Assembly (NCBI GenBank): GCA_003135635.1
Contig: PLCJ01000002.1
Coordinates: forward strand, 1 to 44,897
Length of the DNA: 44,897 nt
Source: Candidatus Adlerbacteria bacterium
GTDB taxonomy: Bacteria; Patescibacteriota; Minisyncoccia; Phycocordibacterales; SBAW01
Reading direction: 5' to 3'
Position 1 is the first letter of the stretch. Every line of letters begins with the position of its first letter. Position numbers and translations under genes: made by a program. Below are positions 1-44,897 of the stretch, in pieces. The notes beneath the pieces are model-generated. The model was not told where the DNA came from and ran no database searches. It worked only from the letters and a program-made list of their open reading frames with translations.

Positions 1-2307
1 CTTGCAACTGCAGGAGGCAACGTCGGTATCGCCACTACCTCTCCCTTCACCACCCTCTCTGTCCAAGGCAACGGATACTTCTCAGGTAACTTCACGGCAG
101 CAAACATCACTGCAACCGGGACGCTTCAAGTGAGCGGCAACACGACACTCGCCAATGCAACAACAACAAGTCTTTTTTCCAATACCCTTACCTCAAACGG
201 TCCCATCACTATTGGCACTACTGCCTCTACAACAATACAAGGAAACAACTCCACCTCGACGTTTGCTGGAGGAATCAATTTATCCAACGGATGCTTTACG
301 GTAAAGGGCGGATCATGTATCGGTAATGTCGTAAAGCTTGAAAGTATTTACTCAACGACAACGGCTGGCACTTCGACCGTACAATTCACCGGCACACCCA
401 ACAGCACCCCATCCTGGGGAGCAACGGTGCTCACCCTTCCCGCAAATACTTCCTACTATATTGTTGAGGCATGGGGTGGTGGTGGTGGTGGTGGTGCTGC
501 CACCGCAAACGCCGGAGTTGCTGGAGCTAACAGTTGTTTCAACCCCGCTGGTACCGCCCTTGCTTGTAACAACAATTTTGTGCAAGCAGGTGGTGGTGGT
601 GGTGGTGGTGCTACGGCTGCAGGTACGGCTGGTGCAGGGGGCATCGCTCCTTATATCACTTTCGTAGATGATTTTGGTGAAAATGGCGGAATAGGGGGAG
701 CGGGCAATGCCACAACTACCGGTAGTTATGGAGGAAATAGCCCTCGTGGCGGTCAAGGTGGGCAGCCGCAAGCGGCCACTGCTGCCGGCAATGCAGGAGG
801 GGCCCCCGGCGGCGGCGGTTCGGGTGGCAGAAGTTCACCAATAGTTAACGCTGCGGGCGGCGGCGGCGGCGCATATTCGGAAAGTTTTTCCACGTTTCCT
901 TTTTCAGGGGTATTCGTAGTCGGTGCGGGCGGTGCAGGAGGGGCTGCCGGCACGCAAGCTGGTGGTGCGGGCGCAACTGGCACTGTGATTATATATGTCT
1001 ATACAGATACAGTAGGCGGAAACGACTTGGCAGAAAATTATCCTGTCGATAATCCGCTTGTTGGGGCAGGCGATATTGTGTCTTTTGATCCTTCTATCAC
1101 TGCCACGGTAGGTGACGCAGTCGCTGGAAATAACCTGCCACTTGCCGGTGTTATCTCAACGGCGCCGGGTCAAGTCATAGGGGACCAAGGCACACAGGCA
1201 GTGGGTGAGCGTCCAGTAGCACTCTCTGGTCGTGTACCGGTGAAGGTGAATCTTGAGGGTGGTCCAATCGCGGTTGGCGATCGCATCGCGCTGTCATCTG
1301 TGCCGGGAGTTGGCAAGAAGGCCGGACCCTTTGATGATTCGGTCGGTATCGCGATTGCTCCCTATGACGGTACTTCAGGTAATAACACCGTCATGATATT
1401 CATGAACTTGCAGCGAGGCATCGACATCAATAACATATCCCTTGGCCTCCTTGGTCCTTCCGTATTCTGGCATATCTCAAGTACTACCGCGACGAGCACA
1501 GGTACTACTACGAACCTGTTCGACTTTGTCGGTGGAGTGATGGATGCCATAAGCTCGCGCCTAGGCATACTTTCTGATGCTTCCTCGACACAGGCCACTA
1601 CAACCGCGACAGAAGCAAGTTCGACGAGTCCCACGGTTGTGGATTTATTTGCAAACGAATTCTTGCAAGGCATCTTTAGTAATATCATTAAATGGTTTGC
1701 CAATGCCGAAAATGGCATAGGAGACTTCTTTGCGAACCGCGTGACTACCAAAGAGCTCTGTATTTCCAATGATACTGGAAGCTCGACCTGTGTTACAAAA
1801 ACACAACTTGACGCACTCTTAGCAGGAGATGTAGGAGCAACAGGAGGCATTCAAGTAAGCACGGGAGGAGGTACCTCTTCGAGCAACTCTTCTGGTTCTA
1901 GTTCTGCATCCTCAACACCAAGTAGCACGAATACGACGCCACTGTCGATTACTGTTAACGGTAATAATCCTGCAACGATTTCCGTTGCTAGTTCATATAA
2001 CGATCTTGGGGCTACGGTGAATGACACCATTGATAGCAATCTTGGATATAGCACTTTCGTCAATGGCCTACTGGTTCCAACCGTTAGTCTCGACACCTCC
2101 ACTACTACCACATACACGATTGACTATGTTGCGGCCGACTCAGCGGGTAATACCGCAACCTCGACACGTACAGTATTTATTGTGCCCGATAGCACAAACA
2201 CGAGTACTCTCACAAGCATCAGCTCGAGCACCAGCACAAGCACGAGTACCAACTCAAGTACGAGCACCAGCACAAGCACCAGCACGAGTACTCCTTCTGG
2301 ACAGTAG
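1..2307 (+). CDS. Large secreted surface protein, 3' part (gene begins before the window)
   Basis: The reading frame is open from base 1; the first in-frame ATG (130) is probably internal, because the residues before it (GNVGIATTSPF...LSVQG) match repeats common in giant Parcubacteria surface proteins. From the 130 ATG, residues about 1-60 are Asn/Thr-rich repeats, about 110-290 a glycine-rich region with poly-Gly runs, and about 300-430 a domain beginning NDLAENYP and containing RPVALSGRVPVKV, which resembles the autoproteolytic Peptidase_G2 module of phage-tail-like proteins. Near 600-690 lies an Ig-like DUF5011-type domain, followed by a (Ser-Thr)n tail. No sorting signal or C-terminal membrane anchor is visible. 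Likely an adhesin or cell-surface fibre; exact function unknown. Confidence 0.8.
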   Translation, partial: LATAGGNVGIATTSPFTTLSVQGNGYFSGNFTAANITATGTLQVSGNTTLANATTTSLFSNTLTSNGPITIGTTASTTIQGNNSTSTFAGGINLSNGCFTVKGGSCIGNVVKLESIYSTTTAGTSTVQFTGTPNSTPSWGATVLTLPANTSYYIVEAWGGGGGGGAATANAGVAGANSCFNPAGTALACNNNFVQAGGGGGGGATAAGTAGAGGIAPYITFVDDFGENGGIGGAGNATTTGSYGGNSPRGGQGGQPQAATAAGNAGGAPGGGGSGGRSSPIVNAAGGGGGAYSESFSTFPFSGVFVVGAGGAGGAAGTQAGGAGATGTVIIYVYTDTVGGNDLAENYPVDNPLVGAGDIVSFDPSITATVGDAVAGNNLPLAGVISTAPGQVIGDQGTQAVGERPVALSGRVPVKVNLEGGPIAVGDRIALSSVPGVGKKAGPFDDSVGIAIAPYDGTSGNNTVMIFMNLQRGIDINNISLGLLGPSVFWHISSTTATSTGTTTNLFDFVGGVMDAISSRLGILSDASSTQATTTATEASSTSPTVVDLFANEFLQGIFSNIIKWFANAENGIGDFFANRVTTKELCISNDTGSSTCVTKTQLDALLAGDVGATGGIQVSTGGGTSSSNSSGSSSASSTPSSTNTTPLSITVNGNNPATISVASSYNDLGATVNDTIDSNLGYSTFVNGLLVPTVSLDTSTTTTYTIDYVAADSAGNTATSTRTVFIVPDSTNTSTLTSISSSTSTSTSTNSSTSTSTSTSTSTPSGQ
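474..611 (+). repeat. GGT triplet runs encoding poly-Gly
   Basis: Two nearly pure GGT runs (around 474-495 and 590-609) encode Gly stretches within the surface protein. Such microsatellites are slippage-prone, and a change of one unit alters protein length without breaking frame. GC-rich glycine-codon runs continue irregularly to about 970. Confidence 0.6.
2215..2303 (+). repeat. Low-complexity Ser-Thr codon repeat at surface-protein C terminus
   Basis: An AGCACN/AGTACN-type hexamer repeat encodes alternating Ser and Thr up to the stop codon. It probably forms an extended, possibly glycosylated stalk. It also generates spurious open frames on both strands. Confidence 0.6.
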
Positions 2308-2421
2308 GATCGTACTGCCGTATACATGAGAGGAGGATTTTTATTTTATCCGCTTATCTCCATTTCCTAAGTACATTACAAGATTTTTAGTTGTATATTC
2401 TTCTGTTTAATTATCTTATGA

Positions 2422-2427
2422 TACACT
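2422..2427 (+). promoter_or_regulatory. -10 box of cobalamin adenosyltransferase gene (leaderless arrangement)
   Basis: TACACT preceded by TG at 2419-2420 (extended -10) lies 7 nt before the ATG at 2435, so transcription would start at or beside the start codon. No good -35 and no Shine-Dalgarno sequence are seen. Confidence 0.45.
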
Positions 2428-2434
2428 TCTGTCC

Positions 2435-2974
2435 ATGTTATTTACCCGTAAAGGTGATGATGGAACTTCCGGTCTCTTTGGAACGCCTGAGCGTTTTCCT
2501 AAAGACGCTATGATATTTGAAGCGCTCGGCGCTGTAGATGAACTCAACTCGCTTCTTGGGGTCTGCTTTTCAAGAGCAAAGATCATAAGAAATAAAAATT
2601 CCCTTATGCTGGGAGGAATAGTGCGCAGGGCACAAGAAAATCTCTTTATTGTTCAGGCTGAGCTGGCAGGTGCACAAAAGACACTTTCCAAGTCACACGT
2701 AGATCGGCTTGAAAGAGATATAGCTGAAATAGAAGGCCATATAGAAAATCCACATTCGTTTATCATACCTGGAGCGACAGAGCTTTCTGCTCTTTTTGAT
2801 TATGCGCGTGCGGTTTCCAGACGCGCAGAGCGCCATGTTGTAGCGGCCCGCGGAGTGCGTCCCGTCTCCGCGCATACGTACCAATACCTCAATCGTCTCT
2901 CGAGCCTCCTTTATGTACTGGCTAGATACGCAGCCTTAAAGAAAGGCACAAAGGAAGACGCACCTTCCTACTAG
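2435..2974 (+). CDS. PduO-type ATP:cob(I)alamin adenosyltransferase
   Basis: Transfers the adenosyl group of ATP to cob(I)alamin to make adenosylcobalamin, in the cytoplasm. The 179-residue protein has the family's N-terminal ATP loop (TRKGDDGTSGLFG, residues 4-16), the central ARAVSRRAER helix (residues 124-133) with the conserved arginines, and the C-terminal LNRLSSLLYVLAR segment (152-164); length is normal. It converges on the B12-dependent ribonucleotide reductase gene: the two stop codons share the palindrome CTAG (2971-2974). No cobalamin synthesis gene is present, so it probably adenosylates salvaged corrinoid for that reductase. No B12 riboswitch is visible upstream. Family assignment is secure; the partnership is inferred from context. 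Confidence 0.93.
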   Translation: MLFTRKGDDGTSGLFGTPERFPKDAMIFEALGAVDELNSLLGVCFSRAKIIRNKNSLMLGGIVRRAQENLFIVQAELAGAQKTLSKSHVDRLERDIAEIEGHIENPHSFIIPGATELSALFDYARAVSRRAERHVVAARGVRPVSAHTYQYLNRLSSLLYVLARYAALKKGTKEDAPSY

Positions 2975-5271
2975 TTGCTGACTTTTGATTCTGCTGATGG
3001 AGCAACAATATCAATTTCACAGGCACCCGCCACGCACGCATACTCTTTTGCTCCGGTGGTAGCGTCAGCCGCTTCATAGAGGACCAATTTTGAGAAATCT
3101 ATAGTGGGAAAACGAGATGCAAGTTCCATATATCGCTCTTGGGTGATTTCCTCGTACGGAGCGAGCTGATAGGTGTGTTCATTACGCGGCAGGAACGTGA
3201 GACCGCCAATGATATCCCAATTACGATAAATCCAATCGCCCACCGAGAGCCACTCATCCGGACTCACCGAGACCGTTACTGACGGATTATGCTCGCAGTA
3301 ATTCTCTTTAACTATTTTCCAATACTCAAGCTGCCGGTGGGCAGTGATGTCATCTTTAACGAGCGCCTTTGAAGGTGCCTGTACGGGAAATTCCAATACC
3401 CATGTCAGGGCAGTTTCTTTCGTTTGTCCGACTTCAGGAACACACGGAACTCCTTCATCTTGAAGCAGCTTCAGTAAAGGATTATGTCCCTCGATGCGTA
3501 CACGTCGTATGTAATATTTCGCATGTCTTGGATGCATTCCAGACGCACAATCAAATAATTGTGAACCATTTCCTGATGGCTTCACGCACGTGATGGCGGT
3601 GGAAGGATTGATGCCAAAACGTTTTGCATACTTGCGATTAGTTTCAATTGCTACTTCTTTGAGTTTTCGCAACACTTGCGGATCACGGACCACTGTATTT
3701 TCCCACTGACCGGTCATAGAGACACCAAGGAGTGCCTCTTGCTCGCAGTTCTTTTTCCATTCCGGCGAGAGATAAGGAAAATTGGTAAGAGATGCTTGGT
3801 AGGTGCCGAGAATCGTAGCAACGCGTACCTTATCCATCAAAGTCTCCTCGGTATCTTCAGAACGCACTACCACTTCGCTTAAATTACAAAATTGTTTTGA
3901 TTTGAGAATTATTTCGCCGCAGGGATTTGTTCCGCAGGTCCAAAATCCTTCCTCAAACAGCTTCCAGCGACGCGTGGGCAACTGCTTCTTTAGGCTTCCC
4001 CGGTTGAAAATGCCTCGCTCCCCAGAGCCGCTTTTGGCAAGGTTAAACCACTCATCGAGGAACTGATCCATCGTTGGTTTCTCGTTATAAATTGCGGAAT
4101 TATTGGCCATCGCCCGTTGTGGATTGGTGAGATAGAATTGGCCATTTTTTGCCCCGCGCATCTCAACGTCATCAAGATCGGAGAGGGAAATAAGCGCACT
4201 GCGTCTCACCCCACCGGCGACGACGATTTCACCGATTTTGCAGATAATGTCATGGACATCAAGGGTGGTGAGGTGTCGGCCTTGGCGGAGTAGCATACGC
4301 TCTCGAGTAAAATCCAGAAGATTGCGCAGTGGTTCGGGTCCCGATGAACGTCCGCCCATGATTTTAAGCCGGGCACCTCGGGGGCGAACTTTCGAATAAT
4401 CAAATGCAACGTCATTTCCTTGGGTCCATGTCTGCATGCCATGGAAAAGGGCATCACACCATCCTTCTTTGCTATCACCGATGACATGCATGGGAAGTTT
4501 TTTTCCAGTCTGGCGTTTGATGATGGGAAGTGATTCCACGGTCTGCCTTTCAACTGAGAAACCAACACCGGTGCCACACATCGAGATGTACATAATTTCG
4601 GAAAAATCTTGCCAGCTCGCAGGAGCGATGAATGCGCAATTATAAACACACACATTGCTAGCGCGCGCCGGGGCACCGGAACTCCACAGCAAACGCATCG
4701 AGCCCATCGCTTTCATGTAGAGCATATATTCTCGTATTTCTTCGTATTCGCTCTTCTTAAGTTTGCTACCAATATTTTCTCGCATGAAAGATACGTATCG
4801 ATCAACTGTTTCCACCCACGTCTCGCGGCGCATCTTGTCATCAAGCCAACGAGAGTAGCTGCTGTAAAAAACAAATTCAGAAAGTTGGTTACGAAAGTAT
4901 TTTTTGCTGGTCTCCACAAGTGAACGAACCTCATCGGACACCTGCGCCTCATCCTTACGGAGCTCCGCGTGCTTTTCTCGGTAAAGAATATACGCTTTGG
5001 CGGTGGCCACAAACTTCTGGACCATCAATTCTTGCTCCACAAGATCCTGAATCATCTCAACCGTGGGCTGAAATGAAACATCTGCCTCTTTTTGAGCAAG
5101 AACTTTTTTGAAAACGGCATCTGCGATCTTTTCTGGCGCACTCTTGCGCAACTCTTCTGCGGCGCGCATCGCTTCTTCAGCTGCTCTTGCAATCTTGCTC
5201 GTATCAAACGAAACGGTGGAACCATTTCGCTTGACAATGGTGAGTGGAGCTGAAGATTTTTTTCGAGGCAT
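2971..5271 (-). CDS. nrdJ: Adenosylcobalamin-dependent (class II) ribonucleotide reductase
   Basis: Makes deoxyribonucleotides from ribonucleotides using a cobalamin-generated thiyl radical, without oxygen or an iron subunit. The 766-residue monomer starts with an ATP-cone-like domain (about 9-100), then the reductase barrel. Key residues match Lactobacillus-type RTPR: redox pair C212 (VYNCAF) and C462 (FCNLSEV), radical Cys and Glu in TNPCGEI (C451, E453), and a C-terminal shuttle CX4C (C746, C751). Substrate (di- or triphosphate) cannot be fixed from sequence, though the single-chain form resembles the triphosphate enzymes. The ATP cone, absent from the Lactobacillus enzyme, suggests allosteric activity control. 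It ends against the adenosyltransferase gene. The start ATG at 5271 gives a sensible N terminus. Confidence 0.95.
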   Translation of the reverse strand: MPRKKSSAPLTIVKRNGSTVSFDTSKIARAAEEAMRAAEELRKSAPEKIADAVFKKVLAQKEADVSFQPTVEMIQDLVEQELMVQKFVATAKAYILYREKHAELRKDEAQVSDEVRSLVETSKKYFRNQLSEFVFYSSYSRWLDDKMRRETWVETVDRYVSFMRENIGSKLKKSEYEEIREYMLYMKAMGSMRLLWSSGAPARASNVCVYNCAFIAPASWQDFSEIMYISMCGTGVGFSVERQTVESLPIIKRQTGKKLPMHVIGDSKEGWCDALFHGMQTWTQGNDVAFDYSKVRPRGARLKIMGGRSSGPEPLRNLLDFTRERMLLRQGRHLTTLDVHDIICKIGEIVVAGGVRRSALISLSDLDDVEMRGAKNGQFYLTNPQRAMANNSAIYNEKPTMDQFLDEWFNLAKSGSGERGIFNRGSLKKQLPTRRWKLFEEGFWTCGTNPCGEIILKSKQFCNLSEVVVRSEDTEETLMDKVRVATILGTYQASLTNFPYLSPEWKKNCEQEALLGVSMTGQWENTVVRDPQVLRKLKEVAIETNRKYAKRFGINPSTAITCVKPSGNGSQLFDCASGMHPRHAKYYIRRVRIEGHNPLLKLLQDEGVPCVPEVGQTKETALTWVLEFPVQAPSKALVKDDITAHRQLEYWKIVKENYCEHNPSVTVSVSPDEWLSVGDWIYRNWDIIGGLTFLPRNEHTYQLAPYEEITQERYMELASRFPTIDFSKLVLYEAADATTGAKEYACVAGACEIDIVAPSAESKVSN

Positions 5272-5438
5272 TATGAAAAATTAAGGTACTTATAATTGTG
5301 CTCTCTATTGTACAAAGAAAGTCCTAAAAAGGACAGAAAAAGTGTGGAAAAAAGTTGCGGGAACAAAGCTCGACACTTGTCTATAGAGGCGTTGAGGAAA
5401 TGGCGCTTATTATGTAGTCTGGGAAGGTCCTTGCAGTA

Positions 5439-5511
5439 GCCGATGTAGCTCAGTTGGTAGAGCAACTCCATGGTAAGGAGTAGGTCGCCGGTTCAAACCC
5501 GGCCATCGGCT
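5439..5511 (+). tRNA. tRNA-Thr (anticodon GGT)
   Basis: Complete 73-nt cloverleaf: acceptor GCCGATG pairs with CATCGGC (5504-5510), D arm GCTC/GAGC, anticodon stem ACTCC/GGAGT with loop ATGGTAA (anticodon GGT), T arm GCCGG-TTCAAAC-CCGGC. CCA is not encoded. It reads ACC and ACU codons. Followed 62 nt later by a second Thr tRNA. Confidence 0.97.
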
Positions 5512-5573
5512 CCCGGTTTGTAGAAAAATCGGACAAAAGGTTCATCTTCCCTCAAAGCAAAAATACAGGGAAA

Positions 5574-5646
<73 letters not shown>

Positions 5647-5679
5647 CTCACAATCCTTAAGGGGCGTCCGATCTGTATT

Positions 5680-5701
5680 CCTTATATATAAGGAGTACAA
5701 T
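5680..5701 (+). promoter_or_regulatory. Perfect palindrome and -10 box upstream of rarA
   Basis: CCTTATATATAAGG (5680-5693) is a perfect 14-bp palindrome, directly followed by TACAAT (5696-5701), a -10-like hexamer 6 nt before the rarA ATG. The palindrome would occupy the -35/-10 spacer, a classic operator position. The AAGGAG inside it is too far from the ATG (12 nt) to be an ideal ribosome site. Confidence 0.4.
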
Positions 5702-5707
5702 CTGGGC

Positions 5708-6844
5708 ATGGAACCACTGGCAGTCACTATACGGCCTCGCAAACTCAGTGAGTTTATTGGTCAAGAACATTTGGTAGGAAAGGGCAAACCACTGCGCGAA
5801 GCAATAGAAAAGAAACATCTTTTCTCTTTTATTCTGTGGGGTCCACCCGGAAGCGGCAAGACCACCTTAGCGCGTATCTACGCGCAGGCACTTGATGCGG
5901 ATTTTTATCAGATGTCTGCAGTTGACTCTGGAAAAAATGAAATTAAAGCAATCCTTGGAGAGAAGGGAGCACTCAAACTCGGCAAACCAAAAATTCTTTT
6001 CATAGATGAAATACATCGTTTCAATAAAGCGCAACAAGATTTTCTTTTGCCATTTGTAGAAAACGGAGAGCTTACATTAATTGGCGCAACAACTGAAAAC
6101 CCTTCCTTCGAAGTGATACCGGCGCTTCTCTCGCGCTGTCGTGTTTTTGTTTTGCAAGAACTCAGTGCGAAGGAGATGGCGTTGATACTGAAGCGCACCG
6201 GTTTCAAAATTTCTAAAACCGCCGCAGAGTGGGTGATCGCTATGGCCATGGGGGATGCTCGACAAGCAATCACACTTCTTGAGAACACTCAGAAATTATA
6301 TGGAACAATCACGAGCGACACGCTGAGAGAAACTCTACAATCTAAACATCTTCGCTACGATAAAAAAGGAGAAGAGCATTACAATACTGTAAGCGCTTTT
6401 ATAAAATCGATGCGTGCCGGTCAGGGAGATGCAGCGCTATATTACTTGGCACGAATGGTGGACGCAGGAGAGGACCCACTCTTTATAGCTCGTCGTATGG
6501 TTATATTTGCCAGCGAAGATATAGGACTCGCGCAACCGACCGCGCTTGTTGTGGCCAATGCGGTATTTCGGGCGGTCGAGACCATAGGCTACCCCGAAGC
6601 AAGTATCAACCTTGCCCATGGCACGGTGTATCTTGCCCAGAGCAAGAAAAATAGGGCTTCATATCAAGCTTTTTTTGCTGCTCTTGATGACGTGAAGAAG
6701 TTTGGGAATGTTCCCATTCCGCTTATACTACGCAATGCACCTACAAAATTGATGCAGGAGCTCGGCTATGGAAAGGGCTATAAAAAGTATGATAAAGAAA
6801 ATTACTTGCCCGATAAACTCAAAGATAGAAAATATTTGCCTTAA
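5708..6844 (+). CDS. rarA: Replication-associated recombination protein A (RarA/MgsA AAA+ ATPase)
   Basis: A clamp-loader-like AAA+ ATPase acting at stalled replication forks. The N terminus (RPRKLSEFIGQEHLVG) is diagnostic. Walker A is GPPGSGKT (45-52), Walker B ILFIDEIHRF (96-105), sensor 1 GATTENPSFE (126-135), arginine finger in SRCR (142-145). The C-terminal half carries the MgsA-type oligomerisation region with HGTVYLAQ-like motifs. At 378 residues it is somewhat shorter than the E. coli protein (about 450). It precedes prfB by 38 nt and both may be co-transcribed. Assignment is very secure. Confidence 0.95.
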   Translation: MEPLAVTIRPRKLSEFIGQEHLVGKGKPLREAIEKKHLFSFILWGPPGSGKTTLARIYAQALDADFYQMSAVDSGKNEIKAILGEKGALKLGKPKILFIDEIHRFNKAQQDFLLPFVENGELTLIGATTENPSFEVIPALLSRCRVFVLQELSAKEMALILKRTGFKISKTAAEWVIAMAMGDARQAITLLENTQKLYGTITSDTLRETLQSKHLRYDKKGEEHYNTVSAFIKSMRAGQGDAALYYLARMVDAGEDPLFIARRMVIFASEDIGLAQPTALVVANAVFRAVETIGYPEASINLAHGTVYLAQSKKNRASYQAFFAALDDVKKFGNVPIPLILRNAPTKLMQELGYGKGYKKYDKENYLPDKLKDRKYLP

Positions 6845-6882
6845 TCCGCGCATCGTGACGTCCACAGGATCTTTTTAGAGAA

Positions 6883-7749
6883 ATGACTCCAGAAGAAACG
6901 ACCGCACGAATTACGCAGATAGAAGCCACCATGGTGCGTGCGGACTTTTGGTCTGATAAAGCAAATGCGCAGGCACTCATTAGAGAGCTTCATGATCTTA
7001 AGCTACAAGCTGAAGGCGGGAATACCTATGATGCGGGAGGCGCGGTACTTTCCATTGTTGCGGGTGCCGGGGGTGATGATGCGGAAGATTTTGCGAGGAT
7101 GCTATTTTCTATGTATCGCCGATATGTCGAGAAGCGCGGATGGAGTCTGCGGGTGCTTCATCAAAACGAAAATGATCACGGAGGATATCGCAATCTCTCT
7201 GTAGAGATTGGTGGTACGCGCGCATATGGAACTCTCAAGGGTGAATACGGTATCCATCGACTCGTACGCATCTCCCCCTTTAATGCTTCTCAAAAACGCC
7301 ACACCTCCTTTGTGCTCGTTGAGGTGTTGCCGGTGCTTCAGCAAGTGGCTGTCGTTGATATTCCTGAGAGCGATCTCGAAATTCAATTTGCGCGCGCTGG
7401 AGGCCCGGGAGGACAGAATGTTAACAAGCGCGAAACAGCGGTACGCGTGGTGCACATCCCAACGGGCATTTCTGCGCACGTGGATGGCGAACGTTCACAA
7501 AACGCCAATCGAGAAAAGGCGATCACTATTGTTAAGGCAAAACTTCTCCATCAACTGCAGATCGAACGCAAAGAGACCATAGCTGATCTTTCAACTGCAG
7601 CAGGAAAAATAGAGTGGGGTAATCAGATACGCTCATATGTACTTCATCCCTACAAGCTGGTCAAAGATCATCGCAGTGGTGTAGAGGTGCATGACGCACA
7701 AAGCGTTCTTGAAGGGAATATCGAAGCGTTTCTAGATGAAGAAACATAG
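6883..7749 (+). CDS. prfB: Peptide chain release factor 2, with shortened N-terminal domain
   Basis: Terminates translation at UGA and UAA. The stop-recognition tripeptide SPF (131-133) identifies RF2 rather than RF1, and the peptidyl-transfer GGQ is at 176-178 ([12 protein letters not shown]). The 288-residue protein is about 75 shorter than E. coli RF2; the loss is in the N-terminal helical domain, with only about 60 residues before the conserved [11 protein letters not shown]. The usual in-frame UGA autoregulatory frameshift is absent and there is no room for an upstream part, since rarA ends 38 nt before. An active RF2 agrees with UGA being a stop here. Confidence 0.95.
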
Positions 7750-7750
7750 G

Positions 7751-7781
7751 AGCGGTTTTTTCATTGTGGAGAGCCGCTTTT
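7751..7781 (+). terminator. Intrinsic terminator after prfB
   Basis: AGCGGTT (7751-7757) pairs with AGCCGCT (7772-7778), 7 bp with one G-T pair, followed by a short T run. It starts 1 nt after the prfB stop and separates the rarA-prfB unit from ftsEX. Confidence 0.6.
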
Positions 7782-7802
7782 AAACACAGGATAGTAAGCA
7801 GT

Positions 7803-7831
7803 TTTGCGCCCCTGGCAATTGTGAGTATCAT
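7803..7831 (+). promoter_or_regulatory. Promoter of ftsEX
   Basis: TTTGCG (7803-7808), 17-nt spacer, TATCAT (7826-7831). The -10 lies 8 nt before the GTG start at 7840, so the transcript would have almost no leader. Confidence 0.45.
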
Positions 7832-7839
7832 AGAAGATT

Positions 7840-8520
7840 GTGATCTACTACGATCGCGTCACGAAGATATATGCGGATAATTCTGTCGCTCTGGATGATG
7901 TAAGTTTCTCTATTGAGCCGGGAGAGTTTGCCTCTGTCGTCGGACACTCAGGCGCAGGTAAAACTACGCTCATTAAGATGCTTCTTGCGGAAGAGCGACC
8001 GAGTTCTGGCTCGGTCTTTTTTGAGTCAGTGAATGTCCATGAAGTGCCTATGAATCGGATTAATACGTTGCGACGCAAAATTGGCACCGTCTTTCAGGAC
8101 TTTAAACTCCTTCCCAACAAGACTGCGTACGAAAATGTTGCCTTTGCGATGGAAGCGGCTGGCCGTCCGGAGGAAGAAATTCGCTCTGATGTGCCCCACG
8201 TGCTTGATCTCGTCGATCTTGGAGATAAAATGAATAATTTTCCCAGTGAGCTCTCCGGCGGAGAACAGCAGCGTGTGGCTATTGCCCGCGCGATTGTAAA
8301 TCAGCCTGATGTGATCGTAGCTGATGAACCGACGGGGAATCTTGATCCACTCAATACTTTTGAGATTGCCCAGATTCTTAAAAAGATCAATGATCTTGGT
8401 ACGACAATTATACTCACCACGCACAATAAGGGCGTCATCGATTCACTCAAAAAACGTGTGATCACTCTGGATCGCGGTAAGATCGTTCGTGATGATCGGG
8501 AAGGAAAGTATATACTGTAA
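7840..8520 (+). CDS. ftsE: Cell division ATP-binding protein FtsE
   Basis: ATPase of the FtsEX complex, which couples divisome activity to peptidoglycan hydrolases outside the membrane. Walker A GHSGAGKT (35-42), Q-loop in FQDFKLL, signature LSGGEQQR (138-145), Walker B VIVADEP (158-164) and the H-loop TTHN are all intact in 226 residues, the normal length. The start is GTG at 7840; no Shine-Dalgarno sequence is seen. Neighbour ftsX follows after 2 nt, confirming the identity against other ABC ATPases. Confidence 0.95.
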   Translation: MIYYDRVTKIYADNSVALDDVSFSIEPGEFASVVGHSGAGKTTLIKMLLAEERPSSGSVFFESVNVHEVPMNRINTLRRKIGTVFQDFKLLPNKTAYENVAFAMEAAGRPEEEIRSDVPHVLDLVDLGDKMNNFPSELSGGEQQRVAIARAIVNQPDVIVADEPTGNLDPLNTFEIAQILKKINDLGTTIILTTHNKGVIDSLKKRVITLDRGKIVRDDREGKYIL

Positions 8521-8522
8521 CT

Positions 8523-9461
8523 ATGCAGTGGCTAACAATAAAACGTATCTTTCGAGCCGGGTTTCTTGATTTTTTGCGTAATGGATTTGTCTCTATCTCA
8601 TCTATTCTGGTCATGACGGTTACACTCTTTATCATCGGGATGACTATTTTCACCGGTGTCATCCTCAACACCGCTCTTCAACAACTGCGCGATCAAGCCG
8701 ATGTGAGTGTGTACTTTATTCCAGGAGCCCCAGAGAATCAAATTCTACAGCTCCAGCAAACACTCCAGGCGCGACCCGAAGTCACTTCCGTGACGTATAC
8801 CTCCCAAGATGACGCACTTGCACAGTTTCGCGCACTCCATCAAAACGATCAGCTCACGCTGCAGGCCCTCGATGAGCTTGGAGTAAATCCGCTCGGCGCA
8901 GTGCTTACGGTTAAGGCGAAAGATATCTCTCAGTACGCTGCGATCGCTCAATTTTTACAACAACAGCAACAACAGGCGCTGCAAGCCGGGCAAACTTCTA
9001 TCATCGATAAAATAAACTATTTCGACGCACAACACCAAGAAGCACTCAGTCGTCTGCAGCAAATTACTACCTCTGCACAAAAACTTGGGCTAGTCATTAT
9101 CATCATACTTGTGGCAACGACGGTTGCCATTTGTTTCAATACGCTTCGACTTGCTATTTACACCTCTCGCGAAGAAATCGCAGTTATGCGCTTGGTGGGT
9201 GCGGGGCAAACGTACATCCGTGCTCCGTTTATGGTGGAGGGTGTGCTCTACGGACTCATTGGCGGAATCATCACTATGCTGCTGTTTTACCCCTTAACAT
9301 ATTGGCTTGGCAACGCAACGCAAGACTTCTTTGGCGGCATCAATGTCTTTACCTACTACATAACAAACTTTGGGATTTTCTTTGCAATTATTGTAGGCAC
9401 CGGGGTGGTGCTTGGAGCTCTGGCAAGTTTTCTTGCCGTACGGCGCTATCTTAAGATTTGA
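8523..9461 (+). CDS. ftsX: Cell division permease FtsX
   Basis: Membrane partner of FtsE. The 312-residue protein has the type VII topology: one TM helix near residues 20-45, an extracytoplasmic loop (about 50-190) and three C-terminal TM helices (about 195-220, 245-265, 280-305). The loop, which in the family contacts hydrolase activators, carries a Gln-rich stretch (QFLQQQQQQALQ). REEIAVMRLVGA after TM2 is the conserved FtsX cytoplasmic coupling motif. Tightly coupled to ftsE. pyrG follows 18 nt later and may share the transcript. Confidence 0.95.
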   Translation: MQWLTIKRIFRAGFLDFLRNGFVSISSILVMTVTLFIIGMTIFTGVILNTALQQLRDQADVSVYFIPGAPENQILQLQQTLQARPEVTSVTYTSQDDALAQFRALHQNDQLTLQALDELGVNPLGAVLTVKAKDISQYAAIAQFLQQQQQQALQAGQTSIIDKINYFDAQHQEALSRLQQITTSAQKLGLVIIIILVATTVAICFNTLRLAIYTSREEIAVMRLVGAGQTYIRAPFMVEGVLYGLIGGIITMLLFYPLTYWLGNATQDFFGGINVFTYYITNFGIFFAIIVGTGVVLGALASFLAVRRYLKI

Positions 9462-9479
9462 TGTACCCCTTCACCCAAT

Positions 9480-11138
9480 ATGCCGATAAGTGACTCCACG
9501 CACCGCGACCAACCCAAATATATTTTTGTCGTCGGTGGGGTCATGTCGGGGATCGGTAAGGGCATAGCGGTTTCAGCAATCGGAAGAGTTCTTAAATCAA
9601 AAGGATTTGGTGTCACCGCGATCAAAATCGATCCGTATATTAACGTGGATGCGGGCACTATGAACCCGACGGAACACGGTGAAGTCTTCGTTCTTGACGA
9701 TGGATTTGAGACCGACCAAGACATGGGCAACTACGAGCGATTCTTGGATATATCACTGCCAGAGATTAACTATCTCACCACAGGACGGGTGTATCTTGAA
9801 GTCATTCGCAAAGAACGCAATCTCGAGTACAAAGGTAAAAATGTTGAGGTGGTGCCGGATATCCCTGCAGAGGTTATCCGTCGCATTATGCAAGCACAAA
9901 AAAATGCGAGTGCTGATATCACACTCATCGAAATAGGAGGTACCATCGGCGAGTATCAAAATATTATTTTCCTTGAGGCTGCTCGGATGCTTAGGCAGAA
10001 ATATCCGCGTGATGTGGCGGTGGTCATGGTGTCCTACGTTCCTATTCCAAGCAATATCGGTGAGATGAAAACAAAACCGACGCAATATGCTGCCCGCTCG
10101 CTCAACAGTGCTGGACTTCAAGCGGATATAATTCTGGCACGTGCAGTAAAACCCATTGATCAAAAGCGCAAGGAAAAGATCGCGACCTCGTGCAATATAA
10201 TTCCTGAGCATGTTATCTCGGCGCCTGATGAAGAAAGTATTTACGATGTACCCTTACATTACGAAAAAGATAATCTGGGCGATATATTATGTGACGTGTT
10301 GGGACTTGACCATCGACCCACTAATTTCGGACAGTGGGAGGCGTTTATTCAGAAGTCAAAAGAAAGCATAGATACGGTTGAGATTGCGGTTGTGGGCAAA
10401 TACTTCGACTCTGGAGACTTCGTTCTCTCGGATGTTTATATCTCGGTCCTTGAAGCTCTGAAACATGCCGCATACCATAATAATTGCAAACCGAAGATCA
10501 CTTACTTTAATTCTAAAGATTTTGAATCGGGTAAACTGCCACTTTCTGCGCTTGATGCGTACGGCGGTATACTCATACCTGGCGGATTTGGAGAAACAGG
10601 AGTGGAAGGGAAGATACAAGTGATCGAGTACGCCCGTGTCCATAAAATTCCATATTTTGGACTGTGCTACGGGATGCAACTTGCGGTCGTGGAGTACGCG
10701 CGCAATGTCGCAGGTCTTGTGAGTGCACATACCACCGAGATTAATCCTCAGACACCCCATCCAGTCATTGCAGTTATGGAGAGTCAAAAAAAACACTTAG
10801 CGGAAAATATCTACGGGGGAACTATGCGTCTGGGTGCGTATCCGTGTGTCGTCGTGGAGGAAACACTCGCGGCAGAAGCGTACGGCAAGGAGATGATTTC
10901 AGAACGTCATCGGCATCGTTTTGAGGTAAATCCTCACTATGTTAAAGAGCTAGAGAAGAGCGGTTTGGTGTTTTCCGGAAAATCCCCAGACGGAGTACTT
11001 ATGGAAATCGCCGAGCTTCCTAGAAGTCAGCACCCATTTTTTGTGGGAACGCAATTTCATCCAGAGTTTCTTTCCCGTCCGCTTAATCCGCACCCACTTT
11101 TTTGTGCTTTTATACTAGCTGCCCATAAGCGTCATTAG
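9480..11138 (+). CDS. pyrG: CTP synthase
   Basis: Forms CTP from UTP, ATP and glutamine. The synthetase domain begins with YIFVVGGVMSGIGKGI (P-loop, 14-29) and has IKIDPYINVDAGTMNP (48-63). The class I glutamine amidotransferase domain holds nucleophile C396 (GLCYGM), H527 and E529 (FHPEF). At 552 residues it is full length. No neighbouring pyrimidine gene is present, so UTP must come from elsewhere or by salvage. Confidence 0.97.
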   Translation: MPISDSTHRDQPKYIFVVGGVMSGIGKGIAVSAIGRVLKSKGFGVTAIKIDPYINVDAGTMNPTEHGEVFVLDDGFETDQDMGNYERFLDISLPEINYLTTGRVYLEVIRKERNLEYKGKNVEVVPDIPAEVIRRIMQAQKNASADITLIEIGGTIGEYQNIIFLEAARMLRQKYPRDVAVVMVSYVPIPSNIGEMKTKPTQYAARSLNSAGLQADIILARAVKPIDQKRKEKIATSCNIIPEHVISAPDEESIYDVPLHYEKDNLGDILCDVLGLDHRPTNFGQWEAFIQKSKESIDTVEIAVVGKYFDSGDFVLSDVYISVLEALKHAAYHNNCKPKITYFNSKDFESGKLPLSALDAYGGILIPGGFGETGVEGKIQVIEYARVHKIPYFGLCYGMQLAVVEYARNVAGLVSAHTTEINPQTPHPVIAVMESQKKHLAENIYGGTMRLGAYPCVVVEETLAAEAYGKEMISERHRHRFEVNPHYVKELEKSGLVFSGKSPDGVLMEIAELPRSQHPFFVGTQFHPEFLSRPLNPHPLFCAFILAAHKRH

Positions 11139-11260
11139 CTCTTCTAATAATTACGCTCGTACATTTCTTTGAACACGCACGATCTTCTTTACTTGGAGGT
11201 GGACGGACTTGTGCCTACGGCTAGAGAAAATATCAGGGGTTTGTTACAATCGAGCGGCAT

Positions 11261-11334
11261 TGCGGGATCGTCTAATGGTAGGACAACAGACTCTGGATCT
11301 GTTTATCTTGGTTCGAATCCAAGTCCCGCAGCCA
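11261..11334 (+). tRNA. tRNA-Gln (anticodon CTG), CCA encoded
   Basis: Acceptor TGCGGGA pairs with TCCCGCA (11324-11330), giving the weak U1-A72 pair typical of tRNA-Gln. The anticodon stem ACAGA/TCTGT encloses loop CTCTGGA (anticodon CTG, codon CAG). The T arm has TTCGAAT. Unlike the Thr tRNAs, CCA is encoded (11332-11334). A TACAAT hexamer lies a few bases upstream. Confidence 0.96.
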
Positions 11335-11365
11335 GTTTCGGTAATAAAATTAGCAAAAAGAAAAA

Positions 11366-11390
11366 CCGGCGATTAGGCCGGCCTTTCTTT
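11366..11390 (+). terminator. Hairpin after tRNA-Gln, probable terminator
   Basis: CCGGC (11366-11370) pairs with GCCGG (11377-11381) and is followed by a pyrimidine-rich CCTTTCTTT tract. The self-complementary GGCCGGCC sits on its 3' side. Confidence 0.45.
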
Positions 11391-11414
11391 CGGGAAGCAG
11401 TCTGCTGAAATCAG

Positions 11415-12125
11415 CTAGTTCGCAAACATCTTCATGAACCACCCGAAGAAGCTGAACGAGTTTTCGTGCGCCTTAACGAAGGCGTCTATCTTTGCCTGTG
11501 AGTCTTGGAGTACCTGTATCTGAGCGGAGAGTTCGGCCTTGTCGGAGTCGCTGGTCGCCTTAGCGAGCAGGTCCTGCAATTTCGCTATGTTAGCCGAGGT
11601 AGTCGCCATCTCGCTGCGCAACTGACCGAGACTGTGATAGTCGCTGCCGAGGAATAGTGCATGCAAGCCTCCCACGCCTTCTACCTTTGCAATAGCGTTG
11701 GCTGAAGTGCTGGCTGAATCCTGCTGGGACTCTGCCACAGCGCGCACCTGTGCGCCTATGCCGCCTTCGCGGTTGGCGACCGCAAGGAGCGATTGGACGA
11801 AGGCTGCAACTGTACTGCGATGAGACTCAGCGGTGAGCTGGCCATTGGCGCTTGCATTCGTGCTCGTTGCGTTACCATGAACGCCTGACTTGGCCGCCGT
11901 GCTCGTCGCGTTACCGCGTACCGCGGTCTGTGCTGCAGAACTGGTTGCATTACCGCGGACAGCCCCTTGCGCAGCAGTGCTTGTGGAGTTGCCTTGCGTG
12001 TGTATTTGGATATCCGCATTGGCATTTGCGTGGATGTTAGCCACCCCCTGCGCCGATGCGACAGATACCAAGGCCCCCGAAAGCAGGAGGGCGGCTGAAA
12101 GAACGGAAATTGTTTTTATTTTCAT
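11415..12125 (-). CDS. Secreted protein with 13-residue tandem repeats
   Basis: Not recognised as a named family. Residues 1-26 are a signal peptide (hydrophobic core SVLSAALLLSGALV, then ASA-Q cleavage site). Residues 45-91 contain four copies of a 13-residue unit GN(A/S)TS(T/S)AA(Q/K)xxV(R/H), the last partial. The rest (about 100-225) is helical and probably coiled coil, rich in Ala, Gln and Ser. It ends in a short aromatic segment (FSFFGWFMKMF) that could touch the membrane. Two inverted repeats sit upstream. Probably a cell-surface or matrix protein; function unknown. Confidence 0.75.
   Translation of the reverse strand: MKIKTISVLSAALLLSGALVSVASAQGVANIHANANADIQIHTQGNSTSTAAQGAVRGNATSSAAQTAVRGNATSTAAKSGVHGNATSTNASANGQLTAESHRSTVAAFVQSLLAVANREGGIGAQVRAVAESQQDSASTSANAIAKVEGVGGLHALFLGSDYHSLGQLRSEMATTSANIAKLQDLLAKATSDSDKAELSAQIQVLQDSQAKIDAFVKAHENSFSFFGWFMKMFAN
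11853..11993 (-). repeat. 39-bp tandem repeats, about 3.6 copies
   Basis: DNA encoding the 13-residue repeat of the secreted protein. The codon pattern GGTAACGCNACNAGC recurs every 39 bases with few substitutions, suggesting recent duplication and likely copy-number variation. Confidence 0.7.
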
Positions 12126-12152
12126 AATGATTGTTGATTAAATGCTAAATTG

Positions 12153-12175
12153 GGTATAGCACAGATTACTATACC
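12153..12175. promoter_or_regulatory. Inverted repeat GGTATAG-N9-CTATACC
   Basis: Perfect 7-bp arms, 28 bases before the start codon of the minus-strand secreted protein. The arms include TATAG/CTATA, so it may overlap the promoter and act as an operator, or form a hairpin in the leader. Confidence 0.45.
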
Positions 12176-12205
12176 ACCCAGTATATGACGCTCTCAGTTA
12201 AGTAC

Positions 12206-12222
12206 TATTACCTATAGTAATA
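12206..12222. promoter_or_regulatory. Inverted repeat TATTAC-CTATA-GTAATA
   Basis: Perfect 6-bp arms with a 5-bp centre, 30 bp beyond the previous inverted repeat. The centre CTATA also occurs in the first repeat. It could be a second regulator site for either flanking gene. Confidence 0.35.
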
Positions 12223-12394
12223 TTAACACTAATTTAAATGATGTCAGAATAGTTCCAACATCGTACCAGACGGCCAGCCAGTTTGGTAACTGACCAACTA
12301 ATGACAAACAGGAATATTTTGAGTACGCTTGACCACAGCGTTCTTGTAAACGCACATTCCAGCTGCAAACGGCAGTACCATAAGGAGATACCCA

Positions 12395-12598
12395 GTGAGT
12401 ACTCCCGAGAGTAAGCCCCACGGCGGGATGACGGTTCGTGAAGCCGGCCAGAAAGGTGGCGAGACTGTCAAGCGCAAGTATGGCCCGGAGTTCTTTGAAA
12501 CAATCGGGCGAAAGGGCGGCGAGGCCACGAAAAAACGCCACGGCCACGAGTTCTACGAAGAGATCGGCAAGAAGGGCGGTCAGAAGTCAAGAGCCTGA
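12395..12598 (+). CDS. KGG-motif stress-type protein (GsiB/Con-10-like)
   Basis: A 67-residue hydrophilic protein with three KGG units: AGQKGGETVKRKYGPEFF, IGRKGGEATKKRHGHEFY, IGKKGGQKSRA. This matches the KGG repeat family found in general stress protein GsiB and conidiation protein 10, thought to act in desiccation or general stress; the molecular role is not established. The GTG start at 12395 is chosen because a perfect AAGGAG lies 7 nt upstream, unusual in this window. Codons are markedly GC-rich (GAG, GGC, AAG) compared with neighbours, suggesting horizontal transfer. Confidence 0.85.
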   Translation: MSTPESKPHGGMTVREAGQKGGETVKRKYGPEFFETIGRKGGEATKKRHGHEFYEEIGKKGGQKSRA

Positions 12599-12694
12599 TC
12601 GGGGAGGATAAGAGGGCCACATAAGAGAAATAACCACTAGCTCGACTACGACTACTGAACCACGTGGATGGCTGCCTTTCTGTCTCGAAGACGA

Positions 12695-12729
12695 GAGGGT
12701 GCCTGCGTTTACCAAACCCAGGCACTCTC
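12695..12729 (+). terminator. Long hairpin downstream of the KGG gene
   Basis: GAGGGTGCCTG (12695-12705) pairs with CAGGCACTCTC (12719-12729), 11 bp with one G-T pair; inside, GTTT pairs with AAAC around an ACC loop. A pyrimidine-rich AAGTCTCTTCTCTC follows rather than a clean T run. It may terminate the KGG transcript or be part of a small RNA. Confidence 0.5.
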
Positions 12730-12759
12730 AAGTCTCTTCTCTCAGACGCGTCAATCTGT

Positions 12760-12780
12760 GCGGGTGTAGCTCAGCTTGTA
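12760..12780 (+). pseudogene. 5' fragment of a tRNA gene (tRNA-Gly-like)
   Basis: GCGGGTGTAGCTCAGCTTGTA matches the acceptor strand and D arm of a typical bacterial tRNA-Gly, then diverges; no anticodon arm, T arm or complementary acceptor strand follows. It lies where base composition changes, so it may be a trace of tRNA-associated integration. Confidence 0.55.
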
Positions 12781-12913
12781 TGAAGAAGATTAAGGAATTT
12801 CAAACATTGTGCTCAGTCTATTGTTCTGAACTTATTTAAATCAGGCAGCTCGCTAGTTTTTCTAGAAGATCCTTTGTAAATTGTCTACGAAACCAAGTGA
12901 AGTGATTTTTGAT

Positions 12914-12919
12914 TATAAT
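12914..12919 (+). promoter_or_regulatory. -10 box before the 12926 gene
   Basis: A consensus TATAAT ends 6 nt before the ATG at 12926, implying a leaderless transcript and favouring that ATG over the in-frame TTG at 12881. Confidence 0.5.
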
Positions 12920-12925
12920 AGGCAT

Positions 12926-13534
12926 ATGTTGAAAAATACTATTTTTGAGCCTTTGCTGTGGTGGCTGTATAGCGCAATAGCAGTTACGGGTCTTTGTGGA
13001 TTGATATATCTTGCGGTACAACAGAATTTTCGACAGTCGCTCAATGATCCTCAGATTCAAATAGCAGAAGATGCAGCTGCACAAATAGCTAGTGGAACAC
13101 AAATTGATCAAGTTGTTCCCTTAGGAAAGGTAGATATTGCAAACAGCCTCTCTCCATGGGTTGCGTTTTATAACAATACGGGTGTACCACTCCTTTCCCA
13201 AGGCGAGCTTAATGGCGCCCCACCACAGTTGCCGTCAGGACTTTTCAATGACTCTACATGGCTCGCTTCAAAGACGTATCAAAGTGTAGGAGGGAAAGAA
13301 ACTCGGGTAACATGGCAGTCTTCGGGGGGTGTTCGTCAAGCACTGGTTATAGTACATCTCATTTCTTCTCCACAAGGTACGGGATTTGTTGTTGCCGGCC
13401 GAAACATGCGTGAGGTGGAAGATAGAGAAAGTCAACTTACTTTTGAAGTTTTTATGGCATGGATAGTAACACTGGGTGCACTGCTCCTCAGCAGTTTTGT
13501 TGGATGGTGGTTACTCAAGCCTAGAAAAAATTAG
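12926..13534 (+). CDS. Membrane protein with extracytoplasmic sensor-like domain, unknown
   Basis: Not a recognised family. About 202 residues from the chosen ATG: a TM helix (about 10-32, WWLYSAIAVTGLCGLIYLAV), an extracytoplasmic domain of about 130 residues, and a second TM helix near the C terminus (VFMAWIVTLGALLLSSFVGWWLL), ending in a short basic cytoplasmic tail (KPRKN). This is the layout of the sensory half of a histidine kinase or chemoreceptor without any output domain. The start at 12926 is supported by TATAAT 6 nt upstream. It may signal through a partner or have a structural role. Confidence 0.7.
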   Translation: MLKNTIFEPLLWWLYSAIAVTGLCGLIYLAVQQNFRQSLNDPQIQIAEDAAAQIASGTQIDQVVPLGKVDIANSLSPWVAFYNNTGVPLLSQGELNGAPPQLPSGLFNDSTWLASKTYQSVGGKETRVTWQSSGGVRQALVIVHLISSPQGTGFVVAGRNMREVEDRESQLTFEVFMAWIVTLGALLLSSFVGWWLLKPRKN

Positions 13535-13547
13535 AGGTAATCTCTTC

Positions 13548-13793
13548 TCAAGAAAGATGGCCCTTCTTTTTGAGATATTCTTCCACTTGTGCTGCGTCTG
13601 AATCCGGTAGGATATCACCGTCAATGTCTAGTGTAGGGGATTTCCACTGGCCCGACTTCACAATAGCTTCATCCTTATATTTGGGGTGCACAAGCATGTC
13701 CCTTTCTTCAAAGGGAATATTGTGTGTATTAAGAAAATCTTTAACCTCCTCAGCCCATCCACAGCCAGTTTTTGTATACACGACAATATTCAT
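13548..13793 (-). CDS. Glutaredoxin-like protein, single-cysteine active site
   Basis: 81 residues with a thioredoxin fold of glutaredoxin size: VVYTKTGCGWAEEVKDFL (strand, active-site Cys11, helix), the cis-proline segment KSPTLDIDG and a final helix preceded by SDAAQ. The active site is C-G-W-A instead of CPYC, so the resolving cysteine is missing and a monothiol mechanism, or an Fe-S or redox-sensing role, is likely. A TATAAT on the minus strand lies 9 nt before the ATG. It converges with the 12926 gene after 13 nt. Confidence 0.8.
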   Translation of the reverse strand: MNIVVYTKTGCGWAEEVKDFLNTHNIPFEERDMLVHPKYKDEAIVKSGQWKSPTLDIDGDILPDSDAAQVEEYLKKKGHLS

Positions 13794-13934
13794 ATTACTT
13801 CTATTATAAATAACTTTTGGAATAAGGGAACAATGAGCTATGCGTGCCTCTACTTTACTGTCAATAACTCTATACGGTATATAAAACCTGTGCTACGCTT
13901 AATATGTTTATCAGGTAACACTATTTTATATTAT

Positions 13935-14087
13935 ATGTTGTACACGATTGCCATCATTCTTGTTGTATTGTGGCTTATAGGAGTGCTCACCTCCTTTACG
14001 CTCGGAGGTTTCATTCATATATTGCTGGTCATTGCGATTATCATGATCCTTATACGTCTCATTCAGGGCAAAAATCCCATTAAGTAA
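13935..14087 (+). CDS. Small membrane protein, lmo0937/DUF5670 family
   Basis: 50 residues, MLYTIAIILVVLWLIG, then TSFTLGGFIHILLVIAIIMILIRLIQG: two hydrophobic helices with a Gly-rich turn, matching the widespread lmo0937-family small membrane proteins often induced by stress; function unknown. The ATG at 13935 starts exactly at the family's N terminus; the longer upstream frame is not coding-like. Confidence 0.85.
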   Translation: MLYTIAIILVVLWLIGVLTSFTLGGFIHILLVIAIIMILIRLIQGKNPIK

Positions 14088-14165
14088 TACACTCAAAAAA
14101 ATTACTCCATAGATAAAATGTATTGAGCAAATCTATCACGCATTCGGTATAGTTTTTATCTTCCT

Positions 14166-14636
14166 ATGGCTCCCGCAAAACAAAGACGCAACGTGAGGAG
14201 GCGACAGCACTCCCTTTCCCGCACAAAAGGACGAGCCCGAAAGCGTCCGGGCATGGGTGGCAGTGGCAAATTCTTCCATATCCAAGTCCGCCCGAAGAGG
14301 GAATTCATTTCTTTCCGCATACAAGACGTGGGGGAGAAAGGACATCTTGAGCGTCTCGCGGGCCGACGCTCAAGCGGAAGCTGGGATACCGTGAGCTGGC
14401 TCATAAGCAAACAGAATGCACATATAGGAAAAAATGGGCGCCTTGTTATAGATAGCAAGAAAGCGAGAACCATGTTAAAGCAAATTCGAGGTGCCATTGT
14501 GCACAAAAAAGGAGACGTTTTTCAAGCACGACCGCGTCGCAATGTGCCGGAAAAGGAAAAACCGACCCTCCTACAACGCCGTGCTCAAGCTCGCAATATT
14601 AAAAAGGCACAACAGGCCCGTCGCAAGCGCGCGTGA
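14166..14636 (+). CDS. Small highly basic protein, possible nucleic-acid binder
   Basis: 156 residues with strongly basic ends (start MAPAKQRRNVRRRQHSLSR; end QQARRKRA) and a compact middle (about 35-110) containing FHIQVRPKREFISFRIQDVG, RLAGRRSSGSWDTVSWLIS and a predicted alpha/beta segment. I do not recognise a named family; the middle looks like a conserved domain of unknown function and the tails suggest binding to RNA or DNA. It converges with the dienelactone hydrolase gene, only 5 nt apart. Confidence 0.75.
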   Translation: MAPAKQRRNVRRRQHSLSRTKGRARKRPGMGGSGKFFHIQVRPKREFISFRIQDVGEKGHLERLAGRRSSGSWDTVSWLISKQNAHIGKNGRLVIDSKKARTMLKQIRGAIVHKKGDVFQARPRRNVPEKEKPTLLQRRAQARNIKKAQQARRKRA

Positions 14637-14641
14637 GCCTC

Positions 14642-15346
14642 TTATTTTAAGTTTTCTGCAAAAAAGGAGAGCGTTTTCTTCCAGGCATCCTGGGCTGCTT
14701 CTTTGTTATATGCCTTTGGGTTTTGGTCATTGAAAAACGCATGTCCCGTTTTTTCGTATACCTCCGCAGTGAAATTTTTGTTGTATTTTGCCATACGTTC
14801 TCTGAGCTCAGGAAGACTCCCGATGAGAGCGGTATCTTCTTCTCCATAAAACGCCAATACTGGGCAAGTAATCTGAGCAATCTCATCTTCGCTCGGAGGC
14901 TGGCCATAAAATGGTACTGCTGCTTTAAGACGCGGCTCATGTGCCGCAAGATGAAAACTATACGAACCTCCAAAACAAAATCCAACGACTCCAACATTTC
15001 CATTTGAAGAGGGGAGCGCGAGCAATTCTTCAAAAGCCGCTTTTAATTCTGCAATCGCATGCTGTGCATATTCCGGTGTCAGTATTGGTTGCATTGCCTC
15101 GCGCATGCGTGCCTGAGCGTCATGGCGCTTCTCAGGATCTTGAAAATCAGCAAAGATTGAGGGACTAATTTTTTCAAATATGCCAGTCTCGCTTAAAAGA
15201 TCTGGTGCCAAAGTGGTGTATCCTTCGCGCGCAAATCTATTGCAGATATCTTTGATATGATCATTCAAACCCCAAATTTCGTGAATGACGATAAGACCGG
15301 GGCTCTTAGTTGTAGATGTTGTGACTGGGGCAATATAGCTTTCCAT
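14642..15346 (-). CDS. Dienelactone hydrolase family protein
   Basis: A cytoplasmic alpha/beta hydrolase of 234 residues, the normal length. The DLH hallmark is complete: nucleophile Cys124 in GFCFGG, Asp171 in GEEDTAL, His202 in GHAF, and the conserved Glu23 in IHEIWGLNDH. True dienelactone degradation is unlikely here because no aromatic pathway is present; the substrate is unknown. It is transcribed divergently from the marR operon, with about 108 bp between the starts. Confidence 0.92.
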   Translation of the reverse strand: MESYIAPVTTSTTKSPGLIVIHEIWGLNDHIKDICNRFAREGYTTLAPDLLSETGIFEKISPSIFADFQDPEKRHDAQARMREAMQPILTPEYAQHAIAELKAAFEELLALPSSNGNVGVVGFCFGGSYSFHLAAHEPRLKAAVPFYGQPPSEDEIAQITCPVLAFYGEEDTALIGSLPELRERMAKYNKNFTAEVYEKTGHAFFNDQNPKAYNKEAAQDAWKKTLSFFAENLK

Positions 15347-15389
15347 AGGGGACTATAAATTATACACGCATAAAGAAACTTTTGCTTCA

Positions 15390-15418
15390 TTGACATCCCA
15401 GAGCAGGAAAGATATACT
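15390..15418 (+). promoter_or_regulatory. Consensus sigma-70 promoter of the marR efflux operon
   Basis: TTGACA (15390-15395), exactly 17 nt, TATACT (15413-15418): the strongest promoter match in the window. The predicted start is near 15425, at the left edge of the palindrome at 15426-15438. Confidence 0.8.
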
Positions 15419-15425
15419 CAGCCTA

Positions 15426-15438
15426 CCTAACTATTAGG
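15426..15438. promoter_or_regulatory. Candidate MarR operator CCTAA-CTA-TTAGG
   Basis: Perfect 5-bp inverted repeat with a 3-bp centre placed at the predicted transcription start, 17 bp before the marR start codon. Its position fits autorepression of the operon by the MarR protein encoded immediately after. Confidence 0.6.
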
Positions 15439-15454
15439 GTACGGAACTACTTTC

Positions 15455-15868
15455 ATGAAACAAGACAACGATACCACATTTTCCCTCATGTTTGAGCTGG
15501 GGCGACTCATCCGAAGTCGAATGGAAAAGAGCGCCCCGCTACTTCCTATTGCGCAATTTGAGACGCTACGTTTTGTATATGACAAAGTACGTCCCAATAT
15601 GCGAGATATCGCAAAACACCTGCAAGTATCGGCGCCTTCTGCAACGGCACTCGTCGATGAGCTTAATCGCGCGCAGTATCTGCATCGGCAACCCGATACC
15701 AAAGATCGTCGCCAGGTACGACTCGCCATGACAGAAAAAGGTTCTCGCATGCTTCTCAAAAGCATTGCGCAGCGCAAACGCGTTTTACGTAGTGTCTTGA
15801 GCCCTCTCTCCCACAATGATCAACATGAACTTAATCGTATCCTTACCAAAATAACTGCGCGTTCATAA
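15455..15868 (+). CDS. MarR family transcriptional regulator
   Basis: 137-residue winged-helix repressor. The recognition region MRDIAKHLQVSAPSATALVDELNRAQYL and the wing DTKDRRQVRLAMTEKG are textbook MarR; flanking helices form the dimer interface. It heads an operon with two HlyD-like adaptors and a 14-TM exporter, 7 nt before the first adaptor. A consensus promoter and palindrome lie just upstream. In the family a small hydrophobic ligand usually releases the repressor from DNA; the ligand here is unknown. Confidence 0.93.
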   Translation: MKQDNDTTFSLMFELGRLIRSRMEKSAPLLPIAQFETLRFVYDKVRPNMRDIAKHLQVSAPSATALVDELNRAQYLHRQPDTKDRRQVRLAMTEKGSRMLLKSIAQRKRVLRSVLSPLSHNDQHELNRILTKITARS

Positions 15869-15875
15869 ATTTCCT

Positions 15876-17450
15876 ATGAAATCATTTTTCTCCAAAGAAA
15901 TCCTCACTAACCCCTTGATCCTATCGGCAATAGGGGGAGTAGTCCTTATAGGTATTGGAAGTATCATCTATTATGTCGCCGCGACGCGCTTGCCGGTGGC
16001 GGTACTTGCCACTCCAACCACAGGAACCATTGAAGAGGTAGTTACCGGCACTGGAGCGGTTACTCCCGCACAAAATCCCGACCTTGCTTTTGAGAGTGGA
16101 GGAAGAGTCGCGAGGATATCAGTCACTGTAGGAAGCAAAGTCTTCCAAGGGGAATTGCTCGCCTCCCTTGACACCAGCGAGCTTCAGGCACAACGCGCGC
16201 AAGCGGCTGCGAATCTCTCCTCCCAGCAAGCAAATCTCTCCCAAATGCAAGCAGGTCCGCGGCAAGTTGACGTACAGGCAAAACAAACCGCCGTCGATCA
16301 AGCCAATACCGCTCTTTCTAATTTTTATGCAAGTATTCCAGCAAATATCACGCAGGCCTATGACGAATCATTTAGTGGCATTTCCGCTAGCACTGATATA
16401 CTTTTCGCCCAGCCCAATTCACCAACTCCCACGCTTATATTTTCAACGACAAATAGTCAGCTTGCCACCAATGTAATAAACGATAGAGAGCAGATCAATG
16501 GAGAACTTTCAACATGGAGCATTCAAGCGAACGCTCTCTCGGAAAACTCTTCCACTGTCGACATTGGTGCGGCGCTCATCGTTTCTCTTGCGCATCTACA
16601 AGTGCTGCGCCTCTACAGCGACACTCTCCTTCAGGCACTCGGGGGTGCAGTTCCGTCGAGCAGTTTCCCTCAAGCTTCAGTGGCGGCGGCGCAAACTGCC
16701 GTGGGTGCCCTGCGCGACAAGATAAATGGTCTCATTTTGACACTTCAAGGCGAACAGCAGCAGATATCTACCGATAAACTGATGATTAGCTCCGCGCAAG
16801 ATGCACTTAACCAGACGCTCGCTGGCTTAACACCACAAGCTATAGAGGCGCAGCAAGCGCAAGTTGCCGCCGCGCAGGCGAATGTAGAGAATTTCAACGC
16901 CCAAATACAAAATGCGATAGTGGTAGCGCCTTTTAGCGGCACGGTCTCAAGCGTTCATGTAAAGGAGGGCGATATTGTCTCTCCCAATACAATCGCTGTG
17001 TCGCTTAATCCGGAAAGCGCGCTGCAAATTGATGTGTACCTCACTGAAGTTGATGTCGCCAAACTGCAGCTAGGAGACAGTGCAGAGGTGACGCTCGACG
17101 CATATGGAAACGCACGTGTATTTCACGCGAGCGTTGTCTCTATAGACCACTCACCAACCATGCAAAATGGTATTCCTGCATATAAAACGACACTACAATT
17201 CTCTGACGCTGACCCCAGCATTACCTCCGGTATGACGGCCAACGTCACCATTGCGGCAGCGCAAAAGCAAAACGTGCTTATTATCCCCCTCTCGGCGATC
17301 GTACAAAATGGCAATCAATATTTTGTGCTCATTCCCTCTCAGGGAAGTACCGCGGAGCGTCAAATCCAAATAGGTTTGGAGAGCACCAGCACCGTTGAGG
17401 TCATATCAGGACTCTCACAAAATGATCAATTTCTTGTCAATGGAAAATAA
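15876..17450 (+). CDS. HlyD/MacA-type membrane fusion adaptor
   Basis: 524-residue adaptor anchored by one N-terminal TM helix (about 13-36). It has a split biotinyl-lipoyl domain (GRVARISVTVGSKVFQGELLASLD near 73-96; VVAPFSGTVSSVHVKEGDIVSP near 348-370), a long alpha-helical hairpin between, enlarged by a region of about 100 residues (about 150-300), then the beta-barrel and membrane-proximal domains (TEVDVAKLQLGDSAEVTLDAYG; GMTANVTIAAAQKQNVLIIPLSAIV). It would work outside the membrane with the MFS pump or an ABC exporter. It overlaps or nearly touches the next adaptor gene. Confidence 0.9.
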   Translation: MKSFFSKEILTNPLILSAIGGVVLIGIGSIIYYVAATRLPVAVLATPTTGTIEEVVTGTGAVTPAQNPDLAFESGGRVARISVTVGSKVFQGELLASLDTSELQAQRAQAAANLSSQQANLSQMQAGPRQVDVQAKQTAVDQANTALSNFYASIPANITQAYDESFSGISASTDILFAQPNSPTPTLIFSTTNSQLATNVINDREQINGELSTWSIQANALSENSSTVDIGAALIVSLAHLQVLRLYSDTLLQALGGAVPSSSFPQASVAAAQTAVGALRDKINGLILTLQGEQQQISTDKLMISSAQDALNQTLAGLTPQAIEAQQAQVAAAQANVENFNAQIQNAIVVAPFSGTVSSVHVKEGDIVSPNTIAVSLNPESALQIDVYLTEVDVAKLQLGDSAEVTLDAYGNARVFHASVVSIDHSPTMQNGIPAYKTTLQFSDADPSITSGMTANVTIAAAQKQNVLIIPLSAIVQNGNQYFVLIPSQGSTAERQIQIGLESTSTVEVISGLSQNDQFLVNGK

Positions 17451-18111
17451 ATATATGACAGAGCTTACAGAACACAGTACAAAAGAAAAAAAACCTCTCA
17501 ATATAGGCGTTCTTGGAATTGCGGCATTCATTCTCATAGTTATCGGGGGTGGCGTCGCTGTCTTTGCGTATATCGCTGCAACAAACAAAATGGTTTACAT
17601 TGATCTGGCAACTATTTCTGCCCCCACAGTCAATCTTTCACCCACGACAGCAGGCACTCTAGAAGATGTCTATGTAGCGGAGGGCGATACGTTGCTTCCC
17701 AATACTGTTGTCGCCAAAGTCGGAAATGAGCTTTTGAAATCAACAGCAGGTGGTCTTGTAATAACAGCGAATAATAATATTGGTGCCCAAGTGAATCCGG
17801 GCGACAGTGTCGTTTCGATGATAGATCCAACACAATTGCGCGTCGTGGGACAAGTCCAAGAGAATAAAGGCCTCACTAATATCGCTGTGGGCGACCGGGC
17901 GGTCTTCACCGTTGATGCGTTTGGTGGGGAGCAATTTACTGGTATTGTCGATGAGGTCTCTCCGACCTCCCAAAGCTCAGATGTTGTTTTCAGCGTCTCA
18001 AACAAACGTCAAGAGCAGAACTTCGACGTGAAAGTACGCTTCGACACGAGCGCGTATCCACAGCTCAAAAATGGAATGTCTGCAAAAATCTGGGTTTATA
18101 AAACGATGTAA
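17440..18111 (+). CDS. Second, short HlyD/EmrA-like adaptor without coiled-coil hairpin
   Basis: About 223 residues: TM helix (NIGVLGIAAFILIVIGGGVAVFAYI written in part), one lipoyl-like module (LSPTTAGTLEDVYVAEGDTLLPNT...LVITANNNIGAQVNPGDSVVSM) and a beta-barrel half (LRVVGQVQENKGLTNIAVGDRAVFTVDAF...GMSAKIWVYK). The helical hairpin that reaches outer-membrane channels in EmrA is absent, as expected for a cell without an outer membrane. The start may be 17440 (overlapping the previous gene by 11 nt) or 17455; neither has a good ribosome site. The MFS gene follows after 10 nt. Confidence 0.85.
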   Translation: MENKYMTELTEHSTKEKKPLNIGVLGIAAFILIVIGGGVAVFAYIAATNKMVYIDLATISAPTVNLSPTTAGTLEDVYVAEGDTLLPNTVVAKVGNELLKSTAGGLVITANNNIGAQVNPGDSVVSMIDPTQLRVVGQVQENKGLTNIAVGDRAVFTVDAFGGEQFTGIVDEVSPTSQSSDVVFSVSNKRQEQNFDVKVRFDTSAYPQLKNGMSAKIWVYKTM

Positions 18112-18121
18112 TCATAAATGA

Positions 18122-19606
18122 ATGGAAGAAGGAAAAGACAACTCAAAATGGTTGATACTGGTGACCGTGATGGTGGGTACCTTCTTGGGACGCCTTGACC
18201 AGACTATAGTCAACCTTGCACTTCCAAAAATAATCAATGATTTTGCCATTACTGTCACTGCTGCGGGCTGGATAGCAACCGCCTACATTCTTGCAAACGC
18301 CGTCTTTGTTCCGGTGTGGGGGAAGTTAGGTGATACTATTGGGCGCAAAAGAGTATACATTCTGGGCTTCGCTATATTTATTGTTGGTTCTGTGCTTGCG
18401 GGACTCTCGTGGAACCTCGGCAGTATGCTGGTCTTTCGCGTCATTCAGGCAATAGCAAGTTCTGCAGATTATCCAACCGCAATGGCAATCCTCGCCTTCA
18501 CCTTTAAGGAAGGACGCCAACGTGCGCAGGCGCTCGGTATTTGGTCTTCTGTATTCGCCGCCTCAGCAGTTGTAGGACCGCTTCTGGGAGGCCCACTTAT
18601 TGATGGCTTGGGCTGGCGCTGGATTTTTTACATTAATATACCGGTGGGAATCATCGGACTTTTGATGGCGTTGGTCTTCATACCAGAGTCAAAGGGGAGG
18701 GAGACCGTCTCTTTTGATTTATGGGGTGCACTGACATTAGGGAGCGCACTTTCCTCTTTGGTATTAGTGCTTGATCAGGGTACTACCTGGGGATGGACCT
18801 CACTCAGCAGCGCAGTGTGCTATATCGGGATTATTCTCTTTACTACCGTTTTCTATTTCATTGAACGTGTACATCCTGAGCCTCTGGTTGATCTGAAATT
18901 TTTCAAAAACTCAATCTTTGTCAATACACTCGCCAACAATTTCATTGTGTTTATGGGACTCTCCGGCAGCATTTTTCTTGTCCCTATTTTTGCGCAGACA
19001 TTTCTTGGCTATTCTGCTACACAATCCGGCTATCTATTCATCCCCATGGCAGCCGCGCTCATGCTCGCCTCACCTCTGGGGGGTGCTCTTGTTGGGAGAG
19101 TGAAAACGAAATATATCATTGCCGCCTCCACTGCCACCGCCGCAGTGGGACTATTCCTCTTTTCTTATCTAATAGATGTACGCGCGACTGCCCTTGATAT
19201 TATGATCCCCATGGCGGTGTTGGCATTCGGCCTTGGTTTCGGTATGGCACAACGCACGGGCATTATTGCGGCGATTGTGCCCTCGGAGGAAATGGGCGTC
19301 GCCTCTTCTATCTTGGCACTGGTACGCAATATCTCAGGAGCATTTGGTATTGCTTTATTTGGGACCATCCTTAGCAACGCGACAGGAAATGACGTACTTT
19401 CTATAGCACGAAACAGCACTCTATACGTACATACGCAGCAGGCAACGCAGACCTTCATTGCCCTTATCGAGCTTAAGGCTCAAGTGGATGCCTACGGTGA
19501 AATCTTCCTCATTGGCATGTTCATCCTCATCGTTGGCGCTGTGGCCGCGTTTTGGCTTAACGTTCCCGAGAAAAAAATGACGGGAGCAATTCTGGTCCAT
19601 GAGTAG
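18122..19606 (+). CDS. MFS drug exporter, DHA2 family (EmrB/QacA type, 14 TM)
   Basis: 494-residue proton-driven multidrug exporter. Motif D1 is LDQTIVNLALPKI (near 26-38), motif A GKLGDTIGRKRVY (near 65-77), motif C GPLLGGPLIDGLGWRW. The hydrophobic profile fits 14 helices, including the two central helices typical of DHA2. Last gene of the marR operon; with the two adaptors it forms an EmrAB-like unit. It converges with uppS, 23 nt apart, with no obvious terminator between. Confidence 0.93.
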   Translation: MEEGKDNSKWLILVTVMVGTFLGRLDQTIVNLALPKIINDFAITVTAAGWIATAYILANAVFVPVWGKLGDTIGRKRVYILGFAIFIVGSVLAGLSWNLGSMLVFRVIQAIASSADYPTAMAILAFTFKEGRQRAQALGIWSSVFAASAVVGPLLGGPLIDGLGWRWIFYINIPVGIIGLLMALVFIPESKGRETVSFDLWGALTLGSALSSLVLVLDQGTTWGWTSLSSAVCYIGIILFTTVFYFIERVHPEPLVDLKFFKNSIFVNTLANNFIVFMGLSGSIFLVPIFAQTFLGYSATQSGYLFIPMAAALMLASPLGGALVGRVKTKYIIAASTATAAVGLFLFSYLIDVRATALDIMIPMAVLAFGLGFGMAQRTGIIAAIVPSEEMGVASSILALVRNISGAFGIALFGTILSNATGNDVLSIARNSTLYVHTQQATQTFIALIELKAQVDAYGEIFLIGMFILIVGAVAAFWLNVPEKKMTGAILVHE

Positions 19607-19629
19607 TGCACAAACCAATCAGCCATCTT

Positions 19630-20331
19630 TTATTTCCCCATCCGACGTTCACGTCTTGCAAAGTCTTTTAAAATTTCCTTGAGGTGTTCTTTTGTAAAGG
19701 CAGGCCAGTATTGCTGTGGAAAGAATAACTCACTATAGGCTCCCTGCCATAAAAGAAAATTTGAAAGGCGGTGTTCACCACCTGTTCGTATAATGAGATC
19801 TGGATCAGGCATGCTACCAGAGAAATTAGTAGTCCATAAATGATGGTTAAGTGACTCCTCGGTTATTTCTTCATCTTCTGCTGCCAGTGACTGCGCAGCC
19901 TGTACAATATCAGCACGACCTCCATAGGAAAGACATATCCATAATGTTATTTTTTGCTCTATAGAAGTATTTCTTTCAGCGTGTTGCATTACAGACTGTA
20001 ATTTGCTGCTAAAACGCTCTCGTTGTCCAACAAACCGTATACGCACTCCTTCTTTTACAAGACGTGTGAGGTATGCGGGAAGCATTTCCTCAAAGAGATT
20101 TATCAAATAAGAAACTTCCCGTGTTGAGCGATTCCAGTTCTCAGTAGAAAAAGCGTATACCACAATATGTTGTATACCAAAATCACGTGCTGCAAGCACT
20201 ATGGGTTCAACATTGTCCATTCCTCTCCTATGACCCTCAAGCGTAAGCAATTTGTGCTCTTTAGCCCAGCGACGGTTACCGTCCATAATGATCCCAATAC
20301 ACACGGGTATATTTGTTGATTTAGGTATCAT
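19630..20331 (-). CDS. uppS: Isoprenyl transferase (undecaprenyl diphosphate synthase)
   Basis: Cis-prenyltransferase making the lipid carrier for peptidoglycan and other wall polymers. Motifs: GIIMDGNRRWA (13-23, catalytic Asp17), VVYAFSTENWNRS, LSYGGRADI and PDLIIRTGGEHRLSNFLLWQGAYSELFF (two parts of one conserved block). Length about 233 is normal. ATG at 20331 is preferred to the in-frame GTG at 20358, which would overlap the upstream acylphosphatase gene by 23 nt; with the ATG the spacing is 4 nt. Confidence 0.95.
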   Translation of the reverse strand: MIPKSTNIPVCIGIIMDGNRRWAKEHKLLTLEGHRRGMDNVEPIVLAARDFGIQHIVVYAFSTENWNRSTREVSYLINLFEEMLPAYLTRLVKEGVRIRFVGQRERFSSKLQSVMQHAERNTSIEQKITLWICLSYGGRADIVQAAQSLAAEDEEITEESLNHHLWTTNFSGSMPDPDLIIRTGGEHRLSNFLLWQGAYSELFFPQQYWPAFTKEHLKEILKDFARRERRMGK

Positions 20332-20335
20332 AATT

Positions 20336-20611
20336 TCAGTAAAGGATTCTGAATCCACTCATTGTTTCTGCTGGCTCTTTCCAGATAACATCAACCTGCT
20401 TTACATTAGCCAATATCGGACCATGGTGTAGCTGTTTAAGATATATAGCAAGAACTATTTCGTCTCCTTGGGCAATAACCTCAACTGTACCATCGGAGCG
20501 ATTACAGACTGTTCCAGCAATGTTTAAACGCTGCGCATTGCGTTTCGCGAAGTCACGATACATTACTAGCTGCACTCTCCCACGCACGACAGCTCGAAGC
20601 TCTTTTCTCAT
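20336..20611 (-). CDS. acyP: Acylphosphatase
   Basis: Hydrolyses carboxyl-phosphate bonds of acyl phosphates in the cytoplasm. 91 residues with the catalytic Arg19 in GRVQLVMYR and Asn37 in GTVCNRSDGTVEVIAQG. The loop reads GRVQLVMYR rather than the canonical GRVQGVGFR, so the phosphate-binding loop carries a Leu where Gly is usual. It is upstream of and probably co-transcribed with uppS. Confidence 0.92.
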   Translation of the reverse strand: MRKELRAVVRGRVQLVMYRDFAKRNAQRLNIAGTVCNRSDGTVEVIAQGDEIVLAIYLKQLHHGPILANVKQVDVIWKEPAETMSGFRILY

Positions 20612-20690
20612 AATATCTGTAACTAGTACCTGTGTTTTTTAGTTCCAATACAAATAATATCTTTATACATTATAAGGATAAATCATTTCT

Positions 20691-20715
20691 ATGTATCTTC
20701 CTAAGAAGTATACAT
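20691..20715. promoter_or_regulatory. Imperfect inverted repeat between acyP and msrB
   Basis: ATGTATCTTC (20691-20700) faces GAAGTATACAT (20705-20715), complementary except for one inserted base, around a CTAA centre. It lies between two divergent genes and could be an operator or an mRNA hairpin. Confidence 0.35.
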
Positions 20716-20752
20716 ATATAGTTCCTTGGTTTCTTATATTTGATTTATTGTG

Positions 20753-20758
20753 CATACT
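20753..20758 (+). promoter_or_regulatory. -10 box of msrB (leaderless arrangement)
   Basis: CATACT ends 6 nt before the ATG at 20765. This supports the ATG over the in-frame GTG at 20750, which overlaps the box. Confidence 0.4.
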
Positions 20759-20764
20759 CTTCCT

Positions 20765-21175
20765 ATGAATAGTGATTGGGAAAAATTCTCCTCCCTCGAT
20801 CAGGAAGCATGGAGAAAAAAGTTGACCCCGGAGCAATACCGGGTGTTGCGGGAAGGAGGCACTGAGGCCCCTTTTTCAGGTGCCTTGCTTTCTGAAAAGC
20901 GTGATGGTACATACCGATGCGCTGCCTGCGAAGCATTACTTTTCTCCTCCGACACAAAGTTTGACTCGGGTACTGGTTGGCCAAGCTTTGATCAGGCTCT
21001 CCCGGGGGCTGTCTTGTTGCGGAGTGATATTTCCCACGGCGCAGAGCGTACTGAAGCAATCTGTGCGCGGTGTGGTTCGCATCTGGGACACGTGTTTGAT
21101 GATGGGCCCACACAAACCACTAAGCGCTATTGCATGAACTCGGTGTGTCTCACATTCAAGCCGCAGAAAGAGTAG
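20765..21175 (+). CDS. msrB: Peptide-methionine (R)-S-oxide reductase
   Basis: Repairs methionine-R-sulfoxide in proteins. 136 residues: structural zinc cysteines C52, C55, C100 and C103 (CAAC, CARC), the fold motif [10 protein letters not shown] (66-75), [12 protein letters not shown] (104-115) and catalytic Cys123 in RYCMNS. An additional Cys128 could act as resolving cysteine. No msrA is nearby. The monothiol glutaredoxin-like protein at 13.5 kb is a possible but unproven reductant. Confidence 0.95.
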
Positions 21176-21185
21176 CGTATTAACG

Positions 21186-21214
21186 TTGACCATGCATACT
21201 TTTAGGCCCATAAT
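21186..21214 (+). promoter_or_regulatory. Promoter of typA
   Basis: TTGACC (21186-21191), 17-nt spacer, CATAAT (21209-21214). The predicted start near 21221 leaves a leader of about 30 nt before the ATG at 21253. Confidence 0.55.
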
Positions 21215-21252
21215 ATAGACATATTGCACGGCTTCACGTGCTTTTCTTTTGT

Positions 21253-23043
21253 ATGGAGATTCGCAACATAGCTATCATTGCACACGTCGATCACGGTAAA
21301 ACAACGCTTACCGACGCACTCTTGCGCCAGAGTGGTGCTACCGCAGAGGGGGTTTCTATGGACTCCAATGACCTGGAGCGAGAACGAGGCATTACCATTT
21401 ATGCAAAAAACGCTGCGGTCATATACAAAGGAACAAAGATAAATATTGTCGATACGCCAGGACACGCTGATTTCGGTTCAGAAGTTGAGCGAGTATTGCG
21501 CTCTATCGATTCGGTGCTCCTTATCGTGGACGCCCAAGAAGGTCCCATGCCTCAAACGCGTTTTGTGCTTAAAAAATCCCTTGAGCTTGGATTCAAACCA
21601 ATTGTGGTCATAAACAAAATAGACAAGCCTGCGGCTCAACCTGCAGTGTGCGAAGAAGCGGTGCTTGGGCTTTTCCTTGAACTTGGTGCGAGCGATGAGC
21701 AGTCTAATTTTCCAGTCGTCTATACCATTGCTCGGCAGGGTATAGCAAAAAAGAAACTTGACGAAAACTCAAGCGATCTTACACCACTTCTTGACACCAT
21801 TCTTCAGTATGTGCCTCCAGCTTTTAAGGGTAACGAAGGAGATTCTTTCCTTGCGCAACCATTTAACCTCGGCTACGACAATTTTTTAGGTCGCCTTGCA
21901 TTGGTGCGGGTATATCAGGGGAGTAGTACGCCAGGAACTCCCGTTTTTATAAAAAAACCAACAGGTGAGACTCGTACGGGGAAAATACTTAAACTCTTCA
22001 CATTCGCCGGACTCAGCCGAGTTGAGACAAATACCGTAGAAGCAGGGGATATTGCGCTTATTGCAGGTCTTCCCGATATATTTATCGGAGAAACCATTAC
22101 CGATGCGGAAAACGCACCACTCCTTCCCGCTATCGCCATTGATGAGCCCACTATCACGCTTAATTTCCTGGTGAATAATTCGCCATTTGCCGGACGTGAA
22201 GGTAAGTTTGTTACGTCTCGGCAGATTCGTGAGCGGCTCGAGCGCGAACTGGAAATTAACGTCGGTCTCAAGATCGATTTTGAAGACGATATTTTTCAAG
22301 TTTCTGGTCGCGGGGAGCTTCACATCGCAGTGTTGCTTGAAAACATGCGCCGAGAGGGATACGAACTACAGGTATCCCAACCCCACGTCATCATGCACAA
22401 AGAGAATGATATTTTATCTGAACCGTTTGAAGAAATTATTATTGACATTCCATCAATCTATCAAGGTGCTGTTATTGAACGGCTTGGTGCTCGAAAATGC
22501 GTGCTGAGCTCAGTAAATGTACATCATGAATCAGCGCGCCTCGCGTTTACGGGTCCGACTCGTGGTCTTTTGGGCTATCGCTCGCAATTTATGCTGGATA
22601 CAAAAGGCGAAGGTATTTTTTCATCTCGTTTTTTGGCATTTAAACCGTATGCGGGAGAAATCATTAAGCGTGCCACGGGCTCTATGGTGTCGATGGTGGC
22701 AGGCAAGGTGTTGGGCTATGCACTGTGGAATTTACAAGATCGCGGGGTGCTTTATATTGGCCCGGGTAGTGAAGTATATGAGGGTATGGTGATAGGTAAT
22801 ACTGCCAAGGGTGAAGAGATGTCGGTGAACCCGACCAAAGGAAAGCAGCTTACGAACATGCGCGCTTCAGGTTCCGATGAGTCAATCATGCTCACTCCGC
22901 CTTATGAAATAACGATTGAACGCGGTCTTGAGATTATGGGTGAAGACGAATACCTAGAAGTGACCCCTCTTAGTACAAGGCTGCGCAAGCAGTATCTAAG
23001 CGATCTTGATCGCATCCGCGTACGAAGGAGCACGAATCGCTAA
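21253..23043 (+). CDS. typA: Ribosome-associated GTPase TypA/BipA
   Basis: Translational GTPase acting on the 50S subunit in assembly and stress. G1 AHVDHGKT (10-17), G2 region [11 protein letters not shown]3 DTPGHADF, G4 NKID; EF-G-like domains II, III and V and the unique BipA C-terminal domain ([21 protein letters not shown]) complete 596 residues, the usual length. The ATG at 21253 directly precedes the conserved [13 protein letters not shown]; the in-frame GTG at 21238 is less likely. Confidence 0.96.
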
Positions 23044-23054
23044 CACTGCCCAAA

Positions 23055-23063
23055 TGTTATACT
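23055..23063 (+). promoter_or_regulatory. Extended -10 of the iron-transporter-like gene
   Basis: TG-T-TATACT ends 7 nt before the ATG at 23071, so the transcript would be leaderless. A weak GCCCA/TGGGC pairing spans the box (23048-23067). Confidence 0.5.
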
Positions 23064-23070
23064 GGGCGCC

Positions 23071-23769
23071 ATGATTGAAGAGATCGTCTCCCCGAGGTCA
23101 CACTCTGACGTATCGACTCTTGTACGCAACGTTATTTTAGGAATGTCCGATGGTTTAACGGTACCTTTTGCGATTGCTGCTGGTCTGGCGGGAGCGCACG
23201 CTTCAACGACCACCATTATTACCACCGCGATGCTTGCGGAAATCGCTGCGGGGTCTATTTCAATGGGGCTCGGCGGATATCTCGCAACTCAAACTGAAGC
23301 GGATCACTACACGGCGGAGCGAGCGCGCAAAAAACGGGAAGTTACTACTAATCCAAACACAGGAACCCAAGGAGTTATTAAGTGGCTTATGTCCTATGGA
23401 CTTTCCTCGGAGGAGAGTATGACGGTTACAGCACTTCTTAAACGTCGCAGAGATGCTTGGTTTGATTTTATGATGCGCTTTGAGCTCGGCGAAGAACCAA
23501 ATAAGAATCGCGCTCTTAAAAGTGCCGTCACCATTGGCGGATTTTATATAATTGGCGGCCTTATTCCACTCATACCGTACTTGGTGGTATCGTCAGTACC
23601 AAAAGCTTTGTACTTCTCCATTATTCTCACCGGTTCAGCCCTTTTGATATTTGGATTTTTGCGAGGCCACTTTATTGGCGGCAAACCCTGGAAAGGAATG
23701 CTACAGACGCTTTTGGTTGGAGGTCTTGCTGCGGGCGCGGCATTTCTCTTGGCAAAAATTGTTTCGTGA
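23071..23769 (+). CDS. VIT1/CCC1-family membrane protein (iron/manganese transporter-like)
   Basis: 232-residue inner-membrane protein. The family pattern is visible: NVILGMSDGLTVPFAIAAGLAGA (TM1 with conserved Asp), AEIAAGSISMGLGGYLATQTEADHY (TM2, then the cytosolic helices), a charged cytoplasmic stretch (about 85-145) and three C-terminal TM helices. Eukaryotic relatives move Fe2+ or Mn2+ out of the cytosol; here it may export or detoxify these metals. The next gene starts inside its stop codon (GTGA overlap). Confidence 0.88.
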   Translation: MIEEIVSPRSHSDVSTLVRNVILGMSDGLTVPFAIAAGLAGAHASTTTIITTAMLAEIAAGSISMGLGGYLATQTEADHYTAERARKKREVTTNPNTGTQGVIKWLMSYGLSSEESMTVTALLKRRRDAWFDFMMRFELGEEPNKNRALKSAVTIGGFYIIGGLIPLIPYLVVSSVPKALYFSIILTGSALLIFGFLRGHFIGGKPWKGMLQTLLVGGLAAGAAFLLAKIVS

Positions 23770-24422
23770 AAAAAGCCCAATTAAAACGATACATACTCTG
23801 GGCATGTCTCATGCTTGGAAGTGTGGGTGCTCTCGCTCTTGCGGTGCCAGTAGTGTTTTATATTGTCACGCAGGGCTACACGTACCACTCCCTTGATAGT
23901 GTACCTTCCGCGCAAGTGGCATTGGTACTGGGTGCCTCCGTTGTGGGAAAGAACATACTTTCACCGATTCTGCAGCAGCGCGTTGACGCAGCGATACTGC
24001 TTTACCGAGCACACAAGGTCTCAAAAATATTAATGAGCGGCGATAATGCTACGCTTTCCTATGATGAAGTCGAACCAGTACGACGGTACTTACTGTTTGC
24101 GGGCGTGGCACCGCAGGATATATTTCTTGATCATGCTGGATTTGATACGTATAGCAGCATGTATCGCGCACACACCGTGTTTGATGTCTCCTCTATGATT
24201 ATTACCTCTCAATCGTTTCATTTGCCCCGGGCGATATTTATTGCCCGAGCCCTTAACATTGAGACCTATGGCTTTACTGCACCCGGAGGGGGATGGTTCA
24301 ATACGCTCCGGGAAATTCCGGCCTCTGATAAGGCTTTTTTCGATGTTCTTTTTGCGCGGATACCGCGCTACTTGGGAGCACAATTTCCTATCACTAGCGA
24401 CGGACAATCAACCTGGCAGTAG
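23766..24422 (+). CDS. SanA/YdcF-like DUF218 membrane protein
   Basis: 218 residues: an N-terminal TM helix (about 10-33), then a DUF218 fold with ALVLGASVVGKN, LQQRVDAAILLYRAHKVSKILMSGDN, VEPVRRYLL and MIITSQSFHLPRAIFIARAL. The nearest named relative is SanA, linked to vancomycin resistance and envelope integrity; catalytic activity is unclear. It starts with GTG overlapping the previous stop (GTGA), a sign of translational coupling. Confidence 0.88.
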   Translation: MKKAQLKRYILWACLMLGSVGALALAVPVVFYIVTQGYTYHSLDSVPSAQVALVLGASVVGKNILSPILQQRVDAAILLYRAHKVSKILMSGDNATLSYDEVEPVRRYLLFAGVAPQDIFLDHAGFDTYSSMYRAHTVFDVSSMIITSQSFHLPRAIFIARALNIETYGFTAPGGGWFNTLREIPASDKAFFDVLFARIPRYLGAQFPITSDGQSTWQ

Positions 24423-24438
24423 GATATATTTCTGATAT

Positions 24439-24467
24439 TTGGTATATCGATAAAGTATAGGTATACT
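24439..24467 (+). promoter_or_regulatory. Promoter of the 24.5-25.6 kb secreted-protein pair
   Basis: TTGGTA (24439-24444), 17 nt, TATACT (24462-24467), predicted start near 24474, giving a leader of about 36 nt before the ATG at 24510. Confidence 0.6.
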
Positions 24468-24509
24468 GGAGGGAAGTAGAGAGTCATTATCTGTAAAAAT
24501 ACTTCATAT

Positions 24510-24815
24510 ATGTCAATAGGAATGAAATGGGTTATTGGTATTGTTGTTGTTGCGGCACTGGGAGTAGTGGCATGGCAGAGCGGATGGTTAGGAAACCTTT
24601 CTCAACCAAACGCGCAGCAACAAACAAGCACTGTAGCAAACAGTACCCAAACCGCATCCGCTACGAGCAGTCTTCCCACAGCGCAAAATGATACCTCAAA
24701 CACTGCCATGGCGCAGGATGCAGCTGCTATCGATGTGCAAATGCAAAATCTTGCAACTGATTCCAGCTTGCTCAACCAAAGTCTCAGCGATAAACCACTG
24801 CAACAGAGCTATTAA
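24510..24815 (+). CDS. Small membrane-anchored Ser/Thr/Gln-rich protein
   Basis: 101 residues: a TM helix (about 6-23, WVIGIVVVAALGVVAWQ), then an extracytoplasmic tail rich in Ser, Thr, Gln and Ala with a short helical end (VQMQNLATDSSLLNQSL). No known family. It is followed after 16 nt by another secreted protein and shares its promoter. Possibly a small lipoprotein-like or structural surface component. Confidence 0.7.
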   Translation: MSIGMKWVIGIVVVAALGVVAWQSGWLGNLSQPNAQQQTSTVANSTQTASATSSLPTAQNDTSNTAMAQDAAAIDVQMQNLATDSSLLNQSLSDKPLQQSY

Positions 24816-24831
24816 ATAACCGCATATACAT

Positions 24832-25650
24832 ATGAATTTTCAAAATTTTGTGCGTCTGTGCGTCACACTTCCTTTTCTGGCCATATTAATAACGCCGGTG
24901 TTCGTTTTTGCTCAGACCGCAACGGTGGGGTTGCAAGTAAGTGCCACCGCAAGTACTTCAGTGAGTTGGAGTGCTGCAGTTGCTGCAGTTGCTGCTAAGG
25001 CGCGTGCTGATAAGGAGATTACTCGCCGCATTGCGGCACTCAATGACCTTAATACGCGCATCCAAGCGATGACGCGAGTGAGCAGCTCTTTCAAGCAGAC
25101 TCTTGCGAGCAACGTCAAAAATCAAATTCAATTACTCACCGCACTTCAGGTAAAAATTGATGCTGATAGCAATCTTGCAACGCTCAAAACGGATATCCAA
25201 TCTATTACCCAATCCTACCGTATCTTTATATTGGTTCTGCCCCAAGGTCGTATTTCAGCAATGGCTGACCGTGTCGCGAATATTACTTTCATGATGCAAG
25301 GTTTGGGCGTAAAGCTTCAAGCACGCTTGCAGGCTGCAGCCGCTGCAGGCAACAGTGCGACTGCAGATAGTGCGATTCTCACTGATCTCGGCGCAAAATT
25401 AACTGATGCACAAACCCAAGCACAAGCAACACTCATTCTCATTGGTCCGCTCACACCAGATAATGGTAATCAGACAGCGATGGCCGCAAATACCAAGGCG
25501 CTCCAGCAAGCGCGCAGCGATCTCGGAGTGGCTCAGCAAGATCTCGTGCAAGCCCGGAAAGATATTGCTCTTCTTCTGAAGGCAGTTCTATCAATGAAAG
25601 TTTCTACTCCAACGTCGGTTAGTGCTTCTACAACTCCCGCTACTCACTAG
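24832..25650 (+). CDS. Secreted alpha-helical (coiled-coil) protein
   Basis: 272 residues: signal peptide (about 1-28, LCVTLPFLAILITPVFVFAQ), then long helices rich in Ala, Gln, Leu and Thr (for example DKEITRRIAALNDLNTRIQAM and AKLTDAQTQAQATLILIG) and a Ser/Thr-rich end. Helical secreted proteins of this sort are common in Parcubacteria; no enzymatic motif is present. Its partner is probably the small anchored protein just upstream. Function unknown. Confidence 0.78.
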   Translation: MNFQNFVRLCVTLPFLAILITPVFVFAQTATVGLQVSATASTSVSWSAAVAAVAAKARADKEITRRIAALNDLNTRIQAMTRVSSSFKQTLASNVKNQIQLLTALQVKIDADSNLATLKTDIQSITQSYRIFILVLPQGRISAMADRVANITFMMQGLGVKLQARLQAAAAAGNSATADSAILTDLGAKLTDAQTQAQATLILIGPLTPDNGNQTAMAANTKALQQARSDLGVAQQDLVQARKDIALLLKAVLSMKVSTPTSVSASTTPATH

Positions 25651-25898
25651 TCTTTGCGCGTGCAGCAATTTAAGCGCATAGAGCACATACAGTAAGTCCA
25701 AAGGAAAACTCGATGCGGTATATACTGCAGCGCGAACGTATTTTCTTTGGGCACTCATCCTGAATGCTATTGTTGGTTCTCTTTTTTGCCGACTTCTGGG
25801 CGTTATTTTCTTGCACTCAAAAAAGTGAGCCTCTCTAAACTTTAACTGGCGAGCTTTGAGGAATTTCTGTAACAAGGAGAGTCAAAAGGAGTAAAAAT

Positions 25899-26966
25899 AT
25901 GTCCCTTGAGTATTTAAATGCCACGTGGTATGGTGGCGCCAGATTATCCTCCTTCTCCTTATTTATTAAGCTACTTCTTATGACTATTACTATTCGTTCT
26001 CTAGCGTTTTTTGCTTTAGTACTCGGCGGGCTGTTGGCAATGGGTGCACCTGCGCTTGTCTCCGCCCAGATGGTGCCTTGCGGTTGGTATTATAACGGTT
26101 CTTCTAGCTCTTCTTGTGGCACGGGGACGCTTCTTGTATATGTGCAGTCTCTCAATGGGACTGGCAGCTCTTACTATTATGGGAACTATGGAAACGGGAA
26201 CTATGGAAACGGGAACTCCTATTCGTCATCTAATTTTACCGTGCAGGTCTCTGGACAAAATGCTTCTCCATCATCTTTTGTCGGTTCACAAAGTGGTACG
26301 CTCGTCTCCATAACAGGGGGAAGCTCCTATTCCGTAACGGTGCCGCAAGCTTTTGGATATACACCATCTTATTCGGTTGGATGTAATGGAACTATTGCTG
26401 CCAACCAGCAGGCAACCTGTGTTGTTACTATGAGCGCTGGCTCGACCTATTCTTCCTATCCGCAACCGTATCCCTATCCCTATACCTATTCCACACTCTC
26501 CTGCAACCCTTCCTATCAAACGGTCTCCGCAGGACAAGTAGCGACTTTTACTGCAACTGGAGGTAACTCCGGGGTCTATAACTGGATGACCGCCGATCGA
26601 TCATACCAAGGGATAGGACCAGTTCTTAACACATCTCTTGAAAGCAGCGGTACCCAAACGGTAACAGTGTCCGATGGTTACCAGACGGCAACGTGTACGG
26701 TTATGGTAGTGGTAAATGGTGTTATTACCTATCCCGGATCTCAGACGTACATCCCCCCTGCTGCCCAATATGCGTATTCCGGATCTCAAGCGTACGGTTC
26801 TTCTGCTGTCTCTGCTGTCCAATACACATATGTACCAAATGTTCCCAACACCGGGTTTGCTCCGATTAGTGCATCAAGCATCACTTTTGCGCTTGTTGTA
26901 TTGATGGGGTTGTGTGTCTTCTCTTTCCCCTATGTCAGAAAAGCATTTGCTATTGTTCTCCGCTAG
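25899..26966 (+). CDS. Sortase-anchored surface protein
   Basis: Exported protein ending in a sorting signal: VPNTG (315-319), a hydrophobic helix (about 327-344) and a basic tail (RKAFAIVLR). The next gene is a sortase. The mature part is Tyr-, Ser-, Gly- and Asn-rich (YYYGNYGNGNYGNGNSYSS) with a beta module near 115-175 and an Ig/PKD-like domain near 205-272 (SCNPSYQTVSAGQVATFTATG). Start choice: ATG 25899 has AAGGAG 8 nt upstream, but ATG 25980 would start directly at the signal peptide (MTITIRSLAFFALVLGGLLA); the first is kept because of its ribosome site. Confidence 0.85.
   Translation: MSLEYLNATWYGGARLSSFSLFIKLLLMTITIRSLAFFALVLGGLLAMGAPALVSAQMVPCGWYYNGSSSSSCGTGTLLVYVQSLNGTGSSYYYGNYGNGNYGNGNSYSSSNFTVQVSGQNASPSSFVGSQSGTLVSITGGSSYSVTVPQAFGYTPSYSVGCNGTIAANQQATCVVTMSAGSTYSSYPQPYPYPYTYSTLSCNPSYQTVSAGQVATFTATGGNSGVYNWMTADRSYQGIGPVLNTSLESSGTQTVTVSDGYQTATCTVMVVVNGVITYPGSQTYIPPAAQYAYSGSQAYGSSAVSAVQYTYVPNVPNTGFAPISASSITFALVVLMGLCVFSFPYVRKAFAIVLR
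26184..26218 (+). repeat. 15-bp tandem repeat in the sortase substrate gene
   Basis: AACTATGGAAACGGG occurs twice in direct succession and begins a third time (26184-26218), encoding NYGNG units. A slippage-prone point for length variation of the surface protein. Confidence 0.65.
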
Positions 26967-26967
26967 G

Positions 26968-27642
26968 ATGGCGGTTCTGTCTTCTTCTCGATCGACTCGC
27001 AGTTTCTACCTACAAATCGCTTGTATTGTTGTGGGTATCTTTGTGGTGCTTGTGGGGGCCGCGGATGTCACGGCGCGTGTTGCGCGCAGCGCGTTTGGTC
27101 CCAACGCCGCTTTTATGGCATTTGCTCCAGCGGTTGCGCTTAATAATCCGCTCTTTGTACAAAATAGTCCCAGCACGCCGATTGCGTCCACAACTCCACT
27201 CACTCCTGCGCGGCTGGTTATTCCAGTCATTGGGGTCAATGCTGCAGTTGAACAAGTTGCAAACAAGGCCGATGGGTCCATGGGTACGCCGAGTACCTTC
27301 GGCGATGTTGCTTGGTACATGCTCGGACCGAAACCTGGAGCACCAGGCAATGCGGTTATTGATGGACACGTCAATAACGCACTTACCACCGCTGGCGTGT
27401 TTGAACATCTCTCACAGCTCAAAGCCGGTGACTTGATCATGGTTTCCGATGCCACAGGCAAGACACTTACGTATACGGTGCGTGGAGTTGAGGCTTATGG
27501 AACAAGCAATACGCCGATTGACAGTATATTTACCACCACCGGACCCTCACAACTTGTGCTTATCACGTGCGAGGGGGAGTGGGTGCAAAGCCAACATTCT
27601 TTTAATGAACGCTTAGTTGTCTACGCACTTCTCAATACGTAA
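26968..27642 (+). CDS. Sortase (class E/F-like transpeptidase)
   Basis: Membrane-bound cysteine transpeptidase that cleaves LPXTG-like signals and attaches proteins to the wall. 224 residues from the ATG at 26968: TM helix (about 14-33), a Ser/Thr/Pro linker, then the sortase barrel with His134 (DGHVNN), Cys201 (LVLITCEG) and Arg215 (FNERLVVYA), the full catalytic triad. The ATG lies 1 nt after the stop of its presumed substrate, so the two are co-translated; upstream in-frame starts at 26914 and 26932 would overlap that gene. Subclass is uncertain. Confidence 0.93.
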   Translation: MAVLSSSRSTRSFYLQIACIVVGIFVVLVGAADVTARVARSAFGPNAAFMAFAPAVALNNPLFVQNSPSTPIASTTPLTPARLVIPVIGVNAAVEQVANKADGSMGTPSTFGDVAWYMLGPKPGAPGNAVIDGHVNNALTTAGVFEHLSQLKAGDLIMVSDATGKTLTYTVRGVEAYGTSNTPIDSIFTTTGPSQLVLITCEGEWVQSQHSFNERLVVYALLNT

Positions 27643-27714
27643 TCGGTGAGTTGCGAGGATATAACCGCAATGCTAGGATGATGGCGTTCGGGTAAGTTCT
27701 CCAATGTGCCTTTT

Positions 27715-27741
27715 GTAAGGCGTCAGGAGTGGTCGCCTTAC
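27715..27741 (+). promoter_or_regulatory. Perfect 8-bp hairpin GTAAGGCG/CGCCTTAC upstream of the RRM gene
   Basis: Arms 27715-27722 and 27734-27741 with an 11-nt loop containing AGGAG. There is no T run, so it is more likely a leader structure or operator than a terminator. It lies 37 nt before the RRM start codon. Confidence 0.45.
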
Positions 27742-27778
27742 TCAACAGGTAGTAATTTTTCTTTCGCGTATTACTTGT

Positions 27779-28030
27779 ATGGCACAGAAACTGTTTGTAG
27801 GCGGGCTTCCGTATCGCACCACGGGGGATGAGCTTCGCGACGCATTCGCTCAGGCGGGTGAAGTTGCAACGGCATCCATTGTGACTGATCGGGAGACTGG
27901 CCGTTCACGAGGCTTTGGCTTTGTTGAAATGGCAGATGCCTCCGGCGCGCAGAACGCCATTTCCATGTGGAATGGTAAGGAGTTCAACGGCCGTATGCTC
28001 ACCGTCTCCGAAGCACGTCCGAAGGCATAA
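27779..28030 (+). CDS. RRM-domain RNA-binding protein
   Basis: 83 residues forming one RNA recognition motif: RNP2 LFVGGL (5-10) and RNP1 RGFGFVEM (44-51) with the expected aromatic residues. This type is found in cyanobacteria and other bacteria as cold-induced Rbp proteins, possibly acting as an RNA chaperone. There is no glycine-rich tail. It has a leader with a strong hairpin and its own terminator, so it is a single-gene unit. Confidence 0.95.
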   Translation: MAQKLFVGGLPYRTTGDELRDAFAQAGEVATASIVTDRETGRSRGFGFVEMADASGAQNAISMWNGKEFNGRMLTVSEARPKA

Positions 28031-28048
28031 CGCTTTTGGGTACACGCA

Positions 28049-28079
28049 AACGCTGTCCGGTTTTTCCGGATGGCGTTTT
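28049..28079 (+). terminator. Strong intrinsic terminator of the RRM gene
   Basis: AACGCTGTCCGG (28049-28060) pairs with CCGGATGGCGTT (28066-28077), 12 bp with two G-T pairs around a T5 loop, followed by TTTT overlap. It ends only 20 nt before the mutY-like start. Confidence 0.8.
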
Positions 28080-28099
28080 GCATTAGGATAGATAGAAGT

Positions 28100-28921
28100 A
28101 TGCGGTTACACGCTCTTATTCATACGGTTTTACTTCATCATAAGAAAGAAGGGAGAACCCATCTACCGTGGCGTAGAAACAACGATCCATACCATGTTTT
28201 GGTTTCTGAGCTCATGCTTCAGCAAACACAAGTTGATCGGGTGATATCGAAATATCGTGCGTTTATAAAACAATTTCCAACACTACAAACACTTGCCCAG
28301 GCACCGCTTCCTTCAGTTCTTGTAGCGTGGCAAGGGCTTGGCTACAACCGTCGTGGCAAGTTTTTACACGATGCGGTTCGTATGATTGTAAAAAAATACG
28401 ATGGAAAGATTCCGCACGATCCTGTGCTCATCCAAAAATTGCCCGGGGTTGGACCCTACACCGCACGCGCCATTGCGGCGTTTGCGTTTAACAGGCCAGA
28501 AGTTTTTGTCGAAACGAATATCCGTACGGTTTTTATACATCATTATTTTTCACACCAAGAGAAAGTCTCTGATAAAGAATTGCTTCCTTATATCGCCCGG
28601 TCACTGTCCGCAGCCAAACAAGCGGGCCTATCGCCTCGCCTGTGGTACGGCGCACTTATGGATTACGGCGCGTATCTTAAGAAGAAAGGTCTCCGCATTA
28701 ATTATAAAAGTGTGCACTACACCAAGCAGTCAAAATTTAAGGGCTCCGCACGTCAATTACGCGGGGTGATTCTACGTATCCTTCTGCAGGCTCCCACAAC
28801 TCTCGCGGTACTTTCCCAGACTACTGCGCGCAGTAAAAAAGAAATTACCCATGAGCTCTTGCGCCTGCGCGGTGAAGGCCTGGTAGTTTCTCGGGGATCT
28901 TTCTTCTCAATTTCCGATTAG
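28100..28921 (+). CDS. mutY: A/G-specific adenine glycosylase-like protein (MutY), lacking the Fe-S cluster
   Basis: HhH-GPD DNA glycosylase that in this family removes adenine opposite 8-oxoguanine. 273 residues: SELMLQQTQVDRV (36-48, with Glu37), helix-hairpin-helix LPGVGPYTARAIAAFAF (114-130). The catalytic aspartate position reads VETN (Glu138) instead of the usual (D)xN, and the four cysteines for the [4Fe-4S] cluster after the core are absent. There is no NUDIX-like 8-oxoG domain; instead the C terminus (about 215-273) resembles a winged helix. Start ATG 28100 matches the domain; an upstream in-frame start would overlap the terminator. Confidence 0.85.
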   Translation: MRLHALIHTVLLHHKKEGRTHLPWRRNNDPYHVLVSELMLQQTQVDRVISKYRAFIKQFPTLQTLAQAPLPSVLVAWQGLGYNRRGKFLHDAVRMIVKKYDGKIPHDPVLIQKLPGVGPYTARAIAAFAFNRPEVFVETNIRTVFIHHYFSHQEKVSDKELLPYIARSLSAAKQAGLSPRLWYGALMDYGAYLKKKGLRINYKSVHYTKQSKFKGSARQLRGVILRILLQAPTTLAVLSQTTARSKKEITHELLRLRGEGLVVSRGSFFSISD

Positions 28922-28947
28922 AAATCCTCATGAAAAGCATTAAGTTG

Positions 28948-28959
28948 AGAGAATTCTCT
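28948..28959. promoter_or_regulatory. Perfect 12-bp palindrome AGAGAATTCTCT
   Basis: Lies 47 bp before the DUF1003 gene, within its presumed promoter region. A possible operator; no clear -10 partner was found. Confidence 0.3.
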
Positions 28960-29006
28960 GTCTACATGGTATCGTTAACGTATTAGCGATAACGAATTAA
29001 CGTTTA

Positions 29007-29465
29007 ATGGAAAGTACACATACTCCAGACCCATGGATTGAAGATAGAGCCAAGAAGGGCCCCCATCTAACAACACACGAACAGATTGGATTTAATGGCC
29101 GTTTAGCTGTATTTATTACTAATAAGTTTGGCTCTATGGGGGCTTTTTATATTCTGGTTATATGGATGTTTGGTTGGATGGTTCTTGCTACCCTAGGATT
29201 TGGTGTTTTTCGACGAGATCCATACCCATTCACTTTTTTGCTTTTCTTAAGCAACTTAGTCCAACTCTTTGCCCTCCCTATTTTGGCAGTAGGCCAGCAG
29301 GTTCTCAGTCGAGCTTCTGATAAACAAGCAAGACAGACTTTCAAAGACGCTGAGACGCTTTTGAAACTTCAGGGTGAAGTTCAAAGATTGATCGAAATCA
29401 ATAATAAACTAACTCAAGAAATTCACGGTGTTATAGTTACAAAAAGCAATGATGAAAGGGTATAA
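29007..29465 (+). CDS. DUF1003 membrane protein
   Basis: 152 residues matching the DUF1003 layout: a soluble start (FNGRLAVFITNKFGSMGAFYI), two TM helices (about 46-68 and 76-98: LVIWMFGWMVLATLGFGVF, PFTFLLFLSNLVQLFALPILAVGQ in part) and a cytoplasmic coiled coil (KDAETLLKLQGEVQRLIEINNKL). Function unknown. It starts a cluster with two other short genes on the same strand. Confidence 0.88.
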   Translation: MESTHTPDPWIEDRAKKGPHLTTHEQIGFNGRLAVFITNKFGSMGAFYILVIWMFGWMVLATLGFGVFRRDPYPFTFLLFLSNLVQLFALPILAVGQQVLSRASDKQARQTFKDAETLLKLQGEVQRLIEINNKLTQEIHGVIVTKSNDERV

Positions 29466-29512
29466 TGCATGTAGGGGCATAAGGTTTTAATACAGATACT
29501 ACTTGAACTAAC

Positions 29513-29710
29513 ATGGAAAATAATATTGGCGAACTTACTCTTACCTGTCTGGAATGTAAGCACGGGGAATGTGGTGAGATAACGGAAGCATTGAATATTC
29601 GAAGTCGTATGGAACAGCATCTGAAACTGTACCATCCCTCTTATGTATCTGAAGACGATTTTCCGAAGATGGTGGAAGAACATCGGGAGAAAGGCACTTC
29701 CTATATCTAA
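29513..29710 (+). CDS. Small protein with C2H2-type zinc-binding pattern
   Basis: 65 residues with cysteines LTCLECKHGECGE (C12, C15, C20) and histidines in MEQHLKLYHPSY (H37, H41), reminiscent of DUF1059 or a single zinc finger. It may bind a metal or nucleic acid. It is followed after 2 nt by the DUF1360 gene, so the pair is translationally linked. Confidence 0.7.
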   Translation: MENNIGELTLTCLECKHGECGEITEALNIRSRMEQHLKLYHPSYVSEDDFPKMVEEHREKGTSYI

Positions 29711-29712
29711 TA

Positions 29713-30213
29713 ATGAAGGAATCAAAAAATCAGGATCTGTTAAATTTAATCTATCCAACCATTTTTATCGTGGTGTTTGGGGCTGTCTGTATAAATATTC
29801 TTTTAGCCATGAATGGAAAACTGCCTACAGCGATTAACGGCTTTGACTTGGCAATTGTGATACTTGCTTCATTTAGATTTATTCGTGCCCTGACGTACGA
29901 CAAAATGTTTAAGGTTGTTCGAGATTGGGCACACTACCTTCCTGATGGCAGAGAAAGAAAATATGGATTCGTAAGAACCATTTATGACCTTATTTCCTGT
30001 CCTTGGTGCACTGGCATTTATACTTCTATTTTTGCTCTTTTTCTCTATTTCCTCTCTCCCGCATACTGGTTTATCCTCCTCATATTTGCGGTGTCTGGAG
30101 TAGCTTCTTTTATTCAGATTGTTATCAATTTAATCGCCACTCATTACGAAGTTGCTGATGCTCGGCTTGATAAAATAGAGGAGAGTAGGGGGCAGAGCAA
30201 GGTCGGGTCCTAG
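29713..30213 (+). CDS. DUF1360 membrane protein
   Basis: 166 residues with the DUF1360 signature SCPWCTGIYTSIFALFLY and the conserved ASFRFIRALTYDK before it. TM helices near 12-32, 42-58, 98-118 and 121-142. In Firmicutes such proteins are sporulation- or stress-associated, but the molecular role is unknown. Last gene of the DUF1003 cluster. Confidence 0.87.
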   Translation: MKESKNQDLLNLIYPTIFIVVFGAVCINILLAMNGKLPTAINGFDLAIVILASFRFIRALTYDKMFKVVRDWAHYLPDGRERKYGFVRTIYDLISCPWCTGIYTSIFALFLYFLSPAYWFILLIFAVSGVASFIQIVINLIATHYEVADARLDKIEESRGQSKVGS

Positions 30214-30249
30214 CAAGGTCAAGCCAAAAAGTCCTTAGAATCAAAGTCT

Positions 30250-30295
30250 AATTTGCGGCCCTCTCGTGGAGGATGTTAGAACCAGCTTGAGTGGA
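30250..30295 (+). repeat. Intergenic GTTAGAA element, copy 1
   Basis: Hairpin CCTC-TCGTG-GAGG followed by ATGTTAGAACC and CAGCTTGAGTG. Sits between two converging genes. It closely matches copies 3 and 4 over about 40 bp. Confidence 0.6.
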
Positions 30296-30331
30296 TAAGG
30301 ACTCTCTAATGAAGGCTTTGAAATTTGGATA

Positions 30332-31462
30332 TCAGTGTAGCGATATAGTCCACACAAGGAGCGCTGGCGTATTGTCATCAACTGCGGCAAAGCGGGCCTG
30401 ACTTCCAGAAGCATCTACAGCAAGTCCAAATGCTCCTCCTTGATTTGCATCTAAGGATAACTCCTTAACGAATGTTCCTGCGGGAGTGAATTCAACGATT
30501 TCGCTGGGCTGAGTTTTATCAGAATTAATTGCATCACCATTTGTTACGAGCAGATCACCATTTGGCGCTTGTGCTAGGGCAAGCGGGCCATGGAGGTGTT
30601 GTTGATCCTTGTATACGATCGTTTCCATTCCTCTACTTGTAGTTGCGCTTCCAGCATTTGCAATACTATATATGGCATTATTTACCGTTGAAGCGACAAA
30701 AAGAGAATCATTTTGTGCATTGTAGACAAGACCAGTTGGTCCCACTACTGCCGCATTCGGGTCAGTGTGATGACCATACCCTGAAGCAATGGTGGTTCCT
30801 TTGTGAGAAGTAAGCCCGACAGAATTGAAGGTCAGGTCAAAACGAACCACTGTGCCAGAGAGAGCGTTTGTTACAAACACTTGTACCTGGGCTCCCTTGT
30901 CATTCACGGCCATGTCCCATGGACCATCGATAAGAGTTGGGTCGGTCAATGTCGTGAGAAGCTTTCCTTTACTATCAAGCACAAGTAAAGAGCCCGGCTT
31001 TGCTGTGGCACCGGTACCGTCAGCTGTCGGAAGATTGCCGACGATAATGAAACCGGACTTAAGAACTGCGAGAGCGGTCGTCAAACCCAGAGGCCCTTTT
31101 CCTTGGAAAAAAAGTGACTGCTGTCCGGTTGGCGTGATCCTGACTATCGTCGTGCCCGCACCCTGGATGGTTTTATCATTCCAATTGGATACAAGGACAT
31201 CTCCGGGATTAAGCACACCTCCAGAAGGAAACCCTGTTGGCACAAACGCTATGCCGTAGGGATTTGTGTCGCCATTGGATGGAACCGTGGAGATCGATTG
31301 AGCCGAACTTGTCGCATCAGGGAGAAATGCAGTAGAAGTCTGAACTGTTTGCTGGGTCGGTGTCTGTGTTGAAGGGGAGGTCGAACTCTGTCCCATGTAC
31401 CAAACAATGCCCCCAATAATAATAATGATCACTATTCCCCCAACAATATAAGAAGTTTTCAT
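30332..31462 (-). CDS. Membrane-anchored beta-propeller protein (NHL/SMP-30-like)
   Basis: 376 residues: N-terminal TM helix (about 5-24, IVGGIVIIIIIGGIVWYMG), a Ser/Thr/Gln/Pro linker, then repeated blades with LVSNWNDKTI, GSLLVLDSKGKLLTTL, GPWDMAVNDKG, GPTGLVYNAQNDSLFVAS, GPLALAQAPNGDLLVTNGD and AFGLAVDASG, typical of NHL or lactonase-like propellers. No catalytic set could be assigned, so binding of an external ligand is as likely as enzymatic activity. The small membrane gene upstream (9 nt away) is probably in the same transcript. Confidence 0.82.
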   Translation of the reverse strand: MKTSYIVGGIVIIIIIGGIVWYMGQSSTSPSTQTPTQQTVQTSTAFLPDATSSAQSISTVPSNGDTNPYGIAFVPTGFPSGGVLNPGDVLVSNWNDKTIQGAGTTIVRITPTGQQSLFFQGKGPLGLTTALAVLKSGFIIVGNLPTADGTGATAKPGSLLVLDSKGKLLTTLTDPTLIDGPWDMAVNDKGAQVQVFVTNALSGTVVRFDLTFNSVGLTSHKGTTIASGYGHHTDPNAAVVGPTGLVYNAQNDSLFVASTVNNAIYSIANAGSATTSRGMETIVYKDQQHLHGPLALAQAPNGDLLVTNGDAINSDKTQPSEIVEFTPAGTFVKELSLDANQGGAFGLAVDASGSQARFAAVDDNTPALLVWTISLH

Positions 31463-31471
31463 ATTTTTCTT

Positions 31472-31660
31472 TTAGTACGTGGGTGATTGCTGCGTAGCAG
31501 GGGTAGTACCACTCTGCGTGGGCGCATTACTGTAGCCATGTCCCGCAAATACAAAATAATATACAAGGCCATACAGTACTCCAGCGATTACGACATACAA
31601 TAATATCAACTGCCAAAGCGGCCTCTTGCCGTAACTATATCCTGATTTTTCCTCATTCAT
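31472..31660 (-). CDS. Small single-TM protein before the beta-propeller gene
   Basis: 62 residues from the ATG at 31660: a polar start (NEEKSGYSYGKRP), one TM helix (about 17-38, LILLYVVIAGVLYGLVYYFVF) and a Thr/Gln/Pro-rich tail similar in composition to the linker of the propeller protein encoded 9 nt downstream. The longer upstream frame runs into a terminator and is not coding-like. Function unknown. Confidence 0.7.
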   Translation of the reverse strand: MNEEKSGYSYGKRPLWQLILLYVVIAGVLYGLVYYFVFAGHGYSNAPTQSGTTPATQQSPTY

Positions 31661-31723
31661 ATACAACGTAAAATAGCCTAATAAAAGAGTAGTAATTATA
31701 CCACAGTGTGTTTTTATAAGTGG

Positions 31724-31751
31724 CTTCTCACCACAGAGGACGTTAGAATAC
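31724..31751 (+). repeat. Intergenic GTTAGAA element, copy 2 (divergent)
   Basis: TTCTC-ACCACA-GAGGA hairpin followed by CGTTAGAATAC. The most diverged copy; it keeps the hairpin-plus-GTTAGAA design. It lies between a terminator and a start codon of minus-strand genes. Confidence 0.45.
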
Positions 31752-31757
31752 TTGTAT

Positions 31758-31800
31758 AAAAAACAAATCACCCGGTTTAGATCGGATGATCTGCCGGGTG
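31758..31800 (-). terminator. Intrinsic terminator of the 31812-32102 gene
   Basis: On the minus strand CACCCGG (31800-31794) pairs with CCGGGTG (31775-31769), with an inner AGATC/GATCT pairing, followed by ATTTGTTTTTT. Clear stem and T run. Confidence 0.8.
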
Positions 31801-31811
31801 TGGACTCGTTC

Positions 31812-32102
31812 TTAGTTTTCGATGAACGGAAGTTCCGCCGCCTTTATCACCCGAGTCAAAATGTCAGCGGTTTGGGGACCCACGTTTGAAATTAACGCAC
31901 GAATTTGTTCCTTACTCGGGTACTTTTTTAGGAATTCTTCCATAGTCCAAGATTGCGATCCTCCATGACGGCCAGAAATCTTTCTTATGATAGTCAGAAC
32001 GCGTCTTGTTTCCTCTCGGCCGTACCCCAGATCAAGGAGGCGGCCTTCAGTGAAGAAGGCCCCGACAGTTAATTGCCGAAGATCTTCATCCGTAATAGCC
32101 AC
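31812..32102 (-). CDS. Small soluble protein of unknown function
   Basis: 96 residues, no recognised family. The first half (LRQLTVGAFFTEGRLLDLGYGREETRRVLTI in part) is helical with a possible DNA-binding helix-turn-helix look; the second half ends in ISNVGPQTADILTRVIKAA, which resembles a helix-hairpin-helix turn. Its own terminator follows directly, so it is a single-gene unit. Real gene likely; role unknown. Confidence 0.65.
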   Translation of the reverse strand: MAITDEDLRQLTVGAFFTEGRLLDLGYGREETRRVLTIIRKISGRHGGSQSWTMEEFLKKYPSKEQIRALISNVGPQTADILTRVIKAAELPFIEN

Positions 32103-32242
32103 CGAGATTCTCCCTTACAAGCTCCAGGTATGTCTACCCAGACGCTACTACCTGAAGAAGAAAACGTCAATTGCTTATTTTTTCTTTGTTTTGGAGTGAT
32201 AGGATTCGGACTTACTCAAGATTTTGTTGTCCAATCTAAATC

Positions 32243-33013
32243 TCAAGGAACGAGAGTGTGCGTTAAGAGAATATCTTCTATAAATCTTGCTGTTTCTTCC
32301 GGACCAGAGACCTCCTGCGTACGCACGCCTGTCTCGATGACAACAGCATCGTTACCACCCTCCTTTAACGTATCACCCACATACAACATCTCCGACACTG
32401 AAATGCCGCTGATATCTGCAAGTTGACGGATACCGTAGGCTTTGGTGATACCTTTGCGAGTGATGTCGATTGAGCTAGTTGCATTCACTGCCACAGAGCA
32501 TTCCGGAAGACGCCGTAGAAGAGCTGCGCGCAGCGGCATACGCTTTAATTTATCAGGATCCCACCTACTTTTTATTTCAAAGGGTGCTTTTTGTCCAAGA
32601 GCAGAGAATGTTATTTCACCACCACGATCTTCTATGCGCTCTCCCCATACCTGTGTTGGGGGCTCAGCAAGCCCCGTTTCTTTCAAGGCTTCATTAAGAG
32701 CTCCCATGATATGTGTTTTTTCCTCTGGGGTAAAAGTATGATCATACCGAGAATGCCATGCATGATTTTCAAACACATAGCACGCTGCCGCACTGGTGGG
32801 GAAGAGGTAGAGGCGCTCAAGAGGAGTATTCATGGGCAGCGCAGGAAGAAGCTGATTTTCAAATTGATGGAAGGCCGCCCCCGATAGCACTGCGATCGGC
32901 ATTTTTTGCATGAGTTTACAAAGAAGCTCACCCATATCAGCAGAAACGCGCTGCTTGCTCTCAGCCAGTGTGCCGTCAAGATCAAATGCAACAAGTTTCG
33001 GTTTGAAATCCAT
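32243..33013 (-). CDS. HAD-IIB hydrolase resembling eukaryotic-type phosphomannomutase
   Basis: 256 residues with HAD motif I FDLDGT (D11, D13), IAVLSGAAFHQFENQLL, a cap region with RGGEITFSALGQKAPFE, then SSIDITRKGITKAYGIRQL and motif IV YVGDTLKEGGND. The order and wording follow human PMM2 (FDVDGT, FRNGMLNVSPIGR, FFGDKTMPGGND), so interconversion of mannose-1-P and mannose-6-P, or dephosphorylation of a sugar phosphate, is likely. The PMM arginine in SPIGR is Gln here, which leaves the mutase function open. Last gene of the GH130 operon. Confidence 0.82.
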   Translation of the reverse strand: MDFKPKLVAFDLDGTLAESKQRVSADMGELLCKLMQKMPIAVLSGAAFHQFENQLLPALPMNTPLERLYLFPTSAAACYVFENHAWHSRYDHTFTPEEKTHIMGALNEALKETGLAEPPTQVWGERIEDRGGEITFSALGQKAPFEIKSRWDPDKLKRMPLRAALLRRLPECSVAVNATSSIDITRKGITKAYGIRQLADISGISVSEMLYVGDTLKEGGNDAVVIETGVRTQEVSGPEETARFIEDILLTHTLVP

Positions 33014-33024
33014 TTTTTTATTTC

Positions 33025-34950
33025 TTACTGCAAATTATCTGGAAGCAAAATCTTCAGCAATTGCTTCAGCGATACTCTTGCTACTCCTATGACTGTGTCC
33101 GCTGCGCCGTAATAGATATGGAGTGTATTGCCGCGAACTACCATGCCACAGGAAAAGACCACGTTGGGGACCTGCCCTACGCGCTCATAGGACTCTGAGG
33201 GTTCAAAGATGGTGTCAACTGTGCGCGAGATTACTACTGAAGGGTTCTTCAAATCCAGAAGTACAGCGCCAAGGCGATAGGTTAAGGTCTTTGACACACC
33301 ATGGTAAATGAGGAGCCAGCCCTTACTTGTCTTTATTGGCGGTCCAGCAATACCTATCTTTATACTGTCCCACATGCCGGGGCGTGGTCCTATTATCTCG
33401 ATACAGCGGGCAAGTCGGCTCTTGCTGAAATCAAGCGTATCGACGAAATCAGCGCACAACTGTGGGTCAATGCGATGAAAGATCATATATTGGCCGCCGA
33501 TTTTTTCCGGTAGGAGACAGGTATCTTTCTCATTAATGTTATTGGGTGTTATAAGCTGAGGCTTTTGCCACCTATCCCATCTTTTTTCTAAAAAATCTTT
33601 TGCGGAAATTGAAGTGAGTGCGACGCGCGTTGGATTAACACCATCAAATGCCGTGTAGGCCATATAAATGGTATTGCCGATTTTCGTGATACGTGGATCT
33701 TCGCAGCCGGAGTTACCATTTGAATTTCCTTTTTTCATCTCGAAATCCTCCCGGGGTGTATAGACCGCTTCAGGCAAGCGCTCGTTTATTTTTATGCCAT
33801 TTTTTGTCGATGCGTATCCTATAACTGAAGTGTTAGTATCACCCATTGCCCGGTACAACAAATGTACCGAACCGCCAAGGTCTATTGCTGCGGAGTTAAA
33901 CACAGCTTTTTTCTCCCATGAGTGCTCTTCAATTGGCCTTAGTATTGGATTCTCTTTTGCTCGCAGAACAAGTTCTATACGCCGCTCGGGTACCATGACA
34001 TTGAGAAGATCCTGCAGATTAAGTGATGCTCGGGCGCACACGGTGTCCGCGGCGCCATAGTAGATATCAACGCGACCGTTTTTATGGAGCAATGCTCCGG
34101 AAGGGAAGACGATATCGGGCACCATGCCGTATTTCTCATAAATATCCTCCGGCACCATAATGGGGCCCTTTGTTCTTCCTATAATTTGGCATGGATCTTT
34201 CAGATCAAGCAGAAGTGCTTCGATGCCGTAAACTCGTTCCCCTCCGCCAAAATAATTTTGAATATACGAGTAGAACATGAGCCACCCACTCTTTGTTTTT
34301 ATGGGAGGAGCACCAACCTCGACATGGTCATGGTCAAAGCGCAGCGGGTTAATAGTGTATTCACGCATGTCGGCATGCCACTTTTCCCAAAAAGACGGAT
34401 TCCACAACTCTTCTAGCGTATCCACTTGTACTATGGCGATGTGTGCAGGAGGTTCGTCGGTGTGCGCGGTAAGCACAGCGGTTATTTTTCCCCCGATGCG
34501 CTGGGGGAAGAGTGTCATAGCTTTGGCATTAAACGGCGTGATGAGATGCTTCTCATCTATATGTTCCAAATCTTTTGAAAGTGCTGCTGCAACCTTGATA
34601 TTCCCCGGGCCAAACGGCACGCCACCAAGCGCTGTATAGAAAATGACATACTGTCCTTCAAAAAAAGTGACTCGTGGGTCTTCACATCCATATTTTTCCC
34701 ATGGCTCCTGGGGAACGATGAACTGCCGACGATTTTGAAAGTGTTCGCCATCCATCGAAAGCGCTTTACCGATGGTTGAAATACCACCTGGTGCCACGAG
34801 CACGTCAGGACTCCCGAGCGCGCGATAGAGAAGATGCGTCATAGTGCCGCTGCGCACGGGAGACGGATTGAAGGTAGCGCGTGATTCCCATGGTCTGTCG
34901 GTCAGAGGAGCAATAAGCGGATTATGCGAGCCGCGTTTGATGACGTACAT
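33025..34950 (-). CDS. Tandem GH130 protein (beta-mannoside phosphorylase-like, two domains fused)
   Basis: 641 residues made of two five-bladed GH130 propellers: domain 1 about 1-320, domain 2 about 325-641. Each has the family pattern NPxxxPxxxxxWE...FNP/FNS..., YR, GCEDPR (E90-D91 and E417-D418), the APPIKTKxGWLxxY motif and the final YYGAADT. The family phosphorolyses beta-mannosides to alpha-mannose-1-P or, in some subgroups, hydrolyses them; the EDPR Asp belongs to the active site. Both halves look intact. No signal peptide, so it is cytoplasmic. 27 nt downstream of the membrane-bound GH130 gene. Confidence 0.9.
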   Translation of the reverse strand: MYVIKRGSHNPLIAPLTDRPWESRATFNPSPVRSGTMTHLLYRALGSPDVLVAPGGISTIGKALSMDGEHFQNRRQFIVPQEPWEKYGCEDPRVTFFEGQYVIFYTALGGVPFGPGNIKVAAALSKDLEHIDEKHLITPFNAKAMTLFPQRIGGKITAVLTAHTDEPPAHIAIVQVDTLEELWNPSFWEKWHADMREYTINPLRFDHDHVEVGAPPIKTKSGWLMFYSYIQNYFGGGERVYGIEALLLDLKDPCQIIGRTKGPIMVPEDIYEKYGMVPDIVFPSGALLHKNGRVDIYYGAADTVCARASLNLQDLLNVMVPERRIELVLRAKENPILRPIEEHSWEKKAVFNSAAIDLGGSVHLLYRAMGDTNTSVIGYASTKNGIKINERLPEAVYTPREDFEMKKGNSNGNSGCEDPRITKIGNTIYMAYTAFDGVNPTRVALTSISAKDFLEKRWDRWQKPQLITPNNINEKDTCLLPEKIGGQYMIFHRIDPQLCADFVDTLDFSKSRLARCIEIIGPRPGMWDSIKIGIAGPPIKTSKGWLLIYHGVSKTLTYRLGAVLLDLKNPSVVISRTVDTIFEPSESYERVGQVPNVVFSCGMVVRGNTLHIYYGAADTVIGVARVSLKQLLKILLPDNLQ

Positions 34951-34977
34951 ATTAAAAGTAGTATAGCTTATTGCTTA

Positions 34978-36075
34978 CTACTCAGCGTTTTCTTGTGTCA
35001 TTAATTTCTTTAAAAATTCCTCGAGGTTCATCTTTGCCACGGCGATATGTTTATCGCCGCCGCCGTAATACACCAAAAGATCATCTCCTACTACAACGGT
35101 GCCTGAGGCATACGTGACCCCCGGCTTCCAGTCGTTCTCATACCACTCCTGTGCTTGAAGGATGGGATGGGAGGAACGGTAGAGCACTTTCGTCGGATCA
35201 TTGAGATCAAGAAGCATCGCCCCAACTTTGTAGGCCACCGTTGCATGTGCAGGGTCAAATCCATGATAAAAAAGAAGCCAGCCATAAGGAGTTTTTACCG
35301 GTGGTGCACCCGCGCCACGTACAAGCTTGTCCCAGTGATCCTTACGGCCGCCACTTCGCGCACTCCCTTCAATAAACTTAGTCCCGTCAAATACATTGAG
35401 GTCTTCTACATATTCGATACGGATATGCGGAGAAATACTGTGTAATATTGCGAATTTTCCTTGTATTTTCTCAGGAAATAGCATCCAATTTTTTTGTGTT
35501 TCCCCGGGGGGCGAAAGCATGACCGATGGTTTCCATTTCCAATTTTTATTGCGGAAGTCATCAAGCCCAATTGAGGTGAGTGCCATACGCAGGAAATTCC
35601 AACCATCAAAGGCAACGAAAGTCATGTAGACCATCTCGTCTATCTTTACGAGTCGTGGATCCTCGGCGCCACCCCAGCCACCGCCGGAAGCATAGGTGAA
35701 GGGGTCATAGGAAAGAGGCCTCTTATGTGTGCGATCAAGGCGCGGGATACAAAGAGGCGTATACACCGGATAGGGGAGTCGCTCATCAAAATTGATACCA
35801 TCTGCACTTGAAGCATACCCGATGCGGGAGATACCATCTTTGCCGAGCCCACGATATAAAAGGTGTACGCGACCATCGCTGTAGAGCGCTGCTGGGTTGA
35901 AGATTGCTTCGGACTCCCACCAGTGATCGGCTACTGGCTTAAGGATAGGGTTCTCTCTCGCACGGCGAAGAGTAAAAGTCTGGCGCTTATGAAGTGCTCC
36001 GATGAGTACGGCACAAAAAAGTGCTATGACAACAAGCGCAATGAAGGTAAGAAACTCACTTAGTGCGACGTTCAT
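34978..36075 (-). CDS. Membrane-anchored GH130 enzyme
   Basis: 365 residues: TM helix (about 8-28), then one GH130 propeller with ARENPILKPVADHWWESEAIFNPA in part, HLLYRG, GGAEDPR (E138-D139), GAGAPPVKTPYGWLLFYHG and YYGGGDKHIAVAKMNL. Positive residues (HKRQ, RR) follow the helix, so the catalytic domain is predicted to be cytoplasmic, where phosphate is available. A 20-residue insert around 108-133 is special to this copy. Its ATG overlaps the stop of the upstream cupin gene (ATGA). Confidence 0.9.
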   Translation of the reverse strand: MNVALSEFLTFIALVVIALFCAVLIGALHKRQTFTLRRARENPILKPVADHWWESEAIFNPAALYSDGRVHLLYRGLGKDGISRIGYASSADGINFDERLPYPVYTPLCIPRLDRTHKRPLSYDPFTYASGGGWGGAEDPRLVKIDEMVYMTFVAFDGWNFLRMALTSIGLDDFRNKNWKWKPSVMLSPPGETQKNWMLFPEKIQGKFAILHSISPHIRIEYVEDLNVFDGTKFIEGSARSGGRKDHWDKLVRGAGAPPVKTPYGWLLFYHGFDPAHATVAYKVGAMLLDLNDPTKVLYRSSHPILQAQEWYENDWKPGVTYASGTVVVGDDLLVYYGGGDKHIAVAKMNLEEFLKKLMTQENAE

Positions 36076-36425
36076 GTTCGCCCGTACTTATCATTTAACC
36101 GAGTGATATCCTTCTCGTCGAAGTTCCCGAAGGCTATCTCAAGAAACTGCAGTCCCTCTGGGCCGCCCTCGACGCGATGTGTTGAATGCCGCGGACTAAA
36201 GAATGTATCACTTTCACGAGCATTGAAATTTTTCTCTCCTATCTGTATGGTTCCAGAGCCTTTGATAATGCGCCAGAATTCGTCGCGGTGTTCGTGCGTT
36301 TGTAAACTAGTAGCTTCTCCAGCATGAATGGTTATTATTTTTACAGTCGTTTTCTCATTGAGCGTGAATCGCTCGAAATCCCCCCAGGGACGAATTTCTT
36401 TCTCGTAATTAGAGAGACCCTCCAT
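36072..36425 (-). CDS. Cupin of mannose-6-phosphate isomerase type II family
   Basis: 117 residues forming a single cupin like the C-terminal isomerase domain of ManC/AlgA: RPWGDFERF (12-20), VKIITIHAGEATSLQTHEHRDEFW (written in part; metal ligands H44, H46, E49), IIKGSGTIQIGE, and H83 in PRHSTHRVEGG, ending EIAFGNFDEKDITRLNDKYGR. It would interconvert mannose-6-P and fructose-6-P. ATG 36425 is chosen over the upstream 36488 start: it begins at the domain and has TATACT 6 nt upstream. First gene of the GH130 operon. Confidence 0.85.
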   Translation of the reverse strand: MEGLSNYEKEIRPWGDFERFTLNEKTTVKIITIHAGEATSLQTHEHRDEFWRIIKGSGTIQIGEKNFNARESDTFFSPRHSTHRVEGGPEGLQFLEIAFGNFDEKDITRLNDKYGRT

Positions 36426-36431
36426 GTTATA

Positions 36432-36437
36432 AGTATA
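36432..36437 (-). promoter_or_regulatory. -10 box of the cupin-GH130 operon
   Basis: On the minus strand TATACT ends 6 nt before the ATG at 36425; the mRNA would be leaderless. No convincing -35. Confidence 0.45.
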
Positions 36438-36492
36438 CGCGAAAATTTTATGTGTGGTGCTAGGAACATAAGGAAGCCTCTCCCTCACGGGA

Positions 36493-36522
36493 TTGTCATA
36501 GTCCGTAACAATGGTGTATAAC
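36493..36522 (+). promoter_or_regulatory. Promoter of the small secreted protein gene
   Basis: TTGTCA (36493-36498), 18 nt, TATAAC (36517-36522), predicted start near 36529, 36 nt before the ATG. Confidence 0.45.
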
Positions 36523-36564
36523 TAGCTATTATTAATGTGATTAAAGGTAATAAAGATAAATACT

Positions 36565-36840
36565 ATGAACATCAAAAAAATGTTGCTCGGGGTTGGGGTA
36601 AGTGCGTCATTGTTTGGCTCAATGGCGGTGCCGGCGTTTGCTGCATCTAATAATTATTGTGGTTCTTCAGACAATGGATGTGACCAAGCCGCTCTTGTTG
36701 GAGCGCAGTGCGGTTCAGGTGCCGCATCGGGAGCCTTCGGTGCTTTCGGCAAGGGTAACAATTTTGCGGGTGGGGCAAATGGTCATCAAACTGGTCTTAA
36801 TAACAGTGCTGTATGTGGCAACCGACAGGGCAATCTTTAG
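36565..36840 (+). CDS. Small secreted cysteine-containing protein
   Basis: 91 residues: signal peptide (about 1-26, LLGVGVSASLFGSMAVPAFAA), then a Gly/Ala/Asn-rich mature part with four cysteines (NYCGSSDNGCDQ, QCGSG, AVCGN) that could form two disulfides. No family recognised. It has its own promoter and a strong terminator, so it is a single-gene transcript, probably well expressed. Confidence 0.78.
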   Translation: MNIKKMLLGVGVSASLFGSMAVPAFAASNNYCGSSDNGCDQAALVGAQCGSGAASGAFGAFGKGNNFAGGANGHQTGLNNSAVCGNRQGNL

Positions 36841-36878
36841 GACCGACAAGTGAGCGCATTTGAAGTTTGTACTTATTA

Positions 36879-36914
36879 CAAAACCGCTCCAGAAAATTGG
36901 GCGGTTTTGTTTTT
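36879..36914 (+). terminator. Strong intrinsic terminator
   Basis: CAAAACCGC (36879-36887) pairs with GCGGTTTTG (36901-36909), 9 bp, followed by TTTTT. Serves the small secreted protein gene. Confidence 0.88.
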
Positions 36915-36934
36915 GACATTTTCAAATAAAGTAT

Positions 36935-36980
36935 CTTTATTTGCCTCGCCTGCTGGAAGATGTTAGAAACTGGTTGGTAG
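36935..36980 (+). repeat. Intergenic GTTAGAA element, copy 3
   Basis: TTTGCCTCGCCTGCTGGAAG followed by ATGTTAGAAACTGGTTGGT. Shares the upstream TTTGC, the TGGA block and the core with copies 1 and 4. Lies between two terminators of convergent genes. Confidence 0.6.
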
Positions 36981-36984
36981 GACA

Positions 36985-37021
36985 TAAAGAAATTGCCGCC
37001 ACCTCTGGGGAGGAAGCGGCA
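36985..37021 (-). terminator. Terminator of the 37036-37431 gene
   Basis: On the minus strand TGCCGC (37021-37016) pairs with GCGGCA (36999-36994), with inner CCTC/GAGG pairing, followed by ATTTCTTT. Starts 15 nt after the stop codon. Confidence 0.65.
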
Positions 37022-37035
37022 GTAAACCTGATCTT

Positions 37036-37431
37036 TCATGTATAGAACTGTCGTATCGTTCTGATTCCTTCCGGCAGCTTTTCTCTGCTCTTGCGGAAAG
37101 AATCAAGACGATCCTTCGCTTCATTCAGATCTTCTCGACACCGTTTGATACGACGACGCATACTTGCATCTAGCATCTTATCTAGGTATTCCGTTACCTC
37201 TGCAGAGGAAGCAAGAACTAACATCGTACGAGATTTCGATGTCGTGGAATCTGTATCGATAGGATAGACCTTTTCTTGACTAAGGTAGTGATCAAGCACT
37301 AGGACATGGAATGTTCGTTCCTGGAGATCAACCTTCGTAATGACTCCAGGATGTATTCCCACTTGCTGTCTTTTGCGCTCATCGTACCAAACCAAGGCAT
37401 TAACCTTGATGTCAGATTCAGTGAGCTCCAC
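37036..37431 (-). CDS. Hypothetical protein: small beta-domain plus coiled coil
   Basis: 131 residues, no recognised family. The N-terminal part (KVNALVWYDERKRQQVGIHPGVITKVDLQERTFHVLVL in part) looks like a small SH3-like barrel; the C-terminal part is a basic coiled coil (MRRRIKRCREDLNEAKDRLDSFRKS). The GTG start at 37431 is supported by GGGGAGG just upstream (spacing 4 nt), one of the few clear ribosome sites here. Possibly a nucleic-acid- or ribosome-associated protein. Confidence 0.68.
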   Translation of the reverse strand: MELTESDIKVNALVWYDERKRQQVGIHPGVITKVDLQERTFHVLVLDHYLSQEKVYPIDTDSTTSKSRTMLVLASSAEVTEYLDKMLDASMRRRIKRCREDLNEAKDRLDSFRKSREKLPEGIRTIRQFYT

Positions 37432-37504
37432 AAACCCTCCCCATAAAAATATTGCAATCCATCTTGAAACTACCCTTCGGAGTGAAGGAAGTCAATGTAA
37501 ATGA

Positions 37505-37552
37505 TCTGTTTTCTTGCTCTCCTCGTGGAGAATGTTAGAACCTGTTTGATTG
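37505..37552 (+). repeat. Intergenic GTTAGAA element, copy 4
   Basis: TCTTGCTCTCCTCGTGGAGA (hairpin CTCC-TCGT-GGAG) followed by ATGTTAGAACCTGTTTGATTG. The best match to copy 1, with TCGTGGAG and TGTTAGAACC identical. Lies between divergent genes. Confidence 0.62.
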
Positions 37553-37582
37553 CAATGTAGAGGTGAATTTGGTACGTTTTGG

Positions 37583-37807
37583 ATGAAATCGCTCTTTTTG
37601 AAAGAAGGTAAAGTTTTGCACGCTCGCGAAAAGTCAAAAACTAGCATGGGTGGGTTGTGTCCCAATTGCCAGACTCCCTTCCCCGTAATAAAGACCTCAT
37701 ACCCAGATGGCTGCGTCCTTCAACAAATTCCTTGCAGCCCTAAGCGCTGCAGAAAAAACAAGAGAGATTGGCTAAGCAGGGAACTCCTGGCGTCTCTTTT
37801 CGGATAA
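37583..37807 (+). CDS. Small cysteine-containing protein, possible zinc ribbon
   Basis: 74 residues from the ATG at 37583: Lys-rich start, then GGLCPNCQTPFPV and VLQQIPCSPKRCRKNK, two CxxC/CxxxxC-type pairs that could bind zinc. Coding is supported by a terminator on the same strand 63 nt after the stop and by the lack of an alternative gene. It is short and unrecognised, so confidence is modest. Confidence 0.45.
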   Translation: MKSLFLKEGKVLHAREKSKTSMGGLCPNCQTPFPVIKTSYPDGCVLQQIPCSPKRCRKNKRDWLSRELLASLFG

Positions 37808-37869
37808 CAGATTTAGCTATCTGGCGCATCGACGGGGAGTTGAGCAAGGCTCCTCCCCTGAAGAGCACT

Positions 37870-37897
37870 CCTCTAGCGATCCTAGGGGTATTTTTTT
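37870..37897 (+). terminator. Intrinsic terminator after the zinc-ribbon-like gene
   Basis: CCTCTAG (37870-37876) pairs with CTAGGGG (37882-37888) with one G-T pair, followed by TATTTTTTT. An additional GGGGAG/CTCCCC hairpin lies at 37834-37858. Confidence 0.7.
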
Positions 37898-37952
37898 GCT
37901 TTGGCGGCAGGGCTCTCGAACCTTATTCCAAAGGGTAGTTCTCAATTGGTTC

Positions 37953-37970
37953 AAAAAAACTGTAGAACAG
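37953..37970 (-). terminator. Weak terminator-like hairpin after RNase J
   Basis: On the minus strand CTGT-TCT-ACAG followed by seven T. The stem is only 4 bp, but the T run is perfect and it lies 7 nt after the stop codon. Confidence 0.35.
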
Positions 37971-37976
37971 AGTATC

Positions 37977-39890
37977 TTATATACCTAATATAACTGGAAT
38001 CACAATTGGTCGTTTGTTTGTCTTCTCAAAAAGGAAACGGGCTACAGCATCGGTAACATTATTTTTGACATAATCAAAATTTACTGGGTGCATGCCTTTA
38101 GTCGTATCCTCGATTGTTTTTTTGATTATGATGCGTGTCTGTTGGAGAAGGGTTTGTGATTCACGCAAGTAAATGAACCCGCGTGAGATAATATCGGGGC
38201 TTTTACGTAAACGTCCCGTCTGGGGATTTACTGTAGCGATGATGACAAACATACCCTCTTGAGCAAGTACGGTACGATCCCGAATAACCGCTTCTTGGAT
38301 GTCACCGATGGAAAAACCATCGACTAGACGAAGTCCCGATGGCGCATTCTCCGGAATCCGCACAATGCGACTTCCTTCATCCTTAATTTCAATAATAGCG
38401 CCATTATCCGGAACAATAATCTCATCTTCTGCACGGCCGCATGCTTTGGCGATGTCGGCATGTACCCGCAGCATATAGTGATACCCATGCACCGGCATAA
38501 AAAAACGAGGATTTATTTTTTGATGAATCCAGAACGTTTCATCGCGATTTGCATGTCCTGACGAGTGCACATCCATAGTATCGCGATGAATGATGCGTGC
38601 TCCTTGACGGCTGAGGTTATCTTTAAGCTTTTGCACCGCTCGTTCATTTCCCGGAATAATTGAAGAGGAAAGCAACACCGTGTCGCCCTTTCGTATCTTT
38701 ACGTGTTTGTGCGTTTTAACTGCGATGCGCATGAGTGCGGCAAATTCGTCTCCCTGTGCACCTGTTGCAAGAACCACTATCTTATTGTCTGGCACAGACT
38801 CAAGCTGCTCGGGGCTAATAAAGGTTTTTTCACTTACCTTAAGCATGCCGAGCTGCTTTACGATTTCAATGTTTATTTTCATACTGCGTCCTTCGACAAG
38901 GAGTTTTTTGCCATACCGCTCGCACGCTTCAATGATGCTCATAATGCGCTCAAGCTGCGAGGCAAAGGTGCCAATGATGAGGCGCCCCGTTGCTCCGGCG
39001 ATAATATCATCCATGTTTTTTTGCACCGTGCTCTCCGGTATGGAAAAACCAGGCTTTTCCACATTGGTTGAGTCGCTCGCAAGGAAAAGCACTTTCTTAT
39101 CTTTGAAGAAGGAGAATTCTTTCTCTTCTTTCTCACTCGGGATGCCATTGATGTGGTCAAGCTTAAGGTCGCCGGTGAATACGAGCAGACCGTATGGTGT
39201 TTCAACAATGATGCCCATTGAATCGGGGATAGTGTGTGTGACTGAAAAGAAACGCACCCGCAAGTCTCCCGCGCGTACCACTTCTTCCTTCTCCACTTCA
39301 TGAATGGTCAGTGGCTTCAAATGAGGAAATTCCTCCTGGCGCCTGCGAATCATGACTGCGGTAAGGCGGCGGGTATATATAGGAGGGTAGCCGATGCGAT
39401 CGATGATATAGGGAATACCGCCGATATGATCAAGATGGCCATGGGTGACATATATGCCACGGATCTTTTCGGCGCGGTCTTCCAGGTACTTGGTATTGGG
39501 GAGAATATAATCGATGCCTGGTGTATCGTCATCATGAAATTGAAAACCGCAGTCAACGATTACAATATCGTTGCCGAATTCAACTGCGGTCATATTCCTC
39601 CCCACTTCTTCAACCCCTCCCAAGGGGATAATCCGAATAGTGCCGGGCTCAATGGGCGGGACCGGCTTTTCATCGCCGCCCCCGTTTTGAGACGACTCTA
39701 TAATCTCTCGCGGAGGATGTGGTTGGTGTGGTTTTGGACCACCGCGACGAAGCGGATTGCCCTGCGAGCGGAAGGGTTTATGCCCTCCTCGCTGCGGCAT
39801 TTTTCCAGGTGCGTGATTGGCGCCACCGCGATGATCTGGACGTGCTCTGCCAAATCGACCACGACTGGGGGATGTGTTTTTCTGCTCCAT
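37977..39890 (-). CDS. rnj: Ribonuclease J
   Basis: Metallo-beta-lactamase/beta-CASP exo- and endoribonuclease for mRNA decay and rRNA maturation. 637 residues: an Arg/Gly/Pro-rich disordered extension (about 1-80), then IRIIPLGGVEEVGRNM (85-100), metal motif HGHLDHIGG (150-158), TGDLKLDH, beta-CASP region with GTFASQLERI and ATGAQGDE, and SSGHANRDE, MPVHGYHY motifs, then the C-terminal domain. The extension is longer than in Bacillus RNases J and could bind RNA. No second paralog is present in the window. Confidence 0.95.
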   Translation of the reverse strand: MEQKNTSPSRGRFGRARPDHRGGANHAPGKMPQRGGHKPFRSQGNPLRRGGPKPHQPHPPREIIESSQNGGGDEKPVPPIEPGTIRIIPLGGVEEVGRNMTAVEFGNDIVIVDCGFQFHDDDTPGIDYILPNTKYLEDRAEKIRGIYVTHGHLDHIGGIPYIIDRIGYPPIYTRRLTAVMIRRRQEEFPHLKPLTIHEVEKEEVVRAGDLRVRFFSVTHTIPDSMGIIVETPYGLLVFTGDLKLDHINGIPSEKEEKEFSFFKDKKVLFLASDSTNVEKPGFSIPESTVQKNMDDIIAGATGRLIIGTFASQLERIMSIIEACERYGKKLLVEGRSMKINIEIVKQLGMLKVSEKTFISPEQLESVPDNKIVVLATGAQGDEFAALMRIAVKTHKHVKIRKGDTVLLSSSIIPGNERAVQKLKDNLSRQGARIIHRDTMDVHSSGHANRDETFWIHQKINPRFFMPVHGYHYMLRVHADIAKACGRAEDEIIVPDNGAIIEIKDEGSRIVRIPENAPSGLRLVDGFSIGDIQEAVIRDRTVLAQEGMFVIIATVNPQTGRLRKSPDIISRGFIYLRESQTLLQQTRIIIKKTIEDTTKGMHPVNFDYVKNNVTDAVARFLFEKTNKRPIVIPVILGI

Positions 39891-39913
39891 GCTTGGGTTA
39901 GAAATAGTAATAT

Positions 39914-41677
39914 TTATTGAATAGTGTAAGAAACATTATGCGGGGCAAAAAACGGCCACACACGGTCCGTCTCGATATACCACTGTCGTACGTTAAGAAA
40001 CCGGTCACTCGGTATGCCTATAGTACCAAGATCAACTCCTGCGACGTTGTTGGGTATACTATACAGGTAATCGGGCGTATAGAGAAATATCGCAGGGAGG
40101 TCATTTTGCAACTGCGCATCAAATTGTTTATAGAGTTGTTGCTGGAGCGCTCGATTACTAGCCCCTCTCAATTGACTCAATATTTTATCGGCGATGGGGT
40201 TTGCGTACATCGCAATATTAAGTCCTGGATTGTTGCGCTCGCTTGAGCTCCAGAATGCATAGAGATCTGGCTGGCGGCCAATAACCTCTCCAAATAAAAG
40301 TGCACTATAGGAACGCGGACCGATAACGTTTTGTGCTAAGTCGCCCTGACTGAATACCTTTATATCAACATGCGCGCCCATCTTACCCCAGGCATCGCTG
40401 AAGTACTGCGCGGCCGCATTGAGTTCAGGAGTGTCGGCAGTGGTAAGGGAGAAGGAGAGAATTTCTGTTGTCGCTGATTTTCCACTTCCACTGGTTTTTT
40501 GCAAAGTGCCATCAGTGCCCGGCTTCCATCCTGCGTCAAGAAGCATTTGCCGAGCGCTTGCGATTGATACGGCGGCACTCCCTACATTTGTTGTATCAAC
40601 ATCTGAGGGCAACGGGCCATTTATCGGCGTGCCATATCCATTTAATACGTGCGCAATAAGATCGGGCTTATCGATGGCTGCCGAGAGAGCCGCGCGTACC
40701 GTTTTATCTTGGAGCACAGGCGATTGGCTCTCGTTGAAAAATACTCCGTAGATACGATTGAGGGGCGCACTCGTAATAGGAAAACCCGTAAGATTGGAGA
40801 GATTTTCCGGTGACAATCCCCCCGCTGCTCCTATCTCGCCTCCCTTAAGGGCCGCTTCAAGTGCAGCTTCACTTTGGTAAAACCTCAGGGTTATATTTGA
40901 CAGATATGGTTGACCAAGTGTGTTACTCCCAAAAGCAGAAAGGGTATAAGAAGAGGGAATACCATCTGAGCCTTGTTTAATGGACGCTATGCGGTAGGGA
41001 CCCGAGCCGACAGGGTTGGTATTGAGATTACTGAATGGAAAATTGTCATCGCTCACAGCACTCCAAAGATGTTTTGGTAATATCCCAAGAGTAAGATTGT
41101 CTATAAAGGGTGCGTAGGACTGCTTCAGTGTAAACACTATGGTATGAGGATCAGCTGCTGTGACCGTTACGCCATTCCAGTTGGCGCTCACCGGACTTTT
41201 AAGCGCCGGATCCTGTGTTTTTTGAATGGTAAATACAACATCGTCCGCAGTAACAGGCGTCCCGTCGTCAAAGGTGGCGTTGGGGCGCAGTACAACAGTA
41301 TAGGTGAGGCCGTCGCTTGAGATGGTATAGCTTTGCGCTAAATCCGGCGCGTAGGAGCCATCAGGCATTGCCCGCAGAAGTCCCGAGTACACCAGTTGGG
41401 TGAGGTCGTGGTCGGCGTCTGAAATTGCCAATACTGGGTTGATGAAACGAGGAGTCCCAATGATACCTTCTGTAAGTGTTCCTCCATAGGAGGGAATGGT
41501 GACCAGTATCGCACCATTTAGAAGATACAGAAGAGCAAAAGAGCACACGACGCATACAGCTGCAAAAAAACAAAAAACAACCTGACCACTTAGCGAAAAG
41601 GACCGGAGTGTACTCTCCGTGGTATCCAAAAATGGCAGGGAAACCAGCCGAGACAGGCTACGCCAAAAGTCACGCAT
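39914..41677 (-). CDS. Membrane-anchored oligopeptide-type ABC substrate-binding protein
   Basis: 587 residues: soluble N-terminal stretch, TM helix (about 32-55), then an SBP family 5 domain with GGTLTEGIIGTPRFINPVLA, DLTQLVYSGLLR, LAQSYTISSDGLTYTVVLRPNATFDDGTPVTADDVVFTI (written in part) and C-terminal YTPDYLYSIPNNV. It would bind peptides or similar solutes outside the membrane. No lipobox; it is held by the TM helix. No permease or ATPase genes are adjacent, so the transporter is elsewhere or it works alone. secG lies 12 nt upstream. Confidence 0.92.
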   Translation of the reverse strand: MRDFWRSLSRLVSLPFLDTTESTLRSFSLSGQVVFCFFAAVCVVCSFALLYLLNGAILVTIPSYGGTLTEGIIGTPRFINPVLAISDADHDLTQLVYSGLLRAMPDGSYAPDLAQSYTISSDGLTYTVVLRPNATFDDGTPVTADDVVFTIQKTQDPALKSPVSANWNGVTVTAADPHTIVFTLKQSYAPFIDNLTLGILPKHLWSAVSDDNFPFSNLNTNPVGSGPYRIASIKQGSDGIPSSYTLSAFGSNTLGQPYLSNITLRFYQSEAALEAALKGGEIGAAGGLSPENLSNLTGFPITSAPLNRIYGVFFNESQSPVLQDKTVRAALSAAIDKPDLIAHVLNGYGTPINGPLPSDVDTTNVGSAAVSIASARQMLLDAGWKPGTDGTLQKTSGSGKSATTEILSFSLTTADTPELNAAAQYFSDAWGKMGAHVDIKVFSQGDLAQNVIGPRSYSALLFGEVIGRQPDLYAFWSSSERNNPGLNIAMYANPIADKILSQLRGASNRALQQQLYKQFDAQLQNDLPAIFLYTPDYLYSIPNNVAGVDLGTIGIPSDRFLNVRQWYIETDRVWPFFAPHNVSYTIQ

Positions 41678-41689
41678 GAAGCTTATGAA

Positions 41690-41920
41690 TTATTTAACGG
41701 TGAGAGCAATGAACGCTGACAGGGCAAACAATATACTGATAGCAATGGTGGTGTAAAAGAGATATTTCTCCAAGCCACGACGAGTATTATACGTTGCGCT
41801 GAAGTTATCTCCGCCGAGCGCCCCACCGAGAGACGCTCCCGTTTGCTGGAAAAGCACAGAAACGATAAGCACAACGGAGAGCACTATCTGGATGTACGGG
41901 AGTATCCCCTGCAGGATCAT
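41690..41920 (-). CDS. secG: Protein-export membrane protein SecG
   Basis: Non-essential third subunit of the SecYEG translocon. 76 residues from the ATG at 41920: two TM helices (about 4-24 and 51-72) with the conserved loop VLFQQTGASLGGALGG between. GTG at 41938 in the same frame is less likely because the promoter's -10 box lies 8 nt before the ATG. It is followed by the substrate-binding protein gene. Confidence 0.93.
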   Translation of the reverse strand: MILQGILPYIQIVLSVVLIVSVLFQQTGASLGGALGGDNFSATYNTRRGLEKYLFYTTIAISILFALSAFIALTVK

Positions 41921-41928
41921 TGCTCTTG

Positions 41929-41957
41929 ACTCTAGCACGATTTATCCGTAGATGCAA
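41929..41957 (-). promoter_or_regulatory. Promoter of secG
   Basis: Minus strand TTGCAT (41957-41952), 17 nt, TAGAGT (41934-41929), ending 8 nt before the ATG; TG precedes the -10. Near-leaderless transcript. Confidence 0.5.
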
Positions 41958-42012
41958 TTTGACATTCTTAAAAATCACTGCGGGCAAAGACGCAATGACG
42001 CTCTTGGCATTC

Positions 42013-42042
42013 TTGACAAGTGCCCGCCGCCTTCATTATACT
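42013..42042 (+). promoter_or_regulatory. Promoter of groESL
   Basis: TTGACA (42013-42018), 18 nt, TATACT (42037-42042). Predicted start near 42049, leader about 72 nt. Confidence 0.7.
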
Positions 42043-42054
42043 GCTGCCGAATCC

Positions 42055-42081
42055 GCGCGAATGGGCAATACTTTTTCGCGC
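42055..42081 (+). promoter_or_regulatory. Inverted repeat GCGCGAA-N13-TTCGCGC in the groESL leader
   Basis: Perfect 7-bp arms just after the predicted transcription start. It is in the place where CIRCE would be but is unlike TTAGCACTC-N9-GAGTGCTAA. It may be an operator for another repressor or a temperature-sensitive leader hairpin. Confidence 0.5.
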
Positions 42082-42120
42082 ATCAGGGCTACCCATTTTT
42101 AACCACTTAATCTATACGTT

Positions 42121-42489
42121 ATGAAAAAAAAGAAACACGCAAGGACTACTGCAGCAAAAAAGCAAAACAGTAAAAAAATTCTTCCCAATACCTCGGGCAT
42201 TATGCCACTGGCTGACCGTATCTTGGTAAAGCCGCTCTCGGCTGAGGAAATGAACAAGACCACTTCCTTTGGCATCATCATTCCTGACAGCGCTAAAGAA
42301 AAGCCCGAACAAGGCACCGTAATAGCAGTTGGTCCTGGCAAGCGCACGGACAGCGGCGAAACGTTGACCCCCGGAGTCAAAGTTGGAGATAAGGTGATGT
42401 TTTCTAAATACGGCTACGATGAAGTCAAAATCAATGGCGTTGAGTACTACATCGTAACCGAGAGTAATATATTAGCGATTCTTAATTAA
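42121..42489 (+). CDS. groES: Co-chaperonin GroES
   Basis: Lid of the GroEL folding chamber. The GroES fold begins at MPLADRILVKPL (residue 28) and includes the mobile loop TTSFGIIIPDSAKEKP and GDKVMFSKYGYDEVKINGVEY (in part). The full frame adds a Lys/Ala-rich 27-residue extension at the N terminus (KKKKHARTTAAKKQNSKK). Translation may instead start at ATG 42202, giving 95 residues, the usual GroES length; neither start has a strong ribosome site. groEL follows after 9 nt. Confidence 0.93.
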   Translation: MKKKKHARTTAAKKQNSKKILPNTSGIMPLADRILVKPLSAEEMNKTTSFGIIIPDSAKEKPEQGTVIAVGPGKRTDSGETLTPGVKVGDKVMFSKYGYDEVKINGVEYYIVTESNILAILN

Positions 42490-42498
42490 CGTATATTT

Positions 42499-44142
42499 AT
42501 GGCAAAGCAGATTATTTTCAATGAACGCGCACGCCGCGCACTTAAAAGCGGTATCGATAAATCAGTGGGTGCCGTACGTGTGACGCTCGGTCCGCGGGGA
42601 CGCAATGTGGCTCTCGATAAAGGCTACGGAGCTCCCACGATTACCAACGACGGTGTCTCCATCGCTAAGGAAATCTCGCTTCGCGATAGATTTGAAAACA
42701 TGGGAGCCGAGATTGTGAAAGAAGTCGCGAGCAAAACAAACGATATCGCTGGAGACGGGACCACCACCTCCGTGGTGCTTTTGCAAGCAATTGTTGAGGA
42801 GGGAATGAAACACACCGAGGCGGGACTCAATGCCATGGCGGTGCGCTCCGGTATTGAAAAAGCAACCGCTGATGCGGTTGTGGCACTCAAGGCTCTTGCA
42901 AAGAAAATTCAAAGCGACGAAGAGGTGCGCCAGGTTGCTACCATCGCCGCACAGTCTGAAAGTATCGGTACCATTATTGCCGATACCATCAAAGAGGTGG
43001 GGAAAGATGGCGTTGTGACAGTGGAGGAATCGCAATCCCTTGGTATTGAAAAGGAGGTCGTGGAAGGACTTGAATTTGACCGCGGCTATATCTCGGCCTA
43101 TATGCTCACCAACGTCGAGCGCATGGAAGCATCCTACCGCGATTCGCTTATACTCGTCACTGATAAAAAGATTTCTTCGGTGCAAGAGATTCTCCCCATA
43201 CTTGAAAAGGTTGCTCAGAGTGGCAAAAAGGATCTGGTCATTATCGCGGAGGATGTCGATGGAGAAGCGCTTGCCACATTCGTCGTTAATAAAGTGCGCG
43301 GCACATTCAATGTGCTTGCAATCAAAGCACCCGGATACGGGGAGCGCAAAAAAGAAATGCTTCAAGATATCGCTGTTATGGTTGGCGCAGAAGTTGTTTC
43401 TGAAGATGTCGGAATAAAGTTTGAAAATGTCACGCTCAATATGCTTGGCCGTGCAGGGAAAGTCATTTCGACCAAGGATTCAACTATTCTTGTGGGAGGC
43501 AAGGGTGCCAAAAAAGATATAGATAACCGCGTCGCACAGATTCGCGCGCAGATAGCAAATATTGACTCGAAATTCGATAAGGAAAAACTGGAAGAGCGAC
43601 TTGCAAAGCTCACCGGGGGAGTGGCGGTTATTCGTGTGGGTGCCGCGACAGAAACTGAGATGAAGTATTTGAAACTTAAAATCGAGGATGCAGTCAACGC
43701 CACGAAAGCGGCTATAGAGGAGGGTATTGTTGCGGGGGGTGGATCAGCGTTCATTAAGGCCGCACAGAAACTTTCAGAGTCTTTTGCAAAACACAAAGAA
43801 TCTATGTCGCCTGATATGCGTGTTGGTTACGAAGTGGTACTGAAAAGTCTTGAAAGCCCACTCAGACAAATCGCACACAACGCCGGAGCTGACAGTGGGG
43901 TGATCGTCAATGGGGTCCGCTCGGCAAAAGGCAATGCTGGCTACGACGCAATAAGCGGAGAGATCGTGGGGGATATGATTGCCGCGGGTATTGTTGATCC
44001 AGTGAAAGTAACGCGCACGTGTCTTGAGCGTGCGGCTTCCGCGGGAGCAATGCTTCTTACCACTGAGGCTGCGGTAGCTGAAGAGCCTAAAGACGAAAAA
44101 ACTCCATCCATGCCCTCCGGTATGGATGATATGGATTATTAG
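42499..44142 (+). CDS. groEL: Chaperonin GroEL
   Basis: 60-kDa ATP-dependent folding chamber. 547 residues with KQIIFNERARRALKSGID, VTLGPRGRNV, the nucleotide motif GDGTTTSVVL (near 86-95), GYISAYMLTN and the C-terminal ATP-contact AGGGSAFIKA region. The tail ends in MPSGMDDMDY instead of the common GGM repeats. In operon with groES, under a good promoter. Confidence 0.97.
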   Translation: MAKQIIFNERARRALKSGIDKSVGAVRVTLGPRGRNVALDKGYGAPTITNDGVSIAKEISLRDRFENMGAEIVKEVASKTNDIAGDGTTTSVVLLQAIVEEGMKHTEAGLNAMAVRSGIEKATADAVVALKALAKKIQSDEEVRQVATIAAQSESIGTIIADTIKEVGKDGVVTVEESQSLGIEKEVVEGLEFDRGYISAYMLTNVERMEASYRDSLILVTDKKISSVQEILPILEKVAQSGKKDLVIIAEDVDGEALATFVVNKVRGTFNVLAIKAPGYGERKKEMLQDIAVMVGAEVVSEDVGIKFENVTLNMLGRAGKVISTKDSTILVGGKGAKKDIDNRVAQIRAQIANIDSKFDKEKLEERLAKLTGGVAVIRVGAATETEMKYLKLKIEDAVNATKAAIEEGIVAGGGSAFIKAAQKLSESFAKHKESMSPDMRVGYEVVLKSLESPLRQIAHNAGADSGVIVNGVRSAKGNAGYDAISGEIVGDMIAAGIVDPVKVTRTCLERAASAGAMLLTTEAAVAEEPKDEKTPSMPSGMDDMDY

Positions 44143-44160
44143 TTGAGGTACCCCCAAAAG

Positions 44161-44169
44161 TGATATAAT
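44161..44169 (+). promoter_or_regulatory. Extended -10 of lemA
   Basis: TG-A-TATAAT (44161-44169) ends 6 nt before the ATG at 44176; a TTGAGG at 44143-44148 is slightly too close (15 nt). Leaderless arrangement. Confidence 0.6.
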
Positions 44170-44175
44170 AGCTCT

Positions 44176-44745
44176 ATGATGCTCGTGTATATCGTTATTG
44201 GAATTGTGGTGATAGTGGCGCTGTGGGTCATGGTGGCCTACAACCATTTTGTCACGATGATACAGCGCGCAAAAGAGGCGTGGGCCGATATTGATGTGCA
44301 GCTAAAGCGTCGCTATGACCTAATTCCTAATCTCGTTGAGACGGTAAAAGGATACGCCGCTCATGAACGGGGAGTCTTTGAAAACGTCACCATGGCTCGG
44401 GCGCGCGCAATGAATGCAAGTGGACTCGCCGATAAGGGTGTTGCGGAAAACCAGCTCTCCCAAACGCTCAAGAGTTTGTTTGCAGTTGCAGAAGCCTATC
44501 CTGATCTCAAGGCAAATCAAAACTTTTTGGAGTTGCAGCGGGAGTTGGAAGATACAGAAAATAAAATTCAAGCGGCACGCCGCTTCTACAATGGTAACGT
44601 TCGTGACCTCAATACCGCGCTGCAAAGTTTCCCCGGCAATGTTATTGCAAACTCATTTCATTTTGAACCACGTGAATTCTTTGAGTTGGGAGGGCAAGAT
44701 GCGGCTGCACGAGAACCGGTCAAGGTAAGTTTTGCTAAGACCTAG
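44176..44745 (+). CDS. lemA: LemA family membrane protein
   Basis: 189 residues: N-terminal TM helix (about 3-24), then the LemA helical domain with [43 protein letters not shown] (in part), [31 protein letters not shown] (in part) and the ending [20 protein letters not shown]. Function unknown; a usual neighbour of htpX and often coupled to membrane protein quality control. htpX begins 44 nt downstream, matching the common lemA-htpX order. Confidence 0.95.
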
Positions 44746-44789
44746 CGGCTTCACTTCTTGAGGCGCCCGCATTCCCCGTAATTTATATT

Positions 44790-44897
44790 ATGGCTACACT
44801 CTATACGCATAAGGATGAAAACGTCGCAAAAACATGGGTACTCATGGCAGTGTTTCTGTGTATTGTCATAGCAGTCGGGTGGGGAATTTCATGGTAT
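44790..44897 (+). CDS. htpX: HtpX-like M48 membrane metalloprotease, N-terminal fragment (continues beyond window)
   Basis: The first 36 residues, MATLYTHKDENVAKTWVLM followed by a TM helix (AVFLCIVIAVGWGISWY), match the N terminus of HtpX in Parcubacteria and other bacteria. The HEXXH zinc motif lies outside the window. HtpX degrades damaged membrane proteins. The identification rests on this N-terminal string and the lemA neighbour. Confidence 0.75.
   Translation, partial: MATLYTHKDENVAKTWVLMAVFLCIVIAVGWGISWY

Follow-up and report, generated by a model that had tools for sequence, protein, structure and literature searches.

Sortases work on proteins that are exported by the Sec pathway and retained in the membrane by a C-terminal helix; the catalytic cysteine cleaves between the threonine and the glycine of the sorting motif and the protein is transferred to a cell-wall precursor. 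In class GN, known from marine proteobacteria (TIGR03784), the sortase has one adjacent target. The sortase described here is not the same in target family or in lineage, and its score with the class GN model is weak, far under the cut-off (34 bits, cut-off 158). It is encoded in what is called here the window, the whole 44,897-nucleotide stretch of contig PLCJ01000002.1 of Candidatus Adlerbacteria bacterium. Cases in which an accessory sortase gene sits next to that of its substrate are already known, for example streptococcal SrtB, which shares one conserved locus with its single adhesin substrate AbpA (available part of PMC4974636). The window pair has the same layout, but the two systems differ in other respects. 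SrtB is a class B enzyme and its signal is cut between T and S, whereas the window sortase is class F-like and its presumed signal is VPNTG; AbpA has an alpha/beta and coiled-coil structure, binds amylase and forms a ladder; and gene overlap does not come up in the part of the SrtB-AbpA report consulted (PMC4974636), while the window genes most likely overlap by 35 nt.

The class that best matches the window sortase is class F (model NF033748, 121 bits, under the curated cut-off of 166), described from Actinobacteria as SrtF of Propionibacterium acnes and SrtF1-4 of Actinoplanes missouriensis (PMC13251363). In the latter organism, five genes for sortases and eight for candidate substrates lie at separate loci, a mutant lacking the four srtF genes showed no phenotype, and what class F sortases do physiologically is stated to be unknown (PMC13251363). 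In contrast to these scattered genes, two class F-like sortases in the window genome each adjoin a substrate. A sortase family, fam000526, is reported from the majority of CPR genomes (available part of PMC6744442), and the window genome, with its 602 kb, is presumably of the CPR kind. Cognate substrates and gene overlap are not described in that part of the report (PMC6744442), whereas the window locus has a likely cognate substrate and a probable gene overlap. Surveys record candidate-phyla sortases mostly without partners, while several class F-like sortases in the present material have an obvious cognate substrate. Since these substrates carry distinguishable signals, one-to-one specificity is directly testable in vitro. 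No report of the gene overlap or of an arrangement in multiple cassettes was found in the limited open-licence literature searched, and a search on single-target proteobacterial sortases and related terms returned nothing useful.

The locus as a whole is likely to be a cassette for cell-wall anchoring, made up of one enzyme and one substrate. The gene for the substrate lies on the forward strand at 25899..26966 and encodes 355 aa, or 328 aa if translation starts at the ATG at 25980. The choice between these starts is ambiguous: the first is preceded by a good Shine-Dalgarno sequence, and the ortholog alignment begins at the second. The predicted signal peptide MTITIRSLAFFALVLGGLLAMGAPALVSA (25980..26069) ends in VSA before a Q, and the pattern AxA followed by Q is kept in orthologs. 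At the other end (26841..26963) the protein has the motif VPNTGFAP, a hydrophobic helix and the tail PYVRKAFAIVLR; the PNTG codons occupy 26844-26855 and 40 aa separate PNTG from the C terminus. This end, and the open reading frame itself, are as originally predicted. An exported protein whose C terminus combines such a motif with a hydrophobic helix and a basic tail has an LPXTG-type cell-wall sorting signal, as the window substrate does. PF00746 matches this signal weakly in 4 of 29 orthologs; the typical motif among orthologs is LPNTG rather than the VPNTG of the window substrate.

The mature part contains a Tyr/Ser/Gly-rich stretch and two regions with one cysteine pair each. With about 11% Tyr and 6% Asn, it bears out the expected richness in these residues. 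The first region (26120..26436, approximate boundaries) is prealbumin-like, of the SpaA_2 type, to judge from the alignment and from PF19403 matches in 5 of 29 orthologs, the window protein itself giving no direct match. The second (26496..26718, also approximate) appears to be an Ig/PKD-like beta-sandwich: a PKD domain is matched in 5 of 29 orthologs and a PDB fold search with this part returned generic Ig/PKD matches. With alignments of two rows, AlphaFold gave poor models (pLDDT 43 for the sortase and 44 for the substrate), usable only in the Ig-like part of the substrate, where pLDDT was 62-79. In sequence there is also a weak resemblance to an Ig-like repeat protein (PDB 9ncf). The domain types found in some orthologs and the likeness to 9ncf are generic for surface display and name no ligand.

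The sortase gene extends to 27642 on the same strand. PF04203 covers the whole sortase domain (E=2e-21), placing the protein in the sortase superfamily, and the complete catalytic set that had been predicted is there: His146 (codon 27367..27369), Cys213 (27568..27570) and Arg227 (27610..27612), all invariant in 29 aligned orthologs. The NF033748 match is by far the best among the class models, yet at 121 against 166 bits it does not amount to formal class F membership and the enzyme is best termed class F-like. Promoter and terminator scans gave results near chance.

The sortase ATG had originally been placed 1 nt beyond the stop codon of the substrate gene. Such an ATG is present (26968), but the real start is probably the one at 26932, inside the 3' end of the substrate gene, because an in-frame ATG is found there in 30 of 30 orthologous loci and because the codon choice around it is strongly biased. 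The ATG at 26968, in comparison, recurs in just one other locus among the 30 (L034), and it was rejected as the start. The corrected gene (26932..27642) encodes a protein of 236 aa (MSEKHLLLFSAR...), so that the overlap amends the N terminus of the enzyme. The 35 nt shared by both genes (26932..26966, forward strand) encode the substrate tail in one frame and the sortase N terminus MSEKHLLLFSA in the other; across the loci the overlaps measure 29-35 nt, and the N terminus in the sortase frame reads MSEKxLLLxSAK genus-wide. The ATG is formed from the Tyr/His and Val/Ala codons of the PYVRK tail of the substrate. Its Tyr/His codon ends in T at all 30 loci, compared with 20-67% of comparable codons elsewhere in both genes; the joint log10 p of about -12 for this bias assumes independent loci and is an overestimate in view of their shared ancestry. 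Of the Arg codons that come next, 15 of 24 are AGR, as against 36 of 378 elsewhere. Both reading frames therefore look constrained, and a 35-nt gene overlap is the most likely arrangement.

Besides the window genome, 30 of 34 other genomes of the genus contain the substrate. At 30 loci, that of the window and 29 others, substrate and sortase are adjacent and co-oriented on one contig; in one further genome (G010) contig ends break up the sortase gene. Three genomes (G004, G006 and G021) contain one full sortase each, of the orphan type without an adjacent PxTG substrate, to which G004 adds a fragment resembling the window sortase. The pair is thus kept across nearly the whole genus, and because it is conserved it is more than a chance association. 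Of 25 other genera that were sampled, none has the full substrate. When 247 genomes of the order were searched with a profile, a shorter version turned up in another family (L130), where the sortase ATG follows the substrate gene at a distance of 4 nt. Over the 30 loci the motif is PNTG in 26, P[RS]TG in 3 and PHAG in one (L023, G014:C5). The latter locus retains the catalytic residues of the sortase, which could point to decay or to a changed specificity.

The window genome (602,608 bases, 95% complete) encodes four sortases, and a reading of the window enzyme as the sole sortase is wrong. Pattern searches for [FLIMV]PxTG and PNTG, with every match read in frame, yielded two C-terminal sorting signals of the [FLIMV]PxTG type in this genome. 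Each is followed directly by a class F-like sortase gene of its own. The second signal protein, on contig 3, is an ice-binding-like/DUF7507 protein of 528 aa, which ends in LPNTGLPP... directly upstream of its own enzyme. The two remaining sortases are without a PxTG substrate next to them: one, which is class F-like, has a PG_binding_1 domain fused to its N-terminal side (L002 1492-2373; G000:C2, sortase domain 107408-107833), and the other is an orphan (L004 1474-2130; G000:C1, sortase domain 139658-140044). In four relatives that have only the window-type sortase and the orphan type, the PNTG search gave one credible signal each.

It had been argued beforehand that many other sorting signals or other sortases in the genome would make the pairing non-exclusive. 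Half of this was encountered, since there are four sortases, one of them an orphan that could share the substrate of the window enzyme, while the signals number only two, with a different sortase each. An adjacent substrate with few or no other signals, within the scope of the [FLIMV]PxTG search in the genome itself and the PNTG search in relatives, is the genomic mark of a dedicated sortase. Judged by gene organisation at the 30 co-oriented loci, the predicted dedication of the window sortase to its neighbour is well supported.

It could be imagined instead that the neighbouring sortase is a general-purpose enzyme, or that the orphan (contig C1:139658-140044) does the anchoring, the pairing being one of genome position. 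This seems rather unlikely. Besides the presence of four sortases, such a view can draw on the orphan type, which occurs in essentially all genomes of the genus and is the most widespread type there, and on the PNTG core, which is common to all signal families, so that cross-reaction is possible. Against it stand the limitation to two PxTG signals, each next to or overlapping its own sortase gene, the retention of the gene overlap in 30 of 30 loci, and the association of sortase clades with signal families. In the genus, type I sortases go mostly with LPNTG[FY]xP, type II with xP[NDES]TG[ATQ]GG and type III with [LF]PNTGxxP; tree support is good for types I and III and only loose for type II.

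This association and the two-signal count lend support to predicted one-to-one cassettes. A wider generalization, tentative and with the chances slightly against it, would be that anchoring in the genus consists of parallel one-sortase-one-substrate cassettes with mutually exclusive signals (PNTGFxP, PNTGxGG and PNTGxPP), and that in the core cassette the start of the enzyme gene lies within the 3' end of the substrate gene, the two being made and inherited together as a result.

For the single cassette of the window, we infer cleavage, wall attachment, disulfides, translational coupling and exclusivity as follows. The substrate would be exported by Sec and cut after VSA; its fold would comprise one or two beta-sandwich regions containing cysteine pairs, while its C-terminal helix would hold it in the membrane. 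The class F-like sortase from the overlapping downstream gene would be anchored via an N-terminal helix, and its translation is probably coupled to that of the substrate by the 35-nt overlap. Cys213 would then cut VPNT from G and the substrate would be transferred to the amino group of a cell-wall precursor, leaving a single, covalently anchored molecule on the surface.

The original prediction also saw in the substrate a variable structure for contact with a host cell. The short tandem repeat on which this partly leaned does exist, as 2.5 copies of a 15-bp unit encoding GNYGN in a loop of the first domain (26181..26217, forward strand; TRF, 100% match). It is limited to the window species, however, and missing from the other aligned orthologs (30 compared), and nothing indicates a host ligand; this part of the prediction found no support. 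Since a 15-bp unit preserves the reading frame, changes in repeat number would not switch expression. The interspecies variation itself is real: in the ortholog alignment, substrate regions between the conserved signal peptide and the sorting signal differ or are missing. Such differences in architecture, with regions lost in several species, would suit a repeat-variable adhesin, as would the presence of an Ig-like protein of surface type in a genome of 602 kb. With so few copies in one species only, and no ligand evidence, an adhesin of this kind is nevertheless improbable.

A covalent pilus, polymerized by a class C-like activity of the sortase, is very improbable: pilins do have SpaA-type prealbumin and Ig-like regions and the class C model gives a weak match (30.9 bits, cut-off 160), but the best model is that of class F, the locus has a single substrate, and the mature protein contains zero lysines, as in 19 of 30 orthologs, which leaves out the pilin lysine nucleophile, speaks against a Lys-linked (class C) polymer and makes a monomer likelier.

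Some further observations concern the other signal proteins of these genomes. On the contig with the second signal of the window genome, two exported ice-binding-like (PF11999) proteins are neighbours (L122 2213-4995, G000:C3), one with DUF7507 repeats and LPNTG beside a sortase, the other with an end region weakly resembling PG_binding_1; they possibly represent two modes of wall attachment side by side. Two similar proteins likewise accompany a sortase in another family of the order (L128). In several relatives within the genus, though not in the window genome (L134, L135, L138, L145, L148, L155, L163, L166 and L188), a second class F-like sortase type has a tiny adjacent substrate, which consists of a signal peptide, about 10-60 Thr/Ser/Gly-rich residues, xP[NDES]TG[ATQ]GG and a helix. 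The predicted mature part can be as small as about 10-11 residues (for instance QSTTTPGTPDT in L134), which is a strange cargo for a sortase devoted to it. Finally, the PNTG scan came across an ORF with repeated GYGTIT-type units that stays open for 394 codons (L196, G024:C1:61215-61229).
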